DNA of 48,218 nucleotides. It comes from a bacterium (GTDB lineage Bacteria > Hydrothermota > 32-111). A program made the translations under genes and the position numbers. Numbering within the stretch: the stretch's first letter is position 1; each line of letters begins with the position of its first letter. The stretch spans positions 1 to 48,218 of the forward strand of contig JAQVDU010000003.1 in the NCBI GenBank assembly GCA_028698175.1. The letters are read 5' to 3'. Under the pieces are notes generated by a model that was not told the DNA's origin, made no database searches, and saw only the letters and a list, made by a program, of their open reading frames with translations. Positions 1-48,218 of the stretch are shown in pieces.

Positions 1-372
1 CTGCTCCTCGTTTCTTGAGGGAAGCGTGAAAAAATATCGCACAGCTTCATTTGAAGTCATTCCGTTATAGATTATACCCAATTCCCGTATCCTCTTTGCA
101 TACTCTTCCTGGGTTGTCCATTTTTTGTTGCCTTTGAAGAACATGTGCTCGTAAAGGTGCGACAATCCGCAGTTATCGGGAGTCTGAGTGTATGCTCCGT
201 TCTTGACCGCTATCTCAATCGTCACAATCGGCTCGCTTCCTGCCTTTATCATTATGACTTCAAGACCATTATCGAGAACTATGCTTTTGAATTCCCTGTC
301 GAGTATAGTCTCTCCGAAGAGGCTTGAAAATGACGACAAGATAAGAGCCGAGATAATCAGAAAACGCTTCAT
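1..372 (-). CDS. M16 family zinc protease, N-terminal part (cut by window edge)
   Basis: Not in the ORF track because the left edge cuts it; I translated it by hand. The first 124 codons are open. It begins with a signal peptide (MKRFLIISALILSSFSSLFG), then a typical M16 N-terminal strand pair (LDNGLEVIMIK) and the inverted zinc motif HLYEH at residues 72-76 (HxxEH, two zinc-ligand histidines and the catalytic Glu). Family knowledge: M16 peptidases (insulinase/pitrilysin, PqqL-like) degrade peptides, and those with signal peptides act in the periplasm. The start is clear: AAGGAG lies 6 nt upstream, and the ATG forms an ATGA overlap with the stop of the UPF0104 gene, so the two are translationally coupled. 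The C-terminal half lies outside the window, so an intact versus truncated protein cannot be told. Confidence 0.9.
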   Translation of the reverse strand, partial: MKRFLIISALILSSFSSLFGETILDREFKSIVLDNGLEVIMIKAGSEPIVTIEIAVKNGAYTQTPDNCGLSHLYEHMFFKGNKKWTTQEEYAKRIRELGIIYNGMTSNEAVRYFFTLPSRNEEQ

Positions 373-1316
373 ATTTTCTCCTTTATGCTTTTTTTCTCAG
401 TCAAAAAGAACAAGCCGCCCAAGAGACTGAAAAGAACCGTTATGATGAAAAACGAGAGCGACAATGCTACGGTCTGCTCTCTGGCGGTTCCTCCGAAGAA
501 TGTTATGTACGCCCACTCCCTAAGTCCAAGTCCGTTTATTGTGAGTGGTATCATGCTTATCACCGAGATGAATGGGACGTATATTAAAAGGTCAATGAAA
601 GTGATGTCAAGATCTTGTGAAAGAACTATGAAGTAGTTGGTGAAGACAAATACAAGTTGAATCATGAAGGAGAGGGTTAGATTTATAACTAGCTGTCTTT
701 TATGGTTTTTTATAAGCCTTAGGGATGTGAAAAGAGAGTTTATCTTTTCTCCAAATTTCAGCACTTTTATTTTGGAAAACAAAGAGAAGAAGAATCCGAA
801 GATTCTGTCATTTGCAATCGAAGCGAAGAAGAGAACCGATAGGATTATGCCTCCGGCTGAAAGAGGAATAAAGTATTTGATCTGCACCCTGTTGAAAAAA
901 ATTATCGGCATTATGGTAACATAGGTGACGATGCCCAAAAGGCCGAGCCATCTTTCAATAAGAATGGAAGAAATCACATCGGATAGCTGTTTATCCTTGT
1001 CTGCTATGTAAATCCCCCTTATAACGTCCGTTCCTACCGTTGAAGGAAGGAAATTGCCGAAAAAGAGGCCTATTATGTAAATTTTAAATGAACGAAAAAC
1101 GGAAACATTGAAGCCATACAACTTCAAAACCATCTGCCACCTTAAAGCGAGGATGTACGTGAAAATAAAATTTGTGAGGAAAGCCAGAACAATAAAAATC
1201 AAGTTGGAATTACGCATAACCTCCAATGTTCCGAAGAAGTCTATTTTTGCAAATATGAAATAGAGTATGAGGAGCGTTACTGCGATCCTTGCAAGAGAGA
1301 GTAAAAATTGTTTCAT
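369..1316 (-). CDS. UPF0104 / LPG synthase TM-domain family membrane protein (flippase-like)
   Basis: A 315-residue integral membrane protein with about 8 hydrophobic segments. It carries signatures of the lysylphosphatidylglycerol-synthase transmembrane (AglD/UPF0104) family: NFLPSTVGTDVIRG near residue 90, ILIERWLGLLG near 120, and IPLTINGLGLREWAY near 255. Members without the soluble LPG synthetase domain, like this one, are thought to move or modify lipid-linked substrates in the inner membrane; the substrate is unknown. It is first in a two-gene unit with the M16 protease. No Shine-Dalgarno precedes the ATG; instead a TATATT box ends 6 nt before it, so the mRNA is probably leaderless. 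A paralogue lies at 19219-20130. Confidence 0.85.
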   Translation of the reverse strand: MKQFLLSLARIAVTLLILYFIFAKIDFFGTLEVMRNSNLIFIVLAFLTNFIFTYILALRWQMVLKLYGFNVSVFRSFKIYIIGLFFGNFLPSTVGTDVIRGIYIADKDKQLSDVISSILIERWLGLLGIVTYVTIMPIIFFNRVQIKYFIPLSAGGIILSVLFFASIANDRIFGFFFSLFSKIKVLKFGEKINSLFTSLRLIKNHKRQLVINLTLSFMIQLVFVFTNYFIVLSQDLDITFIDLLIYVPFISVISMIPLTINGLGLREWAYITFFGGTAREQTVALSLSFFIITVLFSLLGGLFFLTEKKSIKEKI

Positions 1317-1322
1317 TGAATA

Positions 1323-1350
1323 AATATATGTTAAGGATACTATTTGTCAA
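1323..1350 (-). promoter_or_regulatory. Sigma-70-type promoter of the UPF0104 gene, predicted leaderless
   Basis: On the minus strand: TTGACA (1345-1350), 16-nt spacer, TATATT (1323-1328), then 6 nt (tattca) to the ATG at 1316. Both boxes match the consensus closely, and there is no room for a Shine-Dalgarno after the expected transcription start. Confidence 0.7.
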
Positions 1351-1391
1351 GGGGAAAGCTTGTTCGCTGGAGTAAGTCGGCGCTACGCTAA

Positions 1392-1416
1392 TTCAGTTAA
1401 AGGTTACAAGTTAAAA
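1392..1416 (+). repeat. 25-nt direct repeat, copy 1
   Basis: The sequence starting ttcagttaaaggttacaagt is repeated exactly (25 of 25 nt) at 1733-1757. The two copies flank the segment holding the GGGGACA palindromes. A shorter related string (gttaaaag) follows copy 1 immediately. Confidence 0.85.
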
Positions 1417-1514
1417 GTTAAAAGGTAATTCACAGTTGAGTAAGATTTTATCTTTACAGGCATACTCAAAAATTTCAGTGCGGCTTAAGCACTGGGATTC
1501 AATGTTTAGGAGTC

Positions 1515-1545
1515 TGTGGGGACATTCCTTCGGTGTGTCCCCACA
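1515..1545. repeat. Palindrome with 10-bp perfect stem (REP-like)
   Basis: TGTGGGGACA (1515-1524) pairs perfectly with TGTCCCCACA (1536-1545) around an 11-nt loop. It has no T-tract on either side, so it is not an obvious terminator. It shares its core with the palindrome at 1623-1648, which suggests a repeated element rather than a chance fold. Confidence 0.75.
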
Positions 1546-1622
1546 ACAGAATTCAATTCTTATTGAACTGGTAAGCCCAAAGTGAATGAGAACATTATCA
1601 CAAGGCAGGTCATCATGTGGGT

Positions 1623-1648
1623 TGGGGACAGCACTTGTACTGTCCCCA
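1623..1648. repeat. Second palindrome, 9-bp stem (REP-like)
   Basis: TGGGGACAG (1623-1631) pairs with CTGTCCCCA (1640-1648) around an 8-nt loop (cacttgta). It has the same GGGGACA/TGTCCCC core as the palindrome about 100 nt upstream but a different loop. Confidence 0.75.
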
Positions 1649-1732
1649 CTATATGACTGCTGTTTTCAGCATTCCAACTCTAACCCATCATGATATGCTG
1701 CCGGTGATGATGTCCGAATGAACACTAAACTG

Positions 1733-1757
1733 TTCAGTTAAAGGTTACAAGTTAAAA
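1733..1757 (+). repeat. 25-nt direct repeat, copy 2
   Basis: Exact match to 1392-1416, in the same orientation, 341 bp downstream. Confidence 0.85.
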
Positions 1758-1831
1758 AGATAAAATAGCCACAGGAAAACCACTTGCACTGACCCTGTTT
1801 CACCGGACTACTCTTTAATTCATTTTTTCCC

Positions 1832-1859
1832 TTGACAAGTCCGGCCTGAAAATTATATT
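1832..1859 (+). promoter_or_regulatory. Promoter of hsp20
   Basis: TTGACA (1832-1837), 16-nt spacer, TATATT (1854-1859). The transcript would carry a roughly 20-nt leader with a strong AAGGAGGA 9 nt before the ATG. No CIRCE-like inverted repeat is visible nearby. Confidence 0.7.
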
Positions 1860-1886
1860 TTAGCAAAACAACAAGGAGGACATAAA

Positions 1887-2336
1887 ATGAAGAACACTTT
1901 GCAGAAGTTTTCGCCTATGAATGACCTTTTCGACCTCAGAAAGGAGATTGATTCAATGTTTGACAACAGATTCTTCGGAGGAATGCTTCAGAGGTTCGGC
2001 GAACAGGCATGGGCTCCGGTTATGGACATTGTCGAAAGCGACAAGGACTTCACGGTGAAAGTAGAGCTTCCGGGAATGAAGAAAGAGGAGATCAAGATAA
2101 ACATTGAAAACAATATCCTTTCCATAGAGGGAGAGAGAAAGAGCGAATCCGAAGAGAAGGGAAAGACATTCCACAGAATCGAGAGGTCCTACGGATCATT
2201 CTACAGAGCCGTCTCCCTTCCCAAGCAGATTGACGAACAGAAGATAAAGGCCTCTTTCAACGACGGCCTTCTGACAGTGGTGCTTCCGAAATCGGACATT
2301 GCAAAGACAAAGGCGATCGAGATCACAGACAAGTGA
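1887..2336 (+). CDS. Small heat shock protein, Hsp20/alpha-crystallin family
   Basis: 149 residues, a normal length for bacterial Hsp20. The alpha-crystallin domain spans about residues 43-140, starting WAPVMDIVE, with VKVELPGMKKEEI in the middle and the conserved strand NDGLLTVVLPK near the C-terminus. Members are ATP-independent holdase chaperones that form oligomers in the cytoplasm and bind unfolding proteins. The gene stands alone: it has its own promoter and a strong AAGGAGGA upstream, and is followed after 24 nt by a rho-independent terminator. Confidence 0.96.
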   Translation: MKNTLQKFSPMNDLFDLRKEIDSMFDNRFFGGMLQRFGEQAWAPVMDIVESDKDFTVKVELPGMKKEEIKINIENNILSIEGERKSESEEKGKTFHRIERSYGSFYRAVSLPKQIDEQKIKASFNDGLLTVVLPKSDIAKTKAIEITDK

Positions 2337-2360
2337 GGTCTGATTAAACCAATCAGTTAA

Positions 2361-2389
2361 AAGACGCCCGGAAAGGGCGTCTTTTTTTT
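2361..2389 (+). terminator. Rho-independent terminator after hsp20
   Basis: AAGACGCCC (2361-2369), loop GGAAA, GGGCGTCTT (2375-2383), running into eight T residues. A textbook intrinsic terminator just before the next promoter (2397). Confidence 0.95.
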
Positions 2390-2396
2390 CTCTTTG

Positions 2397-2424
2397 TTGA
2401 CAAATTTCAAATAATCTATATATT
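2397..2424 (+). promoter_or_regulatory. Promoter of the ABC exporter operon, predicted leaderless
   Basis: TTGACA (2397-2402), 16-nt spacer, TATATT (2419-2424), then 8 nt (agatttct) to the ATG at 2433. Transcription should start at or within 1-2 nt of the start codon. No Shine-Dalgarno is present. Confidence 0.7.
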
Positions 2425-2432
2425 AGATTTCT

Positions 2433-4151
2433 ATGTTGGCAAAATTCATTCTATCTTACTATTCAAAAGCTCCCCTGAAGGTTTTCTTTGGTTTCGTGAT
2501 GCTGATACTTGTAGACCTTGCCCAGCTCTTCGTGCCGAGGATGGGCCAAAAGGCGATAGACCTTATTGCTTCGGGCAATCAGGACGTCTCCGGGCTGTTT
2601 TGGCTCTCGCTTATAACAATAGGACTCGCATTGAGCATAGGCATATGCAGGTTCACCTGGAGAATGATAATAATAGGAACATCACATTTTATTGAGAATG
2701 ACTTTAAAAACAAATTATATGACCATCTTTTAAAGCTTGATTCCAATTTCTTCAACAAAACAAAGACAGGCGACATAATGGCTCATATGACAAATGACAT
2801 GCAGGCGATAAGAATGTCAACGGCATTCGGAATGATATCCGGATTTGACGCGATATTCCTCTTCACGGCCGCTTTGATTTTCATGCTGAACCTTGACGTG
2901 AAACTGACTCTTCTGGCTATGGCGCCCCTTCCGATAATCTCTCTGATAACTCTCTTTGCGATGAAGCTGATGTTCAGATACTTCAGGGACGTCCAGGAGT
3001 CCTTTTCCCAGCTCACTGACAAAGTGCAGGAGCTTTTAAGCGGAATAAAAGTAATTCAGGCATTCAGGCAGGAAGACAAGGAGCGTAAAAGGTTCAATGT
3101 GACGAGCAAGGATTATGTCAAAAAGAACATTGACCTTATAATGCTCTGGGGAACGATGTTTCCCCTGATTTTTCTTTTTGCAGATTTGGGGGCGGCGATA
3201 GTGCTATACATGGGAGGCCAGTATGCGATTCTCGGCAGCATAACCCCAGGGGAGTTTGTCGCTTTCTTTGTATATCTCGGCATAATCACTTGGCCTATGA
3301 TGGCTGTGGGCTGGGCATCCAATATTTTTCAGAGGGGAAACGCATCATACAAGAGGGTATATGAATTTTTGAAGGAGGAGGCGAAGATAATCGACAATGA
3401 AGATGCAAGGCATGTATCATTGCGGGGAAATATCGAACTCAAAGACATTACTTTCGGCTATCAGGATAAAGTTGTTCTGAAAGGACTCTCAATGAACATA
3501 AAGCAGGGAGAGTATGTGGGAATAATCGGAAGAATAGGAACGGGAAAATCGACTATAGCAAAGCTCATACTGAGGATTCTTGAGCCGCAGAGAGGAGAGA
3601 TTCTTTTTGACGGGTTGAGTTATAAAAAAATAAAGATAGATTCGGTGAGGGATTCGATAGGGTACGTCCCCCAGGATTCATTTTTGTTTTCAATGTCGAT
3701 AATGGACAATATAAAATTCGGCAGACGGGACGCCACAGACGAAGAGGTGCAGGATGTCGTCAAAGCATCCGCATTCTATAAAGACCTAATTGATTTCAAG
3801 CACGGGCTTGACACTATAGTGGGTGAAAAGGGAGTCACTCTTTCCGGAGGCCAGAAGCAGAGGCTCTGCATCGCCAGAGCGCTGATACGTAAGCCTAAAA
3901 TCCTCATTCTTGACGACGCTTTGAGCGCGGTTGACACTAACACGGAGAAAGAGATACTCGGAAATCTGAGCGAATACTCCAAGGGAATTACTACAATCGT
4001 AATTTCCCACAGGATATCGTCATTTATCAATGCAGACAGCATATATGTGCTTGGAGATGAAAAAGTGGAATCATGCGGCAAGCATTCGGAGCTTATAGTG
4101 AGCTCGCCACTCTACAGGGAATTTTACAGAATTCAAAGGCTGGAAGATTAG
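2433..4151 (+). CDS. ABC exporter subunit with degenerate catalytic site (half-transporter 1)
   Basis: 572 residues with type I exporter architecture: six membrane helices in about residues 1-310, then an ATPase domain. Walker A is GRIGTGKST (366-374) and the signature is canonical LSGGQ (470-474). Walker B ends LILDD, so the catalytic Glu is replaced by Asp (D494-D495); the switch His is H526 (VISHR). This replacement marks the degenerate member of heterodimeric exporters such as TM287/288. The partner follows after 1 nt. The substrate cannot be read from the sequence; drugs, lipids and peptides are all handled by this family. Inner membrane, ATP-driven export. Confidence 0.93.
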   Translation: MLAKFILSYYSKAPLKVFFGFVMLILVDLAQLFVPRMGQKAIDLIASGNQDVSGLFWLSLITIGLALSIGICRFTWRMIIIGTSHFIENDFKNKLYDHLLKLDSNFFNKTKTGDIMAHMTNDMQAIRMSTAFGMISGFDAIFLFTAALIFMLNLDVKLTLLAMAPLPIISLITLFAMKLMFRYFRDVQESFSQLTDKVQELLSGIKVIQAFRQEDKERKRFNVTSKDYVKKNIDLIMLWGTMFPLIFLFADLGAAIVLYMGGQYAILGSITPGEFVAFFVYLGIITWPMMAVGWASNIFQRGNASYKRVYEFLKEEAKIIDNEDARHVSLRGNIELKDITFGYQDKVVLKGLSMNIKQGEYVGIIGRIGTGKSTIAKLILRILEPQRGEILFDGLSYKKIKIDSVRDSIGYVPQDSFLFSMSIMDNIKFGRRDATDEEVQDVVKASAFYKDLIDFKHGLDTIVGEKGVTLSGGQKQRLCIARALIRKPKILILDDALSAVDTNTEKEILGNLSEYSKGITTIVISHRISSFINADSIYVLGDEKVESCGKHSELIVSSPLYREFYRIQRLED

Positions 4152-4152
4152 T

Positions 4153-6204
4153 ATGGAAGAAGAAAGGCAGTACAAGACATCCGACAAGAATCTGCTGAAG
4201 AATATTTGGACGTATTCCAAAAAATATCTATTTCAGATAATCCTGACCTTCATATTCCTCATCATTATGAGCATTCTGCAGATTGTTCTCCCTGTTATTT
4301 CCAAAACCGCGATAGACAATTACATTCAAAAAAACTACACTGCTTTAAAATTGTCGGACAAATCGAGGGAAGTATATGAAAAGAATTCCGCATATTCGTA
4401 TAAGGCAGACTCTCTGTTATTCGTCCCTTCGAGAGTGATAACAAAGGATGAATACTATCTTATGAAGAGAGACTCCGTTATGCTTGAAGAGAAATATTAT
4501 CCTGTCGAATTAAAATACAGAGATTACCTTGAAGAGGAAAGCATCGATTATATACACGTGGGTGATTTCTGCCTGGTCGAGCAGAATTCTTTGAAATCTA
4601 TGGATGACAGATATCTGAGAGAGGTGAGGGGGAAGGACATATCAAGCGTAAAGAGATTCGCTTTGTTATATGTTCTCCTTCTTGTTGTGTCATTTTTATT
4701 CAATTACATGCAGGTCATCATTCTGGCTATCGTTTCGGAAAACATAATGTATGACATGAGGGACAGGATGATGAAACACCTGATGTCCCTCTCCATGGAT
4801 TTCTTTCATAAAAATCCGCTTGGCCGCCTAGTGACAAGGGCGACAAACGACATTGCCGCTCTAAGGGAGCTCTTTACGGATGTTTTCATCTACTCGGCAA
4901 AGGACATTCTCACGATCATAGGGGTCATTATAATAATGTTCAGAATGTCGTGGAAGCTCTCCCTTGTAGTTCTCGGCGCTATGCCTTTTGTGATTATCCT
5001 TCTCCTTCTTTTTCAGAAATTCGCAAGGGGGGCTTACAGGGACGTAAGGACAACACTGGCAAAAGTCAATGCCTTTCTCTCCGAGGCAATAACCGGTGTC
5101 TCCCTCATTCAGGCATTTCATCAGGAGAAGCAGTCCTATGATGATTTTTCCGTGACAGGCAAAAATTATTACAAAGCCAACATGAATCAGCTCTTTATAT
5201 TCTCCATATTCAGGCCTCTCATAGACGTAATGTCATACATAACAATAGCAGTGATGATTTATGTGGGAGGAAGAGGAATATTCAACGGAGAGTTCACCAT
5301 AGGGATACTCTTTGCATTTTTGTCTTATATAGAGCTATTCTTCAGGCCGATTTTTGATTTCTCCGAAAAGTACAACATATACCAGTCAGCAATGGCTTCA
5401 TCCGAGAGGATATTCCTCCTTCTTGACGAAAAACCGTCAATAAAGGAGAGCGATAACCCGATAAAGCCGAAAGAGATCCTCGGAAAGATTGAATTCAAAA
5501 ACGTCACTTTTGAGTACAAAAAGAATGAACCTGTTCTTCGGGACGTATCATTCACAATCGAACCAAATACTTCCGCAGCCTTTGTCGGAGCAACAGGAGC
5601 CGGAAAGACAACCCTGATAAACCTTTTAATGAGATACTATGACCCGCAGGAGGGAGAGATACTGATAGACAAAGTGAACATAAAAGATATGCCGATTGAG
5701 TTTCTGCGCTCCTATTTCGGACTTGTAATGCAGGATGTGATGATATTTTCAGGCGACATCAAGTACAATATTCTTTTAAACAGAGATATAGAAGAAAAGA
5801 GGATGATTGAATATGCAGAGTATGTGAATGCAGACAAGTTCATAAACAAAATCCCCGGAAACTATTCCGCAATGCTCAATGAGAGGGGGTCAAACCTCTC
5901 AACAGGCCAGAGGCAGCTTCTCGCATTCGCCAGAGCTCTTGTGGACCAGCCGAAGGTTCTGGTGCTTGACGAAGCGACTTCAAATATTGATTCAGAGACA
6001 GAGTATCTCATACAGGATGCTATAAAGAAAATAATGAACGACAGGACTACAATAGCGATTGCTCACCGCCTTTCAACAATTCAGGATGCGGACAGAATAT
6101 ACGCTCTTCATAAAGGAAAAATTGTGGAGCAGGGGAACCACAGAGAGCTTCTCTCAAACAGAAAATATTACTATGACCTCTACAAGCTCCAGTATGTGAA
6201 ATAG
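4153..6204 (+). CDS. ABC exporter subunit with catalytic Glu and large extracytoplasmic loop (half-transporter 2)
   Basis: 683 residues, about 100 longer than usual. The excess is a hydrophilic stretch between TM1 and TM2 (about residues 58-165), which by topology is extracytoplasmic. ATPase motifs: Walker A GATGAGKTT (479-487), signature LSTGQ (582-586, a non-canonical Thr in place of Gly), Walker B LVLDEA with catalytic E607, and switch H638 (IAHRLST). In a heterodimer the odd LSTGQ faces the Asp-substituted Walker B of subunit 1, and the canonical LSGGQ of subunit 1 faces E607 here. This gives exactly one competent and one degenerate ATP site. It starts 1 nt after the upstream stop, so it is translationally coupled. 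Confidence 0.93.
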   Translation: MEEERQYKTSDKNLLKNIWTYSKKYLFQIILTFIFLIIMSILQIVLPVISKTAIDNYIQKNYTALKLSDKSREVYEKNSAYSYKADSLLFVPSRVITKDEYYLMKRDSVMLEEKYYPVELKYRDYLEEESIDYIHVGDFCLVEQNSLKSMDDRYLREVRGKDISSVKRFALLYVLLLVVSFLFNYMQVIILAIVSENIMYDMRDRMMKHLMSLSMDFFHKNPLGRLVTRATNDIAALRELFTDVFIYSAKDILTIIGVIIIMFRMSWKLSLVVLGAMPFVIILLLLFQKFARGAYRDVRTTLAKVNAFLSEAITGVSLIQAFHQEKQSYDDFSVTGKNYYKANMNQLFIFSIFRPLIDVMSYITIAVMIYVGGRGIFNGEFTIGILFAFLSYIELFFRPIFDFSEKYNIYQSAMASSERIFLLLDEKPSIKESDNPIKPKEILGKIEFKNVTFEYKKNEPVLRDVSFTIEPNTSAAFVGATGAGKTTLINLLMRYYDPQEGEILIDKVNIKDMPIEFLRSYFGLVMQDVMIFSGDIKYNILLNRDIEEKRMIEYAEYVNADKFINKIPGNYSAMLNERGSNLSTGQRQLLAFARALVDQPKVLVLDEATSNIDSETEYLIQDAIKKIMNDRTTIAIAHRLSTIQDADRIYALHKGKIVEQGNHRELLSNRKYYYDLYKLQYVK

Positions 6205-6240
6205 AAAATCAAAAAGCAAACCCTTTAAAAATCTACTTTC

Positions 6241-6269
6241 TTGACATAACTATCCCATTATGATATACT
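6241..6269 (+). promoter_or_regulatory. Promoter of the secDF operon
   Basis: TTGACA (6241-6246), 17-nt spacer, TATACT (6264-6269), then a leader of about 35 nt containing AGGAGG (6300-6305) 4 nt before the ATG of secD. Confidence 0.7.
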
Positions 6270-6309
6270 TCATTGTTTTTATAATTATATATAATGCATA
6301 GGAGGCTTA

Positions 6310-7848
6310 ATGAAACTGGATATCAGATGGAGAGTTCTGATTGTAGCGCTGGTGTTGGTACTTTCTGTTTATCAACTCTATTTTACCTACAGATACTACA
6401 CTTTGTCCAATGAGGATAAGGTAAAGATGAAACCGGAGGAGATAAGCCGTTTAAAAGACAGGGCTCTTCACCTCGGTCTCGACCTTCAAGGCGGAATGAA
6501 CCTGATACTCGAAGTCGACAAGACCCAGCTCTCCAAAGACGAGGCTGACGGAGCTGTGGACAGAGCTCTGGAGATACTTAGAAACAGAATCGACCAGTTC
6601 GGAGTCTCCGAACCCACAATTGAAAAACAGGGCGCAAACAGAATCAATATACAGCTGCCCGGTGTGGTGGACAGAGAGAGGGCAAAGATGCTTCTCGGAC
6701 AGACCGCTCAGCTTGAATTCAGAATCGTAGCCGAAAATGACGTTTTTCAGAAGCTTATAGAGAATATTGACAAGAGGCTTGATGACCTCAAATATGAAGA
6801 GAATGAGCGTCTCGGAGCATCAGTTGATTTCAACGGCTCTGATTTTATTGTTTATCCTGAAAATATTCCGGTTATAAAGGATATTCTTGCAAATGAAGAG
6901 ATAAAGAAGCTCATTCCCGCCGACTACATAATTATGTGGGGCAGGGAGAAAGAGAAGGAGGGAACGACTGCCACGATGCTCTGCCTTGTAGACAGAAATC
7001 CTGTTTTAAAGGGAGACGCCATACTTGAAGCGCTTCCCGGAATAGGCACGAGCGACAATCCGTACGGAGTGAAAGTCCAGCTCACCATGAACAGAACCGC
7101 AAAAAACAAATGGGCATCCATCACCGGCTCAAACATCGGCAGAAGGATAGCATTTTCGCTTGATTCGGTTATTGTGTCTGCACCAGTGGTAAGGGAGAGA
7201 ATTCCTTCGGGAAACACTGAAATTTCAATGGGCACCGGAACAATAGACGACGCAAAGGACCTCGCCATAATACTCAAGGCGGGAGCTCTTCCCGCGCCGG
7301 TTAAAATTGTCGAGGAGCGTTCCGTTGGGCCTACCCTCGGATCCGATTCCATAAATCAGGGAATCAAATCAATGATTTACGGTGCGCTGGTTGTCTTTAT
7401 TTTCATGGCAATCTACTATGCAATGTCAGGCCTCATCGCTAACCTTGCAATGATACTGAATATGATAATCCTCCTTGCAGTGCTCTCTCTGTTCAGAGCG
7501 ACTTTGACTCTGCCGGGCATGGCAGGACTGATACTTCTCATAGGAACGGCAATCGACGCAAATGTCCTTATATTTGAAAGAATAAGAGAGGAGATAGCAT
7601 CTGGAAAGACAATGAAAACGGCAATATCAACTGGCTATGCAAAGGCATTCACTACGATTCTTGATGCCAACCTTACTTCGCTTCTGACAGCCCTGATACT
7701 CTACTGGTTCGGCACCGGGCCTATTAAGGGTTTCGCAATAACATTGGGCATAGGACTCGTGGTCAGCTTCTTCACTGCGATATTTGTCACGAGAATCATC
7801 TTTGATCTTATAACCAGCAATAAAAACTTTAAGCGGCTTTCAATATAA
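6310..7848 (+). CDS. secD: Protein translocase subunit SecD
   Basis: 512 residues. TM1 at residues 7-27 is followed by the conserved periplasmic entry GLDLQGGMNLILEVD (about 56-70) and the P1 domain motif ALEILRNRIDQFGVSEP. After about residue 355 there are five further membrane helices with the RND-type signature LIGTAIDANVLIFERIREE. SecD works with SecF at the SecYEG channel, using the proton gradient to pull proteins out on the periplasmic side. The gene has a good Shine-Dalgarno and is followed directly by secF. Length and domain order are normal for a separate SecD. Confidence 0.97.
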   Translation: MKLDIRWRVLIVALVLVLSVYQLYFTYRYYTLSNEDKVKMKPEEISRLKDRALHLGLDLQGGMNLILEVDKTQLSKDEADGAVDRALEILRNRIDQFGVSEPTIEKQGANRINIQLPGVVDRERAKMLLGQTAQLEFRIVAENDVFQKLIENIDKRLDDLKYEENERLGASVDFNGSDFIVYPENIPVIKDILANEEIKKLIPADYIIMWGREKEKEGTTATMLCLVDRNPVLKGDAILEALPGIGTSDNPYGVKVQLTMNRTAKNKWASITGSNIGRRIAFSLDSVIVSAPVVRERIPSGNTEISMGTGTIDDAKDLAIILKAGALPAPVKIVEERSVGPTLGSDSINQGIKSMIYGALVVFIFMAIYYAMSGLIANLAMILNMIILLAVLSLFRATLTLPGMAGLILLIGTAIDANVLIFERIREEIASGKTMKTAISTGYAKAFTTILDANLTSLLTALILYWFGTGPIKGFAITLGIGLVVSFFTAIFVTRIIFDLITSNKNFKRLSI

Positions 7849-7857
7849 GGAGGAATG

Positions 7858-9165
7858 ATGTCATTCTTAAAAATAAAGCTTCCGGAAATACAGTTTACAA
7901 AGAACAGAAAATACACATACGTTCTGTCTCTCGTTCTTATACTCATAGGACTCATTTCAATGTTTGTAAAGGGAGGCCTTGAGTCTGGAATAGATTTTAC
8001 CGGAGGAATAGTCCTTCAGGTCCATTTTGACAAAGAAGTCCACATTGACCAGCTGAGAAGCGCCGTGGAATCGGCAGGCTATAAAAACTCAATGATTCAA
8101 AAGTACGGCACGTCAAATGATTTCCTGATAAAGGTTCAGGGAGATTATGAAAAAGAGAAGGATACCATAGGCCCTGTTGTGACCGAGTATGCAACATACC
8201 CCAATCCCACCTACGGTGAAAAATCAGTCGCCTTGAAGGTGAAAGTGAAGGACAAAGAGAGCGCAATCAAAAACGTCTTTCTCCGTTCGGCAATCTTCTC
8301 TTCCGTTCAGGAAGTGAGCGCTGTTGACAAATACGACATGCTTGAAGAATCCGGAGCGATTACAATAGCAGTCGAAGGTTTTGCGAAAGACACAATAATA
8401 GACCTTTATGTCTTTGCAACCGACTATTCGGATAACGTAGGCCCAGAGAAGCTTATAAAAATTCAAGTGGCAAAAGACAAAAAAACCGCATCAGCGGTTT
8501 TGTCCGAATGGGTTGACACGACAGCATCAAAGACGGAAGCAAAGAGTGTCGTCTTCTCACCATCGGAAAAGCTTGTAAACCAGCTTAATGAAGCATTCAA
8601 AGAGAACAGCATCCGAGTCGACAGGGAAGAGGTCGTGGGAGCCGCAATGTCAAAGGAGCTTCAGCTGAAATCATTCTGGGTTGTGCTCTTCGGCATGCTT
8701 GCGATTCTTGCTTACATCTGGTTTAGGTTCACATTCCGGTTCGGAGTCGCTTCAGTTCTGGCTATCTTGCATGACGTTCTGATTACTTTGGGATTTCTCT
8801 CTCTTACAGGCCGTGAAATGTCAATCCAGATAATCGCGGCTCTGCTCACCCTGATAGGTTATTCTATAAATGATTCAATCATAGTATCGGACAGGATACG
8901 CGAAAACATCAAACTTATGAGAAAGGATTCTTTCGACCAGATAGTTAACAGGTCCTTAAATCAGGTCCTCGGAAGAACATTGATAACTGCGGGAACGACC
9001 CTATTCGTGCTTATCAGCCTGTTTTTATTCGGCGGAACAGTCATAAATGATTTTGCATTTGTTCTTATAGTGGGAATTATAGTGGGAACATACTCTTCCG
9101 ACTTTATCGTGGCGCCCCTTGTTCTTGACTGGGAGCTCAAGTATCCCACAAAAAAGAGGGGGTGA
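7858..9165 (+). CDS. secF: Protein translocase subunit SecF with an Ig-like insertion in its periplasmic domain
   Basis: About 435 residues, well above the usual 300-330. The core is normal: TM1, GIDFTGG near residue 47, the P1 strand/helix, VVGAAMSKELQLKSFW before TM2, and LIGYSINDSIIVSDRIREN in TM4-5. The excess is about residues 95-245 inside the periplasmic domain. Its pattern (NPTYGEKSVALKVKVKDKES near the start, YVFATDYSDNVG near the end) looks like a bacterial Ig/FN3-type beta-sandwich. The start is ATG 7858 rather than 7855, because AAGGAGG (7847-7853) leaves 4 nt instead of 1. It is coupled to secD and probably to the cNMP-domain gene downstream. Confidence 0.95.
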   Translation: MSFLKIKLPEIQFTKNRKYTYVLSLVLILIGLISMFVKGGLESGIDFTGGIVLQVHFDKEVHIDQLRSAVESAGYKNSMIQKYGTSNDFLIKVQGDYEKEKDTIGPVVTEYATYPNPTYGEKSVALKVKVKDKESAIKNVFLRSAIFSSVQEVSAVDKYDMLEESGAITIAVEGFAKDTIIDLYVFATDYSDNVGPEKLIKIQVAKDKKTASAVLSEWVDTTASKTEAKSVVFSPSEKLVNQLNEAFKENSIRVDREEVVGAAMSKELQLKSFWVVLFGMLAILAYIWFRFTFRFGVASVLAILHDVLITLGFLSLTGREMSIQIIAALLTLIGYSINDSIIVSDRIRENIKLMRKDSFDQIVNRSLNQVLGRTLITAGTTLFVLISLFLFGGTVINDFAFVLIVGIIVGTYSSDFIVAPLVLDWELKYPTKKRG

Positions 9166-9171
9166 CGGAGT

Positions 9172-9522
9172 ATTTTAAACACCTTTGAAAGGAATCTGAA
9201 AAAAGGTGAAGTTCTCTTCAGGCAGGGAGACCCGCCTGATGAGGTCTATATGGTCAAAAGCGGCAAGATAGAAATCTTCATAAACGAAGGGGATGATAAG
9301 AAACGATTTGCAATCGTGACAGAGGGAGAGTTTATAGGCGAGATGTCAATAATAGACGGCAGACCGCGATCCGCCTCTGCCGGAGCATTTGAAGACGCAA
9401 CCGTTATAATCCTCGACAGAAAATCTCTTCTCAGGCAGATTGAAGAGGACCCTATGCTTGGGGCTCTGATAACAACTCTTGTGAGGCGCCTCAGGGACAT
9501 GGACAGAAAAATAGCAAGGTAA
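9172..9522 (+). CDS. Single-domain cyclic-nucleotide-binding protein, probable ATT start
   Basis: The ORF track starts this at ATG 9250, but that would cut off the first strands of the domain (KKGEVLFRQGDPPDEVYMV), which are open in the same frame back to the secF stop. No ATG, GTG or TTG lies in frame there. The best candidate is ATT at 9172, 6 nt after GGGGGTGA, a strong Shine-Dalgarno overlapping the secF stop; this gives 116 residues. The phosphate-binding cassette reads GEMSIIDGRPRSASA, with the conserved Glu and Arg that bind cyclic nucleotide phosphate. There is no DNA-binding or kinase domain, so it is a lone sensor module, probably cytoplasmic. Its partner is unknown; the position after secDF is suggestive only. 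Confidence 0.8.
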   Translation: MLNTFERNLKKGEVLFRQGDPPDEVYMVKSGKIEIFINEGDDKKRFAIVTEGEFIGEMSIIDGRPRSASAGAFEDATVIILDRKSLLRQIEEDPMLGALITTLVRRLRDMDRKIAR

Positions 9523-9536
9523 CATAGGAGCAAAAT

Positions 9537-12080
9537 ATGAAGCGCCTATCTCTTATTACGTATGTAATTTTTGCGGCTCTCATACCTTCAGTCATACATT
9601 CCCACGCTCCTCTGATAAGTGAGCTGGTTGCCGACCCGTCCACATATCTGGACAGGTCCGAATGGGTTGAAATTTTCAACAACACGCTAAATCCGATTCT
9701 CATAGACGGATGGAAAATAACAGACGGAGAGGGTATATGGACAATTCCCTCAAACGGATACTACCTCTATCCGAACGGAAAGATAACTCTTGCATGGTAT
9801 GCCGACACATTTAAAAGCTACTACGGATACGCTCCGGACTTCGGAGCTGTTGTCGGAGCATCCGGGGCGAGGCCTCTCTCTGTTTCCGGCACCATAACCC
9901 TTGCAAATGCCGGAGACCAGGTCTATTTGAAGAACGCGTCCGACTCCATAATAGATTGTTTCGCTTATGTGACAAAGTATACTACCGCAAATGCGGAGAG
10001 CGTCTGGTACCCAATATCAACCGTTCCGTCGACAAACGTTTCATTCATAAGATGGCCTGAAAATTCTGAAGGGCTTGAAGAGAACAGCGAGGTATCAGAA
10101 GTTCTCTCGGAAGTGTGGGCAAACGGTCTCGGACAGGCGACTTTAGGACCGGACACAGGAGGCCTTCATCCTCAGGGGCTCATTTTAAAAAACATTGCGC
10201 AAAACCCGGGTTCTCCCGATTTTCTTGATAAGGTCATTGTGTCATGCAATGCCACTTCCGATACAACCATCAATTACGTGAGGCTCTACTGGTCAAGCAA
10301 CAATTTCATTTCAACTGATTCATCCACAATGAACAAACAGGCCGGAGACACGACTTTTATAGACACGATACCCGCATATGCAAAGGGATTTGACATAAGG
10401 TACTACCTAAGGGGTGTTGACAACAGGGGGCGCACAGTATTCTCTCCTCCAGCGGCTCCCGCATCTTACTACAGGTACATTGTGGCAGACACTGGAGAAT
10501 CATACTTTGAAGTTCATTTTAACAAGACAGTTGACCCGTCTCTTGCGAACATGAACGTTGCAGTGGGGGAAGATTCTCTTGATTACCATCTGTGCAAGTA
10601 CATTCACAACGCCCAGAAGACGATTGACTGCTGTTTTTATGATTTTGACAGGCAGGTTGTTGCCGATTCCCTTGAAGCCGCGCATAACCGGGGCGTAAAA
10701 ATAAGATTCATTACGGATGTTGACAACAGGTCTTTAGCTCAGGTTGCCCAGCTTGAAGCTGCAGGAATAACTGTTATTGATGACGCATTTCCTGATTCCT
10801 ATGCAGGAAGCAATATTATGCACAATAAGTTCTGCATCATAGACACGACCTTTACCTTCACCGGTTCGTGGAATATCACGGACAATTGCACTGACAGAAA
10901 CGCAAACAATTCAATAATGATAAGAGACAGACAGGTTGCGGAAAATTACGTAAAGGAGTTCACGGAGATGTGGGGCTCTGCCACCATGACTCCCAACTCT
11001 GCAGTGTCAAAGTTTTCCACACAGAAGACTGATAATATTTCTCACGTATTCATTGTTGACAATGACACTGTCAAAGTGTATATGTCGCCCTCCGACGGGT
11101 GCGCTTCAAAGCTTATAAGCGCAATTTCGACAGCAAACAGCTCCATTTACTTCTGCATATTCGTATTCTCGCATCAGGGAGTCTCAGATGCCATGAAAGT
11201 AAAGTATGATGCCGGAGTTGACGTGCGCGGAATTTTTGACGCCACATACTGGAATGCCGACTATTCAAAATCCCTCGATATGAGAGGGCTGTGGAACACC
11301 GGAAACGACAATAACCCATGGTCGCCTCCTGCCGATGTTTTCAGGGATTCTGTTGACGGGAACCTTCTGCATCACAAGTATATGCTGATAGACGCAGACA
11401 AATGGGATTCAAACCCTATAGTCGCCACAGGCTCATTCAACTGGTCTGACGCGGCAGAGGACGGGAATGACGAAAACCTGGTACTGCTTCACTCAAAGTA
11501 TTTTGCCGACCTGTTCATTCAGGAATTCGCGGCTAGGTACGATGAGGCGGGAGGAGCTGATGCGATTTTAGTGGACACAAAACTCTTCCAGATGGATATT
11601 TCGGCAAGAAGAGAGAAGGAAAACGTAATAATCAGTTACAACATCGAAAACACATATGTTTCATCCGTTGAGATAGAATACAATGAGAAAAAAATCCATT
11701 CATCCTCTTCAATGAGAGGTTCATTTGTCCATGAGAACAGAGATAGTGGCAAGTATGATATATTTGCCGTAAGAGAGAGCGGAGTGAGGGAGCATTTGGG
11801 GCAGTTCTACATTGACAGCTTCGGTAGAGTGCTTTCGGTTGTTTCGGAGAACAACCTGTGGACAAAAAAGTCCCCCTACAAAGCGAAAATCAGCGGAGAA
11901 GGTATTGTCAATGTTTCGGTAATAAACGCAATTGGAGAGGTTGTGGAGAAGAAGGACATCGACCTTTCAAAGGAGACACACTATTCACCATCAAAAGATA
12001 TTTCGGGAGGCATTTACTACATACGCTTCACTGACAGCTCGGGAAACACTTTAAACGAAAAGGTGCTTAAACTAAAATGA
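9537..12080 (+). CDS. Secreted lamin-tail / double-HKD phospholipase D-like protein with C-terminal sorting domain
   Basis: 847 residues. A signal peptide (about 1-22) precedes a lamin-tail domain (about 24-145, ISELVADP then EWVEIFNNTLNPILIDGWKI). An Ig/FN3-like stretch follows (about 215-310, YYLRGVDNRGRT). Next come two phospholipase D catalytic motifs: HNKFCIID with GSWN near residue 430, and HHKYMLID with GSFNWS near 612. Two HKD motifs form one active site in this family, which cleaves phosphodiesters in lipids or nucleic acids. The last 70 residues resemble a T9SS sorting module (SGGIYYIRF then EKVLKLK). Expected outside the cell or on the surface. TAGGAG precedes the ATG. It overlaps the next gene by ATGA. 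Confidence 0.9.
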   Translation: MKRLSLITYVIFAALIPSVIHSHAPLISELVADPSTYLDRSEWVEIFNNTLNPILIDGWKITDGEGIWTIPSNGYYLYPNGKITLAWYADTFKSYYGYAPDFGAVVGASGARPLSVSGTITLANAGDQVYLKNASDSIIDCFAYVTKYTTANAESVWYPISTVPSTNVSFIRWPENSEGLEENSEVSEVLSEVWANGLGQATLGPDTGGLHPQGLILKNIAQNPGSPDFLDKVIVSCNATSDTTINYVRLYWSSNNFISTDSSTMNKQAGDTTFIDTIPAYAKGFDIRYYLRGVDNRGRTVFSPPAAPASYYRYIVADTGESYFEVHFNKTVDPSLANMNVAVGEDSLDYHLCKYIHNAQKTIDCCFYDFDRQVVADSLEAAHNRGVKIRFITDVDNRSLAQVAQLEAAGITVIDDAFPDSYAGSNIMHNKFCIIDTTFTFTGSWNITDNCTDRNANNSIMIRDRQVAENYVKEFTEMWGSATMTPNSAVSKFSTQKTDNISHVFIVDNDTVKVYMSPSDGCASKLISAISTANSSIYFCIFVFSHQGVSDAMKVKYDAGVDVRGIFDATYWNADYSKSLDMRGLWNTGNDNNPWSPPADVFRDSVDGNLLHHKYMLIDADKWDSNPIVATGSFNWSDAAEDGNDENLVLLHSKYFADLFIQEFAARYDEAGGADAILVDTKLFQMDISARREKENVIISYNIENTYVSSVEIEYNEKKIHSSSSMRGSFVHENRDSGKYDIFAVRESGVREHLGQFYIDSFGRVLSVVSENNLWTKKSPYKAKISGEGIVNVSVINAIGEVVEKKDIDLSKETHYSPSKDISGGIYYIRFTDSSGNTLNEKVLKLK

Positions 12081-12994
12081 GTCAAGTCAAAGTTTCGGTG
12101 ATATCATCCGCCTTCAATGAAGAGGAGAATGTGCCGATTCTCTCAAAGCTGTTCGATGAATTCAACAGAAAACATAATATGGAGTACGAGCTTGTCTTTG
12201 TCGATGACGGATCAAAGGACAATACTTATGCAAACATGATTGACTCTGAAAAAAAATATGCGGGAATAAAGACAGCGCGCCACAGAAAGAATTTTGGAAA
12301 GACGGAAGGGATTTTAACCGGGCTTAAAGCTTCAAGCGGAAGCATTGTTGCAATATACGACACTGACATGCAATACTCTCTTGATGAGCTTCCGAGGATG
12401 GTTGAAAGAATAGAGAAAGACGGATATGACATCTGCACCGGCTGGAAGCAGGGCAAGTACGCCAAGGCCTTTGTATCAAAAGTTTACAACAAGCTGTCAA
12501 GAATGATATTCAATCTCCCTATTCATGACCAGAACGGCCTTAAGGTTCTTAAAAAAGAAATCTTCTCTGAAATTCATCTGAGAAAAGAGTGGCACAGGTA
12601 CATAATATCCCTTGCGGTCAACAAGGGGTTCACCGTCTGCGAGGAGAAGGTTGAACTTCGGGAGAGAGAGCACGGAGTCTCAAAGTACGGCAATCCCTTT
12701 AGGGTCTTTATAGGCATATTCGACATGATGACAGTAAAGTTCGTAATCTCCTTTTTGAAGAAGCCGATGCTTCTTTTCGGCGTTTCCGGCGCACTTCTTA
12801 TGTCTTTGGGAGTTCTGACCGGAATAGCCGCATTGATACTCAGATTCGGATTTAATTTGGGATTCAGGCCCCTTCTCTACCTCGTTATGCTTCTGATACT
12901 CTCCGGACTACTTGTTTTCGCCATCGGATTTATAGCTGAGCTTATGGCTATAATATTCGAAGAGGTTGAGGATATTAAAAGAAGAGGCAAATGA
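12077..12994 (+). CDS. Family 2 glycosyltransferase, GtrB/DPM1-like with two C-terminal TM helices
   Basis: 305 residues. The GT-A domain (about 1-220) begins VISSAFNEEENVPIL and has VFVDDGSKDNT for the nucleotide and the metal motif DTDMQ. Two membrane helices end the protein (about 232-255 and 265-295). This layout is that of polyprenyl-phosphate sugar transferases (GtrB, ArnC, Dpm1 types), which load one sugar from an NDP donor on a lipid carrier at the cytoplasmic face. It overlaps its neighbours by ATGA on both sides, so it belongs to a tightly coupled operon. Confidence 0.9.
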   Translation: MSQVKVSVISSAFNEEENVPILSKLFDEFNRKHNMEYELVFVDDGSKDNTYANMIDSEKKYAGIKTARHRKNFGKTEGILTGLKASSGSIVAIYDTDMQYSLDELPRMVERIEKDGYDICTGWKQGKYAKAFVSKVYNKLSRMIFNLPIHDQNGLKVLKKEIFSEIHLRKEWHRYIISLAVNKGFTVCEEKVELREREHGVSKYGNPFRVFIGIFDMMTVKFVISFLKKPMLLFGVSGALLMSLGVLTGIAALILRFGFNLGFRPLLYLVMLLILSGLLVFAIGFIAELMAIIFEEVEDIKRRGK

Positions 12995-13671
12995 AGCTTT
13001 CAGTTATCATTCCTGCCTATAACGAGAAAGAGTACATCAGACTGATAATTGAAAAAGTCAGAAAGGTATCCCTCGACAAAGAAATAATAATAGTGGATGA
13101 CATGTCAACTGACGGAACGAGGGAGATCCTGTCAAAAATGGACATACCGGGAGTGAAGGTTGTTTTCCACGACAAAAACAAAGGAAAGGCGGGAGCAATA
13201 AGGACAGGAGCGGAATACGTGACAGGGGACGTGGTTATTATCCAGGATGCAGACCTTGAATATGACCCGGATGACTACTATTCTCTTGTTAAGCCGATTG
13301 AAGATGGAAAATGCGACGTAGTCTACGGCAACAGATTCTCAAAAGAAAATCTCAAAAAGCTCACCTTTATTCAGTATTTAGGCAATATGGTCATGACCTT
13401 GTCCGTTTCATTCATTATGGGAAGAAGGATAAATGACATGGAGACGTGCTATAAAACAGTAAGGGCTAGCTATTTTAAAAGGATTGACATAAAATCAAAG
13501 GGATTCGGAATAGACCCAGAAATAACAATCAAGCTTTTAAGAATGAAGGCAAGGTTCAGAGAAGAAGAAATAAGATACTATCCGCGGGATTATAATCAGG
13601 GAAAGAAGATAAAGCTCAAGGATGCAATAAGAACCTTCTACACAATAGTCAAATTAGGGTTTCTCAATTGA
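12991..13671 (+). CDS. Family 2 glycosyltransferase, DPM1-like, soluble
   Basis: 226 residues forming only the GT-A catalytic domain: LSVIIPAYNEKEYI at the N-terminus, IIIVDDMSTDGT, then IQDADLEYDP carrying the metal-binding Asp residues, and YGNRFSKEN. No membrane helix. Similar enzymes transfer a sugar to undecaprenyl or dolichyl phosphate. It overlaps the preceding glycosyltransferase by ATGA and the following one by TGATG. Confidence 0.88.
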   Translation: MKLSVIIPAYNEKEYIRLIIEKVRKVSLDKEIIIVDDMSTDGTREILSKMDIPGVKVVFHDKNKGKAGAIRTGAEYVTGDVVIIQDADLEYDPDDYYSLVKPIEDGKCDVVYGNRFSKENLKKLTFIQYLGNMVMTLSVSFIMGRRINDMETCYKTVRASYFKRIDIKSKGFGIDPEITIKLLRMKARFREEEIRYYPRDYNQGKKIKLKDAIRTFYTIVKLGFLN

Positions 13672-14846
13672 TGAAAATTCTCCACATAACAACAGCTTTT
13701 AAGAGAAACGAAGAGGACATAATCACCCCTTGGCTTGTGAATCTGCTTCAAGAACAAACAAAAAACAGCGATGTTATCGTTCTTACAAGCGGTTACGGAA
13801 GCATTCCGAAGCGTCAAACTTTTGATAAAATTCATGTGCGCAGGTTCAGTTATGCATCGAAAAGAATGATGAAGCTGACGCACGACCTGGCTATTCAGGA
13901 TTACATTTCACAGCATCCATTATCAGTTTTTCTTCTGCCTTCATTCTTCATCACCGGAGCGATTGAGTGTTTCAGAATAGCGAAAGAAAAGAAAATTGAT
14001 TCGATTGTCGTTCACTGGCCGTTTCCGCTCTTCTTCATTGCCTTTCCTGCAAAGTTTCTTCTGAATGCAAAGATCATCTCCGTCTTTTACGGCGCAGAGC
14101 TGAAGCTTTTTAAAAATAAATTCAGAATGGCAAAATTCATATTCAAGTTCATATGCAAAAATTCCGACTCTCTGATAGCAATTTCGAATTCGACCGGAGA
14201 GGAAGTAAAGGAGCTCTCTGGAGCTGAGAATGTCGATGTGATTCCTTACGGCGTGCAAATGAAAGAGGAGAGGGATTTCAGGAAAGACAAGCTTATACTT
14301 ACGGTGGGCAGGCAGGTGGAAAGGAAGGGAACAGAGTATCTGATAAAGGCAATGAAACTCGTCAGAGAGGATTACAGGCTTGCAGTAATAGGTGAAGGTC
14401 CTGAACTGCCGAGTCTGAAAAGAATAGTCAATGAAGAAAATCTCGTCGGGAGAGTTTCGTTTGAAGGGTGGGTCAGAGACGATGAACTTGATTCGATGTA
14501 TGAGCGCGCTAAAATATTCGTTCTTCCTGCCATATACGATTCAAGGGGAGAGACAGAGGGGCTGGGAATGGTTCTAGTCGAGGCGATGGCGCACGGCGCT
14601 GTCTGCGTAGCAACAGGCATAGGCGGAATAACCGACATTATCAAAGACAATGAAACGGGCCTCTTCTCAGAAGAAAAGAATCCCGAAGACATTGCAGAAA
14701 AGATAGAGAGAATAATTGATGACAATGAACTCTATGCAAGAATACAAAATAAAGCTTTTGATTTTGTAGCAAGGATTTTTTCGATAGCAAGTATCAATGA
14801 AAGGTATATTGAATTATTAAAAGGAGGTAGGAATGAGAAAAAATAA
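13671..14846 (+). CDS. Family 4 glycosyltransferase (GT-B fold)
   Basis: 391 residues from ATG 13671; the track's TTG at 13668 is one codon upstream and less likely. The C-terminal donor-binding domain shows GRQVERKGTEYLIKAM and EGLGMVLVEAMAHG, which contains the EX7E motif of retaining GT4 enzymes. The N-terminal half should bind the acceptor. It probably adds a sugar to a cell-surface glycan in the cytoplasm. Its TGATG junction with the upstream gene implies coupling, and its 3' end overlaps the next gene by 14 nt. Confidence 0.9.
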   Translation: MKILHITTAFKRNEEDIITPWLVNLLQEQTKNSDVIVLTSGYGSIPKRQTFDKIHVRRFSYASKRMMKLTHDLAIQDYISQHPLSVFLLPSFFITGAIECFRIAKEKKIDSIVVHWPFPLFFIAFPAKFLLNAKIISVFYGAELKLFKNKFRMAKFIFKFICKNSDSLIAISNSTGEEVKELSGAENVDVIPYGVQMKEERDFRKDKLILTVGRQVERKGTEYLIKAMKLVREDYRLAVIGEGPELPSLKRIVNEENLVGRVSFEGWVRDDELDSMYERAKIFVLPAIYDSRGETEGLGMVLVEAMAHGAVCVATGIGGITDIIKDNETGLFSEEKNPEDIAEKIERIIDDNELYARIQNKAFDFVARIFSIASINERYIELLKGGRNEKK

Positions 14847-16044
14847 CTTATTTTTTATTATGGTTTTAACTTCAGTTGTATTATTTGCTGACAGTTTAAA
14901 TTTTGTTTTGATAGACACGTGCATAACCGATGCTGACAGGCTTCTTGACGCAGAATGCTACGGTAATCTTGTTTACTGCGCTGATTTTTCAAAAGACATA
15001 AGAGTCTTTGATGCATCAGATGCCAACAATCTAATTGAAATGGGAACTATTTCAGTCACTGGATATCCGCAGAGATTCTCTTTATTCGGAAGCTATTTGC
15101 ATTCTGCAAACAGAGACGGCGGGGTGTGTGTCCTTGATCTATCGGAAGGAACATTGCCTTTAATTAAAGCTTCTTACAATGACGGTTCAAGAATAACGGG
15201 GGTGTGGGGAGATTCACAATATGTATATGCGGCGGGTCCCGATGGATTGAAACTTCTGGCAATATCTGATAATACACTTATTCTAAAAGATCATATTGAT
15301 ACGACATCATTTACCTGCAATGATGTATTTGTAAAAGATGACATAGCATATGTCTGCAACTGGGAAAATGGAACAGCACTGGTAGACATATCGGATAAAA
15401 ATAATTTGACAGTAATATCCACAATTCCAACATCTGATTACTCCTGCGAATGTTATATAAGAGATACAATTCTTTATGTGGCTGAATATTCGAGCGGGGT
15501 AAGGTGCTACAATGTATCCGACGGAAACAATCCAGTGCAAATTGACAGTATGCCTATCGGGAGCGCAATAGAAATGCAGTTTGACAGAAATCGTCTTTTT
15601 GTTGGTAATGGAGAGGGAATATATGCGTATTATCTCAATCAGAACGGTTCCGGTACTCTTGTCGGTTTCTACACTGGCTTGGGTGAATGCAGAGGGATTT
15701 CTATAAGAAATGATACAATTTTTTCTTGCGCTGAATATGCCGGAATGCGGATATACGAATATTCTGATCCATATTCCGTTAAAGAAAGAGAAAACATAAA
15801 AATTAAAACTATACCTGAGATATTTGGAATAGTTAAAAACAAATTACAGGTTGTTATTAACAAAGAAGGTCATTTTCAAATAAAAATACATGATATCTCA
15901 GGCAGAAAGCTATTTGAGTCAGAAAAATATCTTATGAAGGGAGAAAATTACATCGAAGTTGGTAATTTGAATATAGGGACTTATCTCGTTACTATTCTTG
16001 GAAGTGATGGACAATATTTCCTAAAGACATTAAAAATGGATTAA
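14833..16044 (+). CDS. Secreted LVIVD-repeat beta-propeller protein with C-terminal sorting-like domain
   Basis: 403 residues. A signal peptide (about 1-20) is followed by 6-7 repeats of about 42 residues of the type YVCNWENGTALVDISDKNN, the LVIVD pattern that folds as a beta-propeller. The last 65 residues look like a T9SS-type module (IKIHDISGRKLFES then YFLKTLKMD). Family function is unknown; such propellers usually bind proteins or glycans on the cell surface. GGAGG lies 5 nt before the ATG, inside the end of the upstream glycosyltransferase gene. By eye the codon use is more A+T-rich than its neighbours. A paralogue lies at 20251-21600. Confidence 0.88.
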   Translation: MRKNNLFFIMVLTSVVLFADSLNFVLIDTCITDADRLLDAECYGNLVYCADFSKDIRVFDASDANNLIEMGTISVTGYPQRFSLFGSYLHSANRDGGVCVLDLSEGTLPLIKASYNDGSRITGVWGDSQYVYAAGPDGLKLLAISDNTLILKDHIDTTSFTCNDVFVKDDIAYVCNWENGTALVDISDKNNLTVISTIPTSDYSCECYIRDTILYVAEYSSGVRCYNVSDGNNPVQIDSMPIGSAIEMQFDRNRLFVGNGEGIYAYYLNQNGSGTLVGFYTGLGECRGISIRNDTIFSCAEYAGMRIYEYSDPYSVKERENIKIKTIPEIFGIVKNKLQVVINKEGHFQIKIHDISGRKLFESEKYLMKGENYIEVGNLNIGTYLVTILGSDGQYFLKTLKMD

Positions 16045-16046
16045 TA

Positions 16047-16781
16047 ATGGAAAAACATGACATTTACAATTGGAGCCCCAAAGAGAGGATAGTCGAGTAC
16101 ATCAGGCGCTACGGACTTAAATACACTTTTGAATACTCTATGGAGAAACTCTTTTCGCCGATTCTTCATTTTTACTACAATAAATTGAAGAAGCAGGAAT
16201 TCTTCGTTTTCAACGGCTCTGAATATCCATACTTCTACCATAAATACCGCTCAACCTGGGCGAATGAGAGAATCGTCGAGATACCCTATTTCAAAGCTCT
16301 TACCGAGTCAATGGATTTTAAGCATGTTCTTGAAATAGGCAACGTTATGAGCCACTACCTGCCTGTTAGATATGACATTCTGGACAAGTATGAAAATCTG
16401 CCGAATATTATTCAGGAAGACATACTCTCTTTCATGCCGGAAAAGAAATACAAACTGATAATCAGCATTTCGACTTTTGAACATATCGGCTGGGATGAAA
16501 ACCCCAGAGATCCGGGCAAGGTTATCTCAGTCATAGAACATATCAGAAAGATGCTTGATAAAGACGGAGAACTTGTCTTCTCCGTGCCGATCGATTATAA
16601 CCCTGAACTCGACAGAATGATCCTCGAAGGGAAAATAAATATTTTCGAGAAGAGATACCTTATCAGAAAAAACAGACAAAACGCTTGGGTTGAAGCTGAC
16701 GAAAAAGAGGCGATGCAGACAAAATACGGCAGACCATATTTTTGCGCAAACGGACTCATGATCGCAAAAATAAAAAATTAA
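16047..16781 (+). CDS. SAM-dependent methyltransferase-like protein
   Basis: 244 residues. The central part has a class I methyltransferase layout: motif I-like VLEIGNVMSHYLP near residue 92, then EDILSFMPEKKYKLIISISTFEHIG near 128-152 and a post-motif strand LVFSVPIDYNP. The glycine-rich loop is weak (EIGNV rather than GxGxG), so binding of S-adenosylmethionine is probable but not proven. Its place at the end of a glycan operon suggests methylation of a sugar or lipid-linked glycan. It starts 2 nt after the LVIVD stop. Its stop overlaps the convergent YfhO gene by 4 nt. Confidence 0.72.
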   Translation: MEKHDIYNWSPKERIVEYIRRYGLKYTFEYSMEKLFSPILHFYYNKLKKQEFFVFNGSEYPYFYHKYRSTWANERIVEIPYFKALTESMDFKHVLEIGNVMSHYLPVRYDILDKYENLPNIIQEDILSFMPEKKYKLIISISTFEHIGWDENPRDPGKVISVIEHIRKMLDKDGELVFSVPIDYNPELDRMILEGKINIFEKRYLIRKNRQNAWVEADEKEAMQTKYGRPYFCANGLMIAKIKN

Positions 16782-19222
16782 TCTTTTTTCATAAAACCAA
16801 AAATGACAATAAGCGCAAGAGTTAAAAGGCTTATAATAGCAGATACAATCTGAAGAGTCGGGTCAAACCAGAACAGAACAGTGTTCTCGCCTTTGTGCAC
16901 CTTGACGCCTCTGAACATTCCGAAAGTTTTATAAATTTTTTCAGGAGAGCTGTTGACTGTGCACTTCCACGGCTTATAGTGCTGGTCAAGAAGAACAAGA
17001 AGGCATTCCTTGTTCGAATTGACCTTAATCTCGATTTTGTTCGGAGAGTACTTCACTATTGAAACTTCGCTCTGTAAAGGAGATACACTCTTATTGATCT
17101 TTATGTCTTCGTCTGTTATTGCATAGTCAAGGCCGCAGGAAGAATCCGAATCTATTGCGGCAAGTGCTGAGTCAAAGCTTTTTACTGTAATGAATGAATC
17201 TATGCAGAAAGCCCTTGGGAGATAATTCTTGACTGTCATGACCGCGTAATTTCCGACCTTCTCTTTCAGGTTGAATCCCATAGAACTATATATGCTTCTG
17301 TAATACGCTATTGCATTCTTTGTTCTTTCGTCGTAGCCGGAAGTGTCATCCGGTATAAGAGGAACTATCGCGTATTTTACGTTTAAGAACTTCAATCTGT
17401 TGGGAATCATGAAGAGTTTTTCAGGATTGAACATTACAGACTCGCCGTTATTTATGAATTTCTGATACTCAGCAAAGGGGGACGGATGGTTGCCGGAAAT
17501 TATCTCAAAACCGTGCAGAATGAGATAGTCGTCATTTCTGTACCCGAAGGAGAATAAACGGTATTTTTCTTCGTCCTGTTTCAGAACCTTCACAATGTTG
17601 TCCTCCGCGAAGTATTTGTCAGGCGAATCAACCGGAATGACGAATTTTGAATTGTTCGTCCAAAGGTCAAAAAACATCAAAATGCAGAGACCCGGAAGAA
17701 CATATTTCTTCATCTTGCCTTTAAAAAGGGCAAAGGAGAAATATGCCGCCGCAGAAAAAATTATTGTCTTGAATGCGCTTGCCGAAGAAGCTGAAACAGC
17801 TCTTCTGAGCGCATCATACTTGTGACCCGCCTCAAAACGGAAAATGTCCGTGATAAGTTGCGGGAAGAGAAGCACTGCAACTCCGAAGATTGCCGCTCCG
17901 GCTGACGCATATAAAAGAGGCGCTGAATCCTTTTCGTCATAAATCATTGCGGCGAGAACGATAGTCGAAAATACGGCTATGAAAAATATCAGTTCAGGAG
18001 CGCGGAATTTGTCGACGTACGGAAAGAGCGAGTAAAATCCCCTGTAGAAAAAAGTATTGGAGCCCAAAGCAAGAATGAACACTGCGACAAAAGATACGGA
18101 AAAGAAGAGGCTCATTGCGTTCTTTTTTCTTGTGAAAAGCATCGCAACGGCAAGTATGAATGGTATTACTCCTATATATGTGGAGTGAAGCTTGAAGGCG
18201 TTTTCCCCCCAGTAGGTGTTTGTCTGGTTGAAATTTATTCCGGCAAATCCGCTCACTATCTGGTCGAATATATCCGGGAATCCCATTGACCATGAAACAG
18301 CATACTCATAACTTCTCTCCATCCCTCTCGCCGCATAAGGCAGGAATCTGAAGACAGGAAGGTACTGAACCGCGGAAAGACCGGCCGCGAAAATAACAAA
18401 AAGAACAGAGTAAGAATATATTTTAAGAGTCCTGTCTGAAGCTTTCTTATCCAAAAATATCGGAATTAAGACAACGCTGAGAAGAAAGAGCGCGAAACCG
18501 GCATATCTGTGCGCAAAAGAAAGAAGAAAACCCGCGAGAAAAGCCGCCGCAAAAGTATAGTTTCTGAATTTATGCCTATAATCATTGTTTATGTGATTGA
18601 ATGAAACGTAAAAAAGGGAAAAAACTATAGCATAGTAAGATGACTGTATATGTCCCGTCAGAAGCATCAAGGAAGCGGGAATCGAGGAGAAAAGAAACCA
18701 TTTAAGAGAAAGCTTTTCAATACCACGGTCAATACAGTAGAGCAGAAGAGGAAAACATGAAATAACCATGAATCTTCCGTCATGGCCTCCGTAAATCTCC
18801 GACAGCATAGAGCTTGTGAACATAAAGACAAGGGAGAAGACAAAAGCGGTGACTTTTGAGCTTACTTTTTTAGACAGGTAAAGATACATTCCAAAACCGG
18901 CTAAAATCATATGAATGAAAAAAATAAGAGTCCATACTGTGTGAGCAGGAAAAATGAACTTAAGAGGGAGCGTTAAGGGATGGAATATTTCGCCGAAAAA
19001 ACCCTCCCCGGCAGGTATTCCTGCGAACTGGCTAGGATTCCACAGAGGAAACTGCTTGTCTGACTTTAAGCTTTGCTCAAAAAAACTTCTCTGCATATAA
19101 GTGCCTGAAAGCCAGTCGGTTCCGAAGAGAAGTTTGTTTGAAAAGATGACGTCCTTAAGAAATAATGCGGAAAGAACCGCAAAAACTACAAGAACAATCG
19201 CCTTGTCTCTGTGATTTTTCAT
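16778..19222 (-). CDS. YfhO family multi-spanning membrane protein
   Basis: About 814 residues from ATG 19222. This start has TGGAGGA 5 nt upstream and makes an ATGA overlap with the preceding gene; the track's start at 19234 lies 5' of that Shine-Dalgarno. About 12 membrane helices fill residues 1-510, one more sits at the C-terminus, and a soluble domain lies between. The N-terminal pattern (FGTDWLSGTYMQRSFFEQ, then FPLWNPSQFAGIPAGEG) is that of YfhO/GT-C-type membrane proteins. In Bacillus, YfhO is needed for glycosylation of lipoteichoic acid, so a lipid-linked sugar donor is plausible; the substrate here is unknown. Confidence 0.85.
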   Translation of the reverse strand: MKNHRDKAIVLVVFAVLSALFLKDVIFSNKLLFGTDWLSGTYMQRSFFEQSLKSDKQFPLWNPSQFAGIPAGEGFFGEIFHPLTLPLKFIFPAHTVWTLIFFIHMILAGFGMYLYLSKKVSSKVTAFVFSLVFMFTSSMLSEIYGGHDGRFMVISCFPLLLYCIDRGIEKLSLKWFLFSSIPASLMLLTGHIQSSYYAIVFSLFYVSFNHINNDYRHKFRNYTFAAAFLAGFLLSFAHRYAGFALFLLSVVLIPIFLDKKASDRTLKIYSYSVLFVIFAAGLSAVQYLPVFRFLPYAARGMERSYEYAVSWSMGFPDIFDQIVSGFAGINFNQTNTYWGENAFKLHSTYIGVIPFILAVAMLFTRKKNAMSLFFSVSFVAVFILALGSNTFFYRGFYSLFPYVDKFRAPELIFFIAVFSTIVLAAMIYDEKDSAPLLYASAGAAIFGVAVLLFPQLITDIFRFEAGHKYDALRRAVSASSASAFKTIIFSAAAYFSFALFKGKMKKYVLPGLCILMFFDLWTNNSKFVIPVDSPDKYFAEDNIVKVLKQDEEKYRLFSFGYRNDDYLILHGFEIISGNHPSPFAEYQKFINNGESVMFNPEKLFMIPNRLKFLNVKYAIVPLIPDDTSGYDERTKNAIAYYRSIYSSMGFNLKEKVGNYAVMTVKNYLPRAFCIDSFITVKSFDSALAAIDSDSSCGLDYAITDEDIKINKSVSPLQSEVSIVKYSPNKIEIKVNSNKECLLVLLDQHYKPWKCTVNSSPEKIYKTFGMFRGVKVHKGENTVLFWFDPTLQIVSAIISLLTLALIVIFGFMKKD

Positions 19223-20130
19223 TTTTTCCTCCAAAGGACATTGCTTTTTATCAGAGTGAAAAGAAACAACAGTTCGCTTAAAGTCATCTGTATTCTAGAA
19301 AGAATGGAAATCGCCAACGCAGTTCCTCCGTCCATAAAATGGGAGAGAAGAAATACCATCACTCCCTCACGTATTCCTATTCCGGAAGGGATAAAGATTA
19401 CAATGAAACCGAGAACCCAAGCAACAGGGTAAACGGAGATGAGAAAAACGGAATTTGCAGAGAATCCGAGAGATTTTATGAGAAAAAGGAACTGCAGTCC
19501 GAAGCCAAGCCACATAAGAATATAAATTCCGTTGAGTACAAAAGCATCCTTGATGCTCATGTTCATTTCAATGGTATCTTTCTTCATTTTTCTGAGAAAT
19601 ATGTTCATAAGGAATGTGAAAACGCCAGGTTTTACGAGCGATACAGCAGCAAAAGACGCAGGAAAGAGCAGAAGAAAATAAGCGGATTTTCCTGTGATAT
19701 ATTTGTAAGAGAATACGAAAAATGTCAGACCGGTAAGTATGAGATAGAAAGTCTCAATTAGTACTGCAGTAAAAGAATTTTTCTTTGAGACGCCGACTCT
19801 TTCGGCAAGTACTGCTCTTCCGACGGTAAACCATATTTTCCCTGGAATGTATCTTCCGAAAGTCGAAATGCCTATTATTCTCATTGAATTCAGCAATGAT
19901 ATCTTTGCTCCCATGCCTGAAAGAATGAACTGGTAAGCCAGAGAGAGAAGCGAAAACCAGATAGGAACGAAAAAGAAGGAAATTATGAGCAAGGGATAAC
20001 TGAAATGGATTAATTTCAAATCAATTTTCGAAAAATCACCGGACAATTTGATTGCCAGAAAAAAGAGAATAATGGCAGTGATGATAATCGAAATCAAATT
20101 AAATAAGAAACGCGAGTCAATTTTTTTCAT
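19219..20130 (-). CDS. UPF0104 / LPG synthase TM-domain family membrane protein (second copy)
   Basis: 303 residues, about 8 hydrophobic segments. Family marks are FGRYIPGKIWFTVGRAVL near residue 91 and FIPSGIGIREGVMVFLL near 255. It is related to but clearly different from the protein at 369-1316. It is the first gene of a two-gene unit with YfhO, so it probably serves glycolipid transport or modification in the inner membrane. The ATG has no Shine-Dalgarno and lies 6 nt after a TAATAT box, so a leaderless mRNA is predicted. Confidence 0.85.
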   Translation of the reverse strand: MKKIDSRFLFNLISIIITAIILFFLAIKLSGDFSKIDLKLIHFSYPLLIISFFFVPIWFSLLSLAYQFILSGMGAKISLLNSMRIIGISTFGRYIPGKIWFTVGRAVLAERVGVSKKNSFTAVLIETFYLILTGLTFFVFSYKYITGKSAYFLLLFPASFAAVSLVKPGVFTFLMNIFLRKMKKDTIEMNMSIKDAFVLNGIYILMWLGFGLQFLFLIKSLGFSANSVFLISVYPVAWVLGFIVIFIPSGIGIREGVMVFLLSHFMDGGTALAISILSRIQMTLSELLFLFTLIKSNVLWRKK

Positions 20131-20136
20131 AATTAT

Positions 20137-20164
20137 ATATTACTAATAAAAAATCTTTTTTCAA
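20137..20164 (-). promoter_or_regulatory. Promoter of the UPF0104-yfhO unit, predicted leaderless
   Basis: On the minus strand: TTGAAA (20159-20164), 16-nt spacer, TAATAT (20137-20142), then 6 nt to the ATG. The -35 has one mismatch. Confidence 0.55.
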
Positions 20165-20200
20165 GCGGAAATGACATCAAGTCAAATTATTATAAAGCTG

Positions 20201-20229
20201 TTGACAAAATATCTAAAATTTGATAACAT
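20201..20229 (+). promoter_or_regulatory. Promoter of the second LVIVD gene
   Basis: TTGACA (20201-20206), 17-nt spacer, TAACAT (20224-20229). A leader of about 15 nt carries AGGAGGA before the ATG. The -10 is weak (4 of 6). Confidence 0.5.
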
Positions 20230-20250
20230 AACGTAAGAAAAGGAGGAAAG

Positions 20251-21600
20251 ATGAAAAAAATGATGTTTCTTCTTATGACGGTCATAGCATCATTAGCTGT
20301 TTTTGCGGAGATTGATTTGAAAATATATAATCCTGCAGATTCAAATCTCTGTTTTTACAAATCGGATATTAAATCAAGCAGCAATATGGAGCTCATTTAC
20401 TCTTATAATGATAACATAGACAGAATGCTTGATGTTATAGCCATAGACACATTCTGCTTCGTGTGCGATTTTTCAAATGGATTAAAGGTGTTTTCAATAG
20501 CGAATCAGGACATACCGTATCTTTTAGGCACCTGCGAAACGGGAGGATACGTTCAAAGACTCTACATCCATGAGGACAAGGTTTTCGTCGCCGACAGAAA
20601 ACCTGGAGTAACCGTGATATCGGTTGAAGACCCTTCAGAACCATTCGTTCTTTCGAGTTATTCTACGGGGGACCTTACGTACGGCGTATTCGCCGAGACT
20701 CCTTCAAACGGAGAAGATAAATCATTGCCGGATGAAAATGATTCTACAGCTTTGCTGTATAAAGAACCTTTTCTCTACGCGGCAGACAGGTTCGGCGGGC
20801 TCCTCCTGTTCAACGTCACAAATTTTACCCCGATGCTTATGGGTCAATGCCTTGTAGGTTCAGATTACTGCAATAATGTATGGGTAGAAAGAAGCATCGC
20901 ATACGTTGCTAATTGGAGCGACGGCCTTAACATAGTTGATGTCCATAACAAAAACAATCCTGTAGTAATAAAGAACATACCTACAAAAGGGTTTTCGGCT
21001 GACCTTTACGTAGTTGATTCGATTCTGTATCTCTGCGACGGAGGCGGTCAGTTACGAATGTTCGATATATCAGATCCTTATTCACCAATAGAGCTTGGCA
21101 CGTATGTGACTCGTTATCAGGCGATTGATGTGCACGTTGTCGGCGGAACGGCATACGTAGCATGTGAATATGGAGGAATAGCGGTTGTTGATGTCTCCAA
21201 CCCGTCATTTCCCGTGGAACTTGCTTACTATTCTGACGGCTCGGCGCCAAGAGGAGTATTTGCGGTGGGAGACTATGTTTATGTCGGCGCCCAGTACAGC
21301 GGTTTTAAAGTTTTGAAATACTTAAAACCGGAGCAGGAACCGATCGTTGATAGGGATAAGGATGAAAGAACTAAAATGATTGATAAGAATGTTTCAATAC
21401 AACTTCCTGAATCAAATGAAAAGGCTTCAATAACTGTCTATAGCTCTCTCGGCTCAGTTGTTATGCAAAAGAGGGTAGATGAATCTGTAAGTGCGGGAGA
21501 AGCAATTAAAAGCGAAAAATCTTTGAAAAACGGTTTTTATATTTACAGAATTGATAGCTCTAGAGGAGTTTTTAAAGGGAAATACCTTCTTATCAAATAA
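20251..21600 (+). CDS. Secreted LVIVD-repeat beta-propeller protein with C-terminal sorting-like domain (second copy)
   Basis: 449 residues. Signal peptide MKKMMFLLMTVIASLAVFA, then about seven LVIVD repeats (for example VEYGG-type blades such as ACEYGGIAVVDVSNPSFP near residue 315). The last 65 residues resemble a T9SS sorting module (ITVYSSLGSVVMQK then NGFYIYRIDSS and KYLLIK). Strong AAAGGAGGAAAG Shine-Dalgarno. One blade is extended by a hydrophilic insertion (NGEDKSLPDENDST near 155-170). It is a paralogue of 14833-16044. Role unknown; most likely a surface or extracellular binding protein. Confidence 0.88.
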   Translation: MKKMMFLLMTVIASLAVFAEIDLKIYNPADSNLCFYKSDIKSSSNMELIYSYNDNIDRMLDVIAIDTFCFVCDFSNGLKVFSIANQDIPYLLGTCETGGYVQRLYIHEDKVFVADRKPGVTVISVEDPSEPFVLSSYSTGDLTYGVFAETPSNGEDKSLPDENDSTALLYKEPFLYAADRFGGLLLFNVTNFTPMLMGQCLVGSDYCNNVWVERSIAYVANWSDGLNIVDVHNKNNPVVIKNIPTKGFSADLYVVDSILYLCDGGGQLRMFDISDPYSPIELGTYVTRYQAIDVHVVGGTAYVACEYGGIAVVDVSNPSFPVELAYYSDGSAPRGVFAVGDYVYVGAQYSGFKVLKYLKPEQEPIVDRDKDERTKMIDKNVSIQLPESNEKASITVYSSLGSVVMQKRVDESVSAGEAIKSEKSLKNGFYIYRIDSSRGVFKGKYLLIK

Positions 21601-21619
21601 AGGTCTTGTCAGTTTTTGC

Positions 21620-21647
21620 TTGAATATTTTCTTTTGAATCATATAAT
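21620..21647 (+). promoter_or_regulatory. Promoter of the dpm1-like glycosyltransferase operon, predicted leaderless
   Basis: TTGAAT (21620-21625), 16-nt spacer, perfect TATAAT (21642-21647), then 8 nt (aataatat) to the ATG. No Shine-Dalgarno. Confidence 0.65.
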
Positions 21648-21655
21648 AATAATAT

Positions 21656-22369
21656 ATGAAAACCTTAATTATTATACCCACATACAATGAAATTGATAAT
21701 GCCGAAAAGATTATCAATACAGTCCTATCCCAGGATCCGCGCATAGACATTCTTATAATAGACGACAATTCTCCTGATAAGACAGCCCTTAAAGTCAAGG
21801 AGATGATGGCTTCATGCAATCGCATAAAAATCATAGAGAGGCCGAGCAAGATGGGGCTGGGCACTGCATATGTCACCGGATTCAAATATGCCATAGAGAA
21901 CGAATATGATTTTGTTTTTGAGATGGACGCCGATTTTTCTCATGACCCTGCCGACATTAAAAGATTCCTTAAAGAGATTGAGTCAAATGACCTGGTAATC
22001 GGATCAAGGTACTCAGACGGCGTCAGCGTTGTCAACTGGCCGATGAAGAGACTTCTTCTGTCATACTTTGCCAATATCTATGCCAAGGTGGTGACCGGCG
22101 TTCCCGTAGATGATCTCACCGGAGGATTCAAGTGCTACAGGGTATCATTCCTCAAGAATATTGACCTTAACAGGATAAAGTCGGACGGATACGGATTTCA
22201 GATTGAGATAGACGTTAAAATATACAAAAAAAGGGGAAGGGTGAAGGAGATTCCGATAATATTCCGCGACAGAGTCGACGGATATTCGAAGATGAATAAA
22301 AAAATAATATGGGAAGCCTTTTGGCTTGTGTGGAGATTAAGAGTTCTCTCTGTTTTCAGAAAATTATGA
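21656..22369 (+). CDS. Polyprenol monophosphomannose synthase-like glycosyltransferase (GT2, Dpm1 type)
   Basis: 237 residues. It shows the Dpm1 signatures in order: IIIPTYNEIDNAEKI, ILIIDDNSPDKT, GLGTAYVTGFKYAIE, EMDADFSHDP with the metal-binding Asp residues, LVIGSRYSDG, and DDLTGGFKCYR. These are closest to bacterial polyprenol-phosphate mannose synthases such as Ppm1. The predicted reaction is transfer of mannose (or another hexose) from an NDP donor to a polyprenyl phosphate. It opens an operon of overlapping genes and appears leaderless. Confidence 0.9.
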   Translation: MKTLIIIPTYNEIDNAEKIINTVLSQDPRIDILIIDDNSPDKTALKVKEMMASCNRIKIIERPSKMGLGTAYVTGFKYAIENEYDFVFEMDADFSHDPADIKRFLKEIESNDLVIGSRYSDGVSVVNWPMKRLLLSYFANIYAKVVTGVPVDDLTGGFKCYRVSFLKNIDLNRIKSDGYGFQIEIDVKIYKKRGRVKEIPIIFRDRVDGYSKMNKKIIWEAFWLVWRLRVLSVFRKL

Positions 22370-22370
22370 T

Positions 22371-23267
22371 ATGGTAACAATCATAATAGTCACATTCAAT
22401 TCTGAGAATTTCATAAGGAAATGCATAGAGTCCATTTATGACAAGACAAAGGAAATTGATTTTGAAATCATAGTTGTCGACAATAACTCATCAGACAGAA
22501 CAACGGAAATAATTTACAGAGAGTTTAAAAACGTAAGATTGATAAGAAACCGCAGAAACGTGGGGTTCGGAGCGGCAAACAACATCGCGATAGCAAGGTC
22601 TGCGGGTGAATTTATAATGCTTCTGAATCCCGACACTGTTCTTGAAAACAATGCCATCAGAATTCTTGTCGATCATCTGAAGAGGGACCCTAAAATCGGC
22701 TGTGCCGGAGCGAAGCTTCAGTATTTTGACGGAACTCTCCAGCTTTCCTGCAGAAAATTTCCCAACTATATCAACGTCTTCTTCGGCAGACGGTCCATTA
22801 TACGCCATCTTTTTCCTAAAAATCCGGTCAGCAGGGAGTTTATGCTTGAAAATATGGACTATAACTGCGTGCAGGAGGTCGATTGGATTATGGGAGCGGC
22901 TATGATTATGAGAAGGAGCACAATCGAAGAGATCGGAAGTTTCGATGAGAGCTATTTTTTGTTTGTGGAGGATACTGACTTGTGCTACAGAATGATGATG
23001 GCTTCTAAAAAAGTCGTTTATGTTCCCAGCGCCCACATAAGGCATTTTCACGGAGCAAGCGTGAGCAAGGGATTCTCAAAGGCTCAGCTTCATCACAATA
23101 TCGGAATGTACAAGTTTTTCAGAAAGCATTCGATTCCAAAAAATAAATTACTCGAATTTGTTCTTTACTGCGCGATTCTTATAAGACTTTCAATTGTCTT
23201 TGCGACTGAACAGATAATTACCATTCTAAATTTTTTCAGAAGAAAACCAATGGAGGAATACAGATGA
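22371..23267 (+). CDS. Family 2 glycosyltransferase, WbbL/rhamnosyltransferase-like
   Basis: 298 residues. GT-A motifs: TIIIVTFNSENFIRKCI, IIVVDNNSSDRT, NVGFGAANNIAI, MLLNPDTVL carrying the metal-binding Asp, and the acceptor-site strand SFDESYFLFVEDTDLCYR. The pattern is that of WbbL-type rhamnosyl or related transferases that build O-antigen or other surface glycans. A hydrophobic stretch near residues 262-285 may anchor it to the membrane. It starts 1 nt after the preceding stop and ends in an ATGA overlap. Confidence 0.9.
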   Translation: MVTIIIVTFNSENFIRKCIESIYDKTKEIDFEIIVVDNNSSDRTTEIIYREFKNVRLIRNRRNVGFGAANNIAIARSAGEFIMLLNPDTVLENNAIRILVDHLKRDPKIGCAGAKLQYFDGTLQLSCRKFPNYINVFFGRRSIIRHLFPKNPVSREFMLENMDYNCVQEVDWIMGAAMIMRRSTIEEIGSFDESYFLFVEDTDLCYRMMMASKKVVYVPSAHIRHFHGASVSKGFSKAQLHHNIGMYKFFRKHSIPKNKLLEFVLYCAILIRLSIVFATEQIITILNFFRRKPMEEYR

Positions 23268-24100
23268 ACTCAAAAAATTTTGAAAGCACGCAGGCTGTGG
23301 ACAGGGCTGTTTATCAGCTTAAAATATTTCGCACTCATGAATATGAGATGATAAGGGATTTTATCACCAATAAAACCGTCCTGCACGTGGGTTGCAGGGA
23401 CGGAGAATCTACGGCGCTCATGGCCGAGTCAGCCGCTAAAGTTGTGGGAATAGATTCCTCAGCCGAATCAGTCAAAAAGGCAAGAGAGTCAAACAAAAAA
23501 GGAAATGTCGAGTTCATAATGATGGATTCAATAGAGGAAAAAAATCTTCCTTTCCAATCATCCTCCTTCGATGTAATTGTGGCATTTCAGTTTCTTGAAA
23601 GCATTGCCGACCCGTCTCATTTTTTTAAAGAAATAAAGAGAGTTCTCAAAGACAAAGGGATTCTTATTCTGTCAACTCACAACAGGTCAATACGTTTGTT
23701 TCCCTTTCAGGCTCCGTGGAACTATTTTCATAAAAAAGAGTATGACTATTACGAATTTGAAAATCTCATTGCCAGGCATTTCGAGGAATTTCGGATAAAA
23801 GACCTCTCTTTCACCGGAATGTGCAGAAGACGCGAGCTTGGACGCCTTACAAAAGTAAAAATATTTCTTGCTCCGTTTTCGGCAGTCTTCGTTCCCGATA
23901 AAATGAGAATCAGAATGCTCGAAATCATTTGGAATGTTTTTAAGGGGGACCTTCTTTTCTTTCTGGGAAAAAGAAGCGAATACAAAGCCTCTGAAAGGGA
24001 AATCAGGTATGTTAAGAAACATATCGCGGTAAGGGAAATGTCCAAAGCAAACCCTCTCTACTTCATAAGCTTCTGCACAAACAGCAAGAAGACGGAATGA
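23264..24100 (+). CDS. Class I SAM-dependent methyltransferase
   Basis: 278 residues. Motif I is VLHVGCRDGESTALM (about 40-54) and motif II KVVGIDSSAESV. The post-I strand reads LPFQSSSFDVIVAFQFLESIADP, followed by VLKDKGILILSTHN. This is a Methyltransf_11-type enzyme. The substrate is not visible; its position after two glycosyltransferases suggests a glycan or its lipid carrier. It overlaps both neighbours by ATGA. A GGAGGA precedes its start. Confidence 0.88.
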   Translation: MNSKNFESTQAVDRAVYQLKIFRTHEYEMIRDFITNKTVLHVGCRDGESTALMAESAAKVVGIDSSAESVKKARESNKKGNVEFIMMDSIEEKNLPFQSSSFDVIVAFQFLESIADPSHFFKEIKRVLKDKGILILSTHNRSIRLFPFQAPWNYFHKKEYDYYEFENLIARHFEEFRIKDLSFTGMCRRRELGRLTKVKIFLAPFSAVFVPDKMRIRMLEIIWNVFKGDLLFFLGKRSEYKASEREIRYVKKHIAVREMSKANPLYFISFCTNSKKTE

Positions 24101-24663
24101 AGATATCAGTGACAGGGAAATTCGCAAGCGGAAAGAGCTCCTTCTGCAGATACTTCTCGAAAGAAAAACTGCGCATACTCTCCGGAGACGAGATAGGAAA
24201 GGAGATTCTTGAAGAGAATAAAAAAGAGATACTGTCAATGCTCAGAATAAGTTCAAGCGAGAATTACCTTGAAAAAATGAAGAGCCTCTTCCTTGAAGAT
24301 GAGACTAAATTCATCAAGTACAACAACTGGATGTATCTGCATCTTCCTGAGGAAATAATCACAAGATGTTCGAAATACGATGACGTAATTCTGGACGCAG
24401 CCCTTGTCTTTGAGTGGCAGATTGACGAGTTTTTTGATATAAACATACTTGTGAGCGACGGGACTTTTGAAGAGCGTTTCATCAGAGCAAAAAAACAGAG
24501 GCCAAATGCAGATGAGCCGCTCTACAGGATGCTTGACAAGTATCAATGGAGCGACGATAAGAAAAGAATATATGTTGATCTGGTTGTAGAAAACAAAGGA
24601 ACTTTAAAAGAGCTTGAGATTAAATCAGATGAAGCTTTCAAAAAAATATTCAGCGCTCGTTAG
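24097..24663 (+). CDS. coaE: Dephospho-CoA kinase
   Basis: 188 residues, close to the family's usual 195-205. The P-loop is GKFASGKSS (residues 7-15), followed by LSGDEIGKEIL in place of the usual DAD-type CoA-binding motif. VILDAALVFEW matches the conserved DxPLLFE region, and there is a lid region ERFIRAKKQRP. It phosphorylates the 3'-hydroxyl of dephospho-CoA, the last step of CoA synthesis, in the cytoplasm. The DAD and PLLFE motifs are diverged, so another small-molecule kinase of the same fold is possible. It overlaps the methyltransferase by ATGA. Confidence 0.8.
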   Translation: MKISVTGKFASGKSSFCRYFSKEKLRILSGDEIGKEILEENKKEILSMLRISSSENYLEKMKSLFLEDETKFIKYNNWMYLHLPEEIITRCSKYDDVILDAALVFEWQIDEFFDINILVSDGTFEERFIRAKKQRPNADEPLYRMLDKYQWSDDKKRIYVDLVVENKGTLKELEIKSDEAFKKIFSAR

Positions 24664-25507
24664 CTCGCTGTTTCTTTTGTTTATCGCCTGCAATTCAGCG
24701 TCGATAGACTCGGATTATGGATTTTCCCTGATAGAAAAGCAATGCGAATTCGGCGCACGGGTTCCGGGAACGGTGCCTCATGAGCAGTGCGTCTCTTTAA
24801 TCATCAGCGAAGCTTCAAAATGGGCAGATACAGTCTATACTCAAAAATTCAGAAAGACTGTGTCTTATTCAACCGACACGATAGAATTCACCAACATCAT
24901 AGCAGAATTGAATCCCAATCAAAAAAATGACGTCATGCTCTTCTCGCATTATGATTCCAGGCCTTTTTCCTCCCAAAAGAATATTCCCACTCCCGGAGCG
25001 AATGACGGAGCGTCAAGCACCGGACTTCTATTGGCTCTTATGAAGAAGATGAAAGCTGATAAATTCGAAAGGAGGGCGGTGTTCGTCTTTTTTGACGGAG
25101 AGGACGGAGGAAGAGAACTTTACTATGACGAGTGGTTCATAGGAAGCAAATACTATGCCCAAAATTACAAAGGGGACCTTCCGAAGACGGCCATACTGCT
25201 TGATATGATAGGAGACAAAGACCTTCTCATCCAGAAGGAGGGCAACTCGGAACTTGCAAATCCGGATCTGAATTCGGCAATATTTAAAAATGCCGCAAAG
25301 CTTAATAAAAGCTCTTTCAAAAATTCCATCGGGTACTTTGTGGACGATGACCATGTTCCTCTGAATAAAATAGGTTTCAGGTGCGTTGACATAATAGATA
25401 TGAATTATCCTTACTGGCACACTCCTGAGGACACGCCGGACAAGTGCTCCAAAAAGAGTTTGTGTGACGTGGGAGAGGTCATTTTAAAAACTATTTATGA
25501 AAGATAA
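24629..25507 (+). CDS. M28 peptidase / glutaminyl-peptide cyclotransferase-like lipoprotein
   Basis: 292 residues from ATG 24629; the track's TTG start adds five residues. A lipobox LFIAC puts the lipidated Cys at residue 21. The family opening EFGARVPGT is typical of glutaminyl cyclases. Zinc-site motifs follow: FSHYDSRP, PGANDGASS (metal Asp), FFDGEDGG (catalytic Glu), LLDMIGDKD, and a final HTPEDTPD (metal His). It either cyclises N-terminal Gln to pyroglutamate or acts as an aminopeptidase. Lipidation predicts a periplasmic or outer-membrane location. The start lies 35 nt inside coaE, so the genes are cotranscribed. Confidence 0.88.
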   Translation: MKLSKKYSALVSSLFLLFIACNSASIDSDYGFSLIEKQCEFGARVPGTVPHEQCVSLIISEASKWADTVYTQKFRKTVSYSTDTIEFTNIIAELNPNQKNDVMLFSHYDSRPFSSQKNIPTPGANDGASSTGLLLALMKKMKADKFERRAVFVFFDGEDGGRELYYDEWFIGSKYYAQNYKGDLPKTAILLDMIGDKDLLIQKEGNSELANPDLNSAIFKNAAKLNKSSFKNSIGYFVDDDHVPLNKIGFRCVDIIDMNYPYWHTPEDTPDKCSKKSLCDVGEVILKTIYER

Positions 25508-25811
25508 AAATTATCTTTTACTGTCGCTGATACTTCTCATCGGATCAATGGCAGTTACATTCGCCGATTTTCGCTCAGCGGAGGAAAAAAGCGCAGAGAT
25601 CTCGGTTCGAAATAAAATCCGCGTGAATCTTAACGAAGCCGACATTGAAGACCTGATGAATATCCCGTATATCGGAGAAAAGAAAGCGAGGGATATACTG
25701 GAATTCAGAGAAAAGAATTTGTTTCAAACCGCAGAGGATATCATGAAGATAAAAGGAATAAAAAAACAGACATTTGAAAAAATGAAAGAGTACATATATG
25801 TATCCCAGTAA
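25497..25811 (+). CDS. ComEA-like helix-hairpin-helix protein
   Basis: 104 residues. An N-terminal hydrophobic segment (about 5-23) exports or anchors it. The C-terminal half is a tandem helix-hairpin-helix DNA-binding module (VNLNEADIEDLMNIPYIG, then KARDILEFREKN and IMKIKGIKKQTFEKM). ComEA proteins bind incoming double-stranded DNA during natural transformation. Whether this one does is unclear: ComEC and the pilus genes are not next to it. It overlaps the M28 gene by 11 nt and the next gene by 14 nt. Confidence 0.88.
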   Translation: MKDKNYLLLSLILLIGSMAVTFADFRSAEEKSAEISVRNKIRVNLNEADIEDLMNIPYIGEKKARDILEFREKNLFQTAEDIMKIKGIKKQTFEKMKEYIYVSQ

Positions 25812-26670
25812 CGTGAAACGGATTGACATTGACGAATATGCCTCATATGAAAAAATATTCACGCTGAGAAACATATTCACATCAAAGGAATACATCTCTT
25901 CAATGATGAAAATAAAAAATATCGAATTGTATGCCATTCACTCTAAGAAAGGAGTTGCCGGAATATTCCCGGTCAACGTAGTGAAAAGGGGATTTATAAG
26001 GGTTTTTCTGCCTCCTCCGTTTACTCTCTATTTCAATCTAATGCTTGAAGAACTGCCTGAAAAAGAGCGTGAAAGAATGAAATTTCTCGATTTAACAGTC
26101 GGCAGCTATATAAATTTTCTCAAAAGAAATTTTCTCTTCTATTCAGCGCCTCAATCTCCCGGTTTGACGGACTCAAGGCATTTTGAATGGAGCGGCTCTG
26201 CCGTGCAGCCTAGGTACACATACTTTATTGATGATTCAAAAGAAATTATTGATTCGGCGGACAGAATGCTCAAAAACAGGCTTGTTGAAGATATGCGCGA
26301 GGAAAACGATTTTGAGAAGATTTACGAACTTATAAACAAGTCATACAAAGGCCATCCGCCCGTAAAGAAGAAAGATTATATTGTTCTGATGGATGGTCTG
26401 AAAAAATCGGGAATGATAAAATGCATCTTTTCAAAATCGGCCGCAGTCGTCTTTCTTCTGGACAAAGATGAAAATACAGCTTACACGTACAATATATGCG
26501 GCAGGGATACTGGACCTCTGATTCTCACAGCAGTCAAAGACAATCTTCTTAACGGTTTCTCCGTTGATTTTCACGGAGCCAACACCAAAAGAATTTCATT
26601 GTATAAATCGATGTTCAATCCTCAGATACGAAGATATTTCAACATTTCAGGATATTATGATTTATTTTAA
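25798..26670 (+). CDS. FemAB/GNAT-fold acyltransferase-like protein
   Basis: 290 residues. I see the pattern of FemAB-like GNAT proteins found in glycan clusters: YAIHSKKGVAGIFPV, then LPPPFTLYFN, a central WSGSAVQPRYTYFID, and a C-terminal GNAT half (FSKSAAVVFLLDKDENTAYTY, then SVDFHGANTKRISLYK). Such proteins transfer acyl or aminoacyl groups to sugars or peptidoglycan precursors. The assignment rests on overall pattern, not on a catalytic residue. It overlaps the ComEA-like gene and the deacetylase-like gene by 14 nt each. Confidence 0.65.
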   Translation: MYPSNVKRIDIDEYASYEKIFTLRNIFTSKEYISSMMKIKNIELYAIHSKKGVAGIFPVNVVKRGFIRVFLPPPFTLYFNLMLEELPEKERERMKFLDLTVGSYINFLKRNFLFYSAPQSPGLTDSRHFEWSGSAVQPRYTYFIDDSKEIIDSADRMLKNRLVEDMREENDFEKIYELINKSYKGHPPVKKKDYIVLMDGLKKSGMIKCIFSKSAAVVFLLDKDENTAYTYNICGRDTGPLILTAVKDNLLNGFSVDFHGANTKRISLYKSMFNPQIRRYFNISGYYDLF

Positions 26671-28087
26671 TAATCTGACCGACCTTGATTTAAAAAGACT
26701 TCTTGCGCCATCTGAAAACATCTTCCTCCACACCGGAATGCTCCAATCCGAACGGGGAGTCAGAATTGATTACATAAATAAGGCGTCGGAAATAATTCAG
26801 CCCGGAATTTATATACTGCGCGACTTATCATTGGAAAACGGTCTTATAAAATCTATGGAGAGGCGGGAAAAGTATTTCATCCCGAATCCTGTCAGCATGA
26901 ATGACTTCATAAACTGCAAAGACTCACTGTTTCTTGAAAAGAATGGCGCTTTTGTTCTGAAGTTCGACCTTATAGCTCTGATGGCTGCTGAGATGTATAA
27001 TAAAGTGAAATTTGACAGCAAAAGAAATTATGAGGATTATCTTGCCTATCAGAGATTTCCTTTTATGGAGCATATTCTCGGGAAATTCAAGGAGGACTTG
27101 AAAAAGATAATACTGTCCTCCGGCAAAGCATTCCTTGAAGAAGACAGAAAAGAGAATGCATTCTTTCTTCCCACCTTTGATTTTGACAGAATACGATATT
27201 TCAGCGTTCTAAAAGACATTCTTTACAAAATTCCTCTTGGAGGTCCATTAAAGAGAAGAAGAATAACATACAACGAATCAAGAAGGTTGAATAAGCATGA
27301 CCCGTGGGAGAGAGGGAGAGAGATCGCAGAAATTTCTAAAGCAAGAAATATTGACGGAGTCTTTTTCGCCTTTGTTTCGTCCAAGGATAAATTCGCCCGC
27401 AGATACAAGCTTAAGGAGGCGCTGAATATAAAAAAAACGATTCCAGAAAACAGCTCGTTCGGAGTCCACATTTCATATGAATCTGCCACAGATTTCAAGA
27501 GGGCTAAATGTGAAATAGAGAGGTTCAAGAAGATATCGAAAGAGCCGCTTTATTCAAGATTCCATTACCTGTTTCCGATAAACGAAAAAACTTCAGCAAT
27601 GCTCTCATCCGAAAACATACGCGCCGATTTTTCTGCAGGAATGAGGGGGAGAATCGGATTTTTGAACGGGTTCTGCAAACCGTACAGGCTCGCTTATGAG
27701 TCCACCATGGAGATCCCGGTCTCTGCTATGGACAGCGCACTGGTTATTGAGAAGAAAAAGGAAAATTATCCTTTAAAGAACATTGCAGACGAAGTATCTT
27801 TGCTGGGCGGCGTCTTTTCAATTATTTTTCACCCCTCTTCTCTTGATAAAAATACATTTCCTGAGTATGAATCTGTTCTTGAAACAATGCTTTCCGCAGG
27901 CGAGAAGATGAAGAACACGACAGTGGAGAATATCTTAAACCATATGACTGCTAAACCCGAATTCTTTATCGAAGGAGAAATACTGACGGTTGACAAAAGC
28001 TCAAAAAAGAATATAAAAGTATATAGAGGAACAAAGGATTTTATTGTAAAAAGCGGAGAAAAAGCAAATTTAAAGGAGGAGAAATGA
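26657..28087 (+). CDS. Polysaccharide deacetylase-fold (NodB-like) protein
   Basis: 476 residues from ATG 26657, with AGGA 4 nt upstream; the track's earlier start lies deep in the upstream gene. After an N-terminal domain (about 1-165) comes the NodB-like barrel. Motif 1 is probably PTFDFD (family form THDVD, catalytic and metal Asp retained, His lost). Motif 2 is GVHISYES, and the family-typical RFHYLFP and GFLNGFCKPYRLAYE follow. Related proteins act on acetylated sugars. It pairs with the FemAB-like gene upstream, so the two may modify the same glycan. The missing metal His makes activity uncertain. No signal peptide. Confidence 0.7.
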   Translation: MIYFNNLTDLDLKRLLAPSENIFLHTGMLQSERGVRIDYINKASEIIQPGIYILRDLSLENGLIKSMERREKYFIPNPVSMNDFINCKDSLFLEKNGAFVLKFDLIALMAAEMYNKVKFDSKRNYEDYLAYQRFPFMEHILGKFKEDLKKIILSSGKAFLEEDRKENAFFLPTFDFDRIRYFSVLKDILYKIPLGGPLKRRRITYNESRRLNKHDPWERGREIAEISKARNIDGVFFAFVSSKDKFARRYKLKEALNIKKTIPENSSFGVHISYESATDFKRAKCEIERFKKISKEPLYSRFHYLFPINEKTSAMLSSENIRADFSAGMRGRIGFLNGFCKPYRLAYESTMEIPVSAMDSALVIEKKKENYPLKNIADEVSLLGGVFSIIFHPSSLDKNTFPEYESVLETMLSAGEKMKNTTVENILNHMTAKPEFFIEGEILTVDKSSKKNIKVYRGTKDFIVKSGEKANLKEEK

Positions 28088-28341
28088 AAAAGAACGTGAT
28101 TCTTATTCTTGTGAGCAACAGAAGCAAATCTGCCGTCACTGTGCAAAAGCTTCTTACTGATTTCGGATGCATCATTAAAACCAGGCTGGGAATACACGAC
28201 GGCGTCGAAAATGTTTGCTCGGAATGCGGACTTGTCATGGTTGAGCTCTCCGGAGACGATAAAGAGGCCAAACACCTTCACGAAAAACTGTCGGCAGTGA
28301 AGGGCGTGACCGCAAAGCTTGTAAGTCTGAAGATGAATTGA
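28084..28341 (+). CDS. TM1266-like small ACT-fold protein
   Basis: 85 residues, one domain. The pattern (VILILVSNRSKSAVTVQKLLTDFG, then IIKTRLGIHDGV and a C-terminal GVTAKLVSLK) matches the TM1266 family, annotated as a putative iron-only hydrogenase system regulator. Its fold is ACT/NikR-C-like. Two cysteines (CSECG) are extra and could bind a metal. No hydrogenase maturation genes are in the window. GGAGG precedes the start, which overlaps the deacetylase gene by ATGA. Its stop abuts the convergent HD-GYP gene. Confidence 0.7.
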   Translation: MKKNVILILVSNRSKSAVTVQKLLTDFGCIIKTRLGIHDGVENVCSECGLVMVELSGDDKEAKHLHEKLSAVKGVTAKLVSLKMN

Positions 28342-29484
28342 TCAGTCTGAAAGTCTGCTCTGTATATCCAGAATCTCATCGAGGCCTTTAAAAAAGGCCT
28401 CGATTACATTTGAGTCAAACTGTTTGTCTCTCTCAACCTGAATTAAATCGAGTATCTTTTCAAGGGGCCACGGCTCTTTGTAAGGCCTCTTTGTCGCTAA
28501 AGCGTCGAAAACATCGGCAAGGGCTACGATTCTTCCCTCCACGGGAATGTTCTCTCCCTTCAGTCTGTTCGGATATCCGTTTCCGTCATATCTTTCATGA
28601 TGGCTGAGGGCGATTGAAGCGGCAAATTTTATGAGATGTTCGGAGGAGTCCTTCAGAATCTCATACCCCATTGTAGTGTGCTTTTTCATCATGTCCCACT
28701 CGTCAGGGTCAAGCTTTGCCGGCTTTGTCAGAATTGCGTCCGGTATTCCTAATTTGCCGATGTCATGAAGGGGGCTGGCGTAGAGAAGAAGTTCGCAGTA
28801 TTTTGAATCAAACCCCATGTTTCTTGCTATCACCTCTGAATATCTGCTCATTCTCTTGATGTGAGTGCCGGTGTCCGTATCCTTGTATTCAGCAGCCACT
28901 GAGAGCCTGTAAATGGTCTCCAGATGGGCCCTCTTTATGCTGTCTTTCAGCTGGACGTTTTTTATCGCCACTGCGGCTATGGAGGCAAACGACTCTATTA
29001 TTTTTTCAATTTCATTTGAATATGTGACTATCTTCTCTTCAGAATCCTTCGCGTTGATAAGCTGAAGCACTCCTATTACTTCTTTTTCGTTGTCCTTCAT
29101 AGGTATCGTGAGCATTGAAGTCGATTTATAATTGTTGTTCTGGTCGAATTCTATGTTGAATGAAAACGGGTACTCCTTTGGAATGTTGTAAACGTCATCT
29201 ATTCTTATGATGTCACCGGTGAATGCCGCATAGCCCGCTATCGAATGTTTGTCAATGTAAATCGGAAAGGATTTGAAATTCTTGTTGATGTCTTTCAAAG
29301 TGTCGTTCTGAGTGATAAGAAAAATTAGCCGGTTGCCCTCTTTCAGATAAAGCGAACCTGCATCCGAATTGGTTATGTCGCGCGCCTTTTTAAGCACAGT
29401 GTCAAGAAGGTCGTTAAGCGTTGACTTTGAACTTATAAGTATTGATATATTTATAAGTTCGTTGAGAATGATTTCTTTGTTCAT
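28342..29484 (-). CDS. GAF-HD-GYP protein, putative cyclic-di-GMP phosphodiesterase
   Basis: About 380 residues from ATG 29484. A GAF sensory domain covers about residues 15-170. The HD-GYP domain follows, with LHDIGKLGIPD (HD near 239) and HHERYDGNGYPNRLKGENIP (GYP near 301), plus the ALADVFDALATKRPYK strand. HD-GYP enzymes hydrolyse cyclic-di-GMP; all motif residues I can recognise are present. No membrane segment, so it is cytoplasmic. The track's start at 29493 falls inside the predicted -10 box, so the second Met is preferred; it lies 7 nt after TATTAT, implying a leaderless mRNA. It sits back to back with the polysaccharide export operon. Confidence 0.92.
   Translation of the reverse strand: MNKEIILNELINISILISSKSTLNDLLDTVLKKARDITNSDAGSLYLKEGNRLIFLITQNDTLKDINKNFKSFPIYIDKHSIAGYAAFTGDIIRIDDVYNIPKEYPFSFNIEFDQNNNYKSTSMLTIPMKDNEKEVIGVLQLINAKDSEEKIVTYSNEIEKIIESFASIAAVAIKNVQLKDSIKRAHLETIYRLSVAAEYKDTDTGTHIKRMSRYSEVIARNMGFDSKYCELLLYASPLHDIGKLGIPDAILTKPAKLDPDEWDMMKKHTTMGYEILKDSSEHLIKFAASIALSHHERYDGNGYPNRLKGENIPVEGRIVALADVFDALATKRPYKEPWPLEKILDLIQVERDKQFDSNVIEAFFKGLDEILDIQSRLSD
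28381..28401. repeat. Perfect hairpin inside the end of the HD-GYP gene
   Basis: GAGGCCTTT (28381-28389), 3-nt loop, AAAGGCCTC (28393-28401). It lies within codons for the C-terminal AFFKGLDE and 40 nt beyond the stop of the convergent TM1266-like gene. It could act as a weak transcription stop for that operon, although no T-tract follows. Confidence 0.5.
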
Positions 29485-29491
29485 AGATATC

Positions 29492-29519
29492 ATAATAATA
29501 CATAAAATAATTTAGTCAA
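29492..29519 (-). promoter_or_regulatory. Promoter of the GAF-HD-GYP gene, predicted leaderless
   Basis: On the minus strand: TTGACT (29514-29519), 16-nt spacer, TATTAT (29492-29497), then 7 nt (gatatct) to the ATG at 29484. Confidence 0.7.
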
Positions 29520-29535
29520 GTTAAAACTCTATATA

Positions 29536-29563
29536 TTGACTTAATCTACAAAACTTGTATACT
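29536..29563 (+). promoter_or_regulatory. Promoter of the polysaccharide export operon
   Basis: TTGACT (29536-29541), 16-nt spacer, TATACT (29558-29563). A leader of about 15 nt carries TAGGAGA before the ATG at 29585. The -35 lies only 16 bp from the -35 of the divergent HD-GYP promoter, so the two polymerases probably compete. Confidence 0.7.
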
Positions 29564-29584
29564 GAATTACTAATAGGAGAAATT

Positions 29585-30454
29585 ATGAAAATAAAGGCAT
29601 TTGCATCACTGATACTTTTGGCGGTTCTATTTTTGAATGCTCAAGAACCCCTGAGAATACTGCCGGATGACAGGATTGACATTACTGTGATTTTGGCCAA
29701 CGGAGACATAAAATATTCCGAAACTGTTACGACAAAAGGGAATATATATCTTTATAAAACGTCCTATTCGGGAAGTGCGGGAAGTCTGGATTTGTTTCAG
29801 AATACGGAAGAAATTCCAAATGAGAAACTTACCGTTTTTGACTGCATTAACGTAAAGGGATTAACCGCAGATGAAGCGACTGCAAAAATACATGAAAAAT
29901 ATTCCTTAATTTTAAATGTAATCAAGGTGGAAATTGAAATTTCATCAACTAACAACAGGGTTATTTTTGACTACGGAACCTATGTGAATTTCTCGCAATA
30001 CAGCGAAGGAATGACTTACAGCGATTACATGTGGAAATATTCGAATGGTCAAAAAACGTCGAAAGATTCGGTCTATGTGAGAAGAGAGAATGAAATTGTC
30101 AAGAGAAGCGTTTATGATGCTGCCGAAAGAATGGATATTGTTATGTTAGAACCGGATCTTGTCTACGTGACAGGTGAAGTAAAAGTTGCAAGGGCTTTCC
30201 CGTACAATCCTGGTCTTTCGATGGAAGAGTACATAGCAAAAGCCGGCGGAATAACTCATTACGGTTCAAAGTTAGGCGTGAAAATCTCCGACCGAGAAGG
30301 TAAAAATAAAAGCAAATCATCTGCCATATCGCCTGGCGATATAATTTATGTTCCATCAAATTACATCGCATATTTCAGAGATTTCAACATTTTTGTATCT
30401 GCAATTGCCACGCTTACGGCAGCATTGATAGCCGCAGGAATAATTTCTTTTTAA
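29585..30454 (+). CDS. Polysaccharide export protein with SLBB domain (Wza-like)
   Basis: 289 residues from ATG 29585; the track's start at 29555 lies between the promoter elements. Signal peptide (about 1-19), then a diverged export-domain opening (LRILPDDRIDITVIL). An SLBB-type beta-grasp domain follows near 195-260 (VYVTGEVKVARAFPYNPG, YIAKAGGITHYGS, ISPGDIIYVPS). The C-terminal hydrophobic helix may span the membrane, as the C-terminal helix of Wza does. It would form the outer-membrane exit for the polysaccharide. There is no lipobox Cys, unlike classical Wza. It is followed 9 nt later by the Wzz-like gene. Confidence 0.82.
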   Translation: MKIKAFASLILLAVLFLNAQEPLRILPDDRIDITVILANGDIKYSETVTTKGNIYLYKTSYSGSAGSLDLFQNTEEIPNEKLTVFDCINVKGLTADEATAKIHEKYSLILNVIKVEIEISSTNNRVIFDYGTYVNFSQYSEGMTYSDYMWKYSNGQKTSKDSVYVRRENEIVKRSVYDAAERMDIVMLEPDLVYVTGEVKVARAFPYNPGLSMEEYIAKAGGITHYGSKLGVKISDREGKNKSKSSAISPGDIIYVPSNYIAYFRDFNIFVSAIATLTAALIAAGIISF

Positions 30455-30463
30455 GGAGAAGAG

Positions 30464-31549
30464 ATGTTTATCAGCATGGAAAAATTCATAAAACTTCTTC
30501 AGAACAACTTAAGAGTAATTGCGGCCTGGACTGTCATTTTTACTTTAATCGGTGTCGGATTGACTTTTATTCTTCCAAAGTATTACAGAGCGACTGGTGT
30601 GTTTTACCTTATTTCAGATGAAAAATTTTCTTCTTCGTCGATTTCCGACCTTTTAATGAATGTGAGCAATTTATCTAAAGGCTTCAAAAGCGGCATTGAC
30701 ATTGAACATCTCATAGAGACGGAATTTGTCAGGAATAAAGTGATCGCGAGAACCGAACTTATGAAGAAGAAATCAATAGAAAAGAAAATAGACGCATATA
30801 TGTGGCTGAAAGAAAGCATTTCGATAAATCCGTATAATGACGGAATGGTGAAACTCTCATGCAAAGAAAAGGATCCCCTGTTGGCGAGAGACATAGTTGA
30901 GGCATACCTGTTCGTCATAGATTCTTTCTACAGGGAGAGCGGAATGTTTGTTGCACGGAACTACCGTATATATCTTGAAAAAAGGGAAAAGGAACTTTTA
31001 ACCCAGATGCAGAGCAGTATGACTGCCATGCAGAATTATCAGAGAGAAAACAACATTATTTATCCTGAAATTGAATACAAAACATTATATGAAAACGTAA
31101 TAGCTCCGATAAAGCAGAATATGCTTGAGGTAACACTGAGAAAGGCAAGAGAAGAAGAAATATTCGGCGACAAGTCCTCTTCTCTCGTTTCCGAAAAGGA
31201 GCTTGACATCTCATCTGAAATCCTTGATCAATTGTATTCTGAAAACAATAAAATAATGTCGGCTCTGAACAAATTCCCGGAAAAGGTAAAAAACTATATT
31301 CTTCTCAAATTGAATACTGACATATCAGTTTCATTATACACTACAGTTAAGGCAGAACTTGAAAAAGCGATTCTTGAAGAGAAAAGGGATATTCCATCAA
31401 TGCATATCATAGACATTCCTGAAATACCTGAAGAGCATTTTTTCCCGCGGAAGAGAGACGGAGCTTTCGTCGGTTTTATTCTCGGAATAATTTGCGCATG
31501 CCTCTACGTATACTTAAGAAATGCCAGGCTGTTGAGAAATCAAAATTAG
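30464..31549 (+). CDS. Wzz-type chain-length determinant / polysaccharide co-polymerase
   Basis: 361 residues. TM1 near 15-38 with the family pattern FILPKYYRATGVFYLIS after it, a long periplasmic helical region (about 150-230), and a C-terminal TM2 (VGFILGIICACLYVYL) preceded by a proline-rich IPEIPEEHFFPRK. Wzz proteins set glycan chain length with the Wzy polymerase. The C-terminal tyrosine kinase domain found in Wzc is absent. AAGGAGA lies 4 nt before the ATG. The wzx-like gene starts immediately after the stop. Confidence 0.88.
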   Translation: MFISMEKFIKLLQNNLRVIAAWTVIFTLIGVGLTFILPKYYRATGVFYLISDEKFSSSSISDLLMNVSNLSKGFKSGIDIEHLIETEFVRNKVIARTELMKKKSIEKKIDAYMWLKESISINPYNDGMVKLSCKEKDPLLARDIVEAYLFVIDSFYRESGMFVARNYRIYLEKREKELLTQMQSSMTAMQNYQRENNIIYPEIEYKTLYENVIAPIKQNMLEVTLRKAREEEIFGDKSSSLVSEKELDISSEILDQLYSENNKIMSALNKFPEKVKNYILLKLNTDISVSLYTTVKAELEKAILEEKRDIPSMHIIDIPEIPEEHFFPRKRDGAFVGFILGIICACLYVYLRNARLLRNQN

Positions 31550-32980
31550 ATGTCCTATTTAAGAAAAGCCTATAAAGACAGTATTACATTCGGGTTGGGC
31601 AACATAATTTCCAGATTTATCATTGTTCTTCTTCTCCCTTTTTACACAAGAGTTTTATCTATACAGGATTTTGGAATATTTTCGCTTCTTTTGATATACT
31701 TTAACGTGGTCTCCATAATTGCCAGATTCGGAGTGGCAAATATAATGCTAAAATATTATATAGAGGAGAAGGATAGAGAGGAGCAGAAGCGCGTCGCCGG
31801 ATCAGCATTGACCTATTTATCGGCGATAAATGCAATAATATTCGTTTTGGTGGTTCTTTTTTCAAAAAGCATATCATCTTTAATCCTGAGAGATGATTAC
31901 TCATTTCTAATAATTCTATTCACCATGAATGCTTTTTTTGAAGCCATTGAGGGAAATTTTGTTTCAATAATGACTGCTGAAAGCAGATGGAAGGCATATG
32001 CTTTTGCAGCAATTTCATATGCGGTTTCCCTTGTTCTGTTCTCGGTTGTTTCAATTTACGGTTTCAAATCTGGCATTGGCGGACTATCATGGTCTTTACT
32101 GCTGGCAAAAGCGATAATGTTCACAATATCGTATATCGCCGTGAGAGACTGCATTAACCTCAAACCGAAAATTATTTATATACGAAAGTATTTTGATCTG
32201 GGGAAGCATCTTATTGTGTCAAACCTCTGCTTCTGGGTGATAAATATGTCAGACAAAATAATGCTCAACTATTTCCGGGGTGTCGAGGATGTGGCTGTGC
32301 TCTCCGTGGCAAACAGGATAGCATCAATAATACAGCTCTTCATATACATACCTTTTACCATGGTATGGAATCAACTAAGCATAAGAATATACAGAGAGAA
32401 GGATTCATCAAAAATCTACGGAGAAATATTCACACATTTAATAATGGTTCTCGCCGCTGTAACTCTTGCAATAACGATTTTTTCAAAGGAAATCGTTGTC
32501 ATTCTTACAACGCCTGCATATTTAAAAGCCTGGCTTCCTTCTGCCATTGCAGCTTTGAGCATGTCACTATTTACCTTGTACTATTATTTTACTTTTTACT
32601 CCACCGTAGTGGAAAAAACCGATTTCATTTCCAAAATCTCTATTGCGGGCATGTTGCTAAATCTTACCCTTAATTTAATTATGGTTTACTTTTTGGGAAT
32701 AATGGGAGCGGCGTTCACTGGTTTGGTCACTTATGCATTTATGTTCATTTTCATATTCATCTATGCGGATAAGGCTCTTAAAATGAAATTTGACATAAGA
32801 AAAATTGCTTTGATATTGATGCTGTCATCTATTCTTTCCGTTTCATCGATTATTTCAGTGCATTTCTGGTGGATAAAAGCGCTGATTTACATTGTGTATG
32901 CAACGATAGCATACAGATTTTTCGGGAACTTCAGAAAATTCAAATCACTTATTTTGGAAAACGTCAAAAGATTTATATAA
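31550..32980 (+). CDS. Wzx-type lipid-linked oligosaccharide flippase (MATE/MOP family)
   Basis: 476 residues with about 12-14 hydrophobic helices. The N-terminus (SITFGLGNIISRFIIVLLLPFYTRVL) and the following GIFSLLLIYFNVVSII are typical of Wzx/RfbX polysaccharide transporters. It should turn undecaprenyl-linked repeat units over to the periplasmic face for Wzy. Its ATG directly abuts the Wzz stop (TAGATG), so it depends on translational coupling. The last 36 nt overlap, antisense, the end of the convergent glycosyltransferase gene. Confidence 0.9.
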   Translation: MSYLRKAYKDSITFGLGNIISRFIIVLLLPFYTRVLSIQDFGIFSLLLIYFNVVSIIARFGVANIMLKYYIEEKDREEQKRVAGSALTYLSAINAIIFVLVVLFSKSISSLILRDDYSFLIILFTMNAFFEAIEGNFVSIMTAESRWKAYAFAAISYAVSLVLFSVVSIYGFKSGIGGLSWSLLLAKAIMFTISYIAVRDCINLKPKIIYIRKYFDLGKHLIVSNLCFWVINMSDKIMLNYFRGVEDVAVLSVANRIASIIQLFIYIPFTMVWNQLSIRIYREKDSSKIYGEIFTHLIMVLAAVTLAITIFSKEIVVILTTPAYLKAWLPSAIAALSMSLFTLYYYFTFYSTVVEKTDFISKISIAGMLLNLTLNLIMVYFLGIMGAAFTGLVTYAFMFIFIFIYADKALKMKFDIRKIALILMLSSILSVSSIISVHFWWIKALIYIVYATIAYRFFGNFRKFKSLILENVKRFI

Positions 32981-34066
32981 ATCAATAAGCTTGATTTTTT
33001 CTTTATCCCAGTTCATTTCAGCGGATACCTTTTCATATGCAATTTCAGCCCTCTTCCTGTATCTTTCACGATTTTTAAGCACTAACGTAATAGATTCTGC
33101 AATGCTGTAAGGGTCTAAAGGATTGAAAAAATCAGATGTCTCCGCAAAAATAACTTTCCAGTAATGAAAATTCGACATTAGCACGGGGATTCTAAAAGCC
33201 ATGTATTCGAAGGGTTTGTTAGGCATTGTGGTATAATGATTTCTTGCCGGAAGAAAAGGAACAATTCCGATGTCAGCCGACGGGAAAAACCGATAATGCT
33301 CGCCGTAAGGAAAATTTCCAAGGTAACGAACGTCGGAGAACCCCTTCATTTTTCTGCATCTCTCCTCAATATCTTTCTCCAGCCAAGGTCCCACCAGCCA
33401 CAACTCAACTGCTCCATTTAAAATCTCCATAGCCTCTATCAATTTGTATATACCTCTGATTTCAGTGAGGCCTCCGCTATACAAAACTACGGGCTTGTTC
33501 TTTTTATAAACTTCCCCGCCTGCCACTGGAATATTTATAAAGGAATTGAAATCAGGGTAATTATTTATTAAAACGCACTTTGTTTTGCTGTAAGCTTTTA
33601 TTAAATCAGGTCTTGCCACTATTATTGAAGAAAAACAGCGAAAAAATGCCCTGTCGAAAAACCAGGTCAATTCCGCCAAAAGGATCCTTACATGTCCCTT
33701 TCCAATCCATTTACGGCTCTCTACCATCCCTTTAATGTTTTCCATAACCTCAAGCACAACCTTCTTGCCGAGCATTCGCAGAAAAAAGCCGGCAAAGATT
33801 AGCTCAGGATCGAAAAAATGATAAACATCATAATTTAGAATCTTCTTTGAAGAAAGAACATCTAAAGTGGAGAATAGAATTCTCGCTATCTTTGACTCTC
33901 TTCTTCTAATGGGGATTAATGTTATTGATCCGACCCTCGCCTCGCAATTTATTTTTGCAGACAACAGGAATACGGAGTGTCCTGCTTCGCTTAGAGTCTT
34001 TGCGGCTTTATGGAAGATTCTGACGTCATAAGGGTCATGCACCGTGCTTATCAAAGCCACTTTCAA
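32945..34066 (-). CDS. Family 4 glycosyltransferase in the polysaccharide cluster
   Basis: 373 residues, GT-B fold. The N-terminal domain begins MKVALISTVHDPYDVRIFHKAA with YHFFDPELIFAG near residue 85. The donor-binding domain has VVLYSGGLTEIRGIYKLIEAM and NKPFEYMAFRIPVLMSN, where FEYMA carries the conserved Glu. It probably adds a sugar to the lipid-linked repeat unit in the cytoplasm. It overlaps the upstream Wzy-like gene by 32 nt, and its end overlaps the convergent flippase by 36 nt. Confidence 0.88.
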   Translation of the reverse strand: MKVALISTVHDPYDVRIFHKAAKTLSEAGHSVFLLSAKINCEARVGSITLIPIRRRESKIARILFSTLDVLSSKKILNYDVYHFFDPELIFAGFFLRMLGKKVVLEVMENIKGMVESRKWIGKGHVRILLAELTWFFDRAFFRCFSSIIVARPDLIKAYSKTKCVLINNYPDFNSFINIPVAGGEVYKKNKPVVLYSGGLTEIRGIYKLIEAMEILNGAVELWLVGPWLEKDIEERCRKMKGFSDVRYLGNFPYGEHYRFFPSADIGIVPFLPARNHYTTMPNKPFEYMAFRIPVLMSNFHYWKVIFAETSDFFNPLDPYSIAESITLVLKNRERYRKRAEIAYEKVSAEMNWDKEKIKLIDLYKSFDVFQNK

Positions 34067-35450
34067 AATATACCCTCCTGTATTTTTGATGGATCATCAG
34101 CATGAGCATTCCTATCCAAATTGTCTGATTGTACATTACAAAATTCGAATCGACAGCTCCGTTTAAAAGGTAGTTTAACAGAATAACTCCAGGTATAAGA
34201 AATTCTTTGACATTCTTCTCTTTCACGTAAATTTTAACAAGTTCAATCATGGTAAAAAGATACATGGAGAGTACTGCTATGAAACCGAAAATGCCGGTCT
34301 TCCAAAGAAGAACAAGATATGAATTATCTACGAATTCCTGAGTTTTGCCTGTATCAGATTGCATATAAACTGCCCCCAATCCTACTCCGATGAAATTAGA
34401 TTCGCTGAAAATTTGCCATATTTTTGCATAATCCTCCATTCTTACGCTCAAAGCGCGGTCGGAAGAAAAAGAGGAAAATGAAAACTGCGTGAATCGGTAC
34501 ATTAAAAGGTTGAATATGGATTCTCCGAAGACTGCTTTGAATATTTGAACTGCGATGACCAGAAGAGTTAAAACAATAAAAATGACAATGGCCAGTCTGA
34601 AAATGAAATACAGTTTTTTCTTTGATATAAAAAAAAGGTAAATTACAAACACACAAAGGTCAAAGAGAATGCACACCCATAATGACCTTTGAAGAGAAAG
34701 AATCGCCGCCGAAAGGCAGAAAAACATAATGGCATAATATAAAAAACGATTTTTTTTTGATAGATATCCGTCTGCTATGTTGAATATGATTGCCGGAAAT
34801 GAAATAATAGTTATAGTCGCCATTCTGGTGACTACTCTTGTCAATACACCAACCGACAAGGCGGCCCGGTACATTACAAAATACTCTATTGACACAAAAA
34901 AAGTCGCAAGAAGAAGAAAAAAATAGAATTCTCTTTCCTTTATCTCATAAATAGAAATAAAAATAAACGGGATGACATACATCAAAAGAATCAATGTGCC
35001 CCTGAGAATTTTTACTATTTCATAACCTCTCAGAAATCCGATGGTCATGTATACTGCGATCACAGAGGTAAGAAAAATTTGGAGCAAGGGAATGTCGATT
35101 TTCTTTTTTTTAAGATTGTCAAATTTTATACCGGTATAAATAACTGCGAAGAGAATGCAGATGAGAAGTCCAGCTGCAACATGGTAGTCATTTATACCTA
35201 TGGGAATGCCATAAACCTTCCTTCTGAACTGCTCAAGAGGGATAACAGAGATAAAAAAACAGAAAGATAAGAAGATTCTAGGGGGAGTGTTCGCAAGAGC
35301 GATAAAAATCAAAGGCAAAATCAAAAGCGCGGCATAGAGGAAAACTTCAGGGCGGTACAAAATCAGAAAGTAAGAAATGATAAAGAGCAACAAGATTATT
35401 GTTTTAAGTCTCCAATCTTCAGCCAACGACTTTGGATTAAATCTAAGCAT
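34035..35450 (-). CDS. Wzy-like O-antigen polymerase / ligase family membrane protein
   Basis: 471 residues, about 11-12 membrane helices with one large loop (about 315-365, where RFTQFSFSSFSSDRALSVRMEDYAK includes the usual Arg-rich segment). The short pattern GVGLGAVYMQSDTGKTQEFVDNSYLVLLWKTG matches the O-antigen ligase/polymerase (Wzy_C) family. Together with Wzz and Wzx it would complete a Wzy-dependent pathway. Ligase and polymerase cannot be told apart from sequence alone; the setting favours polymerase. It overlaps wecB by 8 nt. Confidence 0.85.
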   Translation of the reverse strand: MLRFNPKSLAEDWRLKTIILLLFIISYFLILYRPEVFLYAALLILPLIFIALANTPPRIFLSFCFFISVIPLEQFRRKVYGIPIGINDYHVAAGLLICILFAVIYTGIKFDNLKKKKIDIPLLQIFLTSVIAVYMTIGFLRGYEIVKILRGTLILLMYVIPFIFISIYEIKEREFYFFLLLATFFVSIEYFVMYRAALSVGVLTRVVTRMATITIISFPAIIFNIADGYLSKKNRFLYYAIMFFCLSAAILSLQRSLWVCILFDLCVFVIYLFFISKKKLYFIFRLAIVIFIVLTLLVIAVQIFKAVFGESIFNLLMYRFTQFSFSSFSSDRALSVRMEDYAKIWQIFSESNFIGVGLGAVYMQSDTGKTQEFVDNSYLVLLWKTGIFGFIAVLSMYLFTMIELVKIYVKEKNVKEFLIPGVILLNYLLNGAVDSNFVMYNQTIWIGMLMLMIHQKYRRVYFESGFDKHGA

Positions 35451-36573
35451 TAAGAAAATCCATTAATGTGCGGATTATTCTCATTGAGCTTTTGCCGTCT
35501 CCGTAAGGGTTGGAATTGGTTTTAAATGACTTGTAGTATTTTAGAGACTCAAAAGATTTTTTCACTTCTTTAAAGATTTTATTTGAATTTGAGCCTACCA
35601 GCTTTGCGACTCCCGAGTCAATGCCTTCAGGTCTTTCAGTCACATTTCTCATTACAAAGACCGGCTTGCCGAACGTAGGTGCCTCTTCCTGAATGCCGCC
35701 GCTGTCCGTCAGTATTATGTAAGAGCGTTCCATTAGGTAAATCATTTCAGGATAACTTACAGGTTCGATTAAAGATATATTGTCGATATCACCGAGAATT
35801 TTTTTGACTGGCCTTCTGACGTTTGGATTGAGATGAACCGGGTAAACTATGTGCGTCTGGTCAATCTCTTTGGCTATTCTCTTTATCGCCCTGCATATGT
35901 TTTCAAAGGGTTTCCCGAAAGATTCCCTTCTGTGTCCGGTAACAAGAACAATTTTTCCTTTATTCGGTATGCCGGAGAGAGAAATTTTGAGTCTTCTTTG
36001 CCACACATTTTTTCTGATAATTTTTCTCCCCTCCTGAAGTGCGTCTATGACAGTATTTCCCGTGACAAAAATGCTCTTTGGGCTTACACTCTCTTTTAAA
36101 AGATTCTCTTTTGAATTAACGGTGGGCGCGAAATTCAAGTCAGAAAGACGCGAGATCATCCCTCTGTTTGCCTCTTCCGGGAAGGGGGAAAACTTATCAT
36201 TAGTTCTAAGCCCCGCTTCTATATGAGCGACTGGAATCTTGTGATAGTATGCGATGAGAGCTCCGACAAAAGCTGTTGTCGTATCACCTTGAACTACTAT
36301 CATATCAAACTTTTTACCGGAGATAACTGTCTCAATCTGTTTAGCTATCTCGCCCGTGAGGTATGACAGGGACTGGTTGGGTTTCATAACATCGAGATCA
36401 TAATCAGTCCGAATGGAAAAAAAATCAAGCACCTGTTTCAGCATCTCCTTATGCTGTCCCGTCGAACATGTGAAGACATTGAATTTTCCGGTCTTTTTAC
36501 CAAGCAGAATCAAAGGCGCAAGTTTTATTGCCTCAGGTCTGGTGCCGAATACGAACAATACGTTCTTTTTCAT
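35443..36573 (-). CDS. wecB: UDP-N-acetylglucosamine 2-epimerase (non-hydrolysing)
   Basis: 376 residues, normal length. Motifs: FGTRPEAIKLAPLI at the N-terminus, VVQGDTTTAF, HIEAGLRT and FPEEANR, VTGHRRESFGKP, and the UDP-binding LTDSGGIQEEAPTFGKPVFVMRNVTERPEG. The acidic and histidine residues used for epimerisation are all present. It converts UDP-GlcNAc to UDP-ManNAc, a precursor for the surface polysaccharide made by the neighbouring genes. The ATG overlaps the stop of the leuD-like gene (TGATG), which ties sugar supply to a dehydratase pair in one transcript. Confidence 0.95.
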   Translation of the reverse strand: MKKNVLFVFGTRPEAIKLAPLILLGKKTGKFNVFTCSTGQHKEMLKQVLDFFSIRTDYDLDVMKPNQSLSYLTGEIAKQIETVISGKKFDMIVVQGDTTTAFVGALIAYYHKIPVAHIEAGLRTNDKFSPFPEEANRGMISRLSDLNFAPTVNSKENLLKESVSPKSIFVTGNTVIDALQEGRKIIRKNVWQRRLKISLSGIPNKGKIVLVTGHRRESFGKPFENICRAIKRIAKEIDQTHIVYPVHLNPNVRRPVKKILGDIDNISLIEPVSYPEMIYLMERSYIILTDSGGIQEEAPTFGKPVFVMRNVTERPEGIDSGVAKLVGSNSNKIFKEVKKSFESLKYYKSFKTNSNPYGDGKSSMRIIRTLMDFLNA

Positions 36574-37085
36574 CAGAGTTTCATTATTCCGCCGGCTTCA
36601 TAAATGTCCAGCGCCACTTTTGACATTTTAAATGCATTGAAATCATTGCCGTTATTTAAATTTTTTATTATTCCTGTTTTTAGATCAATCTCTATCTCGT
36701 CACCCGAAGCGAACTTTCCCGAAGAGAATATATTTGGAGCTTCAATAAGGGGAAGGCCCGAGTTGATGGCATTTCTTTTATAGATAGCGCCGAAGGATTC
36801 TCCTATGATTGCCTGAACGCCGAGCGAAATAAAGCAGTCAACTGCCTGCTGTCTCGAAGACCCGGCTCCGAAATTTTCGCCCACTATCAAAATGTCGTTT
36901 TTTACGGCTTTTTTCGCAAAGTCCTCCCATCCGCCAAGGTTGTCGAATGAATACTGACCCATCTTTGATATATCCGTTATTGCTAGATACCTGTTATGAA
37001 AAATCATGTCCGTATCAATGTCATTTATTTTCTTTCCTTCCTTGTCTGAAATAATCCACACTCTGCCTTTTAGAATTTTGTTCAT
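36573..37085 (-). CDS. leuD: LeuD-type dehydratase small subunit (isopropylmalate/homoaconitate family)
   Basis: 170 residues from ATG 37085, with AAGGAG 5 nt upstream; the track begins at a GTG two codons earlier. It is the swivel domain of the aconitase family: RVWIISDKEGKKINDIDTDMI, then the substrate-loop motif ENFGAGSSRQQAVDCF and GESFGAIYKRNAINSGLPLIE. With the large subunit it isomerises a hydroxy-acid through dehydration and rehydration. Isopropylmalate (leucine) is the usual substrate; homoaconitate, citraconate or dimethylmalate are possible. No other leucine gene is nearby. Confidence 0.85.
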   Translation of the reverse strand: MNKILKGRVWIISDKEGKKINDIDTDMIFHNRYLAITDISKMGQYSFDNLGGWEDFAKKAVKNDILIVGENFGAGSSRQQAVDCFISLGVQAIIGESFGAIYKRNAINSGLPLIEAPNIFSSGKFASGDEIEIDLKTGIIKNLNNGNDFNAFKMSKVALDIYEAGGIMKL

Positions 37086-37087
37086 AA

Positions 37088-38335
37088 TCACTCCTTGGGA
37101 TATGAGATTGTTCCGCTTAAAGCCGAGTGAGCAGCCACTACAGGTGAGACGAGGTATGTGTCGCCCTTTCCCTGTTTACCCGCGAAGTTTCTATTCGACG
37201 TTGAAAGCTGAACCTCATTGGGTCCGGTCATGCCTATCTGTCCGCTTGCACAGCCACCACACCCGGGGTTGGATACTATTATTCCGGATTCAAATAAAAT
37301 TGAAAGATATCCCATTTTAAGCATCTCGCCGTAGACCTCTCTTGTTGCGGGAACAATTTTGAACATGACGTTTTCTTTGATCCTTTTTCCCCTGACTATA
37401 TCAACAACCTGTTTTATGTCTTCAATTCTTCCGTTTGTGCAAGACCCGACAAAGACAGAATTGATCTTTCTGCCTTCAACCTCACTCACGTCCGTGACAT
37501 TGTCCGGCTTGGGAGGATTTGAGATCTGCGGTTTTATTCCCGTTATGTCGATTTTTATTTCTTTGAAATAAGAGGCTTTGCCGTCCGCCGATATCTTCTC
37601 TATTCCGCCTTTTCCTGAGCGTTTAGCAGTATATTCTATTATTTCATCGCTTGGAGGGATGAGTATCGTAATCGAACCCATCTCGGTTGCCATTGAAGCA
37701 AGGGTTATTCTTTCATGAAGCTTCATTTTGTCTATCGCCTCTCCGTAAACCTCCACTGCGCAGCCCAAAGCTCCTGATGCGCCGAGATGCTTGAGTATGT
37801 ACAGAGTGACGTCCTTTGCGGTTACCGGATATGAGTAAGTTCCGATTATGTTGATCCTGATTGTCGGAGGCACTTCAAACCATGTCCGTCCGGACTTGAA
37901 AATATAAGCTATGTCAAGGTCGCCCATGCCCTGACCGAATGCGCAGACTGCGCCCATTATGTTGAGGTGGGAGTCGGTTCCGACTACAGTGACTCCCGGG
38001 TAAACCTGTCCCAGTTCAATTCCGAGATGCGAGCCGATTCCCTGGTCGACATCGTAGACCTTTAGATTTTCCCTTGCTGCGAATTCCCTAATAATCATCT
38101 GATTTGTCGCATAACCGATGTCGCGAGCCGGAGCATTCGTATCGAAGGTGAAGTACGTGTTTTTTTTGTCATTTACCGGATTCGTTTTGCAGCATTCCTT
38201 CAATGTTTTGACAACGTTGGCTCCGCCGAAATCCCTCGCTGTTTTAAGGTCTATGTCAAGCCAGATTATTTCGCCGGGAGCGACAAAATCCTTCGAGTGG
38301 GACGCAAAAATCTTTTCTATTATGGTTTTGTTCAT
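37088..38335 (-). CDS. leuC: LeuC-type dehydratase large subunit, [4Fe-4S] (isopropylmalate/homoaconitate family)
   Basis: 415 residues from ATG 38335, with AAAGGAGA upstream; the track start is seven codons too early. Conserved aconitase marks: VGTDSHLNIMGA, the first cluster Cys in FVGSCTNGRIED, and the Cys pair in NPGCGGCASGQIG. The three cysteines hold the catalytic [4Fe-4S] cluster. The short length and CGGCASGQIG variant fit the archaeal/Thermotoga-type two-subunit enzymes (HACN/LeuC2 group) rather than the long proteobacterial LeuC. It has its own promoter and overlaps the small-subunit gene region by a few nt. Confidence 0.88.
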   Translation of the reverse strand: MNKTIIEKIFASHSKDFVAPGEIIWLDIDLKTARDFGGANVVKTLKECCKTNPVNDKKNTYFTFDTNAPARDIGYATNQMIIREFAARENLKVYDVDQGIGSHLGIELGQVYPGVTVVGTDSHLNIMGAVCAFGQGMGDLDIAYIFKSGRTWFEVPPTIRINIIGTYSYPVTAKDVTLYILKHLGASGALGCAVEVYGEAIDKMKLHERITLASMATEMGSITILIPPSDEIIEYTAKRSGKGGIEKISADGKASYFKEIKIDITGIKPQISNPPKPDNVTDVSEVEGRKINSVFVGSCTNGRIEDIKQVVDIVRGKRIKENVMFKIVPATREVYGEMLKMGYLSILFESGIIVSNPGCGGCASGQIGMTGPNEVQLSTSNRNFAGKQGKGDTYLVSPVVAAHSALSGTISYPKE

Positions 38336-38355
38336 TTTATCTCCTTTAATAAACA

Positions 38356-38383
38356 ATTATATGTTTTCACAAGATGAAGTCAA
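38356..38383 (-). promoter_or_regulatory. Promoter of the leuCD-wecB transcription unit
   Basis: On the minus strand: TTGACT (38378-38383), 16-nt spacer, perfect TATAAT (38356-38361). A leader of about 15 nt includes AAAGGAGA before the ATG at 38335. The -35 overlaps the stop codon of the upstream 774-residue gene. Confidence 0.75.
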
Positions 38384-40704
38384 TAAAATATTGTATCACA
38401 GCAATTGACTCCAAATTGACTGCCGAAATTAATGATTATCTCTCCGTGTTCTTTTTTTAGAAAGAAATCTTCGGTAACGCGGCATATCGAATTTCGCCGT
38501 TTATTTATAATCATAGAAACGCCGGTCTCTGAAAAATCTTCTGTTATGGATACGTTTTTGATAATCTGGGGATAAATAAAAGAGATCGAGTATTTTTTTT
38601 GATTGTTCTTTTTCACCAATTTGGGAGGAGTTTCAAAAAAAACATTTTTATCTGAGATCTTCAGAATTTTCACATCATGAGAGCTTAAATATTTCGAATA
38701 ATTTTCTGATCTTAATGCTTCGAAAAACCCTTCTTTTCTGTCAATCAAAGAGAATGACCCGTTGAACATAGCATTGCTCTCGTCAACAATTCCGGCTCTT
38801 CTTTCAAGTCGGCTATAAGGAGTGATATCCAAAAGAAACATATCCCCATCTTCCAATTTCAAGAGACTGTCAACATAAATAACATCAGGATCATCCGCTT
38901 TAAAGTCGGCAATCTCCTTTTTATGAGTAAGATTTCCGGCAACTCCCTTCAACCTGCAGAAAATGAATATTATCGAATTGTCGCTTGTCTTACCGCACAA
39001 TGTGGCTCTGTTGGAAGCTTCGTTGACAAAGCGCCTTGGGTTTGACAGCATCAGGTCTTTGATTCTGTATTCGTCAAGGAAAGACGTTAAGAATCCCAAA
39101 TTCATTTTACATGTATCATTTTTTATGGCATCTCCCTTGGAAGGGTACGGAACGTGATAGGAATAATAAAGTATTCCGTTCGCTCCTCCAGCCAGCGCAG
39201 AAAAGAGTTTGAATTTTGCCATTTCAAAGGTCACAGGCCTTCTTTCCGCGTTTGAATATCCGTCAGCAACAAATATAAAACCCATAGAGTCATTGTCGCA
39301 GATTCTCTTTGTCTCAAAAATGCTCTTTAGGAACATGCCGCCGTAAGTGTAATTATCCATCATAAAAACGGAATTTCTCAAATAATTGTTTTCGTTATTG
39401 TGCATAAGGAAAGAATTGTTTTTCTTTGAATCAACAGACTGAGCTGAAGACAGCATAAAGGGAAAAAAGTTCTTTTGCATAACTTTTTCTGAAACCTGTT
39501 TTTGAAAAGAATGAAGGTTTTCCTTCTCACGAAGTCCGGTATCCCTGTCTTTGTATAAGGAAGGCATATACGAATGATTCCATTTTGAACCGTGAAGAAC
39601 CTCTTTCCATTCGAATTCGTCGCTCGTATAATATCCGAGAATGTTTGTTCCTTTTGGAATGTGGCTACCTAGTATCATTTTCAATCTGGTCAAAGAAAAT
39701 TCGTTGCCGAATTTGACTGAGATATCTCCGAAAATGCAATTCAATCCGAAAATTTCATATGAAAGTATCTCATAACTTCCTATCTCTGCTTTCAATATTT
39801 TAGAAATATTAATAGAGATTAGATGGAAAAACGTATCTGTATTAAATTTTTCCGGAGGTATATTGTCAATAAGATTCATTTCAAAAAGCTCTTTTGTCCC
39901 ACAAAAAGAAATTTTTTCTTTTTTGTTTTTCCAAAGTCCGTCCATTGTAATTCCGTAAAAAGGCTCTTCAAACTCAACTGTTTCCAGAATAGTGTAAAAA
40001 CTCTGGCTGTCTGAAGCAAAAAGAATATGGCTTGTATCATTTTTATGGTTGATCTCAAACAAAATGCCGCCCACAGAATTGTTGTCTCGCCTTTTAAATT
40101 TACAGGAGAAACTTTCAGGATATGACAAAACATTGAATTTGTTTTTCTTCTCATAATTCACAACCAGAGAGTGCAGGCTGGCTGCCGAGCTGAAGTCCAA
40201 AAGAGCAAAAGCTGGCTCTTTCCACGAGGAGTAAAAAAATATCGGAGCATTGGCTGTATTTCGTTCCTTCCGGAAACGGGAGTATGATATGAAATCGGAG
40301 GATAATATAAGATTCTCTCTTGAAAAGGATTTTGGCATTTTAAGCAGAGACCAATTTGAAGAATATCTCGGCAAATCAAGAATATAGTATGCGTTCTTTG
40401 GAGAATAATTCAAAAACCTCATTTTATGCTCTTGAAGAGAATCATTATAATAAAGCATGTCGAAATAATTCAGCATAACTAAAAAAGTGTTGTAATTGGA
40501 AAAATATGGGTCTGCAAATTCATCATTTTCTCTCTGGAAAATATCTTCAAAACATGAATTTGTCGTGTACCATCCGATGGGAAAAAATCCTTTGCCGTTG
40601 ATTTCAAATCGGTTCAGTTTCGGGCTGAAGTGAAAATCTGATGAGCAAATAACAATGGCAAAGAGAAGTGTAGAAGAAAAAATACATTTTCTAATATTAA
40701 TCAT
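38380..40704 (-). CDS. Exported glycoside-hydrolase-like protein of unknown specificity
   Basis: 774 residues; not recognised as a named family. A signal peptide (about 1-21) is followed by FEINGKGFFPIGWYTTN, the opening usual for TIM-barrel glycosidases (GH2/GH5/GH42-like). A beta-rich region covers about 130-300. Then comes GYYTSDEFEWKEVL near 365, which resembles the catalytic acid strand of such barrels, and a later barrel strand GANGILYYSYHVPYPS. The C-terminal 150 residues look beta-sandwich. It is rich in Phe, Ser and Asn. No Shine-Dalgarno; a perfect TATAAT lies 7 nt before the ATG. It stands alone upstream of the leuCD unit; it may trim or degrade a glycan. Confidence 0.65.
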   Translation of the reverse strand: MINIRKCIFSSTLLFAIVICSSDFHFSPKLNRFEINGKGFFPIGWYTTNSCFEDIFQRENDEFADPYFSNYNTFLVMLNYFDMLYYNDSLQEHKMRFLNYSPKNAYYILDLPRYSSNWSLLKMPKSFSRENLILSSDFISYSRFRKERNTANAPIFFYSSWKEPAFALLDFSSAASLHSLVVNYEKKNKFNVLSYPESFSCKFKRRDNNSVGGILFEINHKNDTSHILFASDSQSFYTILETVEFEEPFYGITMDGLWKNKKEKISFCGTKELFEMNLIDNIPPEKFNTDTFFHLISINISKILKAEIGSYEILSYEIFGLNCIFGDISVKFGNEFSLTRLKMILGSHIPKGTNILGYYTSDEFEWKEVLHGSKWNHSYMPSLYKDRDTGLREKENLHSFQKQVSEKVMQKNFFPFMLSSAQSVDSKKNNSFLMHNNENNYLRNSVFMMDNYTYGGMFLKSIFETKRICDNDSMGFIFVADGYSNAERRPVTFEMAKFKLFSALAGGANGILYYSYHVPYPSKGDAIKNDTCKMNLGFLTSFLDEYRIKDLMLSNPRRFVNEASNRATLCGKTSDNSIIFIFCRLKGVAGNLTHKKEIADFKADDPDVIYVDSLLKLEDGDMFLLDITPYSRLERRAGIVDESNAMFNGSFSLIDRKEGFFEALRSENYSKYLSSHDVKILKISDKNVFFETPPKLVKKNNQKKYSISFIYPQIIKNVSITEDFSETGVSMIINKRRNSICRVTEDFFLKKEHGEIIINFGSQFGVNCCDTIFY

Positions 40705-40711
40705 TCATTTG

Positions 40712-40740
40712 ATTATATACAAAATATGATTATAAGGCAA
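40712..40740 (-). promoter_or_regulatory. Promoter of the glycosidase-like gene, predicted leaderless
   Basis: On the minus strand: TTGCCT (40735-40740), 17-nt spacer, perfect TATAAT (40712-40717), then 7 nt (caaatga) to the ATG at 40704. The upstream ATG inside those 7 nt opens only a three-codon frame. Confidence 0.6.
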
Positions 40741-40770
40741 TTATATTGAACATAAATTTTTATTAGAATA

Positions 40771-40798
40771 TTGACTATATGCAAATTTACTGTAAAAT
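40771..40798 (+). promoter_or_regulatory. Promoter of the pilB-like operon
   Basis: TTGACT (40771-40776), 16-nt spacer, TAAAAT (40793-40798), followed by a leader of about 25 nt with AAGGGGG before the ATG at 40830. Confidence 0.65.
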
Positions 40799-40829
40799 AA
40801 CTTAATAAAAAGCTCTTAAGGGGGAATGT

Positions 40830-42518
40830 ATGTGGAAACGACTCGGAGATATGCTGATAGACGAAGGACTTATAACGCTGGATCAGCTGAAAAAGGCCCT
40901 TGCGGAGCAGAAGGACAAGGGCGGACGGCTGGGAAGCCTTCTCGTGCAGATGAACTTCGTCACGGACGAGCAGATATCCATGACTCTCGGCAAGCAGTAC
41001 AATGTCGGAGTTGTTTCATTCGACAGCGAAATCGACCAGATGACTTTGAAGATCGTCTCTCCCCAGATAGCTCAGAAATTTCAGGTTATTCCGGTTAGGA
41101 GAGAGGGAAAGAACCTCTATCTTGCTATGGCAAATCCTGTGGATGTATATACAATAGAGGATATCAAATTCGCCACGGGATATAATGTGGTTCCAATGGT
41201 TGCAAGCGAAAACCTGATAGCTCAGGCAATAGAAAAATACTACGGAGTAGCCGGTTCAATGTCGGAAGTATTGTCCGAAATGGGGATAGACGATGATGAC
41301 ATTGAGATAATCGAGGAGGAGAAACAGCCGGATGCACAGCAGCTTCTGATTGACGTAGACGCAGCGCCTGTAGTAAAGCTTGTAAACGGAATAATAGTGG
41401 AAGCGGTGAGGCAGGGAGCCTCTGACATTCACATAGAACCGTTTGAAAAAATACTGAGAGTAAGATACAGGGTTGACGGAGAACTGAAAGAGGTTATGAG
41501 TCCGCAGTACACAATGGGAGCGGCCATAACTTCAAGACTGAAAATCATGTCGGGTCTCAATATTTCAGAGAGAAGGGTGCCGCAGGACGGAAGGATAGGA
41601 ATGAAAGTGGCTGAGAAATCAATAGATCTGAGGGTATCAACCCTTCCCACTGCGCACGGAGAGAAGATTTGCATGAGAATCGCAGAAAAATCCTCTCTTC
41701 TGCGGCTTGAGGATATCGGACTCGGAAGGAAGGCGTACAACGACTTTATAGAGGCGATAGAGCGTCCGAACGGCATAATACTCGTCACCGGTCCTACAGG
41801 AAGCGGCAAGACCGTCACACTATATTCTGTTCTTGCGAGAATGAACACTCCGAATGTCAACATAACGACCGCCGAAGACCCGATAGAGTATGATTTCGTT
41901 GGAATAAATCAGGTGAACGTGCGTGAGAACATAGGCTACACCTTTGCAACCGCATTGAAGGCGTTTCTCAGGCAGGACCCGGACATAATCATGGTTGGCG
42001 AGATTAGGGACCTTGACACGGGCGACATTGCCATTAAAGCGGCTCTCACCGGACACGTGGTTCTCTCGACTCTGCACACAAACGACACGATTTCAACTAT
42101 ATCCAGAATGCAGGACATGGGCATCGCTGCTTACAAGGTGGCTTCTGCCGTGGTGCTTATAGAGGCGCAGAGGCTCATAAGAAGAGTGTGCAAATACTGC
42201 GGACAGCAGGTTGACGTCTCCGATGACGAACTTATAAAGTACGGCGTGAATCCCGAATATATGAGGGGAGCCAAATTCATGATGGGAAAGGGATGCATGC
42301 AGTGCGGCAATACGGGATATAAAGGAAGGGTCGGAATCTTCGAAGTTCTTCCGCTCACACACACTCTTAGGGAGATGATTGTCAAGGGAGCCGCGGCGGA
42401 TGAACTGAAAATGCAGGCAAGAAGAGAGGGCGTCATAATGCTGAGGGAGGACGGACTAATAAAAGTGAAGGCCGGAATAACGACCTTGGAAGAGGTAATG
42501 AAAGCAACAGTTGGATAA
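40830..42518 (+). CDS. Type II secretion / type IV pilus assembly ATPase (GspE/PilB family)
   Basis: 562 residues, full length. An MshEN-type N-terminal domain (about 1-145, LGDMLIDEGLITLDQL) is known in relatives to bind cyclic-di-GMP. The ATPase core has Walker A GPTGSGKT (about 321-328), an Asp box (ITTAEDPIEY), Walker B VGEIRD, and a His box (LSTLHTND). A four-Cys zinc site follows (CKYC near 452, CMQC near 488). It powers pilus extension or pseudopilus assembly at the inner membrane. No pilin, PilC/GspF or secretin gene is adjacent, so the rest of the machine is elsewhere. ATG 40830 is chosen over the out-of-frame ATG at 40826. Confidence 0.95.
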   Translation: MWKRLGDMLIDEGLITLDQLKKALAEQKDKGGRLGSLLVQMNFVTDEQISMTLGKQYNVGVVSFDSEIDQMTLKIVSPQIAQKFQVIPVRREGKNLYLAMANPVDVYTIEDIKFATGYNVVPMVASENLIAQAIEKYYGVAGSMSEVLSEMGIDDDDIEIIEEEKQPDAQQLLIDVDAAPVVKLVNGIIVEAVRQGASDIHIEPFEKILRVRYRVDGELKEVMSPQYTMGAAITSRLKIMSGLNISERRVPQDGRIGMKVAEKSIDLRVSTLPTAHGEKICMRIAEKSSLLRLEDIGLGRKAYNDFIEAIERPNGIILVTGPTGSGKTVTLYSVLARMNTPNVNITTAEDPIEYDFVGINQVNVRENIGYTFATALKAFLRQDPDIIMVGEIRDLDTGDIAIKAALTGHVVLSTLHTNDTISTISRMQDMGIAAYKVASAVVLIEAQRLIRRVCKYCGQQVDVSDDELIKYGVNPEYMRGAKFMMGKGCMQCGNTGYKGRVGIFEVLPLTHTLREMIVKGAAADELKMQARREGVIMLREDGLIKVKAGITTLEEVMKATVG

Positions 42519-44703
42519 GAAGAAATCATTGTTTGAAAACATATCGGAAGAAGAGAAAGGCGCCGTTCTTTTCGACAGAGCGTCTAATTTCACCGAAAAG
42601 CAGTTCAGAGAGAGGCTGAAACATTACAGCGAATCCCTTCTAAATTCATTTATAATAAGTTATCAAAAAAATCCTTTTACCGAATACATCGCTGAAGTCC
42701 TTAAAGAGGGAAACGCACCACACTACATTCATAAGACTGATTCATCATACAGAATAACGAGCCCGGAAAGAGACAGGGACGTTCTTGAAGAGAGAACAGG
42801 ACAGAAAAAAATGATGGATGACGTGAGAAAAACAATCCGCGAAGAATCGATTCTGATAGCAGAAGCTCCTCCAGGGACAGGAAAATCACTTGCGTATCTC
42901 ATTCCTCTTCTGGAAAACCTTAAGGATTCAAAGAGATGCGTTATTTCTACAAACACCAAAAATCTTCAGATGCAGCTTTTCAACAAGGACCTTGAAATAG
43001 CTTCAAATATCACGGGGGTATCGGTTTCCGCCTCCATGATGAAAGGAATAGGAAATTACTTCTGCTTCATGAAGTACAACGAGAACCTCATGAAATTCTC
43101 CCCTCTTACAAAACTTGCTCTTGAGGGCTTCATAATACTCTCCGGCTCCGGAGACGTAAGCGAGATAAAATATCAGCATGAACTTGATTTCGGCGACATC
43201 ACCTGCGACAACGAATACTGCGTAGAATCGCTCTGTTCGTTCGCAGGGATATGCCCCTACCTGAAGCTTCGGGAGAGGGCTATGTCAAGTCAGATTGTCT
43301 TTACCAACCATTACCTTGCTTTGATTGACGCAGAGCTTAAGAACAAGTTTTTCGGAGATTACAATTTCCTCGTATTTGACGAGGCGCATAATCTCGAGAA
43401 CGTAGTGACAGATGTTTATTCATACAAATTCGATTTCACTTATGCGCTGAGGATCTTCAACTATTTCGCGCATACATTCAGCAATCAGATGAAATTCATA
43501 CGCTCATCAAGCCTCTCTACAGACTCGGTAAATTTTCTGGAGTCGCTTCTTGCTTCAATGAAAGACGTGGCGGAGGATCTTGACATACTCTTCAAATATC
43601 TGATTGATCTCGCGGAGGAGGAGAAAACGGAGAGGTGCGAATACAGCCCGAAGCTCTTTTCCGGGGCATACGAAAGAGTGAAGAGAACGGGAGGATTGAT
43701 GTACGGGCTCTACTGCAACGCAGATAAAGCCCAGAAAATGCTGCGCGAAGAGAAGTTCAGGATGCTTGACATATTTCAGACCCTGAAATACGTCTTCGAA
43801 AAAACGATGCGTTTTTTCGAATCGTTCGCAGTCGTCACTCAGGCGGATAATGAAGAATATGCTTTTTTCTATGAGTTTGACGTGAAGAGAAGAAACATAG
43901 TCCTCAACGGCCTGCCGGTGGACACCGGCGATCAGTTTTCCAAAATGGTTTTGTCAAGGGAGAGTATCTCTTATGTATTCACTTCAGCCACGCTTTCCGC
44001 GGCAGATTCATTTGAAATGTTCAAACAGCAGTCCGGTCTTAAAACAAGCAAAAGAAAATATTTTGAAGCGAGCTACCAATCTTCTTTTGATTATGAAAAA
44101 CAGATGAAAGTATTCTGCTTTAAAAACATAGGAGACCCGGTCTCCGACAAATTCATGGAAAAAGCGGCCGAAGTGGTGAGGATTCTCTCGCTTGAGGAAA
44201 AACGGATGTTTGTGCTCGCGACATCCTACTCCCAGATAGACTTTCTGAAAGCAAAATTCAAAGAGAGAAAATTTATATTTCAAAGGCGGGAGGGAAACGG
44301 CGATAAACTTCTTCATCTTCATAAATCAAGAAAAAGCTCGGTTCTTGTGGGAACCAACATGTTCTGGGAGGGCGTTGACCTTCCCGGAGACCTGCTTGAA
44401 ACAATCGTAATACTCAAAATGCCTTTTGCCGTGCCAGACGACCCCATTATCAGGCGAAGGAGCAGAGTTATGGAGGAAAACAACAGAGACCCCTTCAGAG
44501 AGTACACCCTTCCGCAGGCGATAATAAAGCTAAAGCAGGGAATGGGTCGTCTTATCCGTAAAAAGGATGACGAGGGTAAAATATACATTCTTGACGAAAG
44601 AATACTCACAAAATCATACGGCAAGAGCGTGCTGTCGAGCTTTTACGTAAGACCGGCGATAATAGAATACGAGAGTTTCATAAAATCTGAAGAGGAGAAA
44701 TAA
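42511..44703 (+). CDS. DinG/XPD-type ATP-dependent helicase with probable Fe-S site
   Basis: 730 residues. After an unassigned N-terminal stretch (1-100) come Walker A APPGTGKSLAYLIP (about 119) and four cysteines at 232, 237, 242 and 248 that fit a DinG/XPD iron-sulfur cluster. The DEAH box is VFDEAHNLE (near 288). The C-terminal helicase motifs are VGTNMFWEGVDLPG and LKQGMGRLIR, with the arginine-finger region. It should unwind DNA 5' to 3', removing R-loops or aiding repair. It has no exonuclease domain. No ATG is available near the start; TTG 42511, overlapping the pilB stop, or TTG 42529 must be used. Confidence 0.92.
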   Translation: MDKKKSLFENISEEEKGAVLFDRASNFTEKQFRERLKHYSESLLNSFIISYQKNPFTEYIAEVLKEGNAPHYIHKTDSSYRITSPERDRDVLEERTGQKKMMDDVRKTIREESILIAEAPPGTGKSLAYLIPLLENLKDSKRCVISTNTKNLQMQLFNKDLEIASNITGVSVSASMMKGIGNYFCFMKYNENLMKFSPLTKLALEGFIILSGSGDVSEIKYQHELDFGDITCDNEYCVESLCSFAGICPYLKLRERAMSSQIVFTNHYLALIDAELKNKFFGDYNFLVFDEAHNLENVVTDVYSYKFDFTYALRIFNYFAHTFSNQMKFIRSSSLSTDSVNFLESLLASMKDVAEDLDILFKYLIDLAEEEKTERCEYSPKLFSGAYERVKRTGGLMYGLYCNADKAQKMLREEKFRMLDIFQTLKYVFEKTMRFFESFAVVTQADNEEYAFFYEFDVKRRNIVLNGLPVDTGDQFSKMVLSRESISYVFTSATLSAADSFEMFKQQSGLKTSKRKYFEASYQSSFDYEKQMKVFCFKNIGDPVSDKFMEKAAEVVRILSLEEKRMFVLATSYSQIDFLKAKFKERKFIFQRREGNGDKLLHLHKSRKSSVLVGTNMFWEGVDLPGDLLETIVILKMPFAVPDDPIIRRRSRVMEENNRDPFREYTLPQAIIKLKQGMGRLIRKKDDEGKIYILDERILTKSYGKSVLSSFYVRPAIIEYESFIKSEEEK

Positions 44704-45329
44704 TGCTTTTGTACATTTTGAGGCACGGAGAGAGCGAGGGAAACAAGGACGGTAAATTCCGCGGCAGAGCCGATTTCCCTCTTACTGAAAAGGGGCTGAT
44801 GCAGGCGGATGAAGCATCTCTCTTCCTTCTGAAAAAGGAAATAACTGCGGTTTATTCAAGTCCTCTGAAGAGAGCATATGACACCGCTAAAAAGACCGCG
44901 GAAAAAAAGAACCTTGAAGTCGTCAAAGACGAGAGTTTCAACAACATATCTCTCGGAGAGTGGGAAGGAAAACCCAAGAGTGAAATCAAAGAAAGGTTTC
45001 CAAAAGAATGGGATATATGGACAACAAAGCCCGAATACCTCGAACTGGAGGGAATGGAGAAACTTGATTCTGTTATGAAGAGAAGCGTAGAAAGAGTCAA
45101 TCAGCTGAGTGCTCAAGAGGTCGGCGACTTTTTGATAGTCTCGCACAGAGCAGTCATCAAGCCTCTTATTGCCGGCCTTATCGGAATTGGGAAGCCTTAT
45201 TTTTGGCGTCTGCACATAGACACCGCCGCAGTAAGCATTTTAGAGAAGCTTGACAAAGAGCGCGGATGGATGCTCAAAAATCTTAACGTTAACCACTATC
45301 TGAGGTCATTTGACGAAGAGAAGTTTTGA
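44703..45329 (+). CDS. Histidine phosphatase (phosphoglycerate mutase-like)
   Basis: 208 residues. The catalytic motif is LRHGESEGN with phospho-acceptor H8. Further marks are FRGRADFPLTEKG, YSSPLKRAYDTA, ISLGEWEGK carrying the acid Glu, and the second His in VSHRAVIKPL. The family includes cobalamin alpha-ribazole phosphatase, GpmB and fructose-2,6-bisphosphatase; the exact substrate cannot be read. Cytoplasmic. It overlaps the helicase stop by 1 nt (TAATG), with GAGGAG just upstream, and overlaps the next gene by 20 nt. Confidence 0.9.
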   Translation: MLLYILRHGESEGNKDGKFRGRADFPLTEKGLMQADEASLFLLKKEITAVYSSPLKRAYDTAKKTAEKKNLEVVKDESFNNISLGEWEGKPKSEIKERFPKEWDIWTTKPEYLELEGMEKLDSVMKRSVERVNQLSAQEVGDFLIVSHRAVIKPLIAGLIGIGKPYFWRLHIDTAAVSILEKLDKERGWMLKNLNVNHYLRSFDEEKF

Positions 45330-46527
45330 TCTGATTGTAATCGGCGCAGGCCCTGCGGGTTCAATGTGCGCTGTTAAAGCGGCTGAAAGAGGCAATAAGG
45401 TTCTGATAATTGATAAAAATCAAAGAATCGGGGGCAAGATTCCGGTCACAGGCAATTCAAGGTGCAATATTACAAATGAGAACATCTCTTTGGAAAATTA
45501 TGTGGGAAAAAACCGCGACTTTGTCAGGAATGTCTTTGCTTTGTTTTCGACATCCTCCCTTATTGAATTCTTCAGAGAGTCATCTGTCGGGCTTTACAGA
45601 GAGAAAGACCGTTACTATCCGCTCTCCGGAAAGAGCATCACGGTCGTTGAAGCTCTGGAGACAAAACTTAAAAAGAATAATGTGGATTTTGCATTGGGTG
45701 CAACAGTTGTTTCGGCAGAAAAATCGAAAAGCGTTTTTACTGTTGAAAGCGCTTCGGAGATTTTTATTTCCAAAGCGCTTGCCATCTGCACAGGAGGAAA
45801 GTCATATTCAAAAGCGTTCGGAAGCGGCGGCGGTTTCTCTCTTGCTCAACATTTCGGCCATTCTTTGACGCCAATGAATCCGGGTCTCACATCATTTCTG
45901 ATAAAAGACAATATTTTCAAATCTTTAGCCGGCGTTTCAACCGAAGCTACACTCTCTTTAATTTCAGGAAAAAAAAATATTTACCTGAAATCGGGTCCGA
46001 TTCTCTTTACCCACTTCGGAATTTCCGGACCGGTTGTCATGGACTGTTCAAACAGGCTCGCACAGCTTGAGCTCCAAACAGCCGAGATTTCGATAGATTT
46101 TTTAAATAATGCATTCTCTGATTTTGAAACATTCTATAGAGAGATTTCGTTTTACCCGAAGAACAGCATTTTAAAACTGATTTCCCGTTACATTCCGAAT
46201 TCACTTGCAAGAGTCGTCCTTAGGAACCTGTCAATAGATGAGACATCTGTAGTCTCAAGCATAAAGAAGACAAGAGCGAGAGAACTCTATGATTTTCTTA
46301 CGGCGAACAGAATAACAGCGCATCTCAATAAAAATTTTGAAGAGGGGCAGGTGACTGTGGGAGGCGTGAAGACAGATGAGATAAATCCCAAAACGATGGA
46401 ATCGAAGAAAGTGAAGAATCTTTATTTTGCGGGGGAAGTTCTTGATATCGCCGGCGACTGCGGAGGATACAATCTCCAGTTCGCATTTTCGACAGGGTAT
46501 ATAGCCGGAAACAATGCATTGAGTTGA
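45310..46527 (+). CDS. BaiN/HI0933-family FAD-dependent oxidoreductase
   Basis: 405 residues, normal for the family. The FAD-binding motif is VIGAGPAGSMCAVKAAERG (residues 9-27). The family signature RIGGKIPVTGNSRCNITN follows, then AICTGGKSYSKAFGSGGG and the C-terminal GEVLDIAGDCGGYNLQFAFSTG. Relatives (YhiN, BaiN) are flavoproteins of largely unknown substrate; BaiN reduces bile-acid intermediates. The start is a TTG at 45310 with TGAGGT just upstream, inside the end of the phosphatase gene. It is the last gene of the pilB-helicase operon, followed by a terminator. Confidence 0.93.
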   Translation: MTKRSFDLIVIGAGPAGSMCAVKAAERGNKVLIIDKNQRIGGKIPVTGNSRCNITNENISLENYVGKNRDFVRNVFALFSTSSLIEFFRESSVGLYREKDRYYPLSGKSITVVEALETKLKKNNVDFALGATVVSAEKSKSVFTVESASEIFISKALAICTGGKSYSKAFGSGGGFSLAQHFGHSLTPMNPGLTSFLIKDNIFKSLAGVSTEATLSLISGKKNIYLKSGPILFTHFGISGPVVMDCSNRLAQLELQTAEISIDFLNNAFSDFETFYREISFYPKNSILKLISRYIPNSLARVVLRNLSIDETSVVSSIKKTRARELYDFLTANRITAHLNKNFEEGQVTVGGVKTDEINPKTMESKKVKNLYFAGEVLDIAGDCGGYNLQFAFSTGYIAGNNALS

Positions 46528-46536
46528 TGTAAATAA

Positions 46537-46565
46537 AAGAGCATCCGCTTTTTGCGGATGCTCTT
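46537..46565. terminator. Bidirectional terminator between convergent genes
   Basis: AAGAGCATCCGC (46537-46548), TTTTT loop, GCGGATGCTCTT (46554-46565): a perfect 12-bp stem sitting 9 nt from each convergent stop codon. The T-tracts are short, but the stem is strong and the position fits termination in both directions. Confidence 0.85.
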
Positions 46566-46573
46566 AAGATGAT

Positions 46574-47269
46574 TTATTTAACGTAGAACTGGGTCACGCC
46601 CGTTGTTGTGACTATTGACTGGCTCTCAAGAATGTCAATAACAGTTGTTGTTACAGTGAGAGAGTAGATGCCAGACGAGAGAATCGGACCTGCTTCAAAA
46701 GTGTATATTGTGTCAGTGAGGTCTTTGACTCCCCAGATGGAATCTCCGTTCATGTTGGAAAGCTTTATGGCATACTTTGTATTGTTCTCAATTGAAGAGA
46801 AGACGATGTCAAATGAATCGGCGTGTATGTTAGTGTCAGAAATCATAGGTTTGTTTATGATGAGCTGGGGTATGACTATCGTATAATCATCCATAAGTGT
46901 GTTTTTATTGTTGTTGTTCAGAAATAACTTGTAATAGTATGTGTTGCCCGACATTATAGAGTCGATGTAAGCGCCTGTGGAATTAACCGGAACAGAATCT
47001 ATCGGTTCGTAATCTAGCGAATCTGATACGGATTTTTCAACGATTATTCTGTCTCCTGCAATCGCATTCAGAGTCTGCCAGTTCAGAGTGATCATACCCG
47101 CCGTCATAACAGTATCTCCTCCGAGAATGTTTGTAGAGTCGTTGAACAGTTTCTGGGAGACGAATACTCCGGTGTATGTGTATATTCCCTGAATTCTGTC
47201 CTCTGTAGGCAGAAGAGAGCAGCCGAAGACAAGAGTGAGGAATGCTGAAAAAAGAATTATTCTTTTCAT
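46574..47269 (-). CDS. Lipoprotein with fibronectin type III-like domains
   Basis: 231 residues. Signal peptide with lipobox LVFGCS, lipidated Cys at residue 17, so it is membrane-anchored on the periplasmic side. Two beta-sandwich-like stretches follow. The first (about 55-120) has the FN3-like LNWQTLNAIAGDRIIVEKS then GNTYYYKLFLNN; the second (about 140-228) has similar strand spacing. No catalytic motif. Function unknown; probably binding or structural. AAGGAGA precedes the ATG, and it has its own strong promoter. Confidence 0.8.
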   Translation of the reverse strand: MKRIILFSAFLTLVFGCSLLPTEDRIQGIYTYTGVFVSQKLFNDSTNILGGDTVMTAGMITLNWQTLNAIAGDRIIVEKSVSDSLDYEPIDSVPVNSTGAYIDSIMSGNTYYYKLFLNNNNKNTLMDDYTIVIPQLIINKPMISDTNIHADSFDIVFSSIENNTKYAIKLSNMNGDSIWGVKDLTDTIYTFEAGPILSSGIYSLTVTTTVIDILESQSIVTTTGVTQFYVK

Positions 47270-47294
47270 GATATCTCCTTATTGATTTATTGAA

Positions 47295-47323
47295 ATTATA
47301 ATCCAACAGGAAGGAACAGTCAA
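47295..47323 (-). promoter_or_regulatory. Promoter of the FN3-like lipoprotein gene
   Basis: On the minus strand: TTGACT (47318-47323), 17-nt spacer, perfect TATAAT (47295-47300), then a leader with AAGGAGA before the ATG at 47269. Confidence 0.75.
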
Positions 47324-47340
47324 TAAAAATCCGAATATCA

Positions 47341-47368
47341 TTGACTTTGTTTTGTTTTCATGCACACT
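47341..47368 (+). promoter_or_regulatory. Possible promoter of the HemN-like gene (weak -10)
   Basis: TTGACT (47341-47346), 16-nt spacer, CACACT (47363-47368), then 6 nt (aatcag) to the ATG. The spacing matches the other predicted leaderless promoters, but the -10 is poor. Confidence 0.35.
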
Positions 47369-47374
47369 AATCAG

Positions 47375-48218
47375 ATGGACTTTTTTTATACAAAAACAGC
47401 TGACGCACTTCTGAAGAGCGCCAGAAAATTCATAAGCGGAAGAGATTCCAATTATGTTTTCTTTAAGGCGGAAAATCCATTGAAACAACAAAGGGCATGC
47501 ACAAGCATTTACGTTCACATTCCTTTCTGCAATTCGCTATGCCCCTACTGTCCTTACAATCGCATTCCGGAGGACAAAGCCCGGCTTGCATTATACATTG
47601 AGGCGCTTAAAAAGGAGATAACAGGCATTTCCGGTTTGTGCGGAAGAAGAGACGTATCATCGGTTTATTTCGGAGGAGGTACGCCGCTGCTTACCGGGGA
47701 AAAAATCAAAGAAATAACACGTACGATAAGGGATAATTACAATGTTTCAGGAGATTTCTGCATTGAAGCAAATCCTAATGATATAAATGAAGATTCGGTG
47801 GAATTGCTTAAACAGGCGGGGTTCGCGTCAATAAGCCTCGGTGTTCAGAGTTTTAACGATGACCTTTTGAAGAGTATTGGAAGAAAATATGCGTCATCTG
47901 CCGCAGTAAGCTCAGCAATAAAGCTTTTGACGTCTGGATTCGATTCTGTCAACATTGACTTGCTTTTCGCGCTGCCGGGTCAGAATATGGATTGTCTTAT
48001 GAATGACCTTGAAAAGGCGGTTTCGCTCAAACCAGACCAGATAACAACTTATCCTCTTTTTACATTTCCCTACTCTGAGATCTCACAATTCAAGAAAATC
48101 AAGCACGTCGAATCGCCTTCTCTCATAAAAAGAAGAAGAATGTACTATTCAATCTACGAATACCTTGAAAAGTCCGGATATAAAAGGTGCTCGGTATGGT
48201 CATTTAAAAGAGAAAAAA
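47375..48218 (+). CDS. HemN-like radical SAM protein, N-terminal part (cut by window edge)
   Basis: Not in the ORF track because the right edge cuts it; translated by hand, with 281 codons open. The radical SAM cluster motif is IPFCNSLCPYCPY (Cys 52, 56 and 59). The family pattern follows: VYFGGGTPLL, EANPNDINEDSVELLKQAGF, ISLGVQSFNDDLLKSIGR, and IDLLFALPGQ. This is the HemN/HemW (coproporphyrinogen dehydrogenase-like) family. It has about 45 residues before the cluster strand, and CPYN in place of the CDF of HemW, so a specific role in haem synthesis is unproven. No Shine-Dalgarno precedes the ATG. The C-terminus lies outside the window. Confidence 0.88.
   Translation, partial: MDFFYTKTADALLKSARKFISGRDSNYVFFKAENPLKQQRACTSIYVHIPFCNSLCPYCPYNRIPEDKARLALYIEALKKEITGISGLCGRRDVSSVYFGGGTPLLTGEKIKEITRTIRDNYNVSGDFCIEANPNDINEDSVELLKQAGFASISLGVQSFNDDLLKSIGRKYASSAAVSSAIKLLTSGFDSVNIDLLFALPGQNMDCLMNDLEKAVSLKPDQITTYPLFTFPYSEISQFKKIKHVESPSLIKRRRMYYSIYEYLEKSGYKRCSVWSFKREK

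Follow-up and report, generated by a model that had tools for sequence, protein, structure and literature searches.

Housekeeping σ70-type promoters of this genome very probably produce leaderless mRNAs that have no Shine-Dalgarno (SD) sequence, alongside SD-led genes with short leaders. We studied them in the window, a stretch of 48,218 nt (contig JAQVDU010000003.1), in the genome to which it belongs (1.96 Mb in 150 contigs) and in related genomes. The promoter position, the absence of an SD, the restriction to first genes, the ATG-only starts and the conservation of the layout are all read from the DNA itself. We infer where exactly transcription begins and how the ribosome loads. The position of the promoter would make RNA polymerase begin on the A of the ATG or at most 1-2 nt away from it. 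The resulting mRNA would have neither a 5' leader nor an SD. By analogy with the 70S initiation on leaderless mRNAs that has been reviewed (PMC9031893), 70S ribosomes would bind its 5'-terminal AUG. In parallel, the -10 box of SD-led genes, mostly 15-29 nt upstream, would give short leaders.

Promoter layout in the window

The first-pass annotation had described seven promoters with the -10 box 6-8 nt before an ATG. Their hexamers, spacers and distances were all reproduced (Table 1), and none of the seven ATGs (1316, 2433, 20130, 21656, 29484, 40704 and 47375) has an SD, as it had also claimed. Six of these promoters match the consensus at 9-11 of 12 positions, and the one at 47375 at 8/12. 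The units 1887, 6310, 20251, 29585, 38335, 40830 and 47269 had been listed as leadered. They indeed carry AGGAGG, GGAG or GGGGG, with the -10 box 20-40 nt upstream.

The ABC exporter gene begins its own unit, because the terminator of the Hsp20 gene ends just before the -35 box (2397). A leader or read-through would have little space there. At 29484, the ATG of the longest open reading frame (29493) overlaps the -10 box. It is therefore unlikely to be the true start, and a default annotation would probably begin three codons too early.

Table 1. Coordinates of promoters and associated features in the window.
Feature	Position	Strand	Remarks
Predicted leaderless ABC exporter gene, 572 aa	2433..4151	+	Putative transcription start at 2431-2433
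-35 box TTGACA	2397..2402	+	ABC exporter gene 2433-4151
-10 box TATATT	2419..2424	+	16-bp spacer; ATG 2433 8 nt downstream
Intrinsic terminator of the upstream Hsp20 gene	2359..2392	+	11-bp stem, T-run
Promoter TTGACA-16-TATATT-6-ATG 1316	1323..1350	-	LPG synthase TM-family gene 369-1316
Promoter TTGAAA-16-TAATAT-6-ATG 20130	20137..20164	-	
Promoter TTGAAT-16-TATAAT-8-ATG 21656	21620..21647	+	Family 2 glycosyltransferase
Promoter TTGACT-16-TATTAT-7-ATG 29484	29492..29519	-	GAF/HD-GYP gene
Promoter TTGCCT-17-TATAAT-7-ATG 40704	40712..40740	-	774 aa, hydrophobic signal-like N terminus
Weak promoter TTGACT-16-CACACT-6-ATG 47375	47341..47368	+	Cysteine-motif protein, radical-SAM-like by eye
Contrasting SD-led unit, Hsp20 ATG 1887	1832..1886	+	TTGACA-16-TATATT, then 27 nt including AAGGAGG

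Frequency of the layout in the genome

We sampled 722 kb of the 1.96-Mb genome, with 186 first genes that have at least 110 nt upstream. A codon-pair model called the genes, and the coding score and the start-codon type alone decided the starts. Since start calling ignored upstream signals, none of them could bias the chosen starts. A promoter match needed at least 9 of the 12 consensus positions in its -35 and -10 boxes, and its end had to lie 5-9 nt upstream of the start.

Such a promoter precedes 37 of the 102 SD-less first genes in the 722-kb sample, versus a mean of 2.3 and a maximum of 7 in dinucleotide-shuffled DNA. Chance is thus excluded genome-wide. The distance profile is sharp, with 41 matches at 5-9 nt and one at 10-14 nt. 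Among SD-led first genes, only 3/84 have a promoter at 5-9 nt, and 45 matches lie at 15-29 nt. The units thus form two classes, leaderless and SD-led with a short leader. Operon-internal genes have one in 3/316 cases. The test set for the proposal was whether -10 boxes are enriched this close to the start; the enrichment is present, sharp and confined to SD-less first genes. The remaining 65 SD-less first genes lack such a promoter; some of them may have miscalled starts or use promoters of another type.

The first-pass annotation had also estimated that about half of the readable units are leaderless. This is true of the window (7 of the 14 units listed), but genome-wide the proportion is about 20% of first genes (37/186). 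Leaderless mRNAs appear to make up about a fifth of the sampled transcription units in this genome.

The -10 boxes are accompanied by full TTGACA-like boxes at a spacing of 15-18 nt, mostly 16. Spacers of 16 bp are preferred in the family, in both the leaderless and the SD-led classes. Strong SD peaks are present in first and internal genes of the genome, and the 3' end of its 16S rRNA (GGATCACCTCCTTT) has an intact anti-SD. SD initiation is therefore intact, and SD-led genes coexist with leaderless ones in this genome.

We applied the same search to other DNA. In E. coli K-12 (150 kb), the count of promoters at 5-9 nt was 0/37. A Deinococcus deserti plasmid (200 kb) gave no matches when a -35 box was demanded. 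This null result was due to the -35 requirement, because a -10-only test (TANNNT), added afterwards, recovers the peak: 13 matches at 5-8 nt in 60 SD-less first genes of the plasmid, and almost none further away. Finally, the sample of the relative G003 had 0/16 SD-less genes with such a promoter; its whole-genome pattern count was 31 versus 2 for the control.

The leaders of the SD-led units are themselves short. With the -10 box mostly 15-29 nt before the start, they would be only about 8-22 nt long, barely above what an SD needs. Also, every divergent gene pair of the window (5/5) joins one leaderless and one SD-led gene. We rejected this as a rule, as the sample contains 14 mixed pairs, 10 SD/SD and 4 leaderless/leaderless.

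Features of the start codon

Two signatures were computed on the sample that had itself revealed the class, with 56 leaderless calls in five genomes of the family. The start codon is ATG in 56/56 leaderless calls, versus 141/156 SD-led ones (p=0.013). Position -1 is a pyrimidine in 43/56 versus 80/156 (p=0.0009), and it is never G in the 56 leaderless calls. The pyrimidine preference is strongest when the -10 box lies at 7-8 nt (13/15 and 12/13, respectively). It fits a pyrimidine/A start and is indirect evidence for transcription from the A of the ATG. Together with the enrichment and the conservation of the layout, the ATG-only starts and the pyrimidine at -1 support the earlier proposal of leaderless genes in a mixed genome.

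Orthologous promoters in relatives

Orthologous promoters keep the layout while their spacers diverge. At 1316, TTGACA-16-TATATT or TAATAT lies 6-8 nt before the ATG in all four family members G001-G004. At 29484, the layout is present in G001, G003 and G004, and an SD takes its place in G002. The weak site at 47375 is supported by its orthologue in G001, which reads TTGACT-16-TAAACT-7-ATG. The exporter at 2433 keeps the layout less exactly than these three genes. More precisely, the start in G002-G004 is SD-less and preceded by a -10-like box at about 6-7 nt. For 40704, no orthologue was found among the genomes searched.

The glycosyltransferase at 21656 has the leaderless layout in this genome and in G001, with TATAAT in the same place, and is SD-led in G002-G006. 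This is a predicted switch of initiation mode, leaderless in one genus and SD-led in other genera.

In G004 (L164:18543-18566), two divergent ATGs are 22 bp apart and their leaderless -10 boxes overlap. At this distance, the -35 box of each promoter lies inside the other gene or at its edge.

The exporter at 2433 is 68-69% identical to proteins of its closest named relatives, MAGs labelled candidate division WOR-3 UBA6260 and 'Acetofilamentum' SulCav. Its identity to Atribacterota proteins is about 61%, versus about 43% to those of other families of its own phylum. The Atribacterota homologues mostly have TTGACA-16-TATATT 8-11 nt before the ATG, without an SD. These identities suggest a transfer between phyla, along with a leaderless-like promoter. 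In two of those Atribacterota genomes, whole-genome counts of the exact pattern showed no leaderless excess.

Distribution in the phylum

The labels of the exporter's closest named MAGs place the phylum as WOR-3, which NCBI now calls Caldifarciminota. We surveyed 147 of its genomes with the exact pattern TTGACN(16-18)TATANTN(5-9)ATG on both strands, using the reversed pattern as the control. This genome has 41 matches versus 2 in the control. Two f4 genomes have 79-80 matches, f18 has 98, one f28 genome has 109 and two f10 genomes reach 173-182, while the controls stay at 0-3. Matches were far fewer when the ATG was displaced to 11-15 nt (11 versus 2 in the control for this genome).

We also estimated the leaderless share of TTGAC-TATANT promoters. 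It is 0.29 in this genome (41 minus 2, of 154 minus 21 in the control). In a hand-picked set, most genomes worked out have a share of 0.20-0.52, versus 0.02-0.16 for the displaced layout.

The leaderless excess is seen in most families of the phylum, not in all. By the exact pattern, the excess is slight or absent in f6 and f12. TTGAC-TATANT promoters are scarce or missing in families f17, f19, f23 and f24; for this reason, we rejected the reading of their low counts as a loss of leaderless genes. In f17, f23 and f24 almost no such promoters rise above the control, and another promoter consensus may be used there. Among the outgroups, the excess is absent from the Clostridia L022 and L025 and modest in one Spirochaete and one Fibrobacteres MAG. 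These counts suggest that leaderless genes are common across most families of the phylum.

A wider reading is possible, and we offer it tentatively, at somewhat less than even confidence. WOR-3/Caldifarciminota may be among the most leaderless-rich bacterial phyla. In f4, f10 and f18, about half of the near-consensus σ70 promoters would run directly into an ATG, and orthologues would switch their initiation mode. At least one leaderless promoter, that of the exporter at 2433, would be common to Atribacterota, as if carried with the gene.

Alternative explanations

The distances of 6 to 9 nt between the -10 box and the ATG mean that some transcripts could start 1-3 nt upstream. The mRNAs might then be SD-less with a short leader of 3-10 nt, and not strictly leaderless. 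We consider this very unlikely as the general case. The matches cut off sharply after 9 nt, and the pyrimidine preference at -1 peaks where the -10 box is at 7-8 nt, as it would for a start on the A of the ATG. A shade less probable still is an SD-less initiation of the Bacteroidetes type, with the TATATT-like letters as an unstructured landing site for ribosomes within a real leader and the promoter elsewhere. The DNA upstream of the starts is AT-rich, and Bacteroidetes are reported to lack SDs yet keep the anti-SD (PMC6847099). However, the same DNA when dinucleotide-shuffled gives 2.3 matches and not 37. The letters also come with TTGACA-like boxes, mostly 16 nt away, and the pattern is missing from operon-internal genes. 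Moreover, initiation of the Bacteroidetes type needs a genome-wide absence of SDs, whereas the rest of this genome is SD-led and its anti-SD is intact.

The starts are predicted, and wrong start codons would turn these genes into ordinary leadered ones, with true starts downstream, each with its own SD. In fact, the coding-score start caller picked downstream codons for 20130 and 40704. Nevertheless, the hydrophobic N-terminal segments of both proteins fit the upstream starts. Orthologues align from residue 1 at 2433, 1316 and 21656, and the enrichment across the genome goes with the called ATG. We therefore regard this explanation as hardly credible. Leaderless transcription from σ70-type promoters is the reading that best explains the data.

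Comparison with known leaderless systems

Gene finders that give weight to the SD may misplace leaderless starts, so the annotations of many first genes in the phylum may be wrong. The gene at 29484 is an example of a possible misannotation in the window. Since the phylum holds close relatives that would initiate one gene in different ways, it allows tests of how leaderless initiation evolved.

Genes of this kind are already known. The genes described here show the features of the bacterial leaderless class: a fixed short distance to the -10 box, the absence of an SD, occurrence in first genes only and a preference for AUG. What is new is the extent in the phylum and the high, lineage-dependent rate. 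Our literature search found no earlier report of leaderless genes in WOR-3/Caldifarciminota. In the accessible text of the survey by Zheng et al. (2011), which covered the 953 bacterial genomes available in 2011, we found no mention of a WOR-3 genome (PMC3160421).

That survey describes TA-led genes, whose signal lies about 12 bp upstream of the start, and calls them widespread among bacteria but not dominant (PMC3160421). The genes of this genome resemble them in the TANNNT/TATAAT -10-like signal, the absence of an SD and the mixture with SD-led genes. They differ in that the -35 box is usually strong too. The mixed genome also recalls the bacterial leaderless class of GeneMarkS-2, as outlined in a later source (Lomsadze 2018, via PMC9581028). 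In Deinococcus, leaderless ORFs adjacent to a -10 box have been demonstrated experimentally (PMC12340547). As in Deinococcus-Thermus, the -10 box lies here at the same distance from the start (5-8 nt in the D. deserti plasmid), within a mixed population that includes SD-led genes. Unlike in Deinococcus, where the -10 motif alone can be the promoter, promoters here as a rule have a near-consensus TTGACA separated by 16 bp from the -10 box. This lineage is added to the bacteria in which leaderless translation looks routine and not exceptional.

Follow-up and report, generated by a model that had tools for sequence, protein, structure and literature searches.

An Ig-like domain inserted in the periplasmic domain of SecF in candidate division WOR-3, with relatives in large secreted proteins of the phylum

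The window analyzed here is a contiguous stretch of 48,218 nucleotides (contig JAQVDU010000003.1) from a bacterium of candidate division WOR-3, and it contains adjacent secD and secF genes (Table 1). The secF product matches NCBIfam TIGR00966 with 292.9 bits (cut-off 160), in two stretches because an insert interrupts the model, and Pfam SecD_SecF_C (1e-59, 201.6 bits, cut-off 20.5) and Sec_GG (22.9 bits, cut-off 20.3). Together with the GG motif after TM1 and the neighboring secD with its P1 domain, these matches identify the protein as SecF; a first-pass annotation of the sequence had described the core SecF motifs as intact. The proton-channel residues of the E. coli proteins are SecD D519 and SecF R247. 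Read at the level of segments, IDANVLIFERI (SecD) and NDSIIVSDRIREN (SecF) are both intact.

Table 1 Features of the secD–secF locus in the window
Feature	Coordinates	Strand	Basis
secD, 512 aa, ordinary layout, directly upstream of secF	6310..7848	+	TIGR01129 447 bits vs cut-off 244; SecD_1st and SecDF_P1_head
secF, 436 aa, bearing the inserted Ig-like domain	7855..9165	+	TIGR00966; Pfam SecD_SecF_C and Sec_GG
P4 native part 1 (beta1-alpha1-beta2-beta3, residues 51-95)	8005..8139	+	DSSP of AlphaFold2 model; alignment with ordinary SecF
Ig-like beta-sandwich insert (predicted), residues 103-206	8161..8472	+	AlphaFold2 of the domain alone; conservation; profile relatives in secreted proteins
Variable linker back to P4, residues 207-235	8473..8559	+	Low pLDDT; lowest identity among regions
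P4 native part 2 (alpha2 236-247, beta4 253-261)	8560..8637	+	Model secondary structure; conserved in all SecFs compared
SecF transmembrane core, residues 266-430	8650..9144	+	Pfam SecD_SecF_C 245-427; invariant columns GYSIND..SDRIREN

Ordinary SecF and SecDF proteins (TIGR00966; structures 3aqp, 5xan, 5yhf and 5mg3) share with the window protein the GG motif, a ferredoxin-like P4, a six-helix RND core with NDSIIVSDRIREN and a secD gene directly upstream. They differ from it in the length of P4. The spacing between GG (residue 51) and R254 is 203 residues in the window SecF, which departs from the standard uninterrupted P4, whereas the spacing from GG to the RxDR motif is 63-95 residues, nearly all 63-80, in 36 ordinary SecFs from other families of the phylum. 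In the model the elements after TM1 follow in the order beta (51-58), alpha (64-73), beta (80-83), beta (89-95), seven strands (108-205), alpha (236-247) and beta (253-261), followed by the next transmembrane segment. Thus, the native P4 is a ferredoxin-like beta-alpha-beta-beta-[insert]-alpha-beta domain, and the helix SEKLVNQLNEAFKE is its alpha2 and lies outside the insert. Relative to ordinary SecF, the window protein has about 125-140 extra residues between beta3 and alpha2. The first-pass annotation had proposed an insertion of about 150 residues following a strand of P1. The extra segment is real, although the Ig fold accounts for about 104 residues of it (103-206) and the rest is a variable linker of 29 residues; the host is SecF's own periplasmic domain, usually P4 in SecDF, rather than P1. 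In the alignment of related SecFs that it had asked for, the 36 ordinary members of the phylum lack the insert. Its remark that it knew of no standard SecF with this layout holds within what was searched, chiefly SecFs of this phylum. We also found no description of a SecF with an Ig-like or other additional domain in the open-licence literature.

Based on AlphaFold2, residues 100-210 alone (49 homologs) form seven strands with a pLDDT of 94.9 and a pTM of 0.85, and the models show an autonomous Ig-like beta-sandwich placed between beta3 and alpha2 of P4. The Ig/FN3-like strand pattern noticed earlier is therefore matched by a predicted independent domain. The full-length SecF model (14 SecFs aligned) is of modest confidence (mean pLDDT 72.5, pTM 0.45; about 50-60 for residues 221-240), and the orientation of the Ig domain on P4 is not readable from it. 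A Foldseek search of the PDB returned generic Ig-like, E-set and FN3 sandwiches, of which the best are the sulfite oxidase dimerization domain (TM 0.66), NPC2, chitinase A1 FN3 and SrpA. Identities to the sulfite oxidase, NPC2 and chitinase domains are 10-18%, and the likeness is a generic sandwich resemblance without functional implication. None of the Pfam Ig families (Big_7, Big_5, Big_13 and others) exceeds its gathering cut-off on the window domain, and the inserts of other SecFs match these families weakly (best E 0.0043, Big_7). In sequence searches of the PDB, neither the domain nor its profile gave a significant match, to TRAP or to any other entry.

A profile built from the 14 SecF inserts only was searched against genomes of the same phylum. 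Outside SecF, matches were reported from 1e-20 to 1e-12, the strongest (E = 1.6e-20 in genome G029, 2.1e-20 in G054 and 9e-20 in G018) being proteins about 2000 residues long in which five Ig copies are spaced about 220-235 residues apart. In the G029 protein, Pfam places Big_5 (PF13205) domains between the Ig copies, and the protein begins with a sortilin-like propeller and ends with a type IX tail (Por_Secre_tail); Big_5 domains and type IX tails also occur in other proteins that bear the Ig domain. The SecF and secreted copies have in common the signature D..GP..PNPT.G...D...D..fD..E...D..GN.G. These matches show that the SecF domain is homologous, at the level of sequence, to the Ig domains interleaved with Big_5 in the large type IX-type secreted proteins of the phylum, and place it within a shared cargo-type Ig fold. 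The likeness to Ig domains of surface proteins pointed out in the first-pass annotation was thus right in detail. The arrangement differs, in that the secreted proteins carry about five copies and SecF, a translocase subunit anchored in the membrane, contains just one. Most likely, a cargo-type Ig domain moved into SecF, a direction we infer from the wider spread and tandem arrangement of the secreted copies.

Across the SecF and secreted copies, nine positions are at least 90% conserved: D103, P107, P116, D133, D158, E165, D190, N194 and G196 in SecF numbering (D4, P8, P17, D34, D59, E66, D91, N95 and G97 in the domain alignment). The strand order puts D103, D133, D158, E165, D190 and N194 at one end of the sandwich, beside the junction with P4. 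Conservation of these six residues at one end suggests a structural metal site, probably for calcium.

Two kinds of Ig-domain protein stand out in the same search. One is the large five-copy secreted protein, which is conserved at about 1600-2100 residues (L064-L069) and whose Ig domains belong to an undescribed family; in L064 these alternate with Big_5, and a sortilin-like propeller and type IX tail are present as well. The other is a tandem array of about 18-20 open reading frames of 176-220 codons (L081, G094:C3:1-12000) that represent small Ig proteins, nearly all of which match the SecF-type domain in their C-terminal part.

Of 147 genomes from candidate division WOR-3 (Caldifarciminota), 14 have the insert, and they are distributed over families f1, f2, f6, f8 and f11. 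One further f8 genome (G026) has a truncated case, with only the beginning of the insert at a contig end. Among named records the nearest is candidate division WOR-3 bacterium UBA2202 (79% identical; NCBI phylum Caldifarciminota). A contig scan with exact peptide patterns of one protein recovered nothing beyond a sister species and an ordinary-length SecF from Tissierellales. The insert is in frame in the 14 independent genomes, at identities down to 39%, which rules out an artefact or frameshift as its origin.

In a tree of the SecF core from which the insert columns were left out, the carriers do not group together. A clade of 20 ordinary SecFs branches from within them and leaves them paraphyletic, and f14, which lacks the insert, also falls among them, so that three changes are needed. 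A single clade of all insert-bearing SecFs is weakly rejected on this tree (AU p 0.045) and likewise on the RpoB tree (AU p 0.023), where four changes are needed. The tree of the Ig domains does not reject a single origin of the SecF copies (AU p 0.35) and is too short to decide. Since the SecF and RpoB trees both split the carriers, the simplest account is one gain, probably in an ancestor of f1, f2, f6, f8 and f11, followed by at least two losses. The f14 SecF (G024, L020) has 26 extra, low-complexity, unrelated linker residues exactly at the Ig site of its tree neighbors, and this linker may be a deletion scar. As read from the trees, loss in f14 and in the large nested clade shows that the insert is dispensable.

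Such a history fits a passive passenger, that is, a cargo-type Ig domain tolerated in a permissive P4 loop, perhaps stiffening or spacing P4 without binding a partner. The repeated loss with its possible scar and the flexible linkers on both sides of the domain are in line with this explanation, which we consider unlikely on account of the substitution patterns. Based on Nei–Gojobori estimates for each region of SecF, with the range taken from pairs without synonymous saturation, dN/dS is 0.02-0.23 for the Ig domain, compared with 0.03-0.26 in the two native halves of P4 and 0.03-0.07 in the membrane core; with synonymous sites saturated in several pairs, these values are good to an order of magnitude only. 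By this measure the Ig domain is maintained under purifying selection resembling that on the rest of P4 and is not decaying. The adjoining linker, by contrast, evolves faster and is the least conserved region of SecF, with the lowest identity of all. Signature residues also persist across families in which the Ig domain shares only 23-34% identity with that of the window. Selection for foldedness alone could explain part of both the low dN/dS and the conserved signature. In 10 of the 14 carriers no further protein matches the SecF-insert profile, which indicates that the copy in SecF is retained in its own right.

SecDF is ancient and conserved, and its periplasmic domains are considered the part that acts on substrates and makes contact with partners such as BAM. 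Being related to domains found in the phylum's secreted proteins and maintained by selection, the Ig domain probably contacts exported proteins or partner machines. The first-pass annotation had likewise suggested that it could bind substrates or another translocation factor. Given its anatomy, origin and position, we tentatively favor a contact module at the translocon exit, most likely a docking one, a proposal with somewhat less than an even chance of being right. From ferredoxin topology, beta3 of P4 would end at the membrane-distal tip, so that the sandwich would project into the periplasm. Two flexible linkers would carry it outward, and it would move along with the conformational change of SecDF. 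It could then dock a periplasmic partner (a chaperone, a BAM-type or type IX component, or YidC P1) or the emerging polypeptide, which would be held beside SecDF while export completes. There is precedent for such contacts: in E. coli the periplasmic domains of SecDF touch BAM (PMC7695460), and YidC P1 binds SecF (PMC8669966). We place docking slightly ahead of direct substrate holding, and regard the tolerated passenger as the main rival.

Direct holding would mean that the sandwich itself binds the emerging polypeptide as a holdase and adds to the pulling cycle of SecDF, which on balance we doubt. To our knowledge, no holdase role has been assigned to such Ig domains where they occur in secreted proteins, and this weighs against it. 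In its favor, the proton-driven cycle of SecDF involves rearrangement of P4 and P1 (PMC8669966), and hydrophobic residues of the Ig-like cradle of eukaryotic TRAP matter for nascent chains (PMC10279528).

TRAP also serves as a comparison for the favored docking role. The lumenal domains of TRAP (SSR) alpha, beta and delta are Ig-like beta-sandwiches that lie trans to the Sec channel; located at the exit of Sec61, they influence nascent chains (PMC10279528), and the SecF domain may act like them by convergence. In contrast to the SecF domain, they belong to separate subunits outside SecDF and share no demonstrated sequence similarity with it, which makes the likeness one of fold class only. The fold matches also include chains from two structures of secretory translocons (8rjc chain 5, E 4.6e-3; 9n9j chain 5, E 3e-3), one of which is a Sec61–TRAP complex, again with similarity of fold class only. 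On a broader reading, which is speculative and which we regard as improbable at present, a TRAP-like Ig exit module was built into the Sec translocase by domestication of an Ig domain from the bacterium's own type IX cargo, and SecF uses it to handle or hand over emerging envelope proteins. Gained, kept under selection and lost within P4, the domain offers a natural experiment on the function of SecDF periplasmic domains and a parallel to the sandwiches at the eukaryotic channel. Removing or grafting it would test directly which substrates or partners respond.

None of the genes considered as partners clearly co-varies with the insert, as SprA homologs, type IX tails, the YidC periplasmic domain and parvulins occur both with and without it. 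A role as substitute for a missing YidC periplasmic domain was rejected, since YidC_periplas is present in most genomes of either kind. Type IX secretion likewise fails to separate carriers from other genomes because its markers occur throughout the phylum: SprA homologs (SprA_N) are found in 137 of 147 genomes, and Por_Secre_tail in all 34 genomes tested, with up to at least 120 matches per genome and 57 in that of the window. Type IX secretion thus appears to be a phylum-wide trait (SprA_N, Por_Secre_tail; locus G000:C41:20121-21086), and we found no open-licence paper naming WOR-3 together with this system. Within the window, positions 9537-12080 encode a secreted protein in which a lamin-tail domain and two phospholipase-D-like domains are combined with a weak type IX tail.

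The abundance of SprA and of tails, and the membership of the SecF domain in the same family as domains of type IX-tailed proteins, would suit a cargo mimic, in which the SecF Ig domain pairs with Ig-containing type IX cargo or hands cargo to the type IX apparatus. We consider this very improbable, since it is disfavored by the distribution of profile-matching proteins. The lack of any other such protein in 10 of the 14 carriers speaks against pairing with like cargo, and most of the genomes rich in such cargo (G029, G054, G106, G109, G110 and G111) are not carriers, G018 being the exception. The failure of type IX markers to track the insert argues in the same direction.

Parvulins were present in all genomes tested and therefore do not track the insert either. 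Among them is a PpiD-like protein of about 600 residues with an N-terminal membrane helix and a parvulin domain (L132, G000:C135; L133-L139). Its parvulin domain is strongly canonical (E about 1e-22 to 1e-29) in the insert-bearing genomes and in G024 and weaker (1e-7 to 1e-19) in most insert-less genomes, a contrast that is confounded by phylogeny.
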